In this document: piece by piece, positions 1 through 64,000 of the stretch
Layout: each line of letters starts with the position of its first letter
Position numbering within the stretch: the first letter of the stretch is position 1
Source: Sulfurimonas aquatica
GTDB lineage: Bacteria > Campylobacterota > Campylobacteria > Campylobacterales > Sulfurimonadaceae
Length of the DNA: 64,000 nt
Assembly: GCF_017357825.1 (NCBI RefSeq)
Contig: NZ_CP046072.1
Span: 620,001 to 684,000, forward strand
Direction: 5' to 3'
Made by a program: the position numbers and the translations under genes
Notes under the pieces: generated by a model
Seen by the model: only the letters and a program-made list of their open reading frames with translations
Told to the model about the DNA's origin: nothing
Database searches by the model: none

Positions 1-196
1 GCTCAAGATACAAAGACAAACAAAAGATATGATTAAAAATTATAGTGAGCTAGGGACATATGACTTCGCAGTTGTTCCTAATGCAGTACTAACAGATCAA
101 GAGAGATTTGACGCCATTAGATATAGTGCCACAAAAGCTATTTCAGCTTTTATAGCAAGAGTCTCTGCTGAAGGTTCACAACAAATAGGAAGATAA
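1..196 (+). CDS. 3' end of a gene, probably an LptE-like LPS-assembly lipoprotein (partial)
   Basis: The frame is open from the left edge to a TAA at 194-196, giving about 64 C-terminal residues that end in SAEGSQQIGR. The stop lies 2 nt before the next ATG, so the two genes are probably co-transcribed. The N-terminus, and with it any lipobox, is outside the window. In Campylobacter the gene group before folC contains leuS and an LptE-like lipoprotein, and the alternating helix-rich tail here (RFDAIRYSATKAISAFIARV) fits that family's C-terminus. The identification is therefore positional and tentative. That a coding sequence ends here is secure. Confidence 0.5.
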   Translation, partial: LKIQRQTKDMIKNYSELGTYDFAVVPNAVLTDQERFDAIRYSATKAISAFIARVSAEGSQQIGR

Positions 197-198
197 AT

Positions 199-1749
199 AT
201 GACTATACAAGCGATTATAAATAATGCTGTAAAAAGATTAAGGCTAGAGGGAAAGCTCCTGACACCTGATGCCTATGCTGAAGCTTTTTGTAAAGAAGCT
301 AAAAAAGCGAAGATGAATATAGAAGATTGTAATCATATAGATAAATTTACTTCAACTTTAAATGCAGAGTTTCAAAAAGACATAAAAAATTATCGAATAT
401 CTACTATGAATGAGTTTGTTCGCTTTATTGTCGCTAAGCTTAACCGAACAAATCCTACACAATGCTCAAACACGCTAGAATCCCAAATTTTATTAACAAA
501 AAGAATACTGCAAGTTGTAGAAGTTCTTCATAACAAAGAAGCAAGTGAACTCGCTAAGAGTACTATAGAGATTATAGAATCGGGCGCTCAACCTGACCAA
601 CTTGATAGTTTTAGACAGCGTTGGGTTAACTTCTTAACACTCTATGATGATACTTTTTTACAGTCGCTAAAAGCTCTTGGAAAAATAGATACCAATAATC
701 TGCAAAAGAGTATAGAAGGCTTAAATATTGTTGCCGAGACTACATCTGTAACATCCACTACAGATCTAGAAAAGATATCTCGAATGCTTATCTCCTCTTT
801 TGTTCCGTCTATAGCATCAAGTGTTAATGAGAGCATTGCAAATATTAGTGATAAAATTAGAAATAATCCATCTCTACTTGAGAGCGACAGCATAGAAAAA
901 GAGATAAGGTCTGCTATATCGCTTAGAATTGCACTAGATAAAGAGAGTGTTAAAGAGATGATAGAGTCTATTGACGGCGTATTAGATAAACTCTCTCTGC
1001 GTTTGATAGATATGATAGAAAAGTCAGATAGCTCAAATATTGAAATTCAAGGCATAAAAAAAGAGCTTGAATCATACTCAGTAGAGTCTACTTCAAATTT
1101 TAACATAGCACATAAAAAACTCTACACAATCGCTCTTGCATTAGAAGAAAATACCCAGCTTTTAACACAAGATTTAAAAGATCATAGTGGTGAGGTTTCA
1201 GCCCTCTCAGCTAAGGTTAGAAAATTGGAAAAAGAGCTTGAGAGTGTTAAAAAAGAGTCAAAAGAGGACTTTTTAACAAAACTTTATAACAAGCGTGCTC
1301 TTGATGAGTTTATGGAGATGAAAGAGGCAGAGTTTAAACGCTATGACCATAACTACTCTATTGTAATGTTTGATATAGATCATTTTAAAGCGGTAAATGA
1401 TACTCATGGCCATGATGCAGGCGATGCCGTACTTTCCGCTTTTGCAAAAATTCTCAAAAAAGATTGTAGAGAAGTGGACATAGTAGGGCGTTTTGGTGGA
1501 GAAGAGTTTATGGCAATACTAAGTGAAACGGATGCAGAGGGTGGTTTTATTTTCGCTGAAAAAGTAAGAAATCATGTTCAAAAGGCCCGTTTTATGTATA
1601 AGGGCAAACGTATTGAAGTGACTGTAAGTGGGGGGATTAGTGATAGAAAGAAACATATATCTTTGAGTGCTACTGTTAAATCTGCTGATGAGTATCTTTA
1701 TTCTGCTAAAGAGAATGGTAGAAATAGGATGGAGTACAAGAAAAAATAG
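199..1749 (+). CDS. Diguanylate cyclase (GGDEF domain) with a long helical N-terminal region
   Basis: This 516-residue protein is predicted to make cyclic di-GMP from two GTP. The C-terminal GGDEF domain covers about residues 350-516. The active-site motif is GGEEF at residues 433-437, and an inhibitory-site RxxD (Arg424-Asp427) lies exactly five residues upstream, so product feedback is likely. The metal-site segment MFDIDHFKAVNDTHGH is intact. The N-terminal 345 residues are mostly helical with coiled-coil character and have no membrane segment or signal peptide, so the enzyme is probably cytosolic. I do not recognise a named sensory domain in that part. The TAG stop overlaps the GTG start of folC by 1 nt. 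Because cyclic di-GMP controls LapA-type adhesins, a link to the locus 8 kb away is conceivable but unproven. Confidence 0.9.
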   Translation: MTIQAIINNAVKRLRLEGKLLTPDAYAEAFCKEAKKAKMNIEDCNHIDKFTSTLNAEFQKDIKNYRISTMNEFVRFIVAKLNRTNPTQCSNTLESQILLTKRILQVVEVLHNKEASELAKSTIEIIESGAQPDQLDSFRQRWVNFLTLYDDTFLQSLKALGKIDTNNLQKSIEGLNIVAETTSVTSTTDLEKISRMLISSFVPSIASSVNESIANISDKIRNNPSLLESDSIEKEIRSAISLRIALDKESVKEMIESIDGVLDKLSLRLIDMIEKSDSSNIEIQGIKKELESYSVESTSNFNIAHKKLYTIALALEENTQLLTQDLKDHSGEVSALSAKVRKLEKELESVKKESKEDFLTKLYNKRALDEFMEMKEAEFKRYDHNYSIVMFDIDHFKAVNDTHGHDAGDAVLSAFAKILKKDCREVDIVGRFGGEEFMAILSETDAEGGFIFAEKVRNHVQKARFMYKGKRIEVTVSGGISDRKKHISLSATVKSADEYLYSAKENGRNRMEYKKK

Positions 1750-2897
1750 TGTTAGAAGATTATTTAAATGCTAAACCACTTTATTATGATGAGATAGACT
1801 ACACTCGTATGCCAAGAGTTTATGAGTCCATAAAAAACAAACTCCATATCCCTAAAATAATCCACCTTATTGGAACAAATGGAAAAGGCACAACTGGACG
1901 ATTTTTAGCCTCTGCTCTTTACACGCTTGGATTTAAAGTTGGTCACTACACATCTCCTCATATATTAGAGTTTAATGAGCGCATCTGGCTAAATGGTAAA
2001 GTAGTCAGTAATGAGAGTTTAGAAGAAACACATATAAAACTACTCAATATTTTGTCAAAAGAGAGTGCAGATTCACTTAGTTATTTTGAGTATACAACAC
2101 TCTTAGCTATATTGATATATGCAGATGTGGATTATATAATCCTTGAGGCTGGTTTAGGTGGAGAACATGACGCAACTTCAGTATTTCCTAATATTTTAAC
2201 TCTTGTTACTCCAATAGATAGAGATCATGAGGCATTTTTAGGTGAGACTATTCAAGAGATAGCAACTACAAAATTAAATGCTATACAAAAAAGGGTTATT
2301 TTAGGAAATCAAACTCATAATGAAGTGTATGAGATTGTTGACAAAATTTCAAAGTCCAAGGGAATAACAGCAGAAAAGTTCTCGATTCTTTTAGAAGCAA
2401 TAGATTATGAAAAGATAGAAAATATTGCTAAAGAAAATGATTTGCCTCAGTACCTAAGAGAGAACCTAATGCTTAGTATCTCCGCACTAAAGGCTTTAGG
2501 CATAGAGTATAAAACAGATAGTTTTACAAATAGTAGACTCTTTGGACGTTTAACGAAGCTGAGTGAAAATGTCATTATTGATGTTGGACATAATTCCCTC
2601 GCAGCAAACTCTATAGTAAAGAGTTTAAGCCCTCATAAGTACACCCTCATTTATAATAGCTATAAAGATAAAAACTATAAAGAGATACTTAGAACTTTAA
2701 AACCTATAATAAAAGATGTAGAAATTATAGAGATAGAAGATGACTCAAGAGTTGAAGAACTTCTAATTATGAAAGAAACAGTAGAGGAACTTGGGTTTAA
2801 GTATAAGCTATTTAAAGAGATAGTTCCTGAGAATAACTATCTTGTTTTTGGTTCTTTTAGTGTAGCAGAAGCATTTTTAAAGGTATACAATGGATAA
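1749..2897 (+). CDS. folC: Dihydrofolate synthase / folylpolyglutamate synthase
   Basis: FolC is an ATP-dependent Mur-ligase-family enzyme that adds glutamate to dihydropteroate and folates. The P-loop GTNGKGTT is at residues 42-49, followed by the family signature GHYTSPHILEFNERI. The central LEAGLGGEHDATS segment and the C-terminal GHNSLAANS motif (HxxN type) are both visible. At 382 residues it is slightly short for the family but apparently complete. The start is GTG, overlapping the upstream TAG by one base; no ATG fits better. The 3' end overlaps the next gene by 8 nt. The order folC - M23 peptidase - bactofilin - mfd matches the conserved Helicobacter/Campylobacter arrangement. Confidence 0.92.
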   Translation: MLEDYLNAKPLYYDEIDYTRMPRVYESIKNKLHIPKIIHLIGTNGKGTTGRFLASALYTLGFKVGHYTSPHILEFNERIWLNGKVVSNESLEETHIKLLNILSKESADSLSYFEYTTLLAILIYADVDYIILEAGLGGEHDATSVFPNILTLVTPIDRDHEAFLGETIQEIATTKLNAIQKRVILGNQTHNEVYEIVDKISKSKGITAEKFSILLEAIDYEKIENIAKENDLPQYLRENLMLSISALKALGIEYKTDSFTNSRLFGRLTKLSENVIIDVGHNSLAANSIVKSLSPHKYTLIYNSYKDKNYKEILRTLKPIIKDVEIIEIEDDSRVEELLIMKETVEELGFKYKLFKEIVPENNYLVFGSFSVAEAFLKVYNG

Positions 2898-3846
2898 TCA
2901 TTTTACAGTTACCATCCATGATGATAATGGAGTCAAACAGTTTAATATTCACCATATTGTTAAAAAAGCCTTACTCTATCTATTTGGATTTGTGCTTATC
3001 GCTGTTTTTATAGGTGTGGGAACAATACTTTATTTAAATGCGAGTATAAAAGAGATACAAAAAAAACGCAACGGTGTTGAGTTAGCATATAAAGAGATTA
3101 AAGAGAGTAACTTAAAGCTTCAAGAGCACATGGAGAGGACTAACTCTTCGCTTATTGAAAAAAAAGAAGAGCTTGACGAACTCTCTGATTCACTCTCAGA
3201 GATTGAGATGCTTATAGGTTTAAAACCCTCAGAAGAGACCTCCATACATGAAAGAGTAAGTGATATGAAGCTTGACTCTGAACATCGCGTTACATTACTT
3301 CAGCTTATTCCAAATGGCTCACCTGTAGAGTATAGAGGTATCACAAGTAAATATGGTTATAGAACTCATCCAACGCTAAATAAACGCGAGTTCCATCGTG
3401 GAACTGATATGAAAGCCGCTATGAATACTCCAGTTTATGCTCCTGCCGATGCTATAGTAGAGTATGCTGGAATGCATAAAAAAAGTGGATTTGGAAGATT
3501 GGTTATTTTAGAACATGCTTTAGGATTTAAAACATACTTCGGACATTTAAAGAAAGTTGTGATAAAATCAGGCGAATTTGTAAAAAAAGGCACCTTAATA
3601 GCTTATACAGGAAGTTCAGGTATGAGTAATGGACCGCATCTGCATTACGAAATTCGATTTATACATAAAGTATTAAACCCATTTTACTTTATAAAGTGGA
3701 CACAACAAAATTATGACGAAATATTTCAAAAGGAGAAAAAAGTACCATGGCAATCTTTAATAACAGCGACAACACATCTGAGGGTGCTCCAGCCAACTCA
3801 AACACAACCATTATCACAGCTGGCTCAAAAATCAAAGGTGAATTAG
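2890..3846 (+). CDS. csd1: Membrane-anchored M23 peptidoglycan endopeptidase, Csd1-type cell-shape protein
   Basis: This 318-residue protein probably cuts peptide cross-links in the cell wall from the periplasmic side. One membrane segment (about residues 27-49) is followed by a coiled coil (about 52-110) and a LytM/M23 domain (about 145-265). The zinc ligands are present: His169 and Asp173 in HRGTD, and His250/His252 in HLHYE, with His219 in FGHL. It is therefore predicted to be catalytic, like Csd1 and unlike the degenerate Csd2. The gene overlaps folC by 8 nt, and its last 100 nt overlap the bactofilin gene in another frame. In Helicobacter pylori the csd1/csd2 genes also sit between folC and ccmA and set cell curvature. 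Assignment to Csd1 rather than a general M23 protein rests on this synteny. Confidence 0.82.
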   Translation: MDNHFTVTIHDDNGVKQFNIHHIVKKALLYLFGFVLIAVFIGVGTILYLNASIKEIQKKRNGVELAYKEIKESNLKLQEHMERTNSSLIEKKEELDELSDSLSEIEMLIGLKPSEETSIHERVSDMKLDSEHRVTLLQLIPNGSPVEYRGITSKYGYRTHPTLNKREFHRGTDMKAAMNTPVYAPADAIVEYAGMHKKSGFGRLVILEHALGFKTYFGHLKKVVIKSGEFVKKGTLIAYTGSSGMSNGPHLHYEIRFIHKVLNPFYFIKWTQQNYDEIFQKEKKVPWQSLITATTHLRVLQPTQTQPLSQLAQKSKVN

Positions 3847-4130
3847 ATCTCTCTTGTAATCTCTATATAGATGGAGAACTCGATGGTATGATTAAATCTA
3901 CTAAAGAGATAAATGTTGGCAAAAATGGTCGTCTTAAGGGTAATATTAAAACAGAGAAGCTTATTGTTCAAGGTTTTGTTGAAGGAACAGTGGAAGCAAC
4001 TCGAGTAGAGATAAAAGCGGCAGGACATGTGAGTGGAGAGATAACTTCTACTGAATTGATTATAGAATCAAAAGGTGTTTTTGAAGGAAACTCAATAGTT
4101 AAAAGTACACAACCTGCAATAACAGTTTAA
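3747..4130 (+). CDS. ccmA: Bactofilin (CcmA-like cytoskeletal protein)
   Basis: This 127-residue bactofilin is a self-polymerising beta-helix protein. After a short polar N-terminus (about 25 residues), the rest is a run of six-residue-spaced beta rungs (GSKIKGELDLS, IDGELDGMIKS, GRLKGNIKTE, VEGTVEATRVE), typical of DUF583. A ribosome-binding site AAAGGAG lies at 3728-3734, inside the upstream peptidase gene, which supports the ATG at 3747 despite the 100-nt overlap. The stop overlaps the mfd ATG by 1 nt. In the family these filaments place M23 hydrolases, and the adjacency here fits that role. Confidence 0.88.
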   Translation: MAIFNNSDNTSEGAPANSNTTIITAGSKIKGELDLSCNLYIDGELDGMIKSTKEINVGKNGRLKGNIKTEKLIVQGFVEGTVEATRVEIKAAGHVSGEITSTELIIESKGVFEGNSIVKSTQPAITV

Positions 4131-7120
4131 TGCCACAAACAGCACTATTTAATCATTTCCAATCAAAAAGTTCAGATAAGTTAGATCTACTTATCTGCCA
4201 AGATGCCAAAGAGTCATATGAGTTAGAAGCAGTTGCTAAGTACTTTAAAAAAGACGTCATACTTTTTCCAGACTTTCGTCCAACCTTTGGGGATGACCTG
4301 CGCTCTTATAAAGAGGAGATGCATGATCTTCTTTTTGCCTTAAGAGTTTACCACCAAGCCAAAAACAAACCACTTGTTATCGCACCCCTTAAAACACTTC
4401 TTTTTCCACTTCCTAAAAAAGAACTCCTAGATTCCACTAGGTTAGAGTTCGCCCAAGTAGTAGATTTAAAGTCATTTAAAGAGAAGATGCTTTTTTGGGG
4501 ATACACATTTGTGGATATGGTTCAGGTTGAGGGAGAGATCTCTCATCGTGGAGATATTTTAGATATATTTATTCCCTCAGCTAATAATCCAACCCGTATC
4601 TCTTTTTTTGACAATGAGATAGAGCAGATAAAAGAGTTTGAGCTTGAATCTCAAAGAACTCTTGGAGATGAGTTAGACTTTGTAGAGGTTAGAAGCGCTT
4701 TTTACTCATTTGATGAGATGGCGTTTAATACTTTAGATGAGAAGGTTCAATCAAGTCAGTTTGATGCTCTTGTTAAAGATGTCGCCTCTCTTGGATTTTG
4801 GTATCTTGATGAAAATGCACAGAGTTTTTTAGAAAATAAAAATGCAAAGTTTTCTAAAAACTTAACCGAACTACTTAAAGATGCTTATGGTATAAATAAT
4901 CCAGTTATTCCAAGAGATAAGTTCGATCTTGAAGTGTTGGAACAAAATGAGGATGTAAAAGAGCTAGTTGTAGCAAACGTAGAACAACTGCTTAAAGTGC
5001 ATAAAGATAAAAAAATTACCATCATTGCCGCAAATGCTGCAACAATAAAACAAGCTGGAATCTATGATACGTCAAATATCACTAAGGTTACAGCACCCTA
5101 TATCTTAAACATAATAACTCCAGATGAGTTGGTGATTTCTCTTAACAAACCAGATAAGAAACGCCGCCGTAGAAAAAGCTCTATACTGCTTGATGATTTA
5201 AAAGCAGGGGATTATGTTGTTCATGAAGATTATGGTGTTGGTATATTTGAAAGTATTGAGCAGACAGAGATACTCGGCGGGGTTAAAGACTTTATAGTTA
5301 TCAAGTATGTAGGTGATGATAAGATACTCTTGCCGGTTGAAAATTTAGATTACATAGACAGATATATAGCCGGTGGAGGTTCGACTCCCGTTCTTGATAG
5401 ACTAGGCAAAGGCAACTTTGGAAAGTTAAAAGCTAAAGTAAGAAAACGCCTTCTTGAAATAGCTGGTCAGATTGTCAATACTGCAGCAGCTCGCGCGCTT
5501 ATAAAAGCTCCTAAAATTACTTTAGCAAAACAAGAGCTAAAAGATTTCCAAGCTATGAGTGGGTTTATCTATACTGATGATCAGACGCAGTCAGTAGATG
5601 AGATATTGTCTCAAATGTCTACCGGGAATATTATGGATAGACTGCTAAGTGGTGACGTTGGCTTTGGTAAGACAGAAGTTGCACTCAATACCATATATGC
5701 AGCATATAAATCGGGTTATCAGTCTGCGTTTATAGTGCCCACTACGCTTCTATCGGCTCAGCATTGGCGTTCATTGGATGATCGCTTTAAAGAGTTGAAC
5801 ATCAGATATGCAAAGTTAGATAGATTTGTCAGTACAAAAGATAAGAGCGCGATTATAAAAGGTCTTGCATCTGGTGAGATAGATACAGTAGTAGGAACGC
5901 ATGCTCTATTTGGACTTGAGTTTAAAAAACTTGGTGTGGTCATCATAGATGAAGAACATAAGTTTGGTGTAAAACAAAAAGAGAAGATAAAAGAGCTCTA
6001 TCATAATGTTCACTTGCTCTCAATGTCTGCAACACCAATCCCGCGTTCACTCAACCAAGCACTGAGTTCTATTAAAACAATGTCACAACTTCTTACTGCC
6101 CCAAGTGAACGTCAAGGCGTGAGAACCTTTGTAAAAGAGTATGATGAGAAACATATAAAAGAGGTGATTCTACGTGAGCTTCGTCGTGGCGGACAGGTTT
6201 TTTACGTACATAACTCTATTGACCATATGCCTATTAAGTATGGAGAGTTGAAAGCTCTGCTTCCTGAATTACGAATCGTAATGCTCCACTCAAAAATATC
6301 AGCTGTAGAGACGGAAAAAGAGTTACTGAAATTTGAAGCAGGTAAGTATGATCTTATGATAGCGACTTCCATTATAGAGTCGGGTATTCATATGCCTAAG
6401 GTAAATACTATTTTAGTAGATGGTGCAGATAGATTTGGTATAGCGGATTTACATCAACTTCGTGGTCGTGTTGGTCGTGGTCATGTAGAAGGCTTTGCTT
6501 ACTTTATAGTTCAAAATAAAGAAGTTCTGACTGATGAAGCAAAAAAACGTCTTCTCGCATTAGAGTCTAACTCATTTTTAGGTTCAGGCTCAGTACTCGC
6601 TCATCATGATTTAGAGATTCGTGGTGGAGGTAATTTAGTAGGTGACGCACAGAGTGGTCACATCAAAAATATCGGCTACTCTCTTTATCTTCGAATGCTT
6701 GAAGACGCTATAAAAGAGTTAAGCAACACTAAAGAGAGTGAAAGAGTAAAAGTAGATATAAAACTTACCATATCCGCTTTTATCTCCGATGAGGTGGTTA
6801 AAGAAGATAGACTGCGTTTAGATATATATAGACGACTCTCTCAGTGCGAAAGTGCAGTTGAGATATATGAGATAGAAGAAGAGATAATAGATAGGTTTGG
6901 TGAATTAGATATGCCTACGAAACAGTTTTTTGAACTGATGGTTATAAAGCTTTTAAGTCTTGAGAAAAAAATTAAGTCTATCACAAACTATGGACAAAGT
7001 GTAACTTTTACATATTTTAATGAATCAAAAGAGACAATTAAGTCGGATTCCAGAGATGATGACGACATCATCAAATGTACTCTCTTTTATCTTAGAAATA
7101 ATAAGCCAAAGGTATTATAA
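4130..7120 (+). CDS. mfd: Transcription-repair coupling factor
   Basis: Mfd releases RNA polymerase stalled at DNA lesions and recruits UvrA. This protein has 996 residues, the short form usual in Campylobacterota (the E. coli protein is near 1150). Visible parts are a degenerate UvrB-like N-terminal region, the CarD-like RNA-polymerase interaction domain around residues 360-430 (LKAGDYVVHEDYGVG), Walker A GDVGFGKT at 508-515, Walker B DEEH at 607-610, the SATPIPRSL helicase motif, and RGRVGRG from residue 778. The C-terminal TRCF domain follows (about 840-960). The start ATG overlaps the bactofilin stop by 1 nt. It is a clean, full-length gene in the cell-shape operon. Confidence 0.96.
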   Translation: MPQTALFNHFQSKSSDKLDLLICQDAKESYELEAVAKYFKKDVILFPDFRPTFGDDLRSYKEEMHDLLFALRVYHQAKNKPLVIAPLKTLLFPLPKKELLDSTRLEFAQVVDLKSFKEKMLFWGYTFVDMVQVEGEISHRGDILDIFIPSANNPTRISFFDNEIEQIKEFELESQRTLGDELDFVEVRSAFYSFDEMAFNTLDEKVQSSQFDALVKDVASLGFWYLDENAQSFLENKNAKFSKNLTELLKDAYGINNPVIPRDKFDLEVLEQNEDVKELVVANVEQLLKVHKDKKITIIAANAATIKQAGIYDTSNITKVTAPYILNIITPDELVISLNKPDKKRRRRKSSILLDDLKAGDYVVHEDYGVGIFESIEQTEILGGVKDFIVIKYVGDDKILLPVENLDYIDRYIAGGGSTPVLDRLGKGNFGKLKAKVRKRLLEIAGQIVNTAAARALIKAPKITLAKQELKDFQAMSGFIYTDDQTQSVDEILSQMSTGNIMDRLLSGDVGFGKTEVALNTIYAAYKSGYQSAFIVPTTLLSAQHWRSLDDRFKELNIRYAKLDRFVSTKDKSAIIKGLASGEIDTVVGTHALFGLEFKKLGVVIIDEEHKFGVKQKEKIKELYHNVHLLSMSATPIPRSLNQALSSIKTMSQLLTAPSERQGVRTFVKEYDEKHIKEVILRELRRGGQVFYVHNSIDHMPIKYGELKALLPELRIVMLHSKISAVETEKELLKFEAGKYDLMIATSIIESGIHMPKVNTILVDGADRFGIADLHQLRGRVGRGHVEGFAYFIVQNKEVLTDEAKKRLLALESNSFLGSGSVLAHHDLEIRGGGNLVGDAQSGHIKNIGYSLYLRMLEDAIKELSNTKESERVKVDIKLTISAFISDEVVKEDRLRLDIYRRLSQCESAVEIYEIEEEIIDRFGELDMPTKQFFELMVIKLLSLEKKIKSITNYGQSVTFTYFNESKETIKSDSRDDDDIIKCTLFYLRNNKPKVL

Positions 7121-7121
7121 A

Positions 7122-7931
7122 GTGAAAATAGCATTTATAGGTGATGTGGTTGGAAAACCTGGTCGCGATATGCTCAAAGAGCATCTAAAAAAGATAAGAG
7201 AAGAGCACTCTTTAGATTTTGTTATTATCAATTATGAAAATGCATCACATGGTTTTGGTCTGACTTCCAAAAATGCAAATGAACTTTTCTCTTATGGCAT
7301 TGATGTAATGAGTGGGGGGAATCACTCTTGGGATAAAAAAGATATAATCCCTCTTTTTGAAACTCATGAGATTCTCCGGCCTCATAACTATCCTGATGAG
7401 GTTCCTGGAACTGGTTGCAAAGTCTATGATGTGGCAGGGGAGAAGTTAGCAGTTTTAAATCTTATGGGACACTTCTCAATGCCATATAGTGATAATGCAT
7501 TTAGATGTGCTCAAAAGAGTGTTAATGAGTTACATGAAGATGGAGTCAAAAATATTTTTATAGATTTTCACGCTGAGGCTACAAGTGAAAAGCGTGCAAT
7601 GATGATGCTTTTACAAGGTCAAGTAAGTGGGATTATAGGAACACACACTCATGTTGGAACAGATGACTTCCAAATAGCAGATGGAACGGCTTACTTAACT
7701 GATATTGGTTTGAGTGGTTGTAGAGATAATGTCATAGGTATGGATGCAAAAGTTCCTCTCAAACAGTTCTTAACTGGGATGAAAGGACATTTTGACATAC
7801 CTAAAAAGTGTAAAAAAATTTTACAAGTAGCTGTTATGGAATTAAATAGTGGAAAGTGTAGTTCTGCATATAAATTAAAATATTTTTGCGATGGAAGAGT
7901 ACTCAAGACAGATGCTTGGAGTGAAGATTAG
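7122..7931 (+). CDS. ymdB: YmdB-family metallophosphoesterase (TIGR00282)
   Basis: This 269-residue calcineurin-like phosphoesterase belongs to the YmdB family, whose Bacillus member hydrolyses 2',3'-cyclic nucleotides and cyclic AMP. The metal-binding motifs run in order: IGDVVGKPGR at the N-terminus (Asp8), NYENASHG, GGNHSWD, DFHAEATSEK and GTHTHVGTDD. I chose the GTG at 7122 because the protein then begins directly at the family's first strand (KIAFIGDVVG) and an AAAGG site (7108-7112) sits 9 nt upstream. The longer in-frame extension back to 7020 runs inside mfd and has no family counterpart. Its stop overlaps the convergent downstream gene by 4 nt. Confidence 0.9.
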   Translation: MKIAFIGDVVGKPGRDMLKEHLKKIREEHSLDFVIINYENASHGFGLTSKNANELFSYGIDVMSGGNHSWDKKDIIPLFETHEILRPHNYPDEVPGTGCKVYDVAGEKLAVLNLMGHFSMPYSDNAFRCAQKSVNELHEDGVKNIFIDFHAEATSEKRAMMMLLQGQVSGIIGTHTHVGTDDFQIADGTAYLTDIGLSGCRDNVIGMDAKVPLKQFLTGMKGHFDIPKKCKKILQVAVMELNSGKCSSAYKLKYFCDGRVLKTDAWSED

Positions 7932-8389
7932 GCAGTTATTTTATAATAATTGTCATTCTCTATATAGGTATTTACCATAGAGTTTCTAACTATACTCTCT
8001 TGTCCTTTTTTAGCTTCTTGAGGAAGTTTTGAGTCAAGTTTTGGCGTTTGATTTAGAGTAATTTTCGGTTTTTGCAAAAGTGAAAACATTTTAGAGTTTT
8101 CTGCATATGCAACTTGTGCTCCACTCATAGAGTTAAGCTTAGAAAATTGAGCTTTTGAGCTGTCTATGTTGAGACTTTGTTGCTCAAACTGCTGACGGTT
8201 ATGAAGTGATTTATAGTTAGATATATAGTTAACTGGAAGTTTCTTGCTAGGAAGTACAAGGTCTGGAGTCGTGTTTTTTAAAAGTTTTGATTCAAAAGAT
8301 GAAGAGAGTTTTAATGGCTCACTTTTCTCTTTTTGAGCTTTTGTTGATGAACTTGTATCGATATATGTACTATATGATGACACAAACAT
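7928..8389 (-). CDS. Unknown polar protein, 153 residues
   Basis: I do not recognise this protein. It is rich in Ser, Lys, Gln and Leu, has no signal peptide or membrane segment, and begins MFVSSYSTYIDTSS, a serine-rich start that resembles hook, filament or export-associated proteins without matching one I can name. The middle contains a Gln-rich stretch (HNRQQFEQQS). Low complexity suggests a flexible or coiled protein. A plausible ribosome site (AAAAAAGG) precedes the ATG, and TATAAT-like sequences lie upstream in the shared 207-nt intergenic region. The stop codon overlaps that of ymdB by 4 nt on the opposite strand. Coding status is likely; function is unknown. Confidence 0.65.
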   Translation of the reverse strand: MFVSSYSTYIDTSSSTKAQKEKSEPLKLSSSFESKLLKNTTPDLVLPSKKLPVNYISNYKSLHNRQQFEQQSLNIDSSKAQFSKLNSMSGAQVAYAENSKMFSLLQKPKITLNQTPKLDSKLPQEAKKGQESIVRNSMVNTYIENDNYYKITA

Positions 8390-8558
8390 AATTAACCTTT
8401 TTTAAAACTATCTTTATACATTATAAAATAAATTGACTTAAAAAATATTAAATATAATGATTTAAATGTCGATAGTAGCTATGAAGAGGGTATAAAGAAA
8501 GATTGAAATTTTGGTATGGCTTATGCTTTATACTCACTAAATACTTACTTTTATGCGA

Positions 8559-8564
8559 TATAAT
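8559..8564 (+). promoter_or_regulatory. Candidate -10 box for the secretion operon
   Basis: TATAAT is preceded by TGCGA and lies 38 nt before the chosen start of the TolC-OmpA gene. Campylobacterota vegetative promoters commonly have a good -10 and no fixed -35, which fits. Two other TATAAT strings lie in the same AT-rich region (8453-8458 and 8577-8582), so the choice is tentative. Confidence 0.35.
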
Positions 8565-8602
8565 AAAATAATTAAATATAATAGAGTAAACAAGGTATGT
8601 CA

Positions 8603-10597
8603 ATGATAAAAAAAATAGTAATTACAAATTTATTTATGTTACTCATAGCTACATCATTATTTGGGTTAACACTTAAAGAGAGCATTATTGAAGCGATAGA
8701 TACAAATCCAGTTGTGCAAGAGAGACTTAAAAACTATAGAGCTACACAACAAGATTTAAATATAGCAGAGTCAGAGTACTATCCACAACTTGATTTGAGT
8801 GCTAGTTATAACTACAATAGAGCTGGTGAAATTAACAATGCAGTTGTAAAACAAGACTATACAAACTATGAAACAACTCTGAAGTTTACACAAAATCTCT
8901 TTGATGGTTTTTCTACAGTTCACAAGATTGATTATCAAGAAGCAAGAATTTTAGCTGCTGCTTACAACTATGTAGAAAAGTCCAATGATATAGCGTTTAA
9001 AATGACAAATGCTTATATTAGTGTAATGAGAGCACATGACCTTCTCCAAACAGCTCGTGAAAACGTTCAAATAAATAGAGATATATATACAAAAGTAAAA
9101 GATCTATTTGATTTTGGTTTAACAACAGACTCTGAAGTTAAAAAGATAGAGTCATCCCTCTCACTTGCTCGATCAAACCTTACTGTGAAAAAAAATAATG
9201 CACTTGACACTGAGTATAATTTTAGAAGAGTTTTAGGAAGAATGCCTCAAGTTCAAACGATGAGTAAACCAGAGCTAGACGTTCAACTACCAGAGAGTAT
9301 TCATAAAGCAGCTCAATATGCGGTAAATAATAACCCATCTCTTCTTGTGAGCCGTTATAACATAGAGAGTGCTCACTCACTTAGAAAACAACATCAAAAA
9401 GAGTACTATCCACGTATTGACTTTGAGGTATCTCAAACATATAACGACATAGAAGAGGCGAACGCTTTTAATAATGCTGATGATAGATTTAAAGCTAGAG
9501 TGGTATTAAACTACAATATTTTCCGTGGTGGAGCAGATGATGCGATTACACAAAAAGATTTAAGCACTATCAATCAAGAAGTCGAAATAAAAAGAGATTT
9601 AAAACGCCAAGTAATAGAAGGACTAGATCTATCTTGGAATGCTTACGAGATGATAGGTCTACAACTTGTAGATTTAAGAGAGTATCGTGAGTTTTCTGAA
9701 AAAACTTTAGAGCTCTATAAAGAGGAGTATGATTTAGGTAGAAGATCTCTACTAGACCTTCTCTCAGCTCAAAATGATGTAATAAATTCACGTACACAGA
9801 TTATTCAAGCTGAGTATGATCAGCTCTTTGCAAAATATAGAATTTTGGATGCTATGGGAGTTCTTCCTCTAGCGGTTATAGGCGATACAAAAGAGTTTAC
9901 ATCACGAGTAAACCTTTACAGTGATGGGAACTATACGGAAGTTTTAGATTCAGTTCCTGTAAGCTTAGATGTAGATAATGATAAAATAGTAGATAATCAA
10001 GATATATGTGATAACTCTTTACAAGAGAGTAGTGTAATGCCTTATGGATGTGTCCAACCTAACCCAGATAGTGATGGAGATGGTATATTTGATAGTCAAG
10101 ATGAGTGTCCACTGACTCCTCGAGATATTGCTACTGCACCAAATGGTTGTGCACTTGACACAGATATGGATGGTGTTAGTGACTATCTTGATGAGTGTAA
10201 GAAAACACCTATAGGTTATGACGTAGATTTAAAAGGATGTGCTATAGCTATAACAATCACAGTGAATTTTCCAAGAGCAAGTGCTGAAATACCGGCAGAT
10301 TTAGAAAAAAAGATTAGTGATTTCGCCCTTTTTATGCAAAATAATACGAAGTTCCATGCAAAAATTACAGGCTATACGAGTAGAACAAGTGTAAGTGAAG
10401 AGGCATATAACCTAAAACTTTCACTAGATAGAGCAGATAGTTTTAAACAAGAACTTATCAATCATGGTATAAGTGCTCATCGTTTGAGTACAGATGGAAA
10501 AGGCTACGAAAAGCCTATCGCTGATAATAATACAGACGAGGGTAGAATACTCAACCGAAGGGTTGAAATTGAGCTTACAACAATGGAAGAGTTTTAA
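8603..10597 (+). CDS. TolC-type outer-membrane channel fused to TSP3 repeats and a C-terminal OmpA domain
   Basis: This is the outer-membrane component of the type I secretion system. A signal peptide (ends near ...TSLFG) leads into two outer-membrane efflux repeats (about residues 25-430). Then come calcium-binding thrombospondin type 3-like repeats (about 455-545; DSDGDGIFDSQDECP, DTDMDGVSDYLDECK) and an OmpA/peptidoglycan-binding domain (about 550-660; VNFPRASAEIP ... RILNRRVEIEL). I prefer the second ATG at 8603 because AAGG at 8592-8595 then has 7-nt spacing; from the first ATG (8597) the spacing is 1 nt. The product is about 664 residues, far longer than a normal TolC (about 430-490), and the fusion would tie the export pore to the cell wall. 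The stop overlaps the next ATG by 1 nt. Confidence 0.88.
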   Translation: MIKKIVITNLFMLLIATSLFGLTLKESIIEAIDTNPVVQERLKNYRATQQDLNIAESEYYPQLDLSASYNYNRAGEINNAVVKQDYTNYETTLKFTQNLFDGFSTVHKIDYQEARILAAAYNYVEKSNDIAFKMTNAYISVMRAHDLLQTARENVQINRDIYTKVKDLFDFGLTTDSEVKKIESSLSLARSNLTVKKNNALDTEYNFRRVLGRMPQVQTMSKPELDVQLPESIHKAAQYAVNNNPSLLVSRYNIESAHSLRKQHQKEYYPRIDFEVSQTYNDIEEANAFNNADDRFKARVVLNYNIFRGGADDAITQKDLSTINQEVEIKRDLKRQVIEGLDLSWNAYEMIGLQLVDLREYREFSEKTLELYKEEYDLGRRSLLDLLSAQNDVINSRTQIIQAEYDQLFAKYRILDAMGVLPLAVIGDTKEFTSRVNLYSDGNYTEVLDSVPVSLDVDNDKIVDNQDICDNSLQESSVMPYGCVQPNPDSDGDGIFDSQDECPLTPRDIATAPNGCALDTDMDGVSDYLDECKKTPIGYDVDLKGCAIAITITVNFPRASAEIPADLEKKISDFALFMQNNTKFHAKITGYTSRTSVSEEAYNLKLSLDRADSFKQELINHGISAHRLSTDGKGYEKPIADNNTDEGRILNRRVEIELTTMEEF

Positions 10598-11793
10598 TGA
10601 TGATTAATTCAAGAGTTTTATTTTTTAAGGTAATGTATCTCTTAATTCTATTTATGCCAACACTACTTTTTAGTAGTATCTATAGTGATGGGTATAGTTT
10701 AGAGAGTAATGAAACTGTGCAAAATGAGAAAGTGACTGACTTTAACTCTGGTAGTTTTGATGAAATTATTCGTTTTAATATGATAGAAATGAGAGAAGAT
10801 GAAGATTTAATAGAAGAAGAGACAAAAGAAATTCTTAATAAAATTCATCAGCTTGAAGATAATAATGCAAGCATAAGAGTAACTATTTTAGGTCATACTG
10901 ACCGAGCGACAGATGATGCAAATGAAATAGTTGTAGAGTCTGATACTTTTGTGAATTATATTTTGAACTTTTTTAGATGCTTTATAAGTAGTGATGATAC
11001 TCAAAAGATAGCACAGGAGTATGCAGAGGATTTCCAAAATAGACTTGTTAAATCGGGTGTTGATAAAAACATAACATATGTAGAAAGTCGAGGTGGTATT
11101 GATGAGTCTTATACTCCATTAGATACAGACTCTAGAGAAGCTTCTAATGGGGTGAGGGTAGCTATATATGTTATATCTAAAAAAGATATTGACAGTGATG
11201 GAGATGGTGTCTTTGATAAGAGTGATAAGTGTGTAGATTCTCCTAGAGGTTTTGGTGTTGATAGTTTTGGATGTACATTAGATAGTGATTGGGATGGTGT
11301 CCTTGATGATAAGGATGAGTGTCCAAAGACTCCTACTATCACATCTGTAGATTTAAAGGGTTGTCCTCTTGATGAAGATAATGATGGAGTAGCTGATTAT
11401 AAAGATCAGTGTCTAGATACATTAGTAGGTTTAGCAGTAAATCCTTATGGTTGCCCAATAAATCATACATTAAAACTGAACTTTAAGACTTCTTCAGCTA
11501 AAATCTTAAGTGATTCATATTCACAAATAAAAGTTTTTTCAGAGTTTATGAAAAATAATCCTGCTTTTAAAGCTGAAATAATCGGACACACAGACAGTGT
11601 AGGTAAGGCAGAAGAAAACATGAAACTATCAGAAGATAGAGCACTAAATGTTAAAAAAGCCCTTATACAAAATGGTGTCGAAGAGTGGCGTTTAGTCTCT
11701 CGAGGTAGAGGTGAACTTGATCCACTTGAGTCCAATAGAACTGAATCGGGGCGTTTAACAAATCGTCGAACAGAGATAGTTCTCTTTTACTAA
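10597..11793 (+). CDS. Secreted OmpA-family protein with TSP3 repeats (possibly two OmpA-like domains)
   Basis: This 398-residue protein is translationally coupled to the TolC-OmpA gene. A hydrophobic N-terminus (VMYLLILFMPTLLFSS) looks like a signal peptide. The C-terminal OmpA domain (about residues 285-398) has the expected GHTDSVG ... LSEDRA and GRLTNRRTEIVL motifs, and is preceded by three or four TSP3 calcium-binding repeats (about 187-285, DSDGDGVFDKSDKC type). The N-terminal half (about 45-185) also carries GHTDRAT and a C-terminal beta strand, suggesting a diverged second OmpA fold with an insertion. It probably anchors the exporter or the adhesin to peptidoglycan. Many LapA-type loci carry an OmpA-family gene, which supports this role. 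Confidence 0.82.
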   Translation: MMINSRVLFFKVMYLLILFMPTLLFSSIYSDGYSLESNETVQNEKVTDFNSGSFDEIIRFNMIEMREDEDLIEEETKEILNKIHQLEDNNASIRVTILGHTDRATDDANEIVVESDTFVNYILNFFRCFISSDDTQKIAQEYAEDFQNRLVKSGVDKNITYVESRGGIDESYTPLDTDSREASNGVRVAIYVISKKDIDSDGDGVFDKSDKCVDSPRGFGVDSFGCTLDSDWDGVLDDKDECPKTPTITSVDLKGCPLDEDNDGVADYKDQCLDTLVGLAVNPYGCPINHTLKLNFKTSSAKILSDSYSQIKVFSEFMKNNPAFKAEIIGHTDSVGKAEENMKLSEDRALNVKKALIQNGVEEWRLVSRGRGELDPLESNRTESGRLTNRRTEIVLFY

Positions 11794-11814
11794 CCTAAAT
11801 TAAAGGAGTAGCCA

Positions 11815-13965
11815 ATGCATGAACACTCAATATCAGTTAATGACGATGCTCTTTTAGAAGTTTTTGTACTTTTTACAAAGCTATTTCATAAACCTTATAC
11901 AAAAGAAGCACTACTTTCAGGTCTTCCTATCCATGGCTCTCAAAAACTTTTTTCTCAAGGAAGTTCCAAATCACTTTTTTCACGTGTTGCTGGGCGTGCT
12001 GGCCTTAAGTCGACACTTATAAAAAGATCGATAGAAGATATGCTTTCTCTTCATCTCCCTGCCATTCTTATCTTAAGTAATGATAATGTCTGCATACTAG
12101 AGAAGTTTAATAGTGATAAAACAGAGGCAAAGATTATCTACCCTGAGGGTGACGGATTTGAGCAGTGGCTAAGTGTAGAAGATTTAGAAAAAGAGTATTT
12201 GGGTTTTGCTTATCTGCTAAAAAAAGAGTTCCAATACGATAAGAAAAACTCAAGAACTCTCCAGCTAAAGCAAAAGCATTGGTTTTGGAGTACTTTGAAA
12301 CTCTCTATTCCAATATATAGAGATGTTTTATGGGCGTCGTTACTAATAAATCTTTTTGTTTTAGCAACACCACTCTTTACAATGAATGTGTATGATAGAG
12401 TTATACCAAATAATGCTCAAGAGACACTAATGGTCTTTACTGTAGGAATTATTTTTATTTACATACTCGACTTTTTTCTAAAGTTTACTCGAGGCTACCT
12501 CTTAGAGTTAGCAGGTAAAAAGAGTGATATTATTATGTCCTCTATTATTTTTGAAAAAGTACTTGATCTGAAGATGTCAGAACATCCTGCTTCTGTAGGA
12601 TCATTTGCTAGTAATCTAAAAGATTTTGAATCTGTACGCTCATTTTTTACAACTGCCACAATGACTGCTGTAATAGATTTACCATTTGCGATAATCTTCT
12701 TAGCTGTTATCTATTATATAGGTGGAGTTTTGGTTTTTGTACCCTTAATTACTATGGTTTTAATTTTTATATATGCTATGGTAATCAGAGGCCCGCTAAG
12801 AGAGAGCATAGAGTCATCACATGAGGCAAGCGCAAAAAAGAACTCTATATTGATAGAAACGCTGCAAAATATAGAAACAGTAAAATCTATGCGTATGAGT
12901 GGAAAAATGCAGTGGAATTGGGAAGAGTCAACTGGTGAAATAGCTGAGAAGAACTTAACTTCACGTCTTTTATCATCTTCTATCCCCAATGTGACAAATC
13001 TCTTTATTCAGCTAAACACAGTCTTTGTTGTTGTCTTTGGTGTTTACTTAATTCAAGAATTTGAACTTACTATGGGTGGATTGATTGGTGTAGTTATATT
13101 AACGTCAAGAACAGTCGCTCCAATGGGCCAGGCCGCAGCCCTTATAACAAACTACTCCGATGCAAAAACTTCCTATACTTCACTCAACGATATCATCTCA
13201 AAAGAGGTTGAACGCCCTGCTGGTAAAGAGTTTGTTGAACGTCCGAAATTTTATGGAAAAATAGAGTTTAAAGACGTATGTTTTAACTATCCAGGAACTG
13301 AGATACCTGCATTAACAAACGTTAACTTTGTTATCAATCCTGGTGAGAAAGTAGCTATGATTGGTCGTATAGGTTCTGGAAAAAGCACTATTGCAAAACT
13401 AATACTAAAACTTTACGACCCTACTAGCGGTAAAATTTTACTAGATGATATAGATATATCCCAGATAGATCCAGCAGATTTACGTAAGTTCATCTCATAT
13501 GTTCCTCAAGATATAAATCTCTTTAGAGGAACTATAAAAGATAATATTATCTCGTCTGAGCAGTACCCAAGTGTTGAAGATATTATATATGCTTCTCAAG
13601 TGAGTGGTGTTGAAGATTTTGTCAAAACCCACCCCTTAGGCTTTGATATGCCAATAGGTGAGAGAGGAGCTGGACTCTCAGGTGGACAACGCCAAAGTGT
13701 TGGTGTGGCTCGAGCACTTATTCAGGATAGTGCCATTATGATTATGGATGAACCTAGTAATGCTATGGATCAAACCACAGAAGCTAACCTATTAAGAAAA
13801 CTTTCCGAAGAGTTAAAAGATGAAACAGTGATACTTATAACACAAAAATTATCGCTTTTATCTATGACAGATAGAGTTATTGTTATGCATCAATCTAAGG
13901 TATTATTAGATGGTCCTCGTGATGAAGTAACTAAGCAGTTAGGAGGGGGATCAAATGTCAAATGA
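11815..13965 (+). CDS. lapB: Type I secretion ABC transporter, LapB-like, with degenerate C39 domain
   Basis: This 716-residue inner-membrane ATPase should drive export of the adjacent giant protein. The N-terminal 130 residues align with the C39-peptidase-like position but lack the catalytic Cys motif, so it is a non-cleaving C39-like domain, as in LapB/HlyB exporters. Transmembrane helices occupy about residues 165-430. The nucleotide-binding domain has Walker A GRIGSGKST at 517-525, signature LSGGQ at 621-625, and Walker B AIMIMDEP at 640-647. The strong site AAAGGAG precedes ATG 11815. The 3' end overlaps the HlyD gene by 11 nt, implying coupled synthesis. Full length, no anomalies. Confidence 0.93.
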   Translation: MHEHSISVNDDALLEVFVLFTKLFHKPYTKEALLSGLPIHGSQKLFSQGSSKSLFSRVAGRAGLKSTLIKRSIEDMLSLHLPAILILSNDNVCILEKFNSDKTEAKIIYPEGDGFEQWLSVEDLEKEYLGFAYLLKKEFQYDKKNSRTLQLKQKHWFWSTLKLSIPIYRDVLWASLLINLFVLATPLFTMNVYDRVIPNNAQETLMVFTVGIIFIYILDFFLKFTRGYLLELAGKKSDIIMSSIIFEKVLDLKMSEHPASVGSFASNLKDFESVRSFFTTATMTAVIDLPFAIIFLAVIYYIGGVLVFVPLITMVLIFIYAMVIRGPLRESIESSHEASAKKNSILIETLQNIETVKSMRMSGKMQWNWEESTGEIAEKNLTSRLLSSSIPNVTNLFIQLNTVFVVVFGVYLIQEFELTMGGLIGVVILTSRTVAPMGQAAALITNYSDAKTSYTSLNDIISKEVERPAGKEFVERPKFYGKIEFKDVCFNYPGTEIPALTNVNFVINPGEKVAMIGRIGSGKSTIAKLILKLYDPTSGKILLDDIDISQIDPADLRKFISYVPQDINLFRGTIKDNIISSEQYPSVEDIIYASQVSGVEDFVKTHPLGFDMPIGERGAGLSGGQRQSVGVARALIQDSAIMIMDEPSNAMDQTTEANLLRKLSEELKDETVILITQKLSLLSMTDRVIVMHQSKVLLDGPRDEVTKQLGGGSNVK

Positions 13966-15292
13966 TGTAAAAAAGAACCTTTCTAAGCGCGACTATGAAT
14001 TTATGCACTCTCTGAGTGCTGCAGTACTTGAAGTTGCTCCGACTCGTCTACGGTTTGTTCTCTACTTTTGGATTATTGCAATATTTGGTTTTTTAGCATG
14101 GGCAAATTATGCTCTCATTGATGAAATAGCTCGTGGTGATGGAGAGATTATTCCAAGTGGTGAGAATCAACTTATACAAAACCTTGAAGGTGGAATAGTT
14201 GAAGAGATTTTAGTCTCAGAGGGTCAAGATGTTAAAAAAGGGCAAATTCTTATACGAATAGATAATCAAAAATCAAAATCATCATTTAGCTCAAACGCAA
14301 TCAAAGCCGATGCCCTTCAAGCTAAAATTGCAAGGCTCCGTGCTGAGTCTATGGGTGAACCTTTTGATGTAGATAAGTCTCTTGAAGAAAAAATACCAGA
14401 TATAGTAGAGAATGAAAAAAGTCTTTACAAAACAAATCAGCATCAATTAGATTCAAAGCTAAGTGGTCTTGAAGAGAAGCTTTCTCAAAGAAGGCAAGAG
14501 CTCTCAGAAGCTCAGTCAGAACTAGAGCATCTTAAGTCATCAAACCAGATGATTCAAACTGAAGTTAGAATGACAAAACCTATGGTTGCAAAAGGTGTTC
14601 GTTCTAAAATTGATTTCTTAAAGCTCCAACGTGAAGCTAATGATATAGAGTCAAAATATCAGTCTGTGAAAAAATCTATACCACGGCTTAACTCAGCTAT
14701 TAAAGAGGTACAAAATAGTATTGATGAAGCTAAATATATGTTTATGGGTGATGCAAAGATTAAGCGTAATGAGGCAATTGCTGAGCTGAGATCTTTAAGA
14801 GAAAACTCAACTGCACTACAAGACCAAGTTAGTAGAACAATAGTGAAATCACCGATGAATGGTATAATTCAGAGACTATTTGTTCATACGGTTGGTGGTG
14901 TAATCAAGCCAGGTGAGGACATTATGGAGATAGTTCCAAGTGATCAAAACCTACTTGTTGAAGTAAAAATAAAACCAGCAGATATTGCGTTTATATACTT
15001 TAGTCAAAAAGCTATTGTGAAATTTTCAGCCTATGATTTTGCGATTTATGGCGGACTTGATGGAAAGGTTGTCTTTATCGGTGCAGATACTGAAAAAGAT
15101 GAAAAAGATAATGTTTTTTATAAAGTAAGAATTCAAACAGATAAAAATTACCTTTCTCGTAATGGAGAAAAACTAAGAATTATCCCTGGAATGACGGTAA
15201 GTGTTGATATTATTACTGGGCAAAAAAGTGTTCTGGACTATATTTTAAAACCTATACTTAAAACAAAACAATATACATTTACGGAGCGTTGA
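13955..15292 (+). CDS. lapC: HlyD/LapC-type membrane fusion protein
   Basis: This 445-residue periplasmic adaptor would join the ABC exporter to the TolC channel. One membrane segment lies at about residues 37-57. It is followed by the beta-barrel/lipoyl half (LEGGIVEEILVSEGQDVKKGQ), a long coiled coil (about 110-290) and the returning lipoyl and barrel segments (IVKSPMNGIIQRL ... GGVIKPGEDIMEIVP). This is the canonical type I secretion adaptor order. GGAGGGG immediately upstream serves as a strong ribosome site for ATG 13955 inside the end of the transporter gene. It is immediately followed, 4 nt away, by the regulator gene. Confidence 0.93.
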   Translation: MSNDVKKNLSKRDYEFMHSLSAAVLEVAPTRLRFVLYFWIIAIFGFLAWANYALIDEIARGDGEIIPSGENQLIQNLEGGIVEEILVSEGQDVKKGQILIRIDNQKSKSSFSSNAIKADALQAKIARLRAESMGEPFDVDKSLEEKIPDIVENEKSLYKTNQHQLDSKLSGLEEKLSQRRQELSEAQSELEHLKSSNQMIQTEVRMTKPMVAKGVRSKIDFLKLQREANDIESKYQSVKKSIPRLNSAIKEVQNSIDEAKYMFMGDAKIKRNEAIAELRSLRENSTALQDQVSRTIVKSPMNGIIQRLFVHTVGGVIKPGEDIMEIVPSDQNLLVEVKIKPADIAFIYFSQKAIVKFSAYDFAIYGGLDGKVVFIGADTEKDEKDNVFYKVRIQTDKNYLSRNGEKLRIIPGMTVSVDIITGQKSVLDYILKPILKTKQYTFTER

Positions 15293-15296
15293 GAAG

Positions 15297-15881
15297 ATGA
15301 AAACAGTACTCTATAGTGATGATATAAATTTACTTTCACACTGGCAAAAATCTCTTGAAAACCTATGTGATGTATATGATGACCTTGACTCTTTGTATGA
15401 GATAAAAGAGAGTATTATTATTATCAATTTTTCAGCTTGTTTACCCGAGTGTAGTTATGTTTTAGCCGAGCTAAATAAAAATAATAATAGAGTTTTAATC
15501 CTTCACAGAACACCTGACTTTGAAGTGGCAAAAAAGATGATCCATTTAGGTGCTTTTGGTTATGGAAATGCACTTATGCGAGACCATTTTATAGTCTCTG
15601 CAGTAAATACAATTAGAGATGGAATGGTCTGGCTCTATCCAGAATATACATCGCAACTAATTATGGAAATTAGACCAAAAGAAGAGAATCAAGATGCATT
15701 ACTAGTTAGTTTAACATCAAGAGAAAAAGAGGTTGCTCTTCTTTTAAAAGATGGGCTTACCTATAAAGATATTGCAATTAAACTAGATATAACACCAAGA
15801 ACGGTTAAGGCTCATGCTCAAAATACATATGCAAAACTTCATGTAAAAGATAGAGTAGCATTAGCACTTTTACTAAAGTAA
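15297..15881 (+). CDS. LuxR/NarL-type regulator with a receiver-like domain lacking the phospho-Asp
   Basis: This 194-residue DNA-binding protein is probably the local regulator of the adhesin locus. Residues 1-115 resemble a response-regulator receiver: an acidic pair (Asp8-Asp9) follows the first strand, but the third strand reads IIIINFSACLP, placing Asn44 where the phosphorylated Asp normally lies. Residues 130-192 form a typical LuxR helix-turn-helix (LTSREKEVALLLKDGLTYKDIA ... RTVKAHAQN). It lies 4 nt after the HlyD gene and just upstream of the giant adhesin, separated by a promoter region with a palindrome. Phosphorylation-independent control, or control by a ligand or partner, is inferred from the Asp loss; I have not ruled out an alignment shift. 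Confidence 0.85.
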   Translation: MKTVLYSDDINLLSHWQKSLENLCDVYDDLDSLYEIKESIIIINFSACLPECSYVLAELNKNNNRVLILHRTPDFEVAKKMIHLGAFGYGNALMRDHFIVSAVNTIRDGMVWLYPEYTSQLIMEIRPKEENQDALLVSLTSREKEVALLLKDGLTYKDIAIKLDITPRTVKAHAQNTYAKLHVKDRVALALLLK

Positions 15882-15925
15882 ATACTCTCCTCTAAACCCC
15901 TATAAACAAGCAATTTTACACTTTC

Positions 15926-15941
15926 TTGTCCCTCTGGACAA
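15926..15941. promoter_or_regulatory. Perfect inverted repeat upstream of the giant adhesin
   Basis: TTGTCC and GGACAA form 6-bp arms around a CTCT spacer. The centre lies about 30 nt upstream of the candidate -10 box, where an activator or repressor would bind. The adjacent LuxR-type gene is the obvious candidate ligand. A weak terminator for the secretion operon is the alternative, but only a short T-run (not directly adjacent) follows. Confidence 0.45.
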
Positions 15942-15964
15942 TACCCTTTTATATTTGAACTCGT

Positions 15965-15970
15965 TATAAT
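15965..15970 (+). promoter_or_regulatory. Candidate -10 box of the giant adhesin promoter
   Basis: TATAAT lies 31 nt upstream of the ATG at 16002, with the ribosome-binding site AGGGG at 15991-15995 between. The nearest TTGAAC is only 4 nt upstream of the box, too close to be a -35, which fits the -35-poor promoters of this phylum. This would allow the adhesin to be transcribed separately from the export genes. Confidence 0.5.
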
Positions 15971-16001
15971 AGTTCCAATATTATATTTTTAGGGGATTAT
16001 T

Positions 16002-19000
16002 ATGAAAGCATCAATAGGAAAAGTAACAGAACTAGAAGGTACATTTTTCGCTCAAGACAAATCTGGAGAGATTTTTAAGCTAAAAGTTGGTGACAGCATT
16101 ACTGAAGGTATGTTAGTTTATGGAGCAAGTGATAATAGCTCATCTGCATCTTTAAAAATATCTATGCAAAATGTTGAAGAGCCAATTGTTTTGAGTGGTT
16201 TAGATAAGCAACTTTTTGATCTATCTATAATAGAAGATGCTGGATTAGAAGAGGCTGTTTCCCCTGACAGCGTTAACCTAGCACTTGATGAAAGCATATA
16301 TGCTGATAGTGATAACCCAGATGCTAAAGTTGGTGAGGATACAGAAGAAGATGAAACAGCAGCGGGTGAAGACCAAGCAGCAGTAGGTCACTCTTTTTCT
16401 GATACATTTGCAGACAGAGATGCGGCAGAAGTTGATATTAATAGTGATCTGCGTGGAGCTGAATTTCCTCAAGAAGAGTTAATTACTCGGACAGATGGTG
16501 AAAGAATTCAAACTAGAAATAGTATCTCTCTGTCTGGAACTGCACTAGTAGAAGAGGGTGAAATAAGTAGTTATACTTTAGAACTACAAAAAGCTCCAAC
16601 AGTAGATATGGTTGTTACTATCAATATATCTGACATTACAACAAATGGGGATATTTTAAACACTTCTATTGAGGTGATAATTCCTGCTGGAAGTTCAACT
16701 ATTTCATTTGCAATAAATAATCTAGATGACATGATAAAAGAAAATTCTGAAGATTATAGAGTAACTATAGTTGGAACAACTAATGGTGGCTTTGACTCAA
16801 TAAGTATCGAAAACCCTGAAGTTATTACTACTATTATAGATGAGATAACGCCATCTGAAGAAGATACAACAAGACTCACTCTTTCGGACATATCTGTTAG
16901 TGAAGGAAGCTCTAACGCTACTATTGAGGCATCTTTAAATCATGCCCCAGTAGAATCTCCATTAGTAATCGCTTTAGACAATGGAGCAACTATCACATTC
17001 GAAGTCGGTCAGAGAGTGGCAACTTCAACTCCATTTGCAATCCAAGGTGATGATGTTTACATAGACGGTGAAGTAATTACTTTAGCTGCAACAGTTACAT
17101 CTGGTGGAGCTGAGTTTGAAAACCTAGTAACTACTGATACAGCGACGGTTACAGTTGTAGATACTATAGATACAACAACTCTAAGCCTAAGCGGAGCAAC
17201 AACAGCAAATGAGGGAGATACTCCTATATACACGGTAAGTGTAGACAACGCACCATTAGAAGATATGACTGTAGACATTACTTACAGCTATACAAGTGCA
17301 TCAACAGGGGATATAGTTACAAACACTAATCAAGTAACAATTTTAAAAGATACAAACTCAGTTGACTTCAACTTAGATATTGTAGATGACAATATTGCTG
17401 AAAACGCAGAAACATTTGATGTTACTATTTCAAATCCATCTCAAGGTAGTTTTGAGAATGTAGTTATAGGTAATAGTACAGTTACTACAACTATATTAGG
17501 TAACGACACTCCTTCTATCTCTATCAACGATGTAATCGTAAACGAAGATGATGGAACTATGACATTTACAGTTACACTAAGTAACCCAAGTAATTTACCA
17601 GTAAGTGTAGATTATGCAAGTGTAGATGGAACAGCAACGGCAGGATTAGACTATACAGCAACAAGTGGTAGCCTTACTTTTAACCCAGGTGTTCTTACTC
17701 AAACTATCACAGTAACAGTAAACGATGACTTTATTAATGAAGGAAGCGAGACCTTAGATATGGTTCTAAGTAACCCTTCAAACGCAACTATCTCAGATAA
17801 TACAGGTCTAGGTATCATTACAGATGAACCAACACCATCAACTGCCGATACTATCTCTGTAACTCTTAGTGGAGATACAGCAGTAACTGAAGGTGGGACT
17901 GCATCGTATACGGTAACGCTGAGTGAAAATGCAATCACTCCAATGGATGTAGTAGTAACTACAGGGCATGTTACAACAGAAAATGGCGACCTGATTCCAG
18001 CAACTATAACAGTAACTATCCCAGCAAACTCAAACTCTGTAAACTTTACAGTGGATAACATTGATGACTCTTATGCTGAAGGTGATGAGACGTACAAGGT
18101 AGAACTCTCTGGTATAACAACAGGTGGAGGGTTTGAAGCGGTAAATGTAGATACAACACCAGTAAATACAGTTATCTCTGATAACACGACTCCAGGAACG
18201 GAAAGTGATACTGATGTAGTAAAGGTTACACTAAGTGGAGCTGAAACAGTAGCTGAAGGTGCAGATGCAACTTATACTATTACTTTAGATGAGCCTACAG
18301 CAACACCTATGCAAGTAGAAGTACAAACAGGACATGTTACAACTGATGATGGTGATTTAGTTCCAACTACTATGATGGTGGATATCCCAGCCAACACTTC
18401 AAGTGTTAACTTCACAGTATCTAATAACCAAGATGCCATTGCTGAGGGTAATGAAGATTACACAGTAGCACTCACAGGAGTAACAACAGGTGGAGGGTTT
18501 GAGACTACAAATGTAAATACTAATCCAGTAACAACTACTATTACAGACGATGACGTACTCTCAATCAGTATAAATAATGTAACAGTAAATGAAGATGCAG
18601 GAACTATGACATTTATAGTCTCTCTTAGTAAAGTTTCAGCTACAGATACTACATTTGATTATGCATCAGCAGACAGTGCAAGCGCATTAGCGGGCAGTGA
18701 CTATACAGCAGTGACTGGCTCAGGAATTATCACAGCAGGAGCTACAACAACTACAATTACGGTTCCTGTAATAGATGACTATATAGCTGAGAACCCTGAG
18801 ACATTCTTAATGAACTTAAGTAATGTAACGCCAGGTGTAGTTGTAGCTGATGGACAAGGTGTAGGTACAATCACGGATGAGCCAACTGCAGATGCAGCTG
18901 ATACTGTTACTCTTAATATTGCGGGAACTACAGATGTAAATGAAGGAGATGGTGCAACATATACAGTCACTACTGATAAAGCGGTAATAACTGATATGAG

Positions 19001-22000
19001 CGTAGACGTAACGTACTCTTTTACTTCAGCGGAATCTGGAGATATTATTACAAACACAACAACGGTAACTATCCCAGCAGGATCAACTGCAGCACCAACA
19101 TTTAGTGTTGCAACGGTAGATGACGTATATGCAGAGGGTGATGAAGTTTATAACGTAACTATCTCTAACCCACAAGGCGGTGGCGTTGAGAAAGTAGTGA
19201 TAGGTACGGCTACAGTGGCAACAACTATCCATGATGACGCAACTCCGGGAACTGAAACAACTACCGATACGGCTTTAGTCTCTATCACAGGCGCGTCTGA
19301 CGTAAATGAAGGAGACTCTTCAGTTTATACTGTAGCAGTAGACAGCCCAACTACTTCACCATTAAACGTAGATATAACTTACTCTTTCACTTCGGCGCAG
19401 AGCGGTGATATAGCAACAAACACCGTGTCCGTTACAATCCCAGCAAACAGCTCATCAGTTGATTTCAGCATAGCAACTATAGATGACGTATATGCTGAAG
19501 GGGATGAAGTTTATAACGTAACTATCTCTAACCCAGTAGGCGGCGGATTTGAGAACGTAGCAGTAGATGCAACAGCAGATACCGTAGCAACAACTATCCA
19601 TGACAATACAACTCCAGGAACTGAGAGTGATGACGAAGTAGTAAACGTAGTGCTAAGTGGAGTAACTACAGTTATCGAAGGCGGATCTGCAACTTATACT
19701 ATCACGTTAGATGAGCCAACGGCTACAGCTATGGATGTTGAAGTACAGACTGGACACTCTACAACAGATGACGGTGACCTAGTACCAACAACAATGACAG
19801 TGACAATTGCAGCAGGAGATAGTTCAGTAAACTTCAATGTTCTAAATACGAATGATAGTATCACAGAAGGTAATGAAGATTACACAGTAACTCTTACAGG
19901 AACAACAACTGGTGGAGGGTTTGAGACTACAAACGTAAATACAACGCCAGTAACTACGACAATCATAGATGATGAAGGTAAACCAAGTTTAACTATTAAC
20001 GACGTAACTGTTGATGAAGATGCAGGCAGTATGACATTTACAGTGACTCTTAGCAATCCAACGACCGAGAATGTAACATTCGATTACGCCTCTGCAGATG
20101 ATAGTGCATTAGATGGAGCTGACTATACTGCAGTGTCTGGTCTAGGTACTATCACAGCAGGAACTACAACAACAACTATAACAGTGCCAATAACGGATGA
20201 TTACATCAGTGAAGCAAATGAGACTTTCACTATGAATCTTTCGAATGCAAGTTTAAACGCGGTAATAGCGGATGCACAAGGTATAGGAACAATCACAGAT
20301 GAAGCAGTTCCAACTAATCCAGAGGATACTTTAACTCTAACTCTAAGTGGAGACGCAAACGTTGAAGAATCAGGAGCAGCTACATATACAGTAACAGCAG
20401 ATAAAGCACCATCAACTGACTTAACGGTTAGCATCATAACGGGTCATACAACTACGGAAGATGGAGATTATGTAGCACTAAGTACTACGGTAACTATCCC
20501 AGCTAATCAAATGTCAGTTGATTTCACGGTACAAACAAATGATGACGCATATGCCGAAGGAGCGGAAGATTACACTGTAACTATGTCTAACCCAATAGGT
20601 GGCGGCGTTGAAGCAGTAGCTCTTGGAAATACGGAAGTAACAACGACGATTACTGATGAAGTTTCACCAGCGAGTGAAGATACGGCAACAGTAAGCATTT
20701 CAGGCTCAAGTACAGTGGTAGAAGGGAATACAGCTACATATACAGTTTCTGTAGATAAAACGCCAATTACAGATTTAAACGTAGACATAACAACAGGGCA
20801 TATCACAACTCAAGATGGTGATTATGTAGCAGTTACTAAAACAGTAACAATCGTAGCAGGAACAACTTCAGCGACATTTACAGTAGATACAACAGATGAT
20901 GCACTCGCTGAGACAACGGAAGATTTCAAAGCTTCTATCACAGGTGTAAATGGTGGAGGGTTTGAGAATACTATAATCGGAGTAGCGAGTGTTACTACGG
21001 CTATTACGGATGAGACTAATGATGCTGATAAAGATATTGGAGCTGAACTCTCTATTTCAGGAGCCACTTCGACAAATGAAGGTGAATCAGTAATCTATAC
21101 AGTAACAGCTACAGCCCCAGTTGTAGAAGCTATGGATGTAGAACTTACAATTACAGAAATTACAACGAATGGAGATATTCAAGCTAAAGTTGTAACGGTA
21201 ACGATTCCCGTTGGAGAAACTACAGCTACTTATACGGTAGAAAATGTAGATGATACAATTAAAGAAATTCCAGAAGATTATAAAATAGCAATTAGCAATA
21301 ACTCAAATGGTGGATTTGAAGTAGTAACTTTAGGAATTTCTGAAATTATTACAACTATTAATGATAATGATATCACAGCTTCAATCACACTAGATACTGA
21401 AATCACTGCTGATGATGTTATCAACGCAGCTGAATCTGGTCAAAACATTGCAATCACTGGTGTAGTTGGTGGAGATGTTCAAGTTGGAGATACAGTTACA
21501 CTTGTAATAAATAATGTTACTTCAACTGGTCTAGTGACAGATAATGGAACAAACTTAGTATTTAGTATCGATGTAGCTGGTTCAGACTTAGCAGCAGATG
21601 GAGATAGAACAATTGACGCTTCAGTAACAACTACAGATGCAGCTGGAAATACAGCAACTGCAACTGATACTGAAGATTACACAGTAGATACAGCAATCAC
21701 AGCTTCAATCACACTAGATACTGAAATCACTGCTGATGATGTTATCAACGCAGCTGAATCTGGTCAAAACATTGCAATCACTGGTGTAGTTGGTGGAGAT
21801 GTTCAAGTTGGAGATACAGTTACACTTGTAATAAATAATGTTACTTCAACTGGTCTAGTGACAGATAATGGAACAAACTTAGTATTTAGTATCGATGTAG
21901 CTGGTTCAGACTTAGCAGCAGATGGAGATAGAACAATTGACGCTTCAGTAACAACTACAGATGCAGCTGGAAATACAGCAACTGCAACTGATACTGAAGA

Positions 22001-25000
22001 TTACACAGTAGATACAGCAATCACAGCTTCAATCACACTAGATACTGAAATCACTGCTGATGATGTTATCAACGCAGCTGAATCTGGTCAAAACATTGCA
22101 ATCACTGGTGTAGTTGGTGGAGATGTTCAAGTTGGAGATACAGTTACACTTGTAATAAATAATGTTACTTCAACTGGTCTAGTGACAGATAATGGAACAA
22201 ACTTAGTATTTAGTATCGATGTAGCTGGTTCAGACTTAGCAGCAGATGGAGATAGAACAATTGACGCTTCAGTAACAACTACAGATGCAGCTGGAAATAC
22301 AGCAACTGCAACTGATACTGAAGATTACACAGTAGATACAGCAATCACAGCTTCAATCACACTAGATACTGAAATCACTGCTGATGATGTTATCAACGCA
22401 GCTGAATCTGGTCAAAACATTGCAATCACTGGTGTAGTTGGTGGAGATGTTCAAGTTGGAGATACAGTTACACTTGTAATAAATAATGTTACTTCAACTG
22501 GTCTAGTGACAGATAATGGAACAAACTTAGTATTTAGTATCGATGTAGCTGGTTCAGACTTAGCAGCAGATGGAGATAGAACAATTGACGCTTCAGTAAC
22601 AACTACAGATGCAGCTGGAAATACAGCAACTGCAACTGATACTGAAGATTACACAGTAGATACAGCAATCACAGCTTCAATCACACTAGATACTGAAATC
22701 ACTGCTGATGATGTTATCAACGCAGCTGAATCTGGTCAAAACATTGCAATCACTGGTGTAGTTGGTGGAGATGTTCAAGTTGGAGATACAGTTACACTTG
22801 TAATAAATAATGTTACTTCAACTGGTCTAGTGACAGATAATGGAACAAACTTAGTATTTAGTATCGATGTAGCTGGTTCAGACTTAGCAGCAGATGGAGA
22901 TAGAACAATTGACGCTTCAGTAACAACTACAGATGCAGCTGGAAATACAGCAACTGCAACTGATACTGAAGATTACACAGTAGATACAGCAATCACAGCT
23001 TCAATCACACTAGATACTGAAATCACTGCTGATGATGTTATCAACGCAGCTGAATCTGGTCAAAACATTGCAATCACTGGTGTAGTTGGTGGAGATGTTC
23101 AAGTTGGAGATACAGTTACACTTGTAATAAATAATGTTACTTCAACTGGTCTAGTGACAGATAATGGAACAAACTTAGTATTTAGTATCGATGTAGCTGG
23201 TTCAGACTTAGCAGCAGATGGAGATAGAACAATTGACGCTTCAGTAACAACTACAGATGCAGCTGGAAATACAGCAACTGCAACTGATACTGAAGATTAC
23301 ACAGTAGATACAGCAATCACAGCTTCAATCACACTAGATACTGAAATCACTGCTGATGATGTTATCAACGCAGCTGAATCTGGTCAAAACATTGCAATCA
23401 CTGGTGTAGTTGGTGGAGATGTTCAAGTTGGAGATACAGTTACACTTGTAATAAATAATGTTACTTCAACTGGTCTAGTGACAGATAATGGAACAAACTT
23501 AGTATTTAGTATCGATGTAGCTGGTTCAGACTTAGCAGCAGATGGAGATAGAACAATTGACGCTTCAGTAACAACTACAGATGCAGCTGGAAATACAGCA
23601 ACTGCAACTGATACTGAAGATTACACAGTAGATACAGCAATCACAGCTTCAATCACACTAGATACTGAAATCACTGCTGATGATGTTATCAACGCAGCTG
23701 AATCTGGTCAAAACATTGCAATCACTGGTGTAGTTGGTGGAGATGTTCAAGTTGGAGATACAGTTACACTTGTAATAAATAATGTTACTTCAACTGGTCT
23801 AGTGACAGATAATGGAACAAACTTAGTATTTAGTATCGATGTAGCTGGTTCAGACTTAGCAGCAGATGGAGATAGAACAATTGACGCTTCAGTAACAACT
23901 ACAGATGCAGCTGGAAATACAGCAACTGCAACTGATACTGAAGATTACACAGTAGATACAGCAATCACAGCTTCAATCACACTAGATACTGAAATCACTG
24001 CTGATGATGTTATCAACGCAGCTGAATCTGGTCAAAACATTGCAATCACTGGTGTAGTTGGTGGAGATGTTCAAGTTGGAGATACAGTTACACTTGTAAT
24101 AAATAATGTTACTTCAACTGGTCTAGTGACAGATAATGGAACAAACTTAGTATTTAGTATCGATGTAGCTGGTTCAGACTTAGCAGCAGATGGAGATAGA
24201 ACAATTGACGCTTCAGTAACAACTACAGATGCAGCTGGAAATACAGCAACTGCAACTGATACTGAAGATTACACAGTAGATACAGCAATCACAGCTTCAA
24301 TCACACTAGATACTGAAATCACTGCTGATGATGTTATCAACGCAGCTGAATCTGGTCAAAACATTGCAATCACTGGTGTAGTTGGTGGAGATGTTCAAGT
24401 TGGAGATACAGTTACACTTGTAATAAATAATGTTACTTCAACTGGTCTAGTGACAGATAATGGAACAAACTTAGTATTTAGTATCGATGTAGCTGGTTCA
24501 GACTTAGCAGCAGATGGAGATAGAACAATTGACGCTTCAGTAACAACTACAGATGCAGCTGGAAATACAGCAACTGCAACTGATACTGAAGATTACACAG
24601 TAGATACAGCAATCACAGCTTCAATCACACTAGATACTGAAATCACTGCTGATGATGTTATCAACGCAGCTGAATCTGGTCAAAACATTGCAATCACTGG
24701 TGTAGTTGGTGGAGATGTTCAAGTTGGAGATACAGTTACACTTGTAATAAATAATGTTACTTCAACTGGTCTAGTGACAGATAATGGAACAAACTTAGTA
24801 TTTAGTATCGATGTAGCTGGTTCAGACTTAGCAGCAGATGGAGATAGAACAATTGACGCTTCAGTAACAACTACAGATGCAGCTGGAAATACAGCAACTG
24901 CAACTGATACTGAAGATTACACAGTAGATACAGCAATCACAGCTTCAATCACACTAGATACTGAAATCACTGCTGATGATGTTATCAACGCAGCTGAATC

Positions 25001-28000
25001 TGGTCAAAACATTGCAATCACTGGTGTAGTTGGTGGAGATGTTCAAGTTGGAGATACAGTTACACTTGTAATAAATAATGTTACTTCAACTGGTCTAGTG
25101 ACAGATAATGGAACAAACTTAGTATTTAGTATCGATGTAGCTGGTTCAGACTTAGCAGCAGATGGAGATAGAACAATTGACGCTTCAGTAACAACTACAG
25201 ATGCAGCTGGAAATACAGCAACTGCAACTGATACTGAAGATTACACAGTAGATACAGCAATCACAGCTTCAATCACACTAGATACTGAAATCACTGCTGA
25301 TGATGTTATCAACGCAGCTGAATCTGGTCAAAACATTGCAATCACTGGTGTAGTTGGTGGAGATGTTCAAGTTGGAGATACAGTTACACTTGTAATAAAT
25401 AATGTTACTTCAACTGGTCTAGTGACAGATAATGGAACAAACTTAGTATTTAGTATCGATGTAGCTGGTTCAGACTTAGCAGCAGATGGAGATAGAACAA
25501 TTGACGCTTCAGTAACAACTACAGATGCAGCTGGAAATACAGCAACTGCAACTGATACTGAAGATTACACAGTAGATACAGCAATCACAGCTTCAATCAC
25601 ACTAGATACTGAAATCACTGCTGATGATGTTATCAACGCAGCTGAATCTGGTCAAAACATTGCAATCACTGGTGTAGTTGGTGGAGATGTTCAAGTTGGA
25701 GATACAGTTACACTTGTAATAAATAATGTTACTTCAACTGGTCTAGTGACAGATAATGGAACAAACTTAGTATTTAGTATCGATGTAGCTGGTTCAGACT
25801 TAGCAGCAGATGGAGATAGAACAATTGACGCTTCAGTAACAACTACAGATGCAGCTGGAAATACAGCAACTGCAACTGATACTGAAGATTACACAGTAGA
25901 TACAGCAATCACAGCTTCAATCACACTAGATACTGAAATCACTGCTGATGATGTTATCAACGCAGCTGAATCTGGTCAAAACATTGCAATCACTGGTGTA
26001 GTTGGTGGAGATGTTCAAGTTGGAGATACAGTTACACTTGTAATAAATAATGTTACTTCAACTGGTCTAGTGACAGATAATGGAACAAACTTAGTATTTA
26101 GTATCGATGTAGCTGGTTCAGACTTAGCAGCAGATGGAGATAGAACAATTGACGCTTCAGTAACAACTACAGATGCAGCTGGAAATACAGCAACTGCAAC
26201 TGATACTGAAGATTACACAGTAGATACAGCAATCACAGCTTCAATCACACTAGATACTGAAATCACTGCTGATGATGTTATCAACGCAGCTGAATCTGGT
26301 CAAAACATTGCAATCACTGGTGTAGTTGGTGGAGATGTTCAAGTTGGAGATACAGTTACACTTGTAATAAATAATGTTACTTCAACTGGTCTAGTGACAG
26401 ATAATGGAACAAACTTAGTATTTAGTATCGATGTAGCTGGTTCAGACTTAGCAGCAGATGGAGATAGAACAATTGACGCTTCAGTAACAACTACAGATGC
26501 AGCTGGAAATACAGCAACTGCAACTGATACTGAAGATTACACAGTAGATACAGCAATCACAGCTTCAATCACACTAGATACTGAAATCACTGCTGATGAT
26601 GTTATCAACGCAGCTGAATCTGGTCAAAACATTGCAATCACTGGTGTAGTTGGTGGAGATGTTCAAGTTGGAGATACAGTTACACTTGTAATAAATAATG
26701 TTACTTCAACTGGTCTAGTGACAGATAATGGAACAAACTTAGTATTTAGTATCGATGTAGCTGGTTCAGACTTAGCAGCAGATGGAGATAGAACAATTGA
26801 CGCTTCAGTAACAACTACAGATGCAGCTGGAAATACAGCAACTGCAACTGATACTGAAGATTACACAGTAGATACAGCAATCACAGCTTCAATCACACTA
26901 GATACTGAAATCACTGCTGATGATGTTATCAACGCAGCTGAATCTGGTCAAAACATTGCAATCACTGGTGTAGTTGGTGGAGATGTTCAAGTTGGAGATA
27001 CAGTTACACTTGTAATAAATAATGTTACTTCAACTGGTCTAGTGACAGATAATGGAACAAACTTAGTATTTAGTATCGATGTAGCTGGTTCAGACTTAGC
27101 AGCAGATGGAGATAGAACAATTGACGCTTCAGTAACAACTACAGATGCAGCTGGAAATACAGCAACTGCAACTGATACTGAAGATTACACAGTAGATACA
27201 GCAATCACAGCTTCAATCACACTAGATACTGAAATCACTGCTGATGATGTTATCAACGCAGCTGAATCTGGTCAAAACATTGCAATCACTGGTGTAGTTG
27301 GTGGAGATGTTCAAGTTGGAGATACAGTTACACTTGTAATAAATAATGTTACTTCAACTGGTCTAGTGACAGATAATGGAACAAACTTAGTATTTAGTAT
27401 CGATGTAGCTGGTTCAGACTTAGCAGCAGATGGAGATAGAACAATTGACGCTTCAGTAACAACTACAGATGCAGCTGGAAATACAGCAACTGCAACTGAT
27501 ACTGAAGATTACACAGTAGATACAGCAATCACAGCTTCAATCACACTAGATACTGAAATCACTGCTGATGATGTTATCAACGCAGCTGAATCTGGTCAAA
27601 ACATTGCAATCACTGGTGTAGTTGGTGGAGATGTTCAAGTTGGAGATACAGTTACACTTGTAATAAATAATGTTACTTCAACTGGTCTAGTGACAGATAA
27701 TGGAACAAACTTAGTATTTAGTATCGATGTAGCTGGTTCAGACTTAGCAGCAGATGGAGATAGAACAATTGACGCTTCAGTAACAACTACAGATGCAGCT
27801 GGAAATACAGCAACTGCAACTGATACTGAAGATTACACAGTAGATACAGCAATCACAGCTTCAATCACACTAGATACTGAAATCACTGCTGATGATGTTA
27901 TCAACGCAGCTGAATCTGGTCAAAACATTGCAATCACTGGTGTAGTTGGTGGAGATGTTCAAGTTGGAGATACAGTTACACTTGTAATAAATAATGTTAC

Positions 28001-28778
28001 TTCAACTGGTCTAGTGACAGATAATGGAACAAACTTAGTATTTAGTATCGATGTAGCTGGTTCAGACTTAGCAGCAGATGGAGATAGAACAATTGACGCT
28101 TCAGTAACAACTACAGATGCAGCTGGAAATACAGCAACTGCAACTGATACTGAAGATTACACAGTAGATACAGCAATCACAGCTTCAATCACACTAGATA
28201 CTGAAATCACTGCTGATGATGTTATCAACGCAGCTGAATCTGGTCAAAACATTGCAATCACTGGTGTAGTTGGTGGAGATGTTCAAGTTGGAGATACAGT
28301 TACACTTGTAATAAATAATGTTACTTCAACTGGTCTAGTGACAGATAATGGAACAAACTTAGTATTTAGTATCGATGTAGCTGGTTCAGACTTAGCAGCA
28401 GATGGAGATAGAACAATTGACGCTTCAGTAACAACTACAGATGCAGCTGGAAATACAGCAACTGCAACTGATACTGAAGATTACACAGTAGATACAGCAA
28501 TCACAGCTTCAATCACACTAGATACTGAAATCACTGCTGATGATGTTATCAACGCAGCTGAATCTGGTCAAAACATTGCAATCACTGGTGTAGTTGGTGG
28601 AGATGTTCAAGTTGGAGATACAGTTACACTTGTAATAAATAATGTTACTTCAACTGGTCTAGTGACAGATAATGGAACAAACTTAGTATTTAGTATCGAT
28701 GTAGCTGGTTCAGACTTAGCAGCAGATGGAGATAGAACAATTGACGCTTCAGTACAACATTGCAATGCACTGGTGTAG
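16002..28778 (+). CDS. Giant adhesin, N-terminal part as assembled (4258 residues)
   Basis: The start ATG has a good AGGGG site 6 nt upstream. The first 115 residues ([18 protein letters not shown]...) match the retention-module pattern: short beta strands ending in an acidic tail and no signal peptide. TAAG at residues 119-122 corresponds in position to the LapG cleavage motif of LapA. Calx-beta-type modules follow to residue 1790, and from residue 1791 the 108-residue repeat runs for 22 full copies plus part of a 23rd. Translation ends in an aberrant tail ([10 protein letters not shown]) at a TAG created by the misjunction at 28755. That C-terminus is therefore not likely to be biological. 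A protein truncated here would lack the C-terminal export signal. Confidence 0.85.
16521..21371 (+). repeat. Fourteen diverged Calx-beta/Ig-like modules of the adhesin
   Basis: About 14 units of roughly 105-125 residues each carry the pattern SxSGxxxVxEGxxxxYTV ... DDxxAEGxExYxVxxS ... TTIxD. Two flavours alternate irregularly: one with GHxTTxDGD (or SFTSAxSGDI) in the middle, the other beginning SISINDVxVNEDxGTMTF with a DYASAD segment. Unlike the following array, these copies differ at many positions, so they are an older expansion. Acidic loops (DDxxAEGxE) are consistent with calcium binding, as known for Calx-beta domains. Confidence 0.8.
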
Positions 28779-29699
28779 TTGGTGGAGATGTTTCAAGTTG
28801 GAGATACAGTTACACTTGTAATAAATAATGTTACTTCAACTGGTCTAGTGACAGATAATGGAACAAACTTAGTATTTAGTATCGATGTAGCTGGTTCAGA
28901 CTTAGCAGCAGATGGAGATAGAACAATTGACGCTTCAGTAACAACTACAGATGCAGCTGGAAATACAGCAACTGCAACTGATACTGAAGATTACACAGTA
29001 GATACAGCAATCACAGCTTCAATCACACTAGATACTGAAATCACTGCTGATGATGTTATCAACGCAGCTGAATCTGGTCAAAACATTGCAATCACTGGTG
29101 TAGTTGGTGGAGATGTTCAAGTTGGAGATACAGTTACACTTGTAATAAATAATGTTACTTCAACTGGTCTAGTGACAGATAATGGAACAAACTTAGTATT
29201 TAGTATCGATGTAGCTGGTTCAGACTTAGCAGCAGATGGAGATAGAACAATTGACGCTTCAGTAACAACTACAGATGCAGCTGGAAATACAGCAACTGCA
29301 ACTGATACTGAAGATTACACAGTAGATACAGCAATCACAGCTTCAATCACACTAGATACTGAAATCACTGCTGATGATGTTATCAACGCAGCTGAATCTG
29401 GTCAAAACATTGCAATCACTGGTGTAGTTGGTGGAGATGTTCAAGTTGGAGATACAGTTACACTTGTAATAAATAATGTTACTTCAACTGGTCTAGTGAC
29501 AGATAATGGAACAAACTTAGTATTTAGTATCGATGTAGCTGGTTCAGACTTAGCAGCAGATGGAGATAGAACAATTGACGCTTCAGTAACAACTACAGAT
29601 GCAGCTGGAAATACAGCAACTGCAACTGATACTGAAGATTACACAGTAGATACAGCAATCACAGCTTCAATCACACTAGATACTGAAAATCACTGCTGA
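28779..29699 (+). pseudogene. Giant adhesin, internal fragment between frame breaks
   Basis: This open stretch has the same frame as the N-terminal part and encodes nearly three repeat units. It can begin at TTG 28779 or ATG 28788, but neither has a ribosome-binding site and both lie inside a repeat unit, so no independent start is likely. It ends after DTENHC because of the extra A near 29686-29689. I treat it as part of the single adhesin gene. Confidence 0.75.
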
Positions 29700-29820
29700 T
29701 GATGTTATCAACGCAGCTGAATCTGGTCAAAACATTGCAATCACTGGTGTAGTTGGTGGAGATGTTCAAGTTGGAGATACAGTTACACTTGTAATAAATA
29801 ATGTTACTTCAACTGGTCTA

Positions 29821-30015
29821 GTGACAGATAATGGAACAAACTTAGTATTTAGTATCGATGTAGCTGGTTCAGACTTAGCAGCAGATGGAGATAGAACAAT
29901 TGACGCTTCAGTAACAACTACAGATGCAGCTGAAATACAGCAACTGCAACTGATACTGAAATACACAGTAGATACAGCAATCACAGCTCAATACAAGATA
30001 CTAAATCACTGCTGA
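29821..30015 (+). pseudogene. Giant adhesin, short fragment in the indel cluster
   Basis: Here 64 codons of repeat sequence continue in the next frame, opening from an internal GTG in the repeat. They then degrade through successive deletions into non-repeat residues (AAEIQQLQL..., AQYKILNHC). It has no ribosome-binding site and no independent meaning; it marks the worst part of the damaged region. Confidence 0.7.
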
Positions 30016-30133
30016 TGATTATCAACGCAGCTGAATCTGTCAAAACATTGCAATCACTGGTGTAGTTGGTGGAGATGTTCAAGTTGGAGATACAGTTACA
30101 CTTGTAATAAATAATGTTACTTCAACTGGTCTA

Positions 30134-33100
30134 GTGACAGATAATGGAACAAACTTAGTATTTAGTATCGATGTAGCTGGTTCAGACTTAGCAGCAGATG
30201 GAGATAGAACAATTGACGCTTCAGTAACAACTACAGATGCAGCTGGAAATACAGCAACTGCAACTGATACTGAAGATTACACAGTAGATACAGCAATCAC
30301 AGCTTCAATCACACTAGATACTGAAATCACTGCTGATGATGTTATCAACGCAGCTGAATCTGGTCAAAACATTGCAATCACTGGTGTAGTTGGTGGAGAT
30401 GTTCAAGTTGGAGATACAGTTACACTTGTAATAAATAATGTTACTTCAACTGGTCTAGTGACAGATAATGGAACAAACTTAGTATTTAGTATCGATGTAG
30501 CTGGTTCAGACTTAGCAGCAGATGGAGATAGAACAATTGACGCTTCAGTAACAACTACAGATGCAGCTGGAAATACAGCAACTGCAACTGATACTGAAGA
30601 TTACACAGTAGATACAGCAATCACAGCTTCAATCACACTAGATACTGAAATCACTGCTGATGATGTTATCAACGCAGCTGAATCTGGTCAAAACATTGCA
30701 ATCACTGGTGTAGTTGGTGGAGATGTTCAAGTTGGAGATACAGTTACACTTGTAATAAATAATGTTACTTCAACTGGTCTAGTGACAGATAATGGAACAA
30801 ACTTAGTATTTAGTATCGATGTAGCTGGTTCAGACTTAGCAGCAGATGGAGATAGAACAATTGACGCTTCAGTAACAACTACAGATGCAGCTGGAAATAC
30901 AGCAACTGCAACTGATACTGAAGATTACACAGTAGATACAGCAATCACAGCTTCAATCACACTAGATACTGAAATCACTGCTGATGATGTTATCAACGCA
31001 GCTGAATCTGGTCAAAACATTGCAATCACTGGTGTAGTTGGTGGAGATGTTCAAGTTGGAGATACAGTTACACTTGTAATAAATAATGTTACTTCAACTG
31101 GTCTAGTGACAGATAATGGAACAAACTTAGTATTTAGTATCGATGTAGCTGGTTCAGACTTAGCAGCAGATGGAGATAGAACAATTGACGCTTCAGTAAC
31201 AACTACAGATGCAGCTGGAAATACAGCAACTGCAACTGATACTGAAGATTACACAGTAGATACAGCAATCACAGCTTCAATCACACTAGATACTGAAATC
31301 ACTGCTGATGATGTTATCAACGCAGCTGAATCTGGTCAAAACATTGCAATCACTGGTGTAGTTGGTGGAGATGTTCAAGTTGGAGATACAGTTACACTTG
31401 TAATAAATAATGTTACTTCAACTGGTCTAGTGACAGATAATGGAACAAACTTAGTATTTAGTATCGATGTAGCTGGTTCAGACTTAGCAGCAGATGGAGA
31501 TAGAACAATTGACGCTTCAGTAACAACTACAGATGCAGCTGGAAATACAGCAACTGCAACTGATACTGAAGATTACACAGTAGATACAGCAATCACAGCT
31601 TCAATCACACTAGATACTGAAATCACTGCTGATGATGTTATCAACGCAGCTGAATCTGGTCAAAACATTGCAATCACTGGTGTAGTTGGTGGAGATGTTC
31701 AAGTTGGAGATACAGTTACACTTGTAATAAATAATGTTACTTCAACTGGTCTAGTGACAGATAATGGAACAAACTTAGTATTTAGTATCGATGTAGCTGG
31801 TTCAGACTTAGCAGCAGATGGAGATAGAACAATTGACGCTTCAGTAACAACTACAGATGCAGCTGGAAATACAGCAACTGCAACTGATACTGAAGATTAC
31901 ACAGTAGATACAGCAATCACAGCTTCAATCACACTAGATACTGAAATCACTGCTGATGATGTTATCAACGCAGCTGAATCTGGTCAAAACATTGCAATCA
32001 CTGGTGTAGTTGGTGGAGATGTTCAAGTTGGAGATACAGTTACACTTGTAATAAATAATGTTACTTCAACTGGTCTAGTGACAGATAATGGAACAAACTT
32101 AGTATTTAGTATCGATGTAGCTGGTTCAGACTTAGCAGCAGATGGAGATAGAACAATTGACGCTTCAGTAACAACTACAGATGCAGCTGGAAATACAGCA
32201 ACTGCAACTGATACTGAAGATTACACAGTAGATACAGCAATCACAGCTTCAATCACACTAGATACTGAAATCACTGCTGATGATGTTATCAACGCAGCTG
32301 AATCTGGTCAAAACATTGCAATCACTGGTGTAGTTGGTGGAGATGTTCAAGTTGGAGATACAGTTACACTTGTAATAAATAATGTTACTTCAACTGGTCT
32401 AGTGACAGATAATGGAACAAACTTAGTATTTAGTATCGATGTAGCTGGTTCAGACTTAGCAGCAGATGGAGATAGAACAATTGACGCTTCAGTAACAACT
32501 ACAGATGCAGCTGGAAATACAGCAACTGCAACTGATACTGAAGATTACACAGTAGATACAGCAATCACAGCTTCAATCACACTAGATACTGAAATCACTG
32601 CTGATGATGTTATCAACGCAGCTGAATCTGGTCAAAACATTGCAATCACTGGTGTAGTTGGTGGAGATGTTCAAGTTGGAGATACAGTTACACTTGTAAT
32701 AAATAATGTTACTTCAACTGGTCTAGTGACAGATAATGGAACAAACTTAGTATTTAGTATCGATGTAGCTGGTTCAGACTTAGCAGCAGATGGAGATAGA
32801 ACAATTGACGCTTCAGTAACAACTACAGATGCAGCTGGAAATACAGCAACTGCAACTGATACTGAAGATTACACAGTAGATACAGCAATCACAGCTTCAA
32901 TCACACTAGATACTGAAATCACTGCTGATGATGTTATCAACGCAGCTGAATCTGGTCAAAACATTGCAATCACTGGTGTAGTTGGTGGAGATGTTCAAGT
33001 TGGAGATACAGTTACACTTGTAATAAATAATGTTACTTCAACTGGTCTAGTGACAGATAATGGAACAAACTTAGTATTTAGTATCGATGTAGCTGGTTCA

Positions 33101-36100
33101 GACTTAGCAGCAGATGGAGATAGAACAATTGACGCTTCAGTAACAACTACAGATGCAGCTGGAAATACAGCAACTGCAACTGATACTGAAGATTACACAG
33201 TAGATACAGCAATCACAGCTTCAATCACACTAGATACTGAAATCACTGCTGATGATGTTATCAACGCAGCTGAATCTGGTCAAAACATTGCAATCACTGG
33301 TGTAGTTGGTGGAGATGTTCAAGTTGGAGATACAGTTACACTTGTAATAAATAATGTTACTTCAACTGGTCTAGTGACAGATAATGGAACAAACTTAGTA
33401 TTTAGTATCGATGTAGCTGGTTCAGACTTAGCAGCAGATGGAGATAGAACAATTGACGCTTCAGTAACAACTACAGATGCAGCTGGAAATACAGCAACTG
33501 CAACTGATACTGAAGATTACACAGTAGATACAGCAATCACAGCTTCAATCACACTAGATACTGAAATCACTGCTGATGATGTTATCAACGCAGCTGAATC
33601 TGGTCAAAACATTGCAATCACTGGTGTAGTTGGTGGAGATGTTCAAGTTGGAGATACAGTTACACTTGTAATAAATAATGTTACTTCAACTGGTCTAGTG
33701 ACAGATAATGGAACAAACTTAGTATTTAGTATCGATGTAGCTGGTTCAGACTTAGCAGCAGATGGAGATAGAACAATTGACGCTTCAGTAACAACTACAG
33801 ATGCAGCTGGAAATACAGCAACTGCAACTGATACTGAAGATTACACAGTAGATACAGCAATCACAGCTTCAATCACACTAGATACTGAAATCACTGCTGA
33901 TGATGTTATCAACGCAGCTGAATCTGGTCAAAACATTGCAATCACTGGTGTAGTTGGTGGAGATGTTCAAGTTGGAGATACAGTTACACTTGTAATAAAT
34001 AATGTTACTTCAACTGGTCTAGTGACAGATAATGGAACAAACTTAGTATTTAGTATCGATGTAGCTGGTTCAGACTTAGCAGCAGATGGAGATAGAACAA
34101 TTGACGCTTCAGTAACAACTACAGATGCAGCTGGAAATACAGCAACTGCAACTGATACTGAAGATTACACAGTAGATACAGCAATCACAGCTTCAATCAC
34201 ACTAGATACTGAAATCACTGCTGATGATGTTATCAACGCAGCTGAATCTGGTCAAAACATTGCAATCACTGGTGTAGTTGGTGGAGATGTTCAAGTTGGA
34301 GATACAGTTACACTTGTAATAAATAATGTTACTTCAACTGGTCTAGTGACAGATAATGGAACAAACTTAGTATTTAGTATCGATGTAGCTGGTTCAGACT
34401 TAGCAGCAGATGGAGATAGAACAATTGACGCTTCAGTAACAACTACAGATGCAGCTGGAAATACAGCAACTGCAACTGATACTGAAGATTACACAGTAGA
34501 TACAGCAATCACAGCTTCAATCACACTAGATACTGAAATCACTGCTGATGATGTTATCAACGCAGCTGAATCTGGTCAAAACATTGCAATCACTGGTGTA
34601 GTTGGTGGAGATGTTCAAGTTGGAGATACAGTTACACTTGTAATAAATAATGTTACTTCAACTGGTCTAGTGACAGATAATGGAACAAACTTAGTATTTA
34701 GTATCGATGTAGCTGGTTCAGACTTAGCAGCAGATGGAGATAGAACAATTGACGCTTCAGTAACAACTACAGATGCAGCTGGAAATACAGCAACTGCAAC
34801 TGATACTGAAGATTACACAGTAGATACAGCAATCACAGCTTCAATCACACTAGATACTGAAATCACTGCTGATGATGTTATCAACGCAGCTGAATCTGGT
34901 CAAAACATTGCAATCACTGGTGTAGTTGGTGGAGATGTTCAAGTTGGAGATACAGTTACACTTGTAATAAATAATGTTACTTCAACTGGTCTAGTGACAG
35001 ATAATGGAACAAACTTAGTATTTAGTATCGATGTAGCTGGTTCAGACTTAGCAGCAGATGGAGATAGAACAATTGACGCTTCAGTAACAACTACAGATGC
35101 AGCTGGAAATACAGCAACTGCAACTGATACTGAAGATTACACAGTAGATACAGCAATCACAGCTTCAATCACACTAGATACTGAAATCACTGCTGATGAT
35201 GTTATCAACGCAGCTGAATCTGGTCAAAACATTGCAATCACTGGTGTAGTTGGTGGAGATGTTCAAGTTGGAGATACAGTTACACTTGTAATAAATAATG
35301 TTACTTCAACTGGTCTAGTGACAGATAATGGAACAAACTTAGTATTTAGTATCGATGTAGCTGGTTCAGACTTAGCAGCAGATGGAGATAGAACAATTGA
35401 CGCTTCAGTAACAACTACAGATGCAGCTGGAAATACAGCAACTGCAACTGATACTGAAGATTACACAGTAGATACAGCAATCACAGCTTCAATCACACTA
35501 GATACTGAAATCACTGCTGATGATGTTATCAACGCAGCTGAATCTGGTCAAAACATTGCAATCACTGGTGTAGTTGGTGGAGATGTTCAAGTTGGAGATA
35601 CAGTTACACTTGTAATAAATAATGTTACTTCAACTGGTCTAGTGACAGATAATGGAACAAACTTAGTATTTAGTATCGATGTAGCTGGTTCAGACTTAGC
35701 AGCAGATGGAGATAGAACAATTGACGCTTCAGTAACAACTACAGATGCAGCTGGAAATACAGCAACTGCAACTGATACTGAAGATTACACAGTAGATACA
35801 GCAATCACAGCTTCAATCACACTAGATACTGAAATCACTGCTGATGATGTTATCAACGCAGCTGAATCTGGTCAAAACATTGCAATCACTGGTGTAGTTG
35901 GTGGAGATGTTCAAGTTGGAGATACAGTTACACTTGTAATAAATAATGTTACTTCAACTGGTCTAGTGACAGATAATGGAACAAACTTAGTATTTAGTAT
36001 CGATGTAGCTGGTTCAGACTTAGCAGCAGATGGAGATAGAACAATTGACGCTTCAGTAACAACTACAGATGCAGCTGGAAATACAGCAACTGCAACTGAT

Positions 36101-39100
36101 ACTGAAGATTACACAGGTAATTTGGCACCAGTAGCAGTAGATGATTCAATCACAGTCGATGAAGATACACCATTTACTTCTACAATTGATTTAGATGCAA
36201 ACGATACAAATTTAGATGGAGATGCATTAAGTGTAACGCCAGGTACTTTTACAACAGCTCAAGGCGGAACTTTAGTTCTAGCAGCTGATGGATCTTACAC
36301 TTATACACCAGCAGCTAACTTCAATGGAATTGATACAGTTGATTACACAGTAACTGATGGTTCACTAACAGATGTAGGTACTTTAACAATTAATGTAACA
36401 CCAGTAAATGATGCACCTGTAGCAGTAGATGATTCAATCACAATTGGTGAAGATACACCATTTACTTCAACTGTAGATTTAGATTTCAATGATACAGACT
36501 TAGATGGAGATGCATTAAGTGTAACGCCAGGTACTTTTACAACAGCTCAAGGCGGAACTTTAGTTCTAGCAGCTGATGGATCTTACACTTATACACCAGC
36601 AGCTAACTTCAATGGAATTGATACAGTTGATTACACAGTAACTGATGGTTCACTAACAGATGTAGGTACTTTAACAATTAATGTAACACCAGTAAATGAT
36701 GCACCTGTAGCAGTAGATGATTCAATCACAATTGATGAAGATACACCATTTACTTCAACTGTAGATTTAGATTTCAATGATACAGACTTAGATGGAGATG
36801 CGTTAAGTGTAACGCCAGGTACTTTTACAACAGCTCAAGGCGGAACTTTAGTTCTAGCAGCTGATGGATCTTACACTTATACACCAGCAGCTAACTTCAA
36901 TGGAGTTGATACAGTTGATTACACAGTAACTGATGGTTCACTAACAGATGTAGGTACTTTAACAATTAATGTAACACCAGTAAATGATGCCCCTGAAGCA
37001 GTAGATGGATTTGCAAGAGTTTCTGAAGAGGGACTTTTCAATGGTATAGTCGATACTACTGGTGAAAATCCTGGAGATGACACTACTGATTCAGCTGTTA
37101 TGACAGGAACGATGTCTTTTAGTGATGTTGAAGGTGATGTATTGAGTGTTTCACTCTCTAATCCAACTCAAACTCTTACTTCTGGTGGAGCAACTGTAAC
37201 ATGGAGTGGAGCTGGCAGTGACACTTTAACAGGTTCAGCAAACGGTACTGATGTTATTACTATAAATGTGACAAACACAGGTGCATATACAGTAACTCTT
37301 TTGGATGCAGTTGATCATCCTACTAACTCAGTTGAAGATATTTTAGCATTAGATTTTAATGTAGCAGTTACGGATAGTGTAGACACTACGAATGTAAACT
37401 TAAATGTAATCATAGAAGATGATATGGCCATAAGTGGAAATATCGTTCAGGATATTGAAATTCCTGAACAAAATACAAACTTGATGTTTATAGTAGATAC
37501 TTCTGGAAGTATGGGTTGGGATGCCGATACTGGTTCAACTACGATTACTACAGTGGAGAGAATGGAACTACTTCTTACATCTATGAAAGATGTAATTAAC
37601 TCATATGATGATATGGGTAATGTAAAAATACAAATTACTACTTTTAATAGCGGTGAGTCTACACACCAAAATCACTGGTTTACAGTTACTGAAGCCTTAG
37701 AATTTATAGGAGATGGAACTGCTGCTACTCGTGATATTAGTTTAACACCAGGTGGTGGAACTAACTATGATGAAGCAGTTGCAGAAGCTGAAATTGGTTA
37801 TCTAGTAGATGGTAAAATAGAAGCGACAGCAGAGATAGAAGTGGCAAACATAACTTACTTCTTCTCTGATGGTCAACCTCAAACTGCTGGTGGTACTGAA
37901 GGTACAGATGGAATTACTGGTGTTGAGATAACTGAATGGACTGACTTTTTAGAAGCAAATGATATTAGTGCCTATGGCGTTGGATTTGGATCTGGCTTGA
38001 CTGCGGCTGATCAAGCTTTTCTTGATCCATTAGCTTATGATGGATTAAATGAAGTTGAACGTGATGGTGTTATCGTTACGGATTCAACAACATTAGCAGA
38101 AACTTTACTTGGAACAATCCAGCCTCCACTTGTTGGAAATGTTCTTGGCCAGTTAGGTAGTGATGGATTTGGTGCAGATGGTGGATATTTCCAAGATATC
38201 ACAATAGATGGAGTACTTTATACATACAATGTAGCATCTGATACTATTACAAATGATGCAGATGCAAATGTAATAGCTGGAAGCCAACTCGAACTAGATA
38301 CTTTACAGCTAGGACATATCTCACTTAACTTTGCTACAGGAGCATATGTTTACTCCCCAGATGTACGCTTAGCACAAGGTGATACAAAACAAGAAGTTTT
38401 TGATTTTACAGCAGTTGATAATGATGGAGATACATCTACAGGTGTGGTTACGTTAAATATTAATCGTGCTGCAGAAGAGATTCCAGTTCTTAATTCGAAT
38501 GTAGATGAAGTTTATGAGTCAGCATTAGATACTGGAACAGATAGTACAAGTACGGCAGAAATCACGACTGGTAATATTCTCGCAAATGACACACTACCAC
38601 TTGGATCAGCTCTTACTAATGCTACTATAGCAGGTGGTACAACAGATACTTCAGTAGCCGGAGAAATTACAGTTACAACAAAAGAGGGTAATGTTCTAGT
38701 AATAGATACAACAACAGGTGATTACACATATACACTTGTTAATGCAGTTGATCATTATACTTACAATGAGCTATTAGCAGCTATTAATGTTAATCAAACA
38801 TTCAGTGCTGGATTAGAAGGGTGGTCAGGAACTAATGTAATCAATAATGCAGGTAAAATGCTTATTGATGGTGGTGGAAACACTGCTAGTCAAACTTTTG
38901 ATTTTGGAGCTGCATATGCAGGTAAAACTGTTACAGTATCATTTGACTTTGAAGCAGTTGGAGTTTGGGATGGTGGTAATGATAACTTTGTTGTTACAGC
39001 TAATACAGATACAATTAGTGATATAGCATATTTTGATGGAGAAGCTCACTATGATTTTGATGTTGTTTTAGATACAAATGGACGAGTATCAATAGATCTT

Positions 39101-40627
39101 TTAAATAGTAGTGGTTGGAATCAAGAAGATGCACTAATAGACAATTTTTCTATTCAAGCACCAGCAGAAACAGAAATCTCAGGACTTGCAGATAATGTAA
39201 TGGATAGTTTTGTATACACTGTGACAGATTTAGCGGGTTATAATTATACAGGTGGTTTAGATGTGACAATTCATGATGATGCACCAACGGCAACACCACA
39301 AGACGTTACTTTAACAATTGAACCAGTAACAACAAACATCTCAGTTATAGTAGATGTCTCTTCAAGTATGAGTGATTCAGATTTAGCATTAACAGAACAA
39401 GCAATAGAGACAATGATTAATAAGTACGAATCTATGGGAAGTGTAAACGTTAATATAGTTCAGTTTTATGGAAATGGAAAGATTCAAAGTGGTTGGCTAG
39501 ATGCTGATGCAGGTAGAGCACTTACTTTAGATACTACACGAAGTGGTACAGACATTGAGCAAGGTCTTCGTGAAGTAGTAGAGAACTCGTACGGAACTCT
39601 ATATACTCCAACACTTGCAGCTGCAGATCAAGATGTAATGTACTTCTTTGGAGATGGTAATACATACGACGCTTATAAAACAGATTTTGATGCATATTTA
39701 CCAACTTGGAATAGTTTTGTAGACTCTGGGGCTATTGATAAGCTATTTAGTTATAGTGTAAATACAACAAGTGTTTTAAGTGATATAGTAAAAGTCGCAG
39801 ATAATGGTGAAAACGTTGTTTCTCAGGATGCTGAAAATATCTCTAATATAGCTCAGCTTAGTACTGCAGTTAGTTCAACTGCTGCACTTTATACTGAAGG
39901 TAGCTTTACATCAGATGCAAGCGGTAACACTATAATCGACTTTGGTGCAGATGGTGGACATATTGAGTCAGTTACTATCGGAGCGAATACAGTTACATAT
40001 GATGCTGTTAATGTAGTTCAAACTATTTCTGGAACACATGGAGATTTTGAAATTAACTTTGAAACTGGTAGTTATAGATATATACCAACAGATAGAGTAG
40101 CAACTACAGAAACTATTGAAGCTTCAATTGTTGATAACGATGGGGACTCTTTAAATACGATTTTACTTGATATAAACATAGAATACTCTGCAGTGTTTAA
40201 CGATACTCTAACATATGATGGAGTTGCTCAATTAGATGGAGAAGCTGGCTTTGATACTGTTGTGATGGATGCTGGAATAACTCTTGATGCTGGAACTACT
40301 TTAGACTATACTAAACTAGATAATATTGAAAAAATTGACTTGAGTGCTAGTGGAGATCATCAGATTACGAATTTATCACTTGATGATGTCTTAAGCATTA
40401 CAGACTCAAACAATACTCTGCAAATCATAGGCGATGGTGATGGAAACCCTATAATTGGACTTGATGAAGATAATGTGGCTACAGTAGACACAACTGGTTG
40501 GGATAGAGTAAATGGGACAGGAGTTTCAGATGGAACATCTACAACATATGAGTATGTAAAATCGGATGGTTCAGGTGATAGTATTAAATTGATTGTAGAA
40601 GATCAAATAGATAATACAGGCTTATAA
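30134..40627 (+). CDS. Giant adhesin, C-terminal part as assembled (3497 residues)
   Basis: The apparent GTG start is an internal repeat codon without a ribosome site, so this is the continuation of the gene begun at 16002. It covers the rest of one unit plus 18 repeats, then three cadherin-like repeats (36125-36988), an Ig-like segment, VWA domain 1 with MIDAS motif DTSGS at 37496-37510, a T1SS-associated domain ([14 protein letters not shown]... about 38160-38480), a jelly-roll-like region (about 38800-39150), VWA domain 2 with DVSSS at 39353-39367, and a C-terminal region (about 40190-40624) of the type I secretion target kind. It ends at TAA, 4 bp before a strong terminator stem. The VWA domains suggest protein or metal-dependent ligand binding at the distal tip. 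Confidence 0.88.
36125..36988 (+). repeat. Three near-identical 288-bp cadherin-like repeats
   Basis: Units begin at 36125, 36413 and 36701, each 288 bp (96 residues), starting [10 protein letters not shown] and containing the tandem-95/cadherin-like signature [21 protein letters not shown]. They differ at only a few bases (for example isoleucine versus valine in the NFNGxDTVDY segment, and DANDTN versus DFNDTD). They mark a second, smaller recent duplication beside the 324-bp array. Confidence 0.9.
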
Positions 40628-40630
40628 AAT

Positions 40631-40663
40631 AACTAGTCCCAAATCTTCTTGGGACTAGTTTTT
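40631..40663 (+). terminator. Strong intrinsic terminator after the giant adhesin
   Basis: A perfect 12-bp stem (AACTAGTCCCAA paired with TTGGGACTAGTT) closes a 6-nt loop and runs into TTTTT. It begins 4 bp after the adhesin stop codon. This is the clearest Rho-independent terminator in the window and closes the adhesin transcription unit. Confidence 0.92.
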
Positions 40664-40707
40664 GCTACAATTCTGCAAACATTTTAAATTTGTAGGACTC
40701 TGCTTAT

Positions 40708-41421
40708 ATGTATAAAATCCATCAACTGTTTATAGTGAAGTTTTTGTTGCTTTTCATAGGTGCTTTTGTGATATTTTCCATCATTGGATATAGCTCTATT
40801 AAATCTATCATTATTGAAGAGAACAAAAACTACTTACAAAAAATCATTTTACTCTCCGCTTTAGATATAGATAGGGTGAAAAACTTAGAACTCTATGCTA
40901 AAAACATATCTAACGCAGCCGTATTAAGAGTGACTATGATAAAGAGTGATGGAGAAGTCTTAGCTGAGTCAAACTTCGACATCCATGCAATGCAAAATCA
41001 TAAAGACAGAGAAGAAATTCTCCAAGCGCAAAAGCAAGAATTTTCAAGCAGTATTCGTTTTTCTCAGACTTTAGGAATTGATTTTTTATATGTCGCTAAA
41101 AAGATAAACTATAAAGATGCAAAGATATACCTGCGTTTAGCAACACCGCTCTCAGGCATTATGGACTCTTTTTATAGCCTCTTTTTTAAACTTGCTCTAG
41201 CTTTTTTACTCATACTTTCTATCGCATTTTATATAGCGAAATTGATGAGTGATAGGGTTTTATATGATCTAAATCAGTTAAAAAATTATCTAGAAGAGAT
41301 ATCTACGAAAAATTATAAAGCGATTATGCATGTAAAATATTTTCATGAGTTTTTAGAACTCTCTTTAATTTTAAAGAATATTATAAAAAGACTCAATAAA
41401 AAAGAGAAAAAGAAAAAATAG
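40708..41421 (+). CDS. Two-TM periplasmic sensor with HAMP-like tail but no kinase domain
   Basis: This 237-residue protein looks like the input half of a sensor histidine kinase of the PhoR-like type common in this phylum. TM1 is at about residues 10-33 and the periplasmic sensory domain at about 34-150, with the characteristic SDGEVLAES and MQNHKDREEI segments. TM2 is at about 155-178, followed by a HAMP-like helix pair (about 180-228). It stops in a lysine-rich tail (KKEKKKK) with no H-box and no ATPase region. No frame continuation into a kinase is visible in the 70 nt before the next gene. It could be a degraded kinase or a stand-alone signalling subunit. An extended -10-like TGCTACAAT lies just after the upstream terminator. 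Confidence 0.75.
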   Translation: MYKIHQLFIVKFLLLFIGAFVIFSIIGYSSIKSIIIEENKNYLQKIILLSALDIDRVKNLELYAKNISNAAVLRVTMIKSDGEVLAESNFDIHAMQNHKDREEILQAQKQEFSSSIRFSQTLGIDFLYVAKKINYKDAKIYLRLATPLSGIMDSFYSLFFKLALAFLLILSIAFYIAKLMSDRVLYDLNQLKNYLEEISTKNYKAIMHVKYFHEFLELSLILKNIIKRLNKKEKKKK

Positions 41422-41492
41422 CAAACTGCCATACTTTCACTCTTATTTTATCCCTTTAGATATATTTACACAAATAAATTTAAAGAGTACTT

Positions 41493-41705
41493 ATGAGAGA
41501 CTTTCATGCCATTATTAAAGTATTAAAACTTCATTTAAGCGGAGCAAAAGAGGTAAAAGTGTTAGACAAAGACGTCGCTTCTTTACTAGATATATCTCAG
41601 TCTAAATTTGCCACAATAAAAAAACGAAACGTGACACCCTATGAAAATATTTTAGAGTTTTGTAAACGCGAGGAGCTCTGCTGTAGTGAGATTTTTTTTG
41701 ATTAG
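41493..41705 (+). CDS. Small HTH protein resembling the N-terminus of phage CI-type repressors
   Basis: This 70-residue protein has a predicted helix-turn-helix around residues 26-50 (VASLLDISQSKFATIKKRN), followed by VTPYENILEFCKRE. This resembles the DNA-binding domain of CI-like repressors without the C-terminal peptidase/dimerisation domain. Two adjacent cysteines (CC) lie near the end. It is probably a compact transcription factor. Its stop overlaps the dnaX stop by 4 nt on the opposite strand. No phage genes lie nearby, so it appears to be a resident regulator. Confidence 0.7.
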   Translation: MRDFHAIIKVLKLHLSGAKEVKVLDKDVASLLDISQSKFATIKKRNVTPYENILEFCKREELCCSEIFFD

Positions 41706-43543
41706 ATTTTTGACTGGACCGTTATCTTTTTAGCTTCAAACATCTCTATAGCTTTTTGAATAAGAGGCTCTTGCGTTATATCTGTGCCGTTTAACTCTTC
41801 TAGCGGTGCCGCGTCATTACAGTTTGTAACGCAGCTCGCGTTTCCACCCATCTCCGCATCTTCTATCATTGTAGTACTTTGAGGACCTTGCATCTCTGGC
41901 TGCGTTATAGCAGTTGGCTGAGGAGCGGGTTGTTCTATGTTTGTTTGAGTAAATTCAGGAGTGCTTACAAAAGTCTCTTCTGGTATATACGTCTCTTGAG
42001 GTTCATTCTCTGGAAGATTTTGTGGCTCTTTAGTGCAAGCAATTCCTTTGATTTTTGTCTCAAAACTAAATATCTCTCGTACAAGTTGCTTAATAACAGA
42101 GTATCCATGCTTGAGAAGTTTTTTACAATCTTCATCCGCACAACTCTCCCATGTTAAAACACTCTCTTCATAAGAGATAAAAGTAATATTTTTAGTAAAA
42201 CACTCACCAAGTTCATAGTTTCTATCGCTAATTTTTGCTATAAGCTCATGAAATAGTTTTAGAGCGGGGTCTTCTTGAATTATAGGAGCTACGACAGGTT
42301 CCACTATAGGCTCGGGAGCAGGAGGCACTTCTTCAACTGCTTGAGTGGTAACTTCTTTCTCTTCTTCTGTTTTAGTCTCTATTGGAGAATCCGCCTGAAC
42401 TGCTGACGCTATTTCGGGAGTAGCCGTTTGGATTTTTATTTTGGCTGGAGTTGGAGTCGTTATTTCTGGTCTTTGAACGTCTTTTTGAAAAGACTCTATC
42501 ATCTGGTCTATTTCACGAATACGAAGAGCTTCGATCATCTTAAAGAAAATCATAGAGAGCACAAAAGAGCCATCGGCGTTTATACTAAAGAGATATTTTG
42601 AATCACTTAAAATTCTAAAAAATCTATCTAAAACTAAAGTTGAGAAGAGTGCGTCGTGGTTATACATCTTATCTTTTAGGTAAGCTATAAGCTCATCTAC
42701 TACCATCTCACTCTCATAATCTTCAAGTACTTTTGTATACTCAACTAACGCAGCGTAATCTTTGGCAAATACTGCGTTAAAAAGTTCGCCAATGAACTTA
42801 GGGTCAACTAATCCTAGCATATCTGTAACGGTGCGAACGTCTACGTGATTTTTAGAGTAAATGATGGCTTGATCTAAAAGAGTAAGCGTATCGCGAAGAC
42901 TCCCTCCACCACTACGAGCCAAAATCTCTAAGGCGTCATTTTCATAAGCTATACCTTCAAGATTTAATATATGCGCTAAATGATCGATGACTTTATTTGT
43001 AGCGATGCTTTTAAATCTAAAGTGCTGCGTTCTACTTAAAATAGTGGCTGGAAGTTTTAGTGGGTCAGTCGTTGCAAGTATAAACTTTACATACTCTGGT
43101 GGCTCTTCTAGCGTTTTTAAAAGGGCGTTAAAAGCCTCTTTTGTAAGCATATGCACTTCATCGATAATAAATATTTTATATCTTGCAACGGCAGGTTTAT
43201 ACTTTGTCTGCTCAACTAAATCACGGATGTCGTCTATCTTACGACTACTCGCACCATCCATCTCAATGATGTCCATATGACGGCCTTCTAACGCCATAAC
43301 ACAGTTGGAACAAACGCCACAAGGGTGATGACTCATTCCTTCTTCGCAGATAAGAGCTTTAGCGAAAATACGAGCGGTAGAAGTTTTACCACTCCCTCTT
43401 AAACCTGAAAAAAGGTAAGCGTGTGAGAGTCTATTTGAATCAAGCGCAAGTGATAGCGTTTGAGCTATAGTCTCTTGACCTATAAGCTCATCGAAATTTG
43501 AGGGGCGATATTTTCTAGCTAAAACTTCTGATGACTCTTTCAA
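41702..43543 (-). CDS. dnaX: DNA polymerase III subunit gamma/tau
   Basis: This clamp-loader ATPase has 613 residues. Walker A GLRGSGKT is at residues 47-54, zinc-binding cysteines at 66, 75, 78 and 81 (CGVCSNC pattern), Walker B DEVH, sensor 1 region LATTDPLKLP and SRTQHF, giving a complete AAA+ and domain III region to about residue 360. The C-terminal part is Pro/Glu/Thr-rich linker with a weakly conserved tail. The start is TTG (complement of 43541-43543), supported by GGAG 8 nt upstream; I see no in-frame ATG with a better site. It is divergent from murL, with 76 nt between. Confidence 0.95.
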   Translation of the reverse strand: MKESSEVLARKYRPSNFDELIGQETIAQTLSLALDSNRLSHAYLFSGLRGSGKTSTARIFAKALICEEGMSHHPCGVCSNCVMALEGRHMDIIEMDGASSRKIDDIRDLVEQTKYKPAVARYKIFIIDEVHMLTKEAFNALLKTLEEPPEYVKFILATTDPLKLPATILSRTQHFRFKSIATNKVIDHLAHILNLEGIAYENDALEILARSGGGSLRDTLTLLDQAIIYSKNHVDVRTVTDMLGLVDPKFIGELFNAVFAKDYAALVEYTKVLEDYESEMVVDELIAYLKDKMYNHDALFSTLVLDRFFRILSDSKYLFSINADGSFVLSMIFFKMIEALRIREIDQMIESFQKDVQRPEITTPTPAKIKIQTATPEIASAVQADSPIETKTEEEKEVTTQAVEEVPPAPEPIVEPVVAPIIQEDPALKLFHELIAKISDRNYELGECFTKNITFISYEESVLTWESCADEDCKKLLKHGYSVIKQLVREIFSFETKIKGIACTKEPQNLPENEPQETYIPEETFVSTPEFTQTNIEQPAPQPTAITQPEMQGPQSTTMIEDAEMGGNASCVTNCNDAAPLEELNGTDITQEPLIQKAIEMFEAKKITVQSKI

Positions 43544-43600
43544 ATAGATACTCCATTATTTAATTGAAATGATTTTAGCATTTATAGAGTTAAAAGATAA

Positions 43601-43606
43601 TATAAT
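43601..43606 (+). promoter_or_regulatory. Candidate -10 box of the murL-murD2 operon
   Basis: TATAAT ends 13 nt before the first ATG of murL. Initiation 6-8 nt downstream would give a leader of only about 5-8 nt, and no ribosome-binding site is visible. Either the mRNA is nearly leaderless or translation starts at the later ATG 43626 or 43635. Confidence 0.45.
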
Positions 43607-43619
43607 CCAATAAACAATT

Positions 43620-44984
43620 ATGAAAATGGCTAAAATGAAAAAATTTAATGAGTTACGAGAACAAAATAATAAGTTTGTATACAAGAGCTACGGCACATTA
43701 GAAAATGAGCAAACTATTTCTCTTCATTTTCACTATCAACTTATTGAATCAGACAAAATAAACGATTTTCATCACAAACTCTCACTCAATAAAAATGACA
43801 AAATATCTACTGATTTAGATTTCTCAAATATTATATTTCATATAGGAATGGCGGAAGCAATTAGCTACTATAAAATAGCTACTCCTAAAGAGTTTATTAT
43901 AGAGTGTGGAACTTTAAATGATGAGCAGCAAGCATGGTTTAAAAAGCTCTACTACAACGGTCTTGGCGAGTTTATTTACTTAAATAACATAGCGGTTACT
44001 CAAGATGAACTTCTGAAGTTTGTCATCGCGTTTAATGGAGATGATTTTAAAGAGATAAAAGTTGCTACGCAAGAGAATAACATCATTCCTATTGGTGGTG
44101 GAAAAGATTCTCTTGTCTCTTATGAGCTTTTAAAAGATGAGTTTCCAGAGTCACTAATGTTCTCTATGAATCCAATAGTGGCAAGTAAAGCCATACTCGA
44201 TAAGCATCCAGATAACTCTATAGAACTTAAACGCGAACTTGATTTAGAGAAGATTCTTGATTTTAATAAACGCGGATATTTAAATGGTCACATACCATTC
44301 TCTTCTATCGTTGGTTTTATCTCCATTTGGTTAGGTCTTATTTATAAGACAAAGTATATAGTACTCTCAAATGAGTCAAGTGCAAATGAAGAAAATATCA
44401 TTTTTAATGGACTAAAAGTAAATCATCAGTACTCAAAATCTGTGGAGTTTGAGAATGATTTTAGATTTTACGTATCTTCATTTATAACTAAAGACGTAGA
44501 GTATTTTAGCTTTTTACGCCCACTCGATGAGATTCATATAGCAAAGCTTTTCTCACAGACTAAAGAGCATTTCTTTACTTTTAGAAGTTGTAACGTTGGA
44601 AGTAAACGAAATGAGTGGTGTGGCAAATGCCCGAAGTGTCTTTTTACCTACATCATGCTTTGCAATTTTATAGAAGATGAAACACTACATAAGATATTTG
44701 ACAAGGATATGCTTGATGATAGTGAGCTTCAAGAGCTTTTTGACGGGCTTAGCAAAAGTGATGAAGTAAAACCTTTTGAGTGTGTAGGAACATATGATGA
44801 AGTAAACTATGCTTTGAGTAAAAAAAGAGCGACATACACTCAAGATAAACTTCCTTTTTTACTTAAAAATTATAAGCCGGTAGATATTCACTATGGTCTA
44901 GAAGTGGCATTTAATGGTGAAAATAATCTTCCTAAAAAATTTAAAGAGATACTAAAAGCAAATGTTGAAAAACTTAGTTTCTGA
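43620..44984 (+). CDS. murL: UDP-MurNAc-L-Ala-L-Glu epimerase (MurL-like)
   Basis: MurL converts the L-Glu of UDP-MurNAc-L-Ala-L-Glu to D-Glu in an ATP-dependent step, as described for Xanthomonas. This 454-residue protein has a PP-loop-like GGGKDS at residues 159-164, LSNESSANEEN around 258-268 and a Cys cluster C334-x2-C337-x2-C340 (CGKCPKC). All fit the MurL pattern I recall. It overlaps the murD-like gene by 23 nt, which is strong functional support. Three in-frame starts (43620, 43626, 43635) lie close together with no clear ribosome site; the first is kept. The alternative reading is a general PP-loop ATPase of unknown function. Confidence 0.8.
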   Translation: MKMAKMKKFNELREQNNKFVYKSYGTLENEQTISLHFHYQLIESDKINDFHHKLSLNKNDKISTDLDFSNIIFHIGMAEAISYYKIATPKEFIIECGTLNDEQQAWFKKLYYNGLGEFIYLNNIAVTQDELLKFVIAFNGDDFKEIKVATQENNIIPIGGGKDSLVSYELLKDEFPESLMFSMNPIVASKAILDKHPDNSIELKRELDLEKILDFNKRGYLNGHIPFSSIVGFISIWLGLIYKTKYIVLSNESSANEENIIFNGLKVNHQYSKSVEFENDFRFYVSSFITKDVEYFSFLRPLDEIHIAKLFSQTKEHFFTFRSCNVGSKRNEWCGKCPKCLFTYIMLCNFIEDETLHKIFDKDMLDDSELQELFDGLSKSDEVKPFECVGTYDEVNYALSKKRATYTQDKLPFLLKNYKPVDIHYGLEVAFNGENNLPKKFKEILKANVEKLSF

Positions 44985-46269
44985 TTTAGCGGCTTTTAGT
45001 CGTATAGCGATATTTGGCTTTGGAAAAGAGGGGAGGTCGTTTTATGATTTCGCTCTTAAATATTTGCCAAACGCCACCCTATGTATAGTCGATAAAAACA
45101 CGCCTCAGGATATAGAAGAGAGTGAGAAGGTAGTTTTTTTTAGTGGAGATGATTATCTAAAAGGCTTAGAAAAAGTTGACTTAGTTATAAAATCACCAGG
45201 TGTTTCACTTTATAATCTTGGCATAAAGTATGACGCATATAACTTTAGTTCGACTACTGAACTCTTTATAAAACACTTTAAAAAGCAGATTATTGGTGTA
45301 ACTGGAACAAAGGGCAAGAGTACTCTTGTAACGATTATAGACCAACTTCTTAAAAATGCAAAACAAGAGACTGTTTTATGCGGAAACATTGGGACGCCAG
45401 CGTTTGATATAGTCCAAGAGATTACTCCTACAACTAGAGTTGTGATGGAACTCTCTTCGCACCAACTCTTAAATATAAAACACTCTCCTCACATAGCAAT
45501 TTTGACAAATCTATTTGAAGAACATCTGGATTACTATAAAGACCTACAAGAGTATTATGACGCAAAGTTTAATATCTTGCATTTTCAAAATGAGAATGAC
45601 ATTTTGATAGTGAATTTACAAGAACCATATAAAGAGTTAAACGCAAGTTTATTTCAAACAAAGAGCGTCTACAACGTTTTTGAACATACTCTAAAATATG
45701 ATGTAACTTTTGACGTAAAGCAGGGCTTTATTCACAAAAGTTCTTTACAGATTCTAGAAAAACTAGTAGAGTTGTTAAAGATAGATAAAGAGACATACTT
45801 AAAGACAATTAAAGAGTTTAAAACGCTTCCTCATAGGCTGGAGTATGTAGATACCATAGAGGGCGTTATATATATTAATGACTCGATATCAACAATTCCA
45901 GAAGCTACCATGGAAGCAGTTAAAATATTAAAAAACGTTGAGAGCTTAATATTAGGTGGATTTGATAGAGGGATACACTATGATTCTTTGGTAGAATACT
46001 TGCTTGAATCAGATATTCAAAATATTGTACTTTTCTCAGATACTGGAAAAAAAATATTTGAAAGTCTAAGTAAAAGTGATAAAAATTTAAATATATTTTA
46101 TGTAACTTCATTAAGCCAAGCTGTTGAAAAAGTTCATCAGATAACAGAGTCCGGCATAGCTCTTTTTTCTCCAGCCGCGTCAAGTTTTAACGAGTACAAA
46201 AACTTTATGCAACGCGGCGATGAGTTTAAAAGCCTTGTAATAGACTATAAACAACAAGAGGAAAAATAG
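44962..46269 (+). CDS. murD2: UDP-N-acetylmuramoyl-L-alanine--L-glutamate ligase (MurD2-like Mur ligase)
   Basis: This 435-residue cytoplasmic Mur ligase joins glutamate to UDP-MurNAc-L-Ala. The N-terminal Rossmann part begins IAIFGFGKEGRSFYDF. Walker A GVTGTKGKST is at residues 112-121, followed by MELSSHQL and LTNLFEEHLDYY of the central domain, LPHRLEYV (interdomain) and the C-terminal GGFDRGIHYDSL. Ordinary MurD uses D-Glu. The tight coupling to murL suggests the MurD2 form that takes L-Glu and hands it to the epimerase. Substrate stereochemistry cannot be read from the sequence directly. The next ATG follows immediately with zero spacing. Confidence 0.82.
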   Translation: MLKNLVSDLAAFSRIAIFGFGKEGRSFYDFALKYLPNATLCIVDKNTPQDIEESEKVVFFSGDDYLKGLEKVDLVIKSPGVSLYNLGIKYDAYNFSSTTELFIKHFKKQIIGVTGTKGKSTLVTIIDQLLKNAKQETVLCGNIGTPAFDIVQEITPTTRVVMELSSHQLLNIKHSPHIAILTNLFEEHLDYYKDLQEYYDAKFNILHFQNENDILIVNLQEPYKELNASLFQTKSVYNVFEHTLKYDVTFDVKQGFIHKSSLQILEKLVELLKIDKETYLKTIKEFKTLPHRLEYVDTIEGVIYINDSISTIPEATMEAVKILKNVESLILGGFDRGIHYDSLVEYLLESDIQNIVLFSDTGKKIFESLSKSDKNLNIFYVTSLSQAVEKVHQITESGIALFSPAASSFNEYKNFMQRGDEFKSLVIDYKQQEEK

Positions 46270-46707
46270 ATGGATAAAAAACAAGATTTGTTTGGAAGTA
46301 AAGAAGACATATTTGAGACTATGACATATAGACTCAAGAGCTCAAAAAAGATAGAAGACCTTGTAGAGAGTATACAAAAAGCATGTGATTCAAACAAGTT
46401 TTCATTACTTCATAGTTATGACTACAATGCCTTACTAAAGTCTAAGGGCTTCCCTATAGAGAGAAAGGCCTATGTATATGAGGTATGTCAGGCAAAAGTT
46501 GCTTCGGATGTTTTAAGACTAGAGCCAATGTTCACGCCATTTATGCCGTGTAGAATCGCTTTGTATGAAGAGGGTGAAAATGTGGAAGTGTCAACTCAAA
46601 ATTTAGATTTATTGATAAGTAGTTTAAAAGAAGGTAGCGAGCTTCATAAGACTATGTCTACAATGTTCTCAACTCTTAAGTTAATTATGGCGGAGATAAT
46701 AGAGTAG
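46270..46707 (+). CDS. DUF302-domain protein
   Basis: This 145-residue protein has a DUF302-like core: the middle segment KVASDVLRLEPMFTPFMPCRIALYEE followed by a beta strand (VEVSTQN) and a long C-terminal helix matches the family. The biochemical role of DUF302 is not established. There is no signal peptide. It starts at the base after the murD2 stop, so it is part of that operon, and it ends 7 nt before the convergent rho gene. A cell-wall role is only a guess from its neighbours. Confidence 0.75.
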   Translation: MDKKQDLFGSKEDIFETMTYRLKSSKKIEDLVESIQKACDSNKFSLLHSYDYNALLKSKGFPIERKAYVYEVCQAKVASDVLRLEPMFTPFMPCRIALYEEGENVEVSTQNLDLLISSLKEGSELHKTMSTMFSTLKLIMAEIIE

Positions 46708-46714
46708 AGTTACT

Positions 46715-48079
46715 CTATTTATCTGTGTTCATACTCTCTAGGAACTCTTCGTTCGTAGGTTTTTTACGCATAGTGTTATAAACAAATTTAAGCGCTTCGA
46801 CTTCATTGTCTTGTTTATGAATCATCTGACGAAGTATAAATACTTTTTGTAAATCAAGCTTACCAATAAGTAACTCATCTTTACGAGTACCAGATTTAAG
46901 AATGTCAATAGCGGGAAATATTCTTCTATCTGCAATTTTTCTATCAAGAACAACTTCCATATTACCAGTACCTTTGAACTCTTCAAAGATAACTTCATCC
47001 ATACGGCTACCAGTATCAACAAGCGCAGTTGCTATAATAGTTAAACTTCCGCCATTTTCGATGTTACGAGCAGCTCCAAAGAAGCGTTTTGGTTTGTGAA
47101 GAGCATTCGCGTCAACGCCACCTGAGAGTACTTTACCACTTGATGGCGTTACCGTGTTATAAGCACGCGCAAGACGAGTGATAGAGTCAAGAAGTATAAC
47201 TACGTCACGACCCATTTCAACGCGACGTTTTGCTTTTTCTATAACCATCTCAGCAACTTTAACATGGTTTTTCGCTGGCATATCAAAAGTAGAAGAGTAA
47301 ACTTCACCCTTAACGCTACGTTCCATATCTGTAACCTCTTCTGGTCTCTCATCAACAAGTAAAACTAGTAGGTCAATTTCAGCATGGTTTGCAGAAATAC
47401 CATGTGCTATCTCTTTAAGAAGCTCAGTTTTACCTGAACGAGGAGGTGCAACAATAAGACCACGTTGTCCTTTACCAATAGGAGAGAAAAGATCAAGCAT
47501 ACGGCCAGTTAAACCTTTTTCTCTATACTCTAGTTTAATTCTCTCTTCTGGATAAAGAGGAGTAAGGTTTTCAAAAAGTGGACGTTTTTTAGACTCTTCT
47601 GGAGGAAGACCATTAACCGCTTCTATCTTTATAAGTGCATAGTAGCGTTCTTGATCTTTTGGAGGGCGTACCTGACCAGTTACAACGTCACCATTTCTAA
47701 GTGCAAAGCGTTTGATTTGAGTATTTGAAACATAAGCGTCATTGATAGACTCGTTAAAACTTTTGTCAATCGAGCGGATAAAACCATAACCATCTTGCAT
47801 AATCTCAAGGATTCCACTAAAGAGGATAAAACCACCTTGCTCAGTTTGAGCCTTAAGAATTTCAAAGATAACGTCTTGGCGTTTAAGCTCTTGTGGATGC
47901 TCTACATTTAACTCTTCAGCTATGTTAATAAGCTCTTCAATACTTTTAGTACGTAAGTCTTCTACACTTGATCCTTTAACCGGAGTATGTGTTCTAGATT
48001 TTGAGTTGTTTTTATTGTTTGATTTTGGATTTGTAGGTTTAGAGTTGTTACGAGGTTGTTGTGAATTGTTATCACTCAT
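46715..48079 (-). CDS. rho: Transcription termination factor Rho
   Basis: Rho is the hexameric RNA helicase that ends transcription. At 454 residues it is a little longer than the E. coli protein because of an Asn/Ser/Lys-rich leader (residues 1-35). The Rho N-terminal domain follows (about 38-80), then the cold-shock-like RNA-binding domain (about 83-155, GYGFIRS motif) and the ATPase with Walker A APPRSGKT at 211-218. The Q- and R-loop regions are typical ([26 protein letters not shown]). Promoter elements lie about 130-170 nt upstream, leaving a leader that could carry autoregulation as in other bacteria. Confidence 0.97.
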
Positions 48080-48218
48080 ATAATGACTGCCTTAAGTTTT
48101 TGGGATTTTTGTTTGAACGAAGTAAAATTTTGGTTCAATACTTTGTATTTAGCCTGTAGTATAAGTTGTCTGACTTTTATTTGAAGTTCTGTGAGTTCAC
48201 TTCTTCTTAATTGTTGTA

Positions 48219-48248
48219 ATTTTACACTAACTCTAGCACATAAGTCAA
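48219..48248 (-). promoter_or_regulatory. Candidate sigma-70 promoter for rho
   Basis: On the minus strand, TTGACT (48243-48248) and an extended TGTAAAAT with -10 TAAAAT (48219-48224) are separated by 18 nt. The resulting leader to the rho ATG is about 130 nt. The -35 lies just beyond the stop codon of the upstream chemoreceptor-like gene. Confidence 0.5.
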
Positions 48249-48252
48249 GTTT

Positions 48253-49386
48253 TTAGGCTTTGAGGTTTGTTATGTTGTCTACAATCGCTGATATATCGAC
48301 CTTTGCTTCACTCAAAGTCTTTTGCGTAGTCTCTGCTAGTTTTCTAACTTCATCGGCTACAACGGCAAAACCACGACCATGCTCGCCTGCACGAGCGGCT
48401 TCTATAGCTGCATTTAACGCCAGGAGGTTTGTCTGTTCCGCAATATCTGAAATAGTATCTAAGACATTAAATATATCTCTTGATTGCGCTTGTAACGCCA
48501 AGAGATTCTCTTTAAAATGGCTTCCACTCTCATCATCAAGTTCTTTTGTATTTTTAAGATGATCTAGCTCTCTTATGAGTTGCTCTTTTTGTGCATTCAC
48601 TGACTTTAGTTTACCTTCAATAGTATCAATCTGTTTCATATAGTTGATATTTAAATCACTTAACTCATTTTGTAGTGATTCGTTGTGGTCTTGAAGTTGA
48701 GTGTATTGTGTATGTAGAGTATTATTACTCTCTTTTGTTTTTGATGATGTTATATCTGTTTGAGACTGGAGTCTTTTTATCTCTTTAGAGAGTTTTTTAT
48801 TCTCTTCTTCTATATCTTTTAGATTGACTATGCCTTTTGCTGGAAACTCATTCTCTTTACTTCTAAAAAGTAAATAACCAACTCCTAGTCCTATAAGTGC
48901 TGTAACTATCGCTAATATAACAGTAAATATATAGGATTTTTTGTCCGTCTTAATCTCTTTTTTATCTCTGTATATGATTTTATCTTTATAGACAATTTTA
49001 TCTTTGTATATAACTTTTTGAGTTTTTTGTTTTGGACTGTTTTTTATTAACTCTTTTGCTTGGCTATTCATATCAGTATAGAGCTTTCTCAACTTTTCTA
49101 TATCTGCAGTAGTTAATTTAGTGTTAGATTCATGAAGATTGGAGAGTGTTTTTAGTGTTTCATTTTTTATATTTTTCAACTCTTCTACTTTTGTTTTATC
49201 AAGGGAAAGAGCGGTCGCTATTTTTTCATGAGTAGAGAGTACAAGGTAATATAGAGAGACTTTCTCTTCCGGAGTTAGTTTATGAGATATCTTGTCTATT
49301 TCATTATTAAGTGAAGTATAGTTTTTTTCTATATCGTTTGCAAGGCTTAGTGTTGTGAGTAGTAAAATAATAAATAATGTTTTCAT
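48253..49386 (-). CDS. Membrane chemoreceptor-like protein with a truncated MCP signalling tip
   Basis: With the start at 49386 the protein has 377 residues and begins with a clear signal peptide ([16 protein letters not shown]). A longer version from 49413 adds nine residues but hides that signal; neither start has a good ribosome site. A helical periplasmic part is followed by a repeat of VxYKDK/IYRDK, one TM ([22 protein letters not shown]), a long coiled coil and the MCP hairpin tip ([36 protein letters not shown]). The protein ends only about 38 residues after the start of FAVVADEV, so the returning signalling helix is very short and usual C-terminal methylation sites are missing. It may couple to CheA atypically. 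Confidence 0.78.
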
Positions 49387-49484
49387 GTTTGTTTTAAGCA
49401 AGGATAGTACCATAAATAGATTTAGGAGTTTTAGTTAATTTTAATTACATTTCATATAGAATTTGGCCAAAACAAAGGAACCCC

Positions 49485-50273
49485 ATGTTAAAAATTATAT
49501 TTTTACTTCTTGCATTTTTCATTTTCTCTAGTGCATCTGACTATACACGCTCAAATTCTGCATCGGCATCTGCTTTAAAAGGCTTAGATTGTGAGTTTGA
49601 AGATTGCAGTGAACCAGAGCCCAAAGTTATAGTAAAAGAAAAAGTTATTCTCAAAGAGAAGGTTGTTTACAGAGATAGACCAGTAGAGGTTATAAAAGAA
49701 AAGGTAGTTTATAAAGATAGACCTGTAGAAACCGTACAAAAAGTTGTAGAAGTTTCAGATAATGTAGTAGCGGGGAGAACTTATAACAAAGCTTTTTTTG
49801 ATGTACATACTAATACACAGGCACCTATGCTAGATTATATTACTTATGGCAGCCGCACATCTTTTAATATTCAACAGTATGTAGATACTATTAGTAAAAT
49901 TAAAGAGAATGGGACACATATATATATCCATGGAAAAATTGAAGTTCCAAGTTCAATTACCACATCACAAGTTTATATTGACTCAGGAAAAAAATATTTT
50001 AATTCTTATTCTAGTACTTGGATAAAAGAGATCTTTTATAACGATGCTAAAACAAGACAAAATTCTGACTACTTTTTAGTAGATGTTAAAAAAGATAATA
50101 ATGGAAATAAATATGTAGATTACAAAATACATATATTATTACGTGTTCCAACTAGTGTCGGTGAAGGAAATAAAGATTGGACTCCAAACTATTACTTCTT
50201 TAAAATGGCTCCAAAAGTAAGAGGCTTTAAAAATAAGTTCGTAAAAGCAACACCATATATTATAGAAGAATAG
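49485..50273 (+). CDS. Secreted or periplasmic unknown protein with KEKV/YRDR repeats
   Basis: This 262-residue protein has a signal peptide (MLKIIFLLLAFFIFSSASD) and a short linker with two cysteines (LDCEFEDCSEPE). It has a basic/acidic tandem motif (VKEKVILKEKVVYRDRPVEVIKEKVVYKDRPVE) and a globular C-terminal domain of about 170 residues with no family I recognise. The motif closely resembles the YKDK run in the divergent chemoreceptor-like protein next door, suggesting both act on a common envelope structure. A good AAAGGA site precedes the ATG. It converges on the next gene, with an AT-rich inverted repeat between them. Confidence 0.7.
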   Translation: MLKIIFLLLAFFIFSSASDYTRSNSASASALKGLDCEFEDCSEPEPKVIVKEKVILKEKVVYRDRPVEVIKEKVVYKDRPVETVQKVVEVSDNVVAGRTYNKAFFDVHTNTQAPMLDYITYGSRTSFNIQQYVDTISKIKENGTHIYIHGKIEVPSSITTSQVYIDSGKKYFNSYSSTWIKEIFYNDAKTRQNSDYFLVDVKKDNNGNKYVDYKIHILLRVPTSVGEGNKDWTPNYYFFKMAPKVRGFKNKFVKATPYIIEE

Positions 50274-50279
50274 TAATAT

Positions 50280-50309
50280 AAATATTTATACCCTTAAGCA
50301 TAAATATTT
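50280..50309. terminator. AT-only inverted repeat between convergent genes
   Basis: AAATATTTAT and ATAAATATTT form perfect 10-bp arms around a 10-nt loop, with T residues following on the plus side. It lies between two converging genes and overlaps the last codons of the minus-strand one. An all-AT stem is weak, so a bidirectional terminator is plausible but not certain. Confidence 0.4.
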
Positions 50310-50845
50310 TTGTTAAACTCATCAAACTCTTTTAAAGTTTTCTCTAAAAGTTTTTGAGTCTCCTCTAAAATCTTCTTCATAGTGTCTTCAACACTCATCT
50401 CTTTTGGAGGTTGAAGCTCTGCTAATGATTTATCAAACATCTTCACTATATTTGTCTTAATAGCATTTACTCCATCTTCGTTGCGTTCTCTATTTGGGTC
50501 AAAAATAGCCGCTATTTGATGGGCAAGTTTTGTAACTGGAGTTCCGGGTGCATCCTCGGAAAACTCTTTTAAAAAGTTATCTATAAAAGGCTGAGCAGTT
50601 TTCATAAACTCATCTATCTCTTTTTGATCTTGTGCATCTATACCATTTCCCTTAATAGAAAACTGAAATGATTGCATTGATGAGAAACTCATAGAAGTAC
50701 TTGAACCATTCTCATTTTGTGAGTGTCTAATTGAAGAAGATTGCTCGTTTGAGAAGTCCATTTTTATTGTATCACCACTTGATGTTCTCATAGCAATATT
50801 GAGGTCGTGTGCTCTGTAAGCATCTACTCCATAAGAGGTATTCAT
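50294..50845 (-). CDS. Unknown cytoplasmic protein, 183 residues
   Basis: I do not recognise the family. The N-terminus is YGVDAYRAHDLNIAMRTSSGDTIKMDF, followed by a very Ser-rich stretch (about residues 36-60) and then a largely helical, acidic half (DQKEIDEFMKTAQPFIDNFLKEF ... EETQKLLEKTLKEFDEF). No signal peptide or membrane segment is present. AAAGGA lies 7 nt before the ATG. The upstream region contains a string resembling the flagellar sigma-28 promoter of this phylum, so a flagellum-linked role is possible but speculative. Confidence 0.65.
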   Translation of the reverse strand: MNTSYGVDAYRAHDLNIAMRTSSGDTIKMDFSNEQSSSIRHSQNENGSSTSMSFSSMQSFQFSIKGNGIDAQDQKEIDEFMKTAQPFIDNFLKEFSEDAPGTPVTKLAHQIAAIFDPNRERNEDGVNAIKTNIVKMFDKSLAELQPPKEMSVEDTMKKILEETQKLLEKTLKEFDEFNKNIYA

Positions 50846-50871
50846 AATTTATCCTTTAGTTGTTAAGAAGT

Positions 50872-50896
50872 AAATCGGATAAAAAGTAAAATTATA
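50872..50896 (-). promoter_or_regulatory. Possible sigma-28-like (or sigma-70) promoter
   Basis: On the minus strand TATAATTT (50889-50896) is followed 10 nt later by CCGATTT (50872-50878), similar to the Campylobacter flagellar sigma-28 pattern. The same TATAAT could instead serve as an ordinary -10 box. Both readings direct the gene at 50845. Confidence 0.25.
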
Positions 50897-50934
50897 AAGA
50901 GTAATGGAGAATTATTATGGGTGTAGTTATTTTA

Positions 50935-52146
50935 TTAAATATCATCTTTATTTATCTCAACGCCACCATCTTCTAGCGTATATATGAGGTCTGTTGTATC
51001 TAGTTTGTCAAAATTTGCCAGCATTATTTTTCTCAGGTATGCTTTTTCAGCCTGTTCAGCCTTTAGTAAGCTTCCAGCAAAAATGCCTTTTTTCTCTAAA
51101 ACTAAAGATGTGATATCTCTATCCATTTTGACATGAGCCATTAACTCTTTGATATTGATATCAAAAATTGAGCCCAGCAGAGAGAACATACCTGCGATGT
51201 ACGCTTTGTCTTTGAGCCCTTCACTTGCGTCTGCCTCCATACTCTCGGCACGCTTGAGGGCAAGCTCAAGGATAGTTTGTGAAGCTGTATTTGTTGATAC
51301 TTCAGAATAAAGATAGACCATTAACCATCTAAGGAGTTGATCTCTTCCCATAAGGGTGATTACCTGTGTTATTGATTGGACTTGTACATCCAACTTCTTA
51401 GATTTGTTGAAAAATTGGATAAGTTTAAAAGAGAGGTCAGGCTGTCTTTTTATAAAAGACTCTATCTCTTCAGTCGTTTTACTCTCTTTTAGATGTTGGA
51501 TAAGTTGTAATATAACTACTTGAGCAGGTTCTTTAGAACTTTTAATCTCTATAATTTCTGGCTGATTTAGAATATAGCCTTGGAAATAATCAAAGCCCAT
51601 CTCTAGAGATTTTTTAAAATCTTCTCGCGTTTCTATATTGTGTGCGAGTAGTTTTATTCGAGTACCCTTAAACTTCTGCATCACTTTTTTCAAGTTTTCA
51701 GGTTCAGAACTAAGTATATCCATACGGATAATATCTATGTATGCAAAAAGTCTTTGATACTTTACAATCATTGCAGCACTTGAGTCAAAATGTCCTATAG
51801 ACAACTTAAAGCCTCTTTTTTTGTACTGAACTATTTTTTTAACAATAGCTTCTGTAAGATTAATAGTCTCGCAAAGGCTAAGCACAAATCTATCTTTATT
51901 TAAAATATCCAAAATACCTTTTGTAAGAGTTGCTTCATCAACATTGATAAATGCTAATGTATTTCTTCCTAGTAAAAGGTCTAGCTCATTACTTGTGATG
52001 GAGCTGATGATAAGCTTTGCAGTCCCTTTTACATTATTGGCGATAGTTGTTGGATTGTTATCAGCATCTTTAAAAACAAGCTCGTAAGCAAATATTCCAT
52101 TTTTGTGGTTAAATATTTTTTGTTTGGAGATGTAGACTGAATTCAT
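50935..52146 (-). CDS. Degenerate EAL plus HDOD signalling protein (YuxH/CdgJ type)
   Basis: This 403-residue protein has an N-terminal EAL-like fold (about residues 1-205) and a C-terminal HDOD domain (about 210-400). The EAL signature is replaced by YELV, and the later catalytic segments are altered (SLCETINLTE, IGHFDSSAA where an active enzyme has DDFG-like residues). Cyclic-di-GMP phosphodiesterase activity is therefore unlikely. Proteins of this architecture act as non-enzymatic regulators of motility and surface growth in other bacteria. It is monocistronic and divergent from surE. Confidence 0.85.
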   Translation of the reverse strand: MNSVYISKQKIFNHKNGIFAYELVFKDADNNPTTIANNVKGTAKLIISSITSNELDLLLGRNTLAFINVDEATLTKGILDILNKDRFVLSLCETINLTEAIVKKIVQYKKRGFKLSIGHFDSSAAMIVKYQRLFAYIDIIRMDILSSEPENLKKVMQKFKGTRIKLLAHNIETREDFKKSLEMGFDYFQGYILNQPEIIEIKSSKEPAQVVILQLIQHLKESKTTEEIESFIKRQPDLSFKLIQFFNKSKKLDVQVQSITQVITLMGRDQLLRWLMVYLYSEVSTNTASQTILELALKRAESMEADASEGLKDKAYIAGMFSLLGSIFDINIKELMAHVKMDRDITSLVLEKKGIFAGSLLKAEQAEKAYLRKIMLANFDKLDTTDLIYTLEDGGVEINKDDI

Positions 52147-52201
52147 TAACTTATCCTTATATTTTGATTATTATACTATAAAATGACTTTATTGATAAAA
52201 G

Positions 52202-52230
52202 TTGAGTTATTCCACTAAAGAGTGTAAAAT
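52202..52230 (+). promoter_or_regulatory. surE promoter placed for a leaderless transcript
   Basis: TTGAGT (52202-52207), a 17-nt spacer and an extended TGTAAAAT (-10 at 52225-52230) lie directly before surE. The -10 ends 6 nt before the ATG at 52237, so transcription would begin at or next to the start codon. No ribosome-binding site is present, consistent with a leaderless mRNA. Confidence 0.5.
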
Positions 52231-52236
52231 ACACTT

Positions 52237-53022
52237 ATGAATAAAAAGTATAAAATTTTAGTAACAAATGATGACGGTTATGAAGCAAAAGGGCTTTTGT
52301 CTTTAGTAGAAGCTCTTAAAGAGTTGGATGACGTTGAGGTAATGGTTGTAGCTCCCGCAAATGAAAAGTCTGCATGTGGACACTCTTTGACCCTTGTGAG
52401 ACCTCTTCGTTTTGTTAGTGTGGATGATGATTTTTATAAACTTGATGATGGAACGCCAAGCGACTGTGTTTATCTCTCATTGAGCACTATTTATGAAAAC
52501 ACGAAGCCCGACCTACTTGTAAGTGGTATAAACCGTGGCTCAAACATGGGTGAAGACATTACGTACTCGGGAACTGCTGCTGGAGCGATGGAAGGTGTTT
52601 TACACGATATTCCCTCTATCGCGATAAGCCAAGTGATGGATTTTACAAATCCAGATGGCGATTTTTCTCTTGCTGGGGAGACCATTAAAAAATTAGTTAC
52701 TAAGATAAGAGAAGGCTCGTTTCCTCTTCCTGAACGCGAATTTTTAAATGTAAATATTCCTCCTGATGCCACAAGCGCCAAGATAAAAGTGACTTATGCA
52801 GGTTACAGACACTATGCAAATGACTCACATCTACATAGAAATCCAAGAGGAGAAGAGCACCACTGGCTAGGACTTCATCCTCTGAACTTTTCTAAACGCG
52901 AGGGTGTAGATGGTATGAGCGACTATGATGCTATAGAAGCGGGATACATCTCCATAACACCAATCATGCTTGATTTGAGTGCTTATAAGAGTATGCAGAG
53001 ACTTAAAGAGTGGGTAGAGTAG
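52237..53022 (+). CDS. surE: 5'/3'-nucleotidase SurE
   Basis: SurE is a divalent-metal nucleotidase that dephosphorylates nucleoside monophosphates in the cytoplasm. The protein has 261 residues. Asp12-Asp13 in ILVTNDDGYEA bind metal. The motifs SACGHSLTLVRPLR, DGTPSDCVYL and VSGINRGSNMGEDITYSGTAAGAMEG follow, all standard. It starts at the ATG that gives the normal family N-terminus (VTNDDG after ten residues), without a Shine-Dalgarno site. The stop is followed one base later by the TTG of the next gene. Confidence 0.95.
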   Translation: MNKKYKILVTNDDGYEAKGLLSLVEALKELDDVEVMVVAPANEKSACGHSLTLVRPLRFVSVDDDFYKLDDGTPSDCVYLSLSTIYENTKPDLLVSGINRGSNMGEDITYSGTAAGAMEGVLHDIPSIAISQVMDFTNPDGDFSLAGETIKKLVTKIREGSFPLPEREFLNVNIPPDATSAKIKVTYAGYRHYANDSHLHRNPRGEEHHWLGLHPLNFSKREGVDGMSDYDAIEAGYISITPIMLDLSAYKSMQRLKEWVE

Positions 53023-53023
53023 T

Positions 53024-53662
53024 TTGGGAAAATATGACCGCATAAAAATAATTCTTCAAGATGATTTTAAAAAACTAGAAGACGCTAAAATAATCCTTTT
53101 AGGAGTTGGCGGCGTTGGAAGTTTTTGTCTTGATTGTCTCTATCGAAGTGGAATAAAAGATATAACAATCGTTGACTTTGACACTTATGACGACTCAAAT
53201 CAGAACCGCCAAATGTGGTCGGAAATGCATGAAAACGAAGTAAAAGTAGAGGCTCTTTTAAAGCATTACCCCGAACTTAAAATTATCAACAAAAAAATTG
53301 ATGAGCAGTGGGTTTGGGATTTTGACTTTGATGAGTATGACGTAGTTTTAGACGCCATAGATGATAGAAATGCAAAACTCGCGTTAGCTCAAAAGTGTTA
53401 TAAAAAACTTATCTCCTCTTTTGGTGCAGCTAAACGCATGGATCCGACAAAGATAATCGTGGATGATATTTGGAAAAGTTATGGAGACAAGTTTGGCTCT
53501 CGCATACGAAGCGAACTTAAAAAACGCGGGTTTAAAAAGAAGTATAAAGTGATATTTTCATCTGAAGAGGCTCAAGTAAAAGAGAAGGGTAGTTTTATGG
53601 GTGTTACCGCCGCATTTGGACTTGTGATGTGTTCAGAGACTATAAAAAGGCTTCGTGGTTGA
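53024..53662 (+). CDS. tcdA: ThiF/TcdA-family E1-like enzyme (tRNA t6A dehydratase type)
   Basis: This 212-residue ATP-binding protein of the HesA/MoeB/ThiF superfamily has the nucleotide motif GVGGVGSF near residues 27-34. The conserved adenylation segments are VDFDTYDDSNQNRQ and VVLDAIDDRNAKLAL. The combination resembles TcdA, which cyclises N6-threonylcarbamoyladenosine in tRNA, though this version is shorter than the usual 250-270 residues. The start is TTG; no in-frame ATG lies near the expected N-terminus. It overlaps the next gene by 4 nt if that gene starts at TTG 53659. Another ThiF-like role cannot be excluded. Confidence 0.75.
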   Translation: MGKYDRIKIILQDDFKKLEDAKIILLGVGGVGSFCLDCLYRSGIKDITIVDFDTYDDSNQNRQMWSEMHENEVKVEALLKHYPELKIINKKIDEQWVWDFDFDEYDVVLDAIDDRNAKLALAQKCYKKLISSFGAAKRMDPTKIIVDDIWKSYGDKFGSRIRSELKKRGFKKKYKVIFSSEEAQVKEKGSFMGVTAAFGLVMCSETIKRLRG

Positions 53663-54552
53663 GACTTATTTTAGTCATTTTCTTTCTGAGGACTTTGCTT
53701 ATGTCGGAAGATTTAGTCGAGTATGATTATGAACTTGACGCATACTACTCGAATGTCTCTGCGTTTATAGATCTTGATACCGCAAATGAGATAACAGACG
53801 CCTCAGAACTAAGTGAAGCTGAGTTATACACAAGATTAGTATTAAATACACTCAATCCAAATATTTTTTTACTTGAAGCTGCTGTGCACCCTATGCCAAT
53901 AGTAGGTATATATAGTCGTAAAAACTATGAAGAGAGTTATAATAGCTCAACTATAAATGATTTAAATCTTGTAAGAGCCGTAACGGCAGGTTTTGCAGAG
54001 CCTTACTCATTATCTCTTTTTTTTGGAAGGATGATGGTTTTTAAAAACAAGAAGAGTGATGAGAGGGTTGGAAAAAATAGAGCTTATATAGGATATTTAT
54101 TAACTATAGGAGATAACTCTATCAAAGAGAATGTTGCTCATGCCAATAGATTTATGACTTTTGAGTTTAAATTAAAAGGGACAAGAGAGCAAAAAGATAG
54201 AGATTTGGACTGGAGTTTTAGAGTTGGAGCAAAAATGAATGAAAATAGAAATTTTGTAGACACTTTTTACATTGGGGCGAGAAGAAGCAGTATTGACTAT
54301 AAAAAAAGTGCTTTCTCTTTTTTATATAACAGTGCATTTACTGCCCTTGTAGAAGTAAGCTCAAATACTTTTAAGTTTACAAATTCTGAGTTTGTAATTG
54401 AGAAAAAGTTTCCACTCTCTTGGAGTGAAAAGATGTCTTTTGGTTTAGGACTAGGATATCTCTACACTAGTAATGAGAAATATAATGGGATACTTAGAGA
54501 TGAGGGTGTTGAAAATCATCAACTTATCTTTCGTCCAAATTTAAAGTTTTAA
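53659..54552 (+). CDS. Probable exported protein, possibly a small outer-membrane beta-barrel
   Basis: From TTG 53659 the product is about 298 residues and begins with a signal-like helix (LRLILVIFFLRTLLMS). AAAAGG lies about 9 nt upstream, and the start forms a TTGA overlap with the tcdA stop. A longer reading from GTG 53629 would put 10 residues before the signal. The rest has alternating polar/hydrophobic strands (YIGYLLTIGD, MTFEFKLKG, WSFRVGAKM, FYIGARRS, MSFGLGLGYLY) and ends with aromatic Phe (RPNLKF), as outer-membrane barrels often do. I do not recognise a named family. Confidence 0.68.
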   Translation: MRLILVIFFLRTLLMSEDLVEYDYELDAYYSNVSAFIDLDTANEITDASELSEAELYTRLVLNTLNPNIFLLEAAVHPMPIVGIYSRKNYEESYNSSTINDLNLVRAVTAGFAEPYSLSLFFGRMMVFKNKKSDERVGKNRAYIGYLLTIGDNSIKENVAHANRFMTFEFKLKGTREQKDRDLDWSFRVGAKMNENRNFVDTFYIGARRSSIDYKKSAFSFLYNSAFTALVEVSSNTFKFTNSEFVIEKKFPLSWSEKMSFGLGLGYLYTSNEKYNGILRDEGVENHQLIFRPNLKF

Positions 54553-54561
54553 AGGAAGCGA

Positions 54562-54942
54562 TTGTTTGATTTTTTAGATAGTGATTGGTTTAACATAGGT
54601 CTAGAGATAGTTTTTGTTATCTTAATCTCGTATGATATTAAAAAGTACATAGAGACTAAGAAACGCGAGTATATTACAAACATAGTACTCACCGTAGCAT
54701 TTGCCATATGGACGCTTTATCCATACTATAACTCTTATGTAGGCTGGGATGGGACTCAAAAAGAGAAGATGTTAAGTACTTGTGTCGACTCAAATGACTC
54801 AAAACTTTGTAAATGTATGGATGATAAAATATTTAAAGAGTATGTATACGATGAGTATATACAAGTAGATCATAACTCAAGTGAATATAGAGAGTTTTTA
54901 GACGAAGCTAAAGAGGATTGTTTAGATGATGGATGGTTTTGA
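54562..54942 (+). CDS. Small two-TM membrane protein with Cys-containing tail
   Basis: This 126-residue unknown protein starts at TTG 54562 with AAAGGAAG just upstream. Two hydrophobic segments lie at about residues 10-25 and 40-57, followed by a soluble acidic tail containing four cysteines (STCVDSNDSKLCKCMDD and DCLDDGWF), possibly disulfide-bonded or metal-binding. Its 3' end overlaps the next small gene by 17 nt. It appears to form a translationally coupled group with the exported protein before it. Confidence 0.65.
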   Translation: MFDFLDSDWFNIGLEIVFVILISYDIKKYIETKKREYITNIVLTVAFAIWTLYPYYNSYVGWDGTQKEKMLSTCVDSNDSKLCKCMDDKIFKEYVYDEYIQVDHNSSEYREFLDEAKEDCLDDGWF

Positions 54943-55177
54943 TTTAAACTCCGCTCTTGTTTGTGAAGGTATTATTGGAGATGGTTGTGGAGGTGGAAGA
55001 GTCTTTTTTGTTGAGGATGAAACACTTAAAACATTTGATCCGCTAACAAAAAGTAGTACACTTTTACTAGAGGGTATTGTGGATGCACTCTCGGTATCTA
55101 AAAAGGCATGTATTATAACAATTAGCACTAAATCTCAAGAGATTAAATATGACTTATCCCTCTTACAACAGATTTAA
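54926..55177 (+). CDS. Small unknown cytoplasmic protein, 83 residues
   Basis: The gene starts at ATG 54926 (or 54929) inside the end of the preceding gene. It is a compact alpha/beta-looking protein with a Gly/Cys segment (EGIIGDGCGGGRVFF) and no signal peptide. I cannot name a family. Its TAA overlaps the stop codon of the minus-strand kinase gene by 4 nt. Tight coupling to its neighbours supports it as real. Confidence 0.55.
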   Translation: MMDGFDLNSALVCEGIIGDGCGGGRVFFVEDETLKTFDPLTKSSTLLLEGIVDALSVSKKACIITISTKSQEIKYDLSLLQQI

Positions 55178-56373
55178 ATAGTCTCACTACTTAAAATCAT
55201 TGGATTATGAAAGGTATATATAAAGGTGCTTCCCTTGGCTAACTCGGAGTGTATATCTAAAGTGATGTCCGATTCGTCTATTATGGATTTAACTATACTC
55301 ATACCAATCCCAAATCCATTCTTATGCTCATTTTCTCTATAGTGTTTTTTTAGAATCATATGAGGGTTTTTAATACCTTGTCCGTAGTCTTGAATACTCA
55401 GCTTTATATCATCAGTATCTTTTTTTAGCGTTACATTGATTTTAGAGTTTGTATTGGAAAATTTTATAGCGTTTGAGAGTGTATTATCAACTATCCTCTC
55501 AAGTTTTGTTCTATTAAAAAGAATCTCTACTTTTACACTACAGTCAAAAGAGATAACTATATCTTTAAGTTCACAAATCAATTCAAAATATGTCACTCTA
55601 TCTCTTAAAAACGCATTCAAGTTGATAGGTTCATCTTGGTATTCTATACGATTTTGTTTGATTAAATAGTCCATATCATTATATATGGTTGCTAAAGATT
55701 TCGTCGCAGATTTTATACGATTGAAGTATTTATTTGCTCCATAAATACTGCTAAAGAGGTCCACATTTACATTTATAATACTCAAAGGGGTATTGATTTC
55801 ATGCATAGACTCTTTGATAAAATCATCTAGTTTTTCGTTTACTCTTTTAAATGGTCTTGAGAAGCTGTTTAAAAAGTAAAAAGAGAGAAGTAAAATAAGA
55901 GCAATTATCCCAAACGCCACAATACTTGCTTCTAAGTATATTGGAGCAAAAGATATTTTTTTCTCAGTAATCAAATACTCAGCGAAGAAATATTTCTCAG
56001 AGGGTAGTTTCGTTATAAGATACCTATTAGAACCATCACTATGATAACCATTCATAAATGAGGGTAGGGGCTCTTTAATCTGTGTATATATTCGTGAAAA
56101 ATCTTTTTTGTAAATTCCAGATTTATATTGTGTAAATTTTGGAAATTCAAATGTTTCATTTGGGTGGTTTCCAAAAATATCCATCGCATTAATGATATGG
56201 GACTGGATGGATTTGAGCTCAACTTCGGTTTTGATTTCATGTAGCTTTATTTTATGGTCGATGTAGATATACAGGGGTGCTAAAAGGATTATTGATATAA
56301 TTAAAGTATAGATGAAACTATATTTTTTTACAAACTTTTGCTCATTAACAATCAAGACGATATCCCAAGCCAT
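55174..56373 (-). CDS. Sensor histidine kinase
   Basis: This membrane kinase of up to 399 residues has TM1 at about 18-38, a periplasmic part (about 39-145) and TM2 at about 148-170. The H-box MHEINTPLS has phospho-acceptor His191, the N-box is RIVDNTLSNAIKFS, and the G-boxes are DYGQGI and GFGIGMSIVK. No HAMP or PAS domain is evident. Its 5' end overlaps the response-regulator gene by 29 nt from the ATG. A TTG seven codons in (56355) would reduce the overlap and is a fair alternative start. It pairs with the adjacent OmpR-type regulator and probably the upstream Cache-like sensor. Confidence 0.9.
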   Translation of the reverse strand: MAWDIVLIVNEQKFVKKYSFIYTLIISIILLAPLYIYIDHKIKLHEIKTEVELKSIQSHIINAMDIFGNHPNETFEFPKFTQYKSGIYKKDFSRIYTQIKEPLPSFMNGYHSDGSNRYLITKLPSEKYFFAEYLITEKKISFAPIYLEASIVAFGIIALILLLSFYFLNSFSRPFKRVNEKLDDFIKESMHEINTPLSIINVNVDLFSSIYGANKYFNRIKSATKSLATIYNDMDYLIKQNRIEYQDEPINLNAFLRDRVTYFELICELKDIVISFDCSVKVEILFNRTKLERIVDNTLSNAIKFSNTNSKINVTLKKDTDDIKLSIQDYGQGIKNPHMILKKHYRENEHKNGFGIGMSIVKSIIDESDITLDIHSELAKGSTFIYTFHNPMILSSETI

Positions 56374-57004
56374 AAATATTTTTTATAATCTCTTTTGGTA
56401 ATTTCCTACGAAGATTATTTATTTGAACTCTTGCATTGGCTGAAGAGACACTATTCTGCCATATTTGCTCATGTAACATTTCAGTGGTGACTACCCTGTT
56501 TCTATGAAGTAAAAAAAGGTTTAGTATATCTCCCTCTGTCTTACTTAAGGCAACTCTTTGTTCATTATGTGTTAACTCATAAGTTGTGACATTATAGTTG
56601 TATCCTTGAGGAAGTTTAATAAAAGTCTCATCGGTTTTAAAGCAGTTTGACTTAAGGGCATGTTGGACTCTTAGGAGTAGTTCTATCAAGTCAAATGGTT
56701 TTTTTATGTAATCACAACACCCATGTGCATACCCCTGAAGCATAGCATCCGCACTTGACATGGATGTTACAAAAATCGTTGGAATGTTTTTATTTTCTAT
56801 TGAGAGCTCTTTTCTAAGTGAAAAGCCATCCCACTCTCCTGGGACATTCACATCAAGAAGTAAAAGGTCATAATCAATTGTGAAAATCGCATCAAAAGCA
56901 TCATCGCTATTCTCGTAACTGTCTACATGATAGTTTTTACTTTTTAGAAACTCTTCTATGCTCTCTTTTAATATAGTCTCATCTTCAAGTAAAAGTATTT
57001 TCAC
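56345..57004 (-). CDS. OmpR/PhoB-family response regulator
   Basis: This 219-residue regulator has a receiver domain (residues 1-118; acidic EDE at 7-9, phospho-acceptor Asp51 in LLLLDVNVPG, Lys in YIKKPFD) and a winged-helix DNA-binding domain (about 125-219; RVQINNLRRKL). GTG start, confirmed by AGAGGA a few bases upstream and by a GTGA overlap with the stop of the sensor gene before it. It is the cognate partner of the histidine kinase that follows, and its binding sites may lie at the porin promoter in this cluster. Confidence 0.93.
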   Translation of the reverse strand: MKILLLEDETILKESIEEFLKSKNYHVDSYENSDDAFDAIFTIDYDLLLLDVNVPGEWDGFSLRKELSIENKNIPTIFVTSMSSADAMLQGYAHGCCDYIKKPFDLIELLLRVQHALKSNCFKTDETFIKLPQGYNYNVTTYELTHNEQRVALSKTEGDILNLFLLHRNRVVTTEMLHEQIWQNSVSSANARVQINNLRRKLPKEIIKNIYGLGYRLDC

Positions 57005-57984
57005 TTTATTTTTCCTCTAGATATATTTTTTGGATTATTTACAGCTTTTTCTTTATTTAAGCATATATTTGAGTCGATTGACTCACTATTTTTAAGTACA
57101 GAGTAGTAGAGATCTTTTCTTGCATATGTGAAAAATGCATTAAGCTCTCTTTCAAATGCACTAAATAGTTCAAGCTTCTGCTTTGAGATTATTAGTATAA
57201 AGTATCCAATATTGTCTCCATTACTATTTAGAATTGCTCGAGAAAAATAGAAGTGGTTTTTCCCTTCAAGCTGCCCTTGATTTAGTAGCTTAGAGATGCC
57301 AGTTTTTTTCAGATAAGCAATATGCTCTACATTTGCTCCATTATTTGCAATAATCATATTTTCAATTACTGGATTATTATTTAAAAGAACAGCTTGGTTT
57401 TTGTATTTAGAATTTAGTAGAGCAATCATACTTATGTCATAGTTAAGAAAATACTCTTCGAGTGAATTAAATCTATGTATGACCTCTATAAAACCAACAA
57501 CTTCTCCATTTCTAACTATAGGTATGGAAGCTATGAGAACTAATCTTCTTGCAGCTTCAAAAGATAGATGCGGATTTTTACTTATTTTTATCTCTTGTAA
57601 GTCTGGTCTAAATTTTTTAACATTTAAGCCAGCATCACTATTGTCCCAACTTCGTGCAAAGATAACATACTCTTTAGTAAGTATCTGCGCACGCATTTTT
57701 GAACCACTAAATATCTCTAGGGCATTCATATGCTGCTTGAGTATTTCATAGCCTTTTATCGAGTCATTAGTTTTGATTGCGGATTGGAGTGTTTCATTTT
57801 GAGATAGAGCAAAGGCAAAGTTAAATGCTTCGGCCTTTTCTCTCTCTATCTGTTTATTGAGGAGATTTATAAGAACTGTATGTACATTATTAACATACTC
57901 TTCTTTCTTTTGTAGATTAAAGTAGAGACTTAAAAGTACAAGAACTATCAACAATAGAACCAAGTACTTTTGATAAAGTTTCAT
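57001..57984 (-). CDS. Single-TM periplasmic sensor protein, Cache-like, part of the two-component operon
   Basis: This 327-residue protein has one N-terminal membrane anchor (about residues 8-24) and a large periplasmic portion. A Cache-type domain is suggested by the ITKEYVIFARSWDNSDAGLNVKKFRPDL and GEVVGFIEVIHRF segments. A second similar half follows (about 180-290; IGYFILIISKQ). No kinase, GGDEF or MCP part is present. It overlaps the response-regulator gene by 4 nt, so it is probably an auxiliary ligand-binding partner of the kinase, whose own periplasmic domain is small. An AGGA site precedes the ATG. Confidence 0.72.
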   Translation of the reverse strand: MKLYQKYLVLLLIVLVLLSLYFNLQKKEEYVNNVHTVLINLLNKQIEREKAEAFNFAFALSQNETLQSAIKTNDSIKGYEILKQHMNALEIFSGSKMRAQILTKEYVIFARSWDNSDAGLNVKKFRPDLQEIKISKNPHLSFEAARRLVLIASIPIVRNGEVVGFIEVIHRFNSLEEYFLNYDISMIALLNSKYKNQAVLLNNNPVIENMIIANNGANVEHIAYLKKTGISKLLNQGQLEGKNHFYFSRAILNSNGDNIGYFILIISKQKLELFSAFERELNAFFTYARKDLYYSVLKNSESIDSNICLNKEKAVNNPKNISRGKIK

Positions 57985-58033
57985 AACTATTCCTAATCTT
58001 ACTCTGTGATGTATTGTATCACTTTTATGACTA

Positions 58034-58537
58034 CTATTTTATTTTAATGTAAGCATATCCATCTCTTTGCAGATCAATTGCTTTAATTATTCCAGCAGGT
58101 GTTAGCTCTACAAAGTCTAGAATTTGTTCAGGTTTTACATTTTTCTTTTCCATCGTATTTCCACAAGCATAAATAGTCAAGCTATCACCAGCAGTTTGCT
58201 TTAGGCTAGAAATTCTGCCTGCTGTTCCATTACCAGAGGGCCCACCATGATCTTGGTAAGGTTTTTTTACAAAACCAGTTCCTTTAAAGTCCTTCATTAC
58301 ATATTGTAAACATGGTCCAAGGGCTACTAGGTTTAAATCGTATTGAATCATATTTTTGTTGTAGTGTTTTACAACATTGTTCATAGTGTTTAACATCAAG
58401 TGAATACGCTTTGGATCAGCAAAATCACATTGGTAGACTATATTTACTACATCATCTTCATCGTTATCATTTGCAGATGATGGAACAACCATCATCATTA
58501 CTACTGCAAGGGCATATATTAATTTAGTTAATTTCAT
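58034..58537 (-). CDS. Periplasmic DsrE-family protein
   Basis: This 167-residue protein has a signal peptide (cleavage near PSSA-ND) and a DsrE/DsrF-like fold: VNIVYQCDF at the first strand, LVALGPCLQYV and LTIYACGNTM. Cysteines are at 37, 76 and 125. DsrE proteins bind or relay sulfur, and the exported version is common in sulfur-metabolising Campylobacterota. It lies 12 nt after the porin gene, with its own AAGGA site, so the two are co-transcribed. A role in periplasmic sulfur handling is inferred from the family, not shown. Confidence 0.78.
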   Translation of the reverse strand: MKLTKLIYALAVVMMMVVPSSANDNDEDDVVNIVYQCDFADPKRIHLMLNTMNNVVKHYNKNMIQYDLNLVALGPCLQYVMKDFKGTGFVKKPYQDHGGPSGNGTAGRISSLKQTAGDSLTIYACGNTMEKKNVKPEQILDFVELTPAGIIKAIDLQRDGYAYIKIK

Positions 58538-58549
58538 TTTTATTCCTTT

Positions 58550-59947
58550 TTAAAATGCTGCTGTGAATTGAACTTCAACACGATCGCCAATATTGTCTAC
58601 TACTGTTTGTGCATTAGCATTGTTTGGTGCTTGAATATCTCTAATTAGGTAGTTAAAGTCAAGACGAGTTGGACCTTTAAATCTATATGAACACCCAAGA
58701 GTAGTAGTTGTAAAGTCACGCTCGGCTTTTTCATCATTTGTTAAGCGGTTGAGATAATCATATCTTCCAAAAACTTCGAATTTTTTAGGAACAATCTCAT
58801 ACTGTAAATTCACATAACCACCATCTGCTTTATTTTCATCGCCTACAGCATATTGGAACTGCCAATCTTCTTGAAGTGCATCAGGATTTTTATCTTTAGC
58901 TCCGGTATATATCATACCCTCGGCTTTCATGTACTCAGCTTCAAATCTTAATCCGTAGTTGTAGTAAGTCATACCTAAACCATAGCGTTTACGGTTTGTA
59001 TCAACTCTTGTAGTAGTGGTTCCATCATTAGATAGAAGTGATCTCTTTCCACTCTGGCCCCATAAGTAGAACTTCAATGCTTGTGTAAAGTAACCTCTAC
59101 CACCATAAGTCTGCTCTAACGCTAAAAATCCATAGTTTGTCTCTTGTGAATCAGAACTACTGTTTGAAATACCAGTTCCATTACCATGCATATATGCATA
59201 AGAAACTGCCCAGTCATTAGCTATATCTACTGTGTCAAATATTTGAATACCAGTATCTCTAAAAGCACCTATTGGCTGTGTGACTTCACTACTTGTATAA
59301 TGGTCAGTTTTTGCACCACCAGCTGCAAGACCTGTTTGAACTGTACCAACATTTGTAACGAGTCTCTCTAAAAGTTGTTGATTTGTCATGTTTGTAAAAG
59401 TAATATATGGAGATACGAAAACAGCTTGTAAGCCCTCTTCACTACCAGGGTATTTAAACTTACCCACACGCACTTTTGCATATGGAACATGTTTTAATGT
59501 AATGGATGCATCTGAAAAGAAAGTAGCAACATTACCATGTCCTGCTAGATTGTTAACGCCATTGTTAGCAAATTCAGTCATGAAGAAATAGTTTACTAAG
59601 TTGTCATTATCTGCCATACCTCTTAGAGCTAATCTTGCCCTAAATAGGTTTACACCTGATTGACTTTGTAAGTCGGGATTAAGTAGTGAAAATGGAGTTC
59701 TATTGATTCCATCATTTTTGTTACTTATGGGGTTGAAATCTGAAACTGTTCCAAGATCTTGTTTATAGTTCACTTGAATAAATCCCCAAAGTTTTGGAAC
59801 TTTACTACGATATGGTACTTTTACACCCTTTGGTGCGACTACTGCAGGTTGTTCCCCCTGTAGTGATAGCCAGTCCGCAGCATTTACTTGAGATGAAGAT
59901 GCAAGTAGTGCTAAACCTAAAAGTTTTACTTTTAAAGCTGTTTTCAT
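58550..59947 (-). CDS. Outer-membrane porin (phosphate-selective porin O/P-like)
   Basis: This 465-residue barrel protein has a signal peptide cleaved after VNA, then an N-terminal segment VPKLWGFIQVNYKQD and many amphipathic strands (FRARLALRGMADNDNLVNYFFMTEF, AKVRVGKFKYPG, GLRFEAEYMKAEG, VQFTAAF). It ends in Phe, as porins do. The GKFK-P motif and overall pattern resemble the OprO/OprP group. The ribosome site AGGAGGAATA is near-perfect, implying high expression. It heads a porin-DsrE-sensor-regulator-kinase cluster on one strand. The substrate is unknown. Confidence 0.88.
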   Translation of the reverse strand: MKTALKVKLLGLALLASSSQVNAADWLSLQGEQPAVVAPKGVKVPYRSKVPKLWGFIQVNYKQDLGTVSDFNPISNKNDGINRTPFSLLNPDLQSQSGVNLFRARLALRGMADNDNLVNYFFMTEFANNGVNNLAGHGNVATFFSDASITLKHVPYAKVRVGKFKYPGSEEGLQAVFVSPYITFTNMTNQQLLERLVTNVGTVQTGLAAGGAKTDHYTSSEVTQPIGAFRDTGIQIFDTVDIANDWAVSYAYMHGNGTGISNSSSDSQETNYGFLALEQTYGGRGYFTQALKFYLWGQSGKRSLLSNDGTTTTRVDTNRKRYGLGMTYYNYGLRFEAEYMKAEGMIYTGAKDKNPDALQEDWQFQYAVGDENKADGGYVNLQYEIVPKKFEVFGRYDYLNRLTNDEKAERDFTTTTLGCSYRFKGPTRLDFNYLIRDIQAPNNANAQTVVDNIGDRVEVQFTAAF

Positions 59948-60046
59948 ATATTCCTCCTATGAATGATTTGTGTAGTGTAAAATAAAAGTGAAAAGAAAGT
60001 GTAAAGTTTTTATATTTGCATATACTAGAGATATAACAAGTTTAGA

Positions 60047-60052
60047 TATAAT
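60047..60052 (+). promoter_or_regulatory. Candidate -10 box of greA
   Basis: TATAAT lies 32 nt upstream of the greA ATG, in the 137-nt region divergent from the porin. The ribosome site AAAGAG is at 60071-60076. No good -35 is seen, as usual in this phylum. Confidence 0.5.
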
Positions 60053-60084
60053 CATAAAAAATAAAACTTTAAAGAGAAACAACT

Positions 60085-60582
60085 ATGCAAAGAGTAGAAC
60101 CTATGACACTTTTCGGCTATGAAAAATTACAAGCTGAAGTGAAAGATTTAAAAGAAGTGAAACGTCCTCAAGTTGTAAAAGATATAGAAGATGCACTAGA
60201 ACATGGTGACCTAAAAGAAAATGCTGAGTACCATGCCGCAAAAGAGATGCAGAAAAATATAGACAATCGTTTAGCAGAGCTTCAAGATATCTTAGGAAAC
60301 TCACAAATAGTAGACCCTAGTGAACTTGAACATGCAAGAATCTCTTTTGGTTCAACTGTATGTATGACAGATATGAATACAGATGAAGAGGTTACATACA
60401 CTATAGTAGGTGGCTGTGAATCTAATCCAGATATGGGCCTTATCTCTTTTGGTTCTCCTTTAGCAAAACAGCTTTTAGGAAAAGAGGAGGGTGATGAAGT
60501 GAAAGTCACTCTTCCTGGTGGAGAAAAAGAGTTTGAGATAGATGAAGTGAAATACCAAGAAATAGTTTTTGAGTGTCACTAA
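60085..60582 (+). CDS. greA: Transcript cleavage factor GreA
   Basis: GreA rescues backtracked RNA polymerase by stimulating transcript cleavage. The protein has 165 residues. The N-terminal coiled coil carries the tip acidic pair in GDLKENAEYHAAKE (Asp42, Glu45), and the C-terminal FKBP-like domain ends GEKEFEIDEVKYQEI. Length and motifs are normal. The argC ATG lies 3 nt after the stop. The greA/cheV/cheA neighbourhood is shared with Campylobacter. Confidence 0.96.
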   Translation: MQRVEPMTLFGYEKLQAEVKDLKEVKRPQVVKDIEDALEHGDLKENAEYHAAKEMQKNIDNRLAELQDILGNSQIVDPSELEHARISFGSTVCMTDMNTDEEVTYTIVGGCESNPDMGLISFGSPLAKQLLGKEEGDEVKVTLPGGEKEFEIDEVKYQEIVFECH

Positions 60583-60584
60583 AA

Positions 60585-61592
60585 ATGAGTAAAAATATAA
60601 ATGTAGGAATCATTGGAGTAAGTGGTTATACCGGTTTAGAGCTTGTAAAGATGCTTATAAATCATCCTACTTTTAAGCTAAATTATGTTGCTAACTCTAC
60701 TGGTGACATAACTATGGATGAACTCCATCCATCTTTAAGCGGCATTTGCTCTTTAGAGGTAAAAAAAGCTGACGTAGATGAGTGCGCAGCCACTTGTTCT
60801 CTTGTTTTTTTAGCGGTACCGCATAAGACTGCGATGGCGTTTGTGAAGCCTTTTATGAAACTTGGGATTAAAGTGGTGGACTTCTCGGCTGACTATAGAC
60901 TAACGCAAGACGTTTATGAAGAGTACTACTGTGCACATACTGACGCAGAAAATCTAGAAAATGTTGTGTATGGTCTGCCAGAGATGTTCCGCGAAGAGAT
61001 TAAGAACGCTTCTTTAGTTGCAAACCCAGGATGCTTTCCAACTTCGGCTATTTTAGGACTTCTTCCTTTTATGGATAGAAGAGTTCCTAATACTCCTATC
61101 ATTGTAGACGCAAAAACAGGTGTAAGTGGTGCTGGAAAGAAGTTAAGCGATGTGACACATTTTGTAAATGTCAACGATAACCTTTTTGCATATAACCCTT
61201 TTCATCATAGACATGCTCCTGAAATTGCTCAAAAACTTGGCGTTTCATTTGATGAGGTAAATTTTGTACCTCATTTAGTTCCATTAACTCGAGGGATGAT
61301 TTCATCTATTTATATTCAAACGCAGGGCTCATTTGATGCGGAGGAACTTGTTCGTGAGTATTATAAAGATGAGCCATATGTGCGTATCAGTAAAAACCCA
61401 GTTGATATGAAAAATACAGCGGGAACAAATTTCTGTGATATCTATGTAAAACAAAAAGGTAACCTACTATTTGTCTCAAGTTCTATAGATAACCTTCTTC
61501 GTGGCTCATCTTCCCAAGCTCTAGCAAATGCTAACTTGATGATGGGACTTGATGAAAACAGTGGGATACCTAACATAGCTTATGTCCCATAA
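60585..61592 (+). CDS. argC: N-acetyl-gamma-glutamyl-phosphate reductase
   Basis: ArgC makes N-acetylglutamate semialdehyde in arginine synthesis. I chose ATG 60585 because the product then begins directly before the NADP-binding fold (GIIGVSGYTGLELV) and follows the greA stop. A GTG at 60573 would add four residues within greA. The catalytic Cys is Cys150 in ANPGCFPT. HRHAPEIAQ and PLTRGM, typical of the enzyme's substrate region, are present. About 335 residues, normal length. It overlaps the phosphoesterase gene by 11 nt. Confidence 0.95.
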   Translation: MSKNINVGIIGVSGYTGLELVKMLINHPTFKLNYVANSTGDITMDELHPSLSGICSLEVKKADVDECAATCSLVFLAVPHKTAMAFVKPFMKLGIKVVDFSADYRLTQDVYEEYYCAHTDAENLENVVYGLPEMFREEIKNASLVANPGCFPTSAILGLLPFMDRRVPNTPIIVDAKTGVSGAGKKLSDVTHFVNVNDNLFAYNPFHHRHAPEIAQKLGVSFDEVNFVPHLVPLTRGMISSIYIQTQGSFDAEELVREYYKDEPYVRISKNPVDMKNTAGTNFCDIYVKQKGNLLFVSSSIDNLLRGSSSQALANANLMMGLDENSGIPNIAYVP

Positions 61593-62319
61593 TATAGAAC
61601 TACTTGAGGGTGCATTTGTAATCTCAGATGCACACTACTCAGATCTTCGACCCGAATTACTTGCGCTTATTAAAGATATTCATTCGAAAAAACTACTCCC
61701 TTCTCAAATCGTTTTCATGGGTGATATATTTGACGCACTTTTTGGAGAAGTTCCCTATACTCATAGTATAAATGAGGAGATGATAACTCTTATAAATGAG
61801 ATAAATCAAGAGATAGAGGTGATATACCTTGAAGGCAATCATGACTTTAATCTAGAGTCAGTTTTTCCAAACGCGAAGATATTTTCCTTGAATGAACAAC
61901 CAGTGAGTTGTAACTTTAAAGGCAAAAAAGTATGCTTGGCACATGGCGATTTTGATGTCAGTCTCTCTTATAGTATATACAGTGGAGTTATTAGAAACTC
62001 TACTGTTCTCTCTACTCTTAAAATAATAGATAATTTTACAAATCACTACATACTTAAAAAGCTAGACAGTTTTTTAGCAAAAAAAGATGATTGTAAAGAG
62101 TTCATAGGCTTTAGAGATTTTATATCTAAACGCGAGTTAGAGAAGTTTGAGTGTGATTATTTTATTGAAGGGCACTTTCATCAAAATAGCGCTTTTAGCT
62201 TTGATAATTTTTACTATATTAATTTAGCCGCTTTTGCTTGTAATCAAAGATATTTTATAGTAGAATCTTCAGATAATAAAGAACTATTAAAAGAAGAAAA
62301 ATTCTCTAAGGAGATTTAA
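61582..62319 (+). CDS. LpxH-like metallophosphoesterase (UDP-2,3-diacylglucosamine hydrolase family)
   Basis: This 245-residue calcineurin-like phosphoesterase has SDAH (Asp16, His18), MGDIFDALF (Asp48), EGNHDF (Asn86-His87), AHGD and GHFHQ, covering the full two-metal site. This set and the length match LpxH-type enzymes that release lipid X in lipid A synthesis. Many related proteins exist, so the substrate is uncertain. It overlaps argC by 11 nt and lies 3 nt before cheV. A hypothetical gene occupies the equivalent position between greA and cheV in Campylobacter. Confidence 0.78.
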   Translation: MSHNIELLEGAFVISDAHYSDLRPELLALIKDIHSKKLLPSQIVFMGDIFDALFGEVPYTHSINEEMITLINEINQEIEVIYLEGNHDFNLESVFPNAKIFSLNEQPVSCNFKGKKVCLAHGDFDVSLSYSIYSGVIRNSTVLSTLKIIDNFTNHYILKKLDSFLAKKDDCKEFIGFRDFISKRELEKFECDYFIEGHFHQNSAFSFDNFYYINLAAFACNQRYFIVESSDNKELLKEEKFSKEI

Positions 62320-62322
62320 AAT

Positions 62323-63261
62323 ATGGACGATCGTTCCCTAAAAGTCGGTTCTAATGAAATGGAACTTGTCGACTTTCGTATACTTAAACAAGAAGAAGAT
62401 GGTGTATATGAAGGTATATATGGAATAAATGTTTCAAAGGTACGTGAAATTATTCGTGTTCCATTTTTAACTGAATTGCCAGGTACGCCTGAGTTTATAG
62501 AAGGTATTTTTGATCTACGTGAAGTTGTTATACCAGTTGTAAACTTAGCAAAGTGGATGGGAATAAAAGCACCAGAGTCTGCTGAGAAAAACTCTAGAGT
62601 TATTATTACAGAGTTTAATAATGTACTTATTGGTTTTGTGGTTCATGAAGCAAAACGTATACGAAGAATTAACTGGAATGACATAGAACCTGCCTCATTT
62701 ATGAGCGGAGGTGACTCCCTTGATAGTAATAAAATAACGGGTGTAACAAAAATAGAAGACGATAACGTCCTTTTGATTTTAGACCTTGAGAGTGTTGTGC
62801 AAGACTTGGGTCTTTATGAACCGGATGTAGATAGTATACCTCAAGAGATAGAAAGATTTTCTGGATTAGCACTTGTGCTAGATGATAGTGCAACCGCTAG
62901 AAAAATAGTAAAAGAGGCACTTATAAAAATGGGCTTTAGTGTGGTAGAAGCTATGGATGGAGAAGAGGGTCTGAGTCGCCTTAATGAAATCTATAGTACT
63001 TACGGAGAAAACATAGCGAATAATTTGAAAATAATTATTTCAGATGTTGAGATGCCAAAAATGGATGGTTTTCATTTTGCATCTAATGTCAAAGCAGATG
63101 GAAGATTTAATAATATTCCTATAGTGTTCAACTCTTCGATTAGTGATCATTTTAGTGAGGGAAGAGGAATAGATGCTGGCGGTGAGGCTTATTTAGTTAA
63201 GTTTGAAGCAAGCTCATTTTATAACGAAGTAGCACGTGTTGTACGTGCACATATGAAGTAG
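62323..63261 (+). CDS. cheV: Chemotaxis protein CheV (CheW-receiver fusion)
   Basis: CheV couples receptors to CheA and can be phosphorylated for adaptation. The 312-residue protein has a CheW-like domain (about residues 15-160) and a receiver domain (about 185-310) with the acidic pair in LDDSAT, phospho-acceptor Asp241 in SDVEMPKMDG, and Lys in YLVKFEA. AAGGAG lies 9-10 nt before the ATG, inside the preceding gene. cheA follows 10 nt downstream. Confidence 0.94.
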   Translation: MDDRSLKVGSNEMELVDFRILKQEEDGVYEGIYGINVSKVREIIRVPFLTELPGTPEFIEGIFDLREVVIPVVNLAKWMGIKAPESAEKNSRVIITEFNNVLIGFVVHEAKRIRRINWNDIEPASFMSGGDSLDSNKITGVTKIEDDNVLLILDLESVVQDLGLYEPDVDSIPQEIERFSGLALVLDDSATARKIVKEALIKMGFSVVEAMDGEEGLSRLNEIYSTYGENIANNLKIIISDVEMPKMDGFHFASNVKADGRFNNIPIVFNSSISDHFSEGRGIDAGGEAYLVKFEASSFYNEVARVVRAHMK

Positions 63262-63271
63262 GAGTGTAAAT

Positions 63272-64000
63272 ATGGATGAATTTCAAGAGATACTACAAGA
63301 TTTTTTAGTCGAATCATTTGAACTTGTAGAAAAATTAGATGAAGATTTAGTAGAATTAGAAAATACCCCAGAAGATTTAGAACTTTTAAATGGTATTTTT
63401 CGTGTAGCACACACGGTTAAGGGAGCTTCATCATTTTTAAATTTTGATGTTTTAACGCACCTTACTCACCATATGGAAGATGTACTTAATAAGGCTCGTC
63501 ATGGTGAGCTAATTTTAACACCTGATATTATGGATGTTGTACTAGAATCAATTGACCTTATGAAAGCATTGCTTGAGACTATCCGTGACACAAGTGCTGA
63601 TGCTGGAATAGACGTTTCTGCTTGTGTAGCTAGACTAGATAAAGTGGCTGGCGGTACGGGAGAAGTTGAATCTCCTGTTGTAGAAGCACCTGCCGCTCAG
63701 ATTATTGAGGCTGAAGCTGTTGCGGAAGTAGCGGTAGATTCAGATGAACCTGATTATGATAATATGGACCCAGATGAGATTGAAGCTGAGATTGAGAGAC
63801 TATTACAAGAGCGCCAAGAGCAAGATAAGGCTAAACGCCAAGCTAAGATAGATGCAGGTGAGAGCGTATTAGCCGCTCCTCCTGAACCAACATCCGATGA
63901 TGAAGCTAGCTCAGAGCCAACACCAGCAGCTCCACCGCCTCCACCACCACCTTCAGCTCCAGCTGTTGTTATAAATGATGCTCCGGATGAAGATCCAAAA
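63272..64000 (+). CDS. cheA: Chemotaxis histidine kinase CheA (5' part)
   Basis: The frame is open from ATG 63272 to the window edge (243 codons). The Hpt domain (about residues 1-105) has the phosphorylated His47 in AHTVKGASSF. An acidic linker with Pro/Ala-rich and Pro-run segments follows, reaching the edge before the dimerisation and kinase domains. TAGGAG precedes the start by 7 nt. Its place after cheV matches the Campylobacterota cheV-cheA-cheW order. Confidence 0.95.
   Translation, partial: MDEFQEILQDFLVESFELVEKLDEDLVELENTPEDLELLNGIFRVAHTVKGASSFLNFDVLTHLTHHMEDVLNKARHGELILTPDIMDVVLESIDLMKALLETIRDTSADAGIDVSACVARLDKVAGGTGEVESPVVEAPAAQIIEAEAVAEVAVDSDEPDYDNMDPDEIEAEIERLLQERQEQDKAKRQAKIDAGESVLAAPPEPTSDDEASSEPTPAAPPPPPPPSAPAVVINDAPDEDPK

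Follow-up and report, generated by a model that had tools for sequence, protein, structure and literature searches.

A murL-murD2 gene pair at the murI site of Sulfurimonas, a probable alternative route of D-glutamate into peptidoglycan

In Xanthomonas, the ligase MurD2 adds L-glutamate to the peptidoglycan precursor and the epimerase MurL subsequently inverts it. Both reactions have been published, together with the conversion of ATP to AMP and the one-way action; according to a review, the authors who described MurL noted the AMP and the single direction and proposed that the glutamate carboxylate is adenylated. MurL was described in 2021 as being without known conserved domains. As far as its distribution is summarized in two reviews, it is known from Gamma- and Alphaproteobacteria and actinobacteria, and more distantly similar proteins are named from cyanobacteria, an amoeba and a fungus; the sections concerned do not mention Campylobacterota. 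In the open-access literature (subscription journals were mostly outside the scope of the search), no paper was found that deals with MurL in Campylobacterota, Sulfurimonas included, or that connects MurL with QueC.

The stretch of DNA analysed here (the window) comprises 64,000 nucleotides of Sulfurimonas aquatica (contig NZ_CP046072.1, positions 620,001 to 684,000). Like Xanthomonas oryzae (MurD2-MurL, XOO_1320 and XOO_1319, as given in PMC8788868), it carries adjacent murL and murD-like genes in a genome without MurI. This pair is very probably the organism's route of D-glutamate into peptidoglycan, in place of murI; on the observational side stand the genes themselves, the lack of both murI and a second murD, the mutual exclusion of murL and murI, a residue signature in the ligase, a shared chromosomal site and a fold match. 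An alternative D-glutamate route had already been suggested in a preliminary description of the locus, and the MurL match, the lack of MurI, the single MurD and the ligase residues support it.

The murL-murD2 pair and its ligase residues

The murL gene (43620-44984, + strand; ORF of 454 aa) and murD2 (44962-46269, + strand; ORF of 435 aa) share 23 nt (44962-44984). The preliminary description had reported this overlap between a MurD-type ligase and a MurL-like ORF, the motifs GGGKDS and CGKCPKC in the upstream protein, and the resemblance of that protein to MurL; each of these points is confirmed. A profile search aligned the murL ORF with the NCBIfam model NF041275 (MurL) over residues 40-411 (E-value 8.4e-73, 245 bits). 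The cut-off of this model, which is named for Xanthomonadales, is 700 bits, and the shortfall argues against membership of the Xanthomonadales subfamily, not against homology. In the sequence and in a 69-row alignment, GGGKDS (residues 159-164; 44094-44111, + strand) is the PP-loop (ATP-binding) motif, and CGKCPKC (residues 334-340) lies within a four-cysteine site, C324-x9-C334-xx-C337-xx-C340 (44589-44639, + strand). A Pfam search returned DUF6395 on residues 321-371 (E-value 0.0099), under that family's cut-off. The murD2 ORF reaches 295 bits against TIGR01087 (MurD; cut-off 212) and is thus a MurD-type ligase.

The residues of Xanthomonas MurD2 are used here as quoted in a review (PMC8788868), which equates D182 and K348 of Escherichia coli MurD with Glu197 and Arg358 of Xanthomonas MurD2. 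According to the same source, the E197D/R358K exchange converts Xanthomonas MurD2 to a D-Glu ligase, K319T makes E. coli MurD accept L-Glu, mutants of Phe435 in Xanthomonas MurD2 show that this place is not decisive, and Streptococcus mutans MurD has Arg at the K348 place yet uses D-Glu. In an alignment of 93 rows (E. coli numbering following PMC8788868), the window MurD2 carries, all on the + strand, Glu187 at the D182 place (45520-45522), Ile309 at the K319 place (45886-45888), Arg336 at the K348 place (45967-45969) and Phe409 at the L416 place (46186-46188), the last corresponding to Phe435 in Xanthomonas.

Glu, Ile and Arg at places 182, 319 and 348, together with Phe at 416, were found in all 10 ligases encoded beside murL in the family and in 13/13 named Sulfurimonadaceae rows, five of which are genomes already among these ten. 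The ligases of murI-positive relatives have Asp, Lys, Lys and Leu at the same places in 20 of 20 cases (19 rows plus L036, which fell under the score threshold of the 93-row alignment and was aligned separately). Among 50 MurL-linked ligases from outside the Sulfurimonadaceae, place 182 is Glu in 42 and Asp in 8, and Ile at 319 and Arg at 348 occur in 48 each; one such ligase (L137) has Asp, Tyr and Lys. Arg at the K348 place is uninformative when taken alone, since it is shared by S. mutans MurD and by the solved MurD 3lk7, where it stands together with Lys at the K319 place. Nearly all MurL-linked ligases have Ile at the K319 place, which agrees with what K319T is reported to do in E. coli MurD and offers a direct mutagenesis handle on the choice of enantiomer. 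As judged from these alignments, the window ligase is a probable MurD2 carrying the Xanthomonas-type L-Glu residue signature.

In a MurD tree (83 rows, rooted on E. coli and accompanied by long-branch warnings; the tree omits L116, L036 and 9 of the 13 named Sulfurimonas rows), the Sulfurimonas MurD2 grouped with MurL-linked ligases from elsewhere (SH-aLRT 95) and was separated from the genus's canonical MurD (100). An origin of murD2 as an altered local murD was rejected in view of the 27% identity and the separate clade. These results also bear on a rival explanation, namely that MurL racemizes free glutamate while its neighbour is an ordinary D-Glu ligase. This would also account for the missing murI, but it is highly improbable given that Xanthomonas MurL is stated in a review to be without free-glutamate racemase activity, that the window ligase differs from the D-Glu ligases of its genus at the enantiomer-setting residues, and that it groups with MurL-linked ligases in the tree. 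The preferred reading is incorporation of L-Glu, probably followed by its inversion.

Sources of D-glutamate in Campylobacterota and beyond

MurI is generally assumed to be the source of D-Glu in Campylobacterota. In the genome containing the window (2.845 Mb in 2 contigs; completeness 99.99%, contamination 4.22%), no glutamate racemase match to PF01177 or TIGR00067 was found at an E-value of ≤0.001; as controls, both models were positive in 10 of 14 genomes. TIGR01087 gave five matches, of which only the window ligase exceeded the cut-off, so a second MurD above this cut-off is absent from the genome. The search for murI and another murD, which had been suggested along with the preliminary description, returned no murI match and no further murD above the cut-off. 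The models searched for D-Glu sources were TIGR00067 (in the 10 murL-positive genomes), PF01177 (in the window genome) and TIGR01121. The D-amino-acid aminotransferase model had a single match in the window genome (130 bits, cut-off 277), and all 10 murL-positive genomes have such an aminotransferase-like match (121-130 bits against 277).

MurL was identified in 10 of 151 family genomes, the window genome included (9 Sulfurimonas and 1 of another genus; 63-75% identity). A MurD-like ORF follows murL in 10/10 of them (with the 23-nt overlap in the window pair), and the pair is therefore not a chance reading. MurI was found in none of these 10 genomes, single-contig ones (G053, G117 and G138) included, versus 20 of 20 murL-negative genomes, taken from the 141 of the family (Fisher p 3e-8, a statistic that ignores kinship). 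One MurD at an E-value of ≤1e-40 is present in 29 of the 30 genomes, beside murL in the murL-positive ones, and in the thirtieth (G117) a MurD-like ORF adjoins murL.

In 397 Campylobacterota genomes drawn, MurL was present in 5 and a MurI match in 382 (356 above the cut-off); of the 15 genomes without a MurI match, 5 are those with MurL and 10 lack it. The expectation, voiced in the preliminary description, that the locus would change the accepted view of D-Glu synthesis in such bacteria holds for a subset only (5/397), as MurI matches prevail in the phylum at large (382/397). Nine of the 10 genomes lacking both MurI and MurL (G173, G205, G281, G291, G312, G339, G343, G431 and G461) have an aminotransferase match of 235-279 bits, above the cut-off of 277 in two, which suggests, at the level of sequence matches, a third D-Glu route in Campylobacterota. 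The tenth, G487, has a weak aminotransferase match only, and either its D-Glu source is unexplained or the genome has a gap. The genus labelled g39 has mostly weak MurI matches. By gene content, Campylobacterota would hence have three D-Glu routes: MurI, MurL-MurD2 and probably the aminotransferase.

Another enzyme that escaped recognition might also make D-Glu in the murL-positive genomes, leaving the pair to serve something else; candidates are a D-amino-acid aminotransferase, an unknown racemase or a promiscuous DapF, which is reportedly the D-Glu source in Chlamydia. The aminotransferase-like match in all 10 of these genomes could be read in this way, and a racemase beyond the reach of TIGR00067 and PF01177 may exist. 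However, a match of the same weak size recurs in 9 of the 10 genomes lacking MurI and MurL (eight of which also have a far stronger one) and so looks like a general paralog, no other MurD above the cut-off is available to use free D-Glu, and the presence of the pair tracks the loss of murI at the same site. We therefore consider a separate D-Glu source very unlikely, and murL-murD2 as the route itself the better reading.

A contig scan with the Sulfurimonas MurL alignment yielded at least 80 loci, among which 14 are Sulfurimonadaceae-like and one belongs to another Campylobacterales. The rest come chiefly from Clostridia and Bacteroidales, with a few candidate phyla and Alphaproteobacteria (31-49% identity). 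A MurD-like frame accompanies MurL in 50 of the 66 listed loci outside the Sulfurimonadaceae, several of the remaining loci being partial, and in three cases MurL and MurD are fused in one frame: L085 (3887-6700, 937 aa), L122 (3959-6754, 931 aa) and L135 (4001-6631, 876 aa). MurI above the cut-off was found in 0/42 genomes with MurL loci outside the phylum (covering 42 of the 66 loci), seven of which have a match under the cut-off. The MurL of the uncultured Campylobacterales (L144, 4001-5299) shows 49% identity and reaches 241 bits against NF041275; its 9.3-kb locus showed no MurD-like frame, and a search of its genome gave no match to MurI.

The rho-dnaX site and its history

The pair is flanked in the window by dnaX on the left (41702-43543, - strand; NF006280, 773 bits) and rho on the right (46715-48079, - strand; TIGR00767, 675 bits). 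All nine murL-positive Sulfurimonas have the order dnaX, murL, murD2, rho, with extra genes interspersed in some, and murL-murD2 lies on the strand opposite to both flanks. In the murL-positive genome of the other genus (G009), the pair and rho are on separate contigs. In all 20 murI-positive relatives murI is located downstream of rho on the same strand (with one intervening ORF in G019), and in 18 of them dnaX follows rho-murI inside the fetched stretch (on the opposite strand in G087), the stretch ending before dnaX in G064 and G069. Thus, murL-murD2 is a swap in place of murI at the rho-dnaX site. That the genome is decayed or incomplete, with murI missing from the data only and the pair making a side product such as a secondary glycopeptide, is barely credible: despite the 2 contigs and the contamination of 4.22%, completeness is 99.99%, murI is absent from 10/10 murL-positive genomes, several of them in 1-2 contigs (G053, G117 and G138 in one), and the murI site is present and filled by murL-murD2.

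Four of the 20 murI-positive genomes (G019, G059, G079 and G091) have murD between murI and dnaX; this move of murD to the side of murI, between rho and dnaX, is seen in the Sulfurimonas loci L183, L184, L189 and L204. In the other 16, murD is preceded by an ORF of 353-386 aa, which was MraY in the two that were tested. As murI and murD are all that four relatives have retained between rho and dnaX, the two were perhaps replaced in one stroke in some lineages.

A gene for a DUF302 protein of 145 aa (46270-46707, + strand; Pfam search) lies directly behind murD2. It is probably incidental, as relatives have a thioredoxin-like gene or nothing at that place: a 109-aa frame directly follows murD2 in 7 of the 9 murL-positive Sulfurimonas (L190, at 8979-9308, G039, G053, G117, G138, G146 and G148), and both frames tested were thioredoxin-like. 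Elsewhere in the window, a 3497-aa frame (30134-40627) consists mostly of many near-identical repeats of about 100 aa with a differing tail, and looks like a large surface adhesin.

A rho+dnaX tree unites the 9 murL-positive genomes with the 4 murI-murD genomes in a single clade (100/98), within which the murL-positive ones are not one group. Their monophyly, and with it plain vertical descent of MurL from a single gain in Sulfurimonas, was rejected on rho+dnaX (AU p 0.00028), and the nine rows as one group were also rejected on rpoB (p 0.018). Because the flanking genes rho and dnaX could have been swapped along with the site, rpoB is the better witness. The rpoB tree unites the other 16 murI-positive genomes in one group (97/99); a single clade of the 13 murL-positive and murI-murD genomes is absent from the best tree and is compatible with the rpoB data (p 0.254). 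In both trees the closest partner of the window genome is G019, one of the murI-murD genomes (support 99/97 on rho+dnaX, 86/75 on rpoB). The MurL proteins of the Sulfurimonadaceae constitute one group (99), near one Campylobacterales and one Gracilibacteria row (98). We read this as one or more uptakes of murL-murD2, as a unit, from an outside source, followed by replacement of murI at rho-dnaX; recombination between relatives, repeated gain or reversion may each have had a part in the later history.

The predicted fold of MurL, its mechanism and the comparison with known systems

A structural model of MurL built from 69 rows had a pLDDT of 93.6 and a pTM of 0.93; a first model from 10 close rows (pLDDT 66.9) was set aside. 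A Foldseek search with the model placed QueC first (2pg3, E-value 1.1e-4; 3bl5, 9.3e-4). With VIA-align, the model (residues 15-417) matched QatC over 322 residues (Z 18.7, rmsd 3.7), QueC with Z 13.4 and 12.8 and Cap9 with Z 12.1, the next unrelated row having 8.5. QueC carries SGGxDS and a zinc-binding C(x)8CxxCxxC site, as excerpted from PMC13329287, and QatC is outlined in PMC13279940 as a QueC core plus N- and C-terminal extensions. The GGGKDS and C(x)9CxxCxxC of MurL are nearly the same as the motifs of the QueC family, with a putative metal site in MurL. Across the 69 rows there is no variation at residues G160-S164 (including K162, D163 and S164) or at any of the four cysteines, and G159 is nearly invariant.

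By sequence alone the link to QueC is weak. MurL had no match to Pfam QueC (PF06508) at an E-value of ≤1 and is therefore linked to QueC by its fold and left outside PF06508; a PADLOC search gave nothing at ≤10. Against the PDB, the single sequence retrieved rows at chance level only, and profile matches were confined to the PP-loop stretch, in TtuA and other proteins (E-value 0.0019 and worse). Comparison by hhalign with E. coli QueC and with 7 QueC rows gave probabilities of 2.8% and 8.7%; both alignments were short and weak, one covering the four cysteines and the other the PP-loop.

According to this model, the QatC/QueC fold together with the invariant PP-loop and cysteines likely explains the known need of MurL for ATP, and the fold match makes the adenylation proposed by the authors who described MurL likely. 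Most likely, if the Xanthomonas activities apply here, L-Glu would be built in first and flipped afterwards, with MurL using ATP to convert the terminal L-Glu to D-Glu and thereby yielding the substrate of MurE. The PP-loop would bind ATP, and the alpha-carboxylate of L-Glu would be adenylated in the manner of QueC, which is described as converting a carboxylate with ATP. The activated ester may then acidify the C-alpha proton, which a base would remove and which would be returned on the opposite face; H224, H269 and K273 are candidates, chosen among invariant residues only. Hydrolysis of the adenylate would make the epimerization one-way, and the four cysteines would hold a structural metal, probably zinc. 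The fold thus provides MurL with a testable mechanism. We lean, with some reserve, towards the combined view that one carboxylate-adenylating scaffold of the QueC/QatC type is used for cell-wall stereochemistry as well as for tRNA modification and defence against phages, and that the murL-murD2 module replaced murI at one site within one genus, repeatedly or with reversion.

The pathway itself is already known; the novelty lies in the phylum, in the predicted fold of MurL and in a clean exchange between the pair and murI that involves a single site in a single genus. With close relatives on either side, the exchange in Sulfurimonas is a natural experiment on swapping an essential cell-wall step, and if the swap did occur more than once or was reverted, the D-Glu step would be an exchangeable module.

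Compared with X. oryzae, whose MurL is homologous to that of the window over residues 40-411, the ligases agree at both specificity places (Glu and Arg) and in having Phe at the L416 place, as far as the Xanthomonas residues are quoted, and at the A414 place the window MurD2 has Ser where the Xanthomonas enzyme is given with Pro. The window pair also differs in its phylum (Campylobacterota), in its rho-dnaX site and in a MurL that scores far under the cut-off of the Xanthomonadales model. QatC (qatABCD defence), Cap9 (type IV CBASS) and QueC (queuosine) have in common with the predicted MurL the fold, and MurL has an SGGxDS-like PP-loop and a similar C(x)nCxxCxxC site; the identity is 9-17%, and MurL would epimerize a glycopeptide instead of forming a nitrile or modifying a protein. 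The canonical MurI and MurD of murI-positive Sulfurimonas (rho-murI, or rho-murI-murD-dnaX in 4/20) occupy the same chromosomal place and pathway step as murL-murD2, although MurI is a racemase unrelated to MurL and the window ligase shows only 27% identity to L042, the canonical Sulfurimonas MurD used for comparison.
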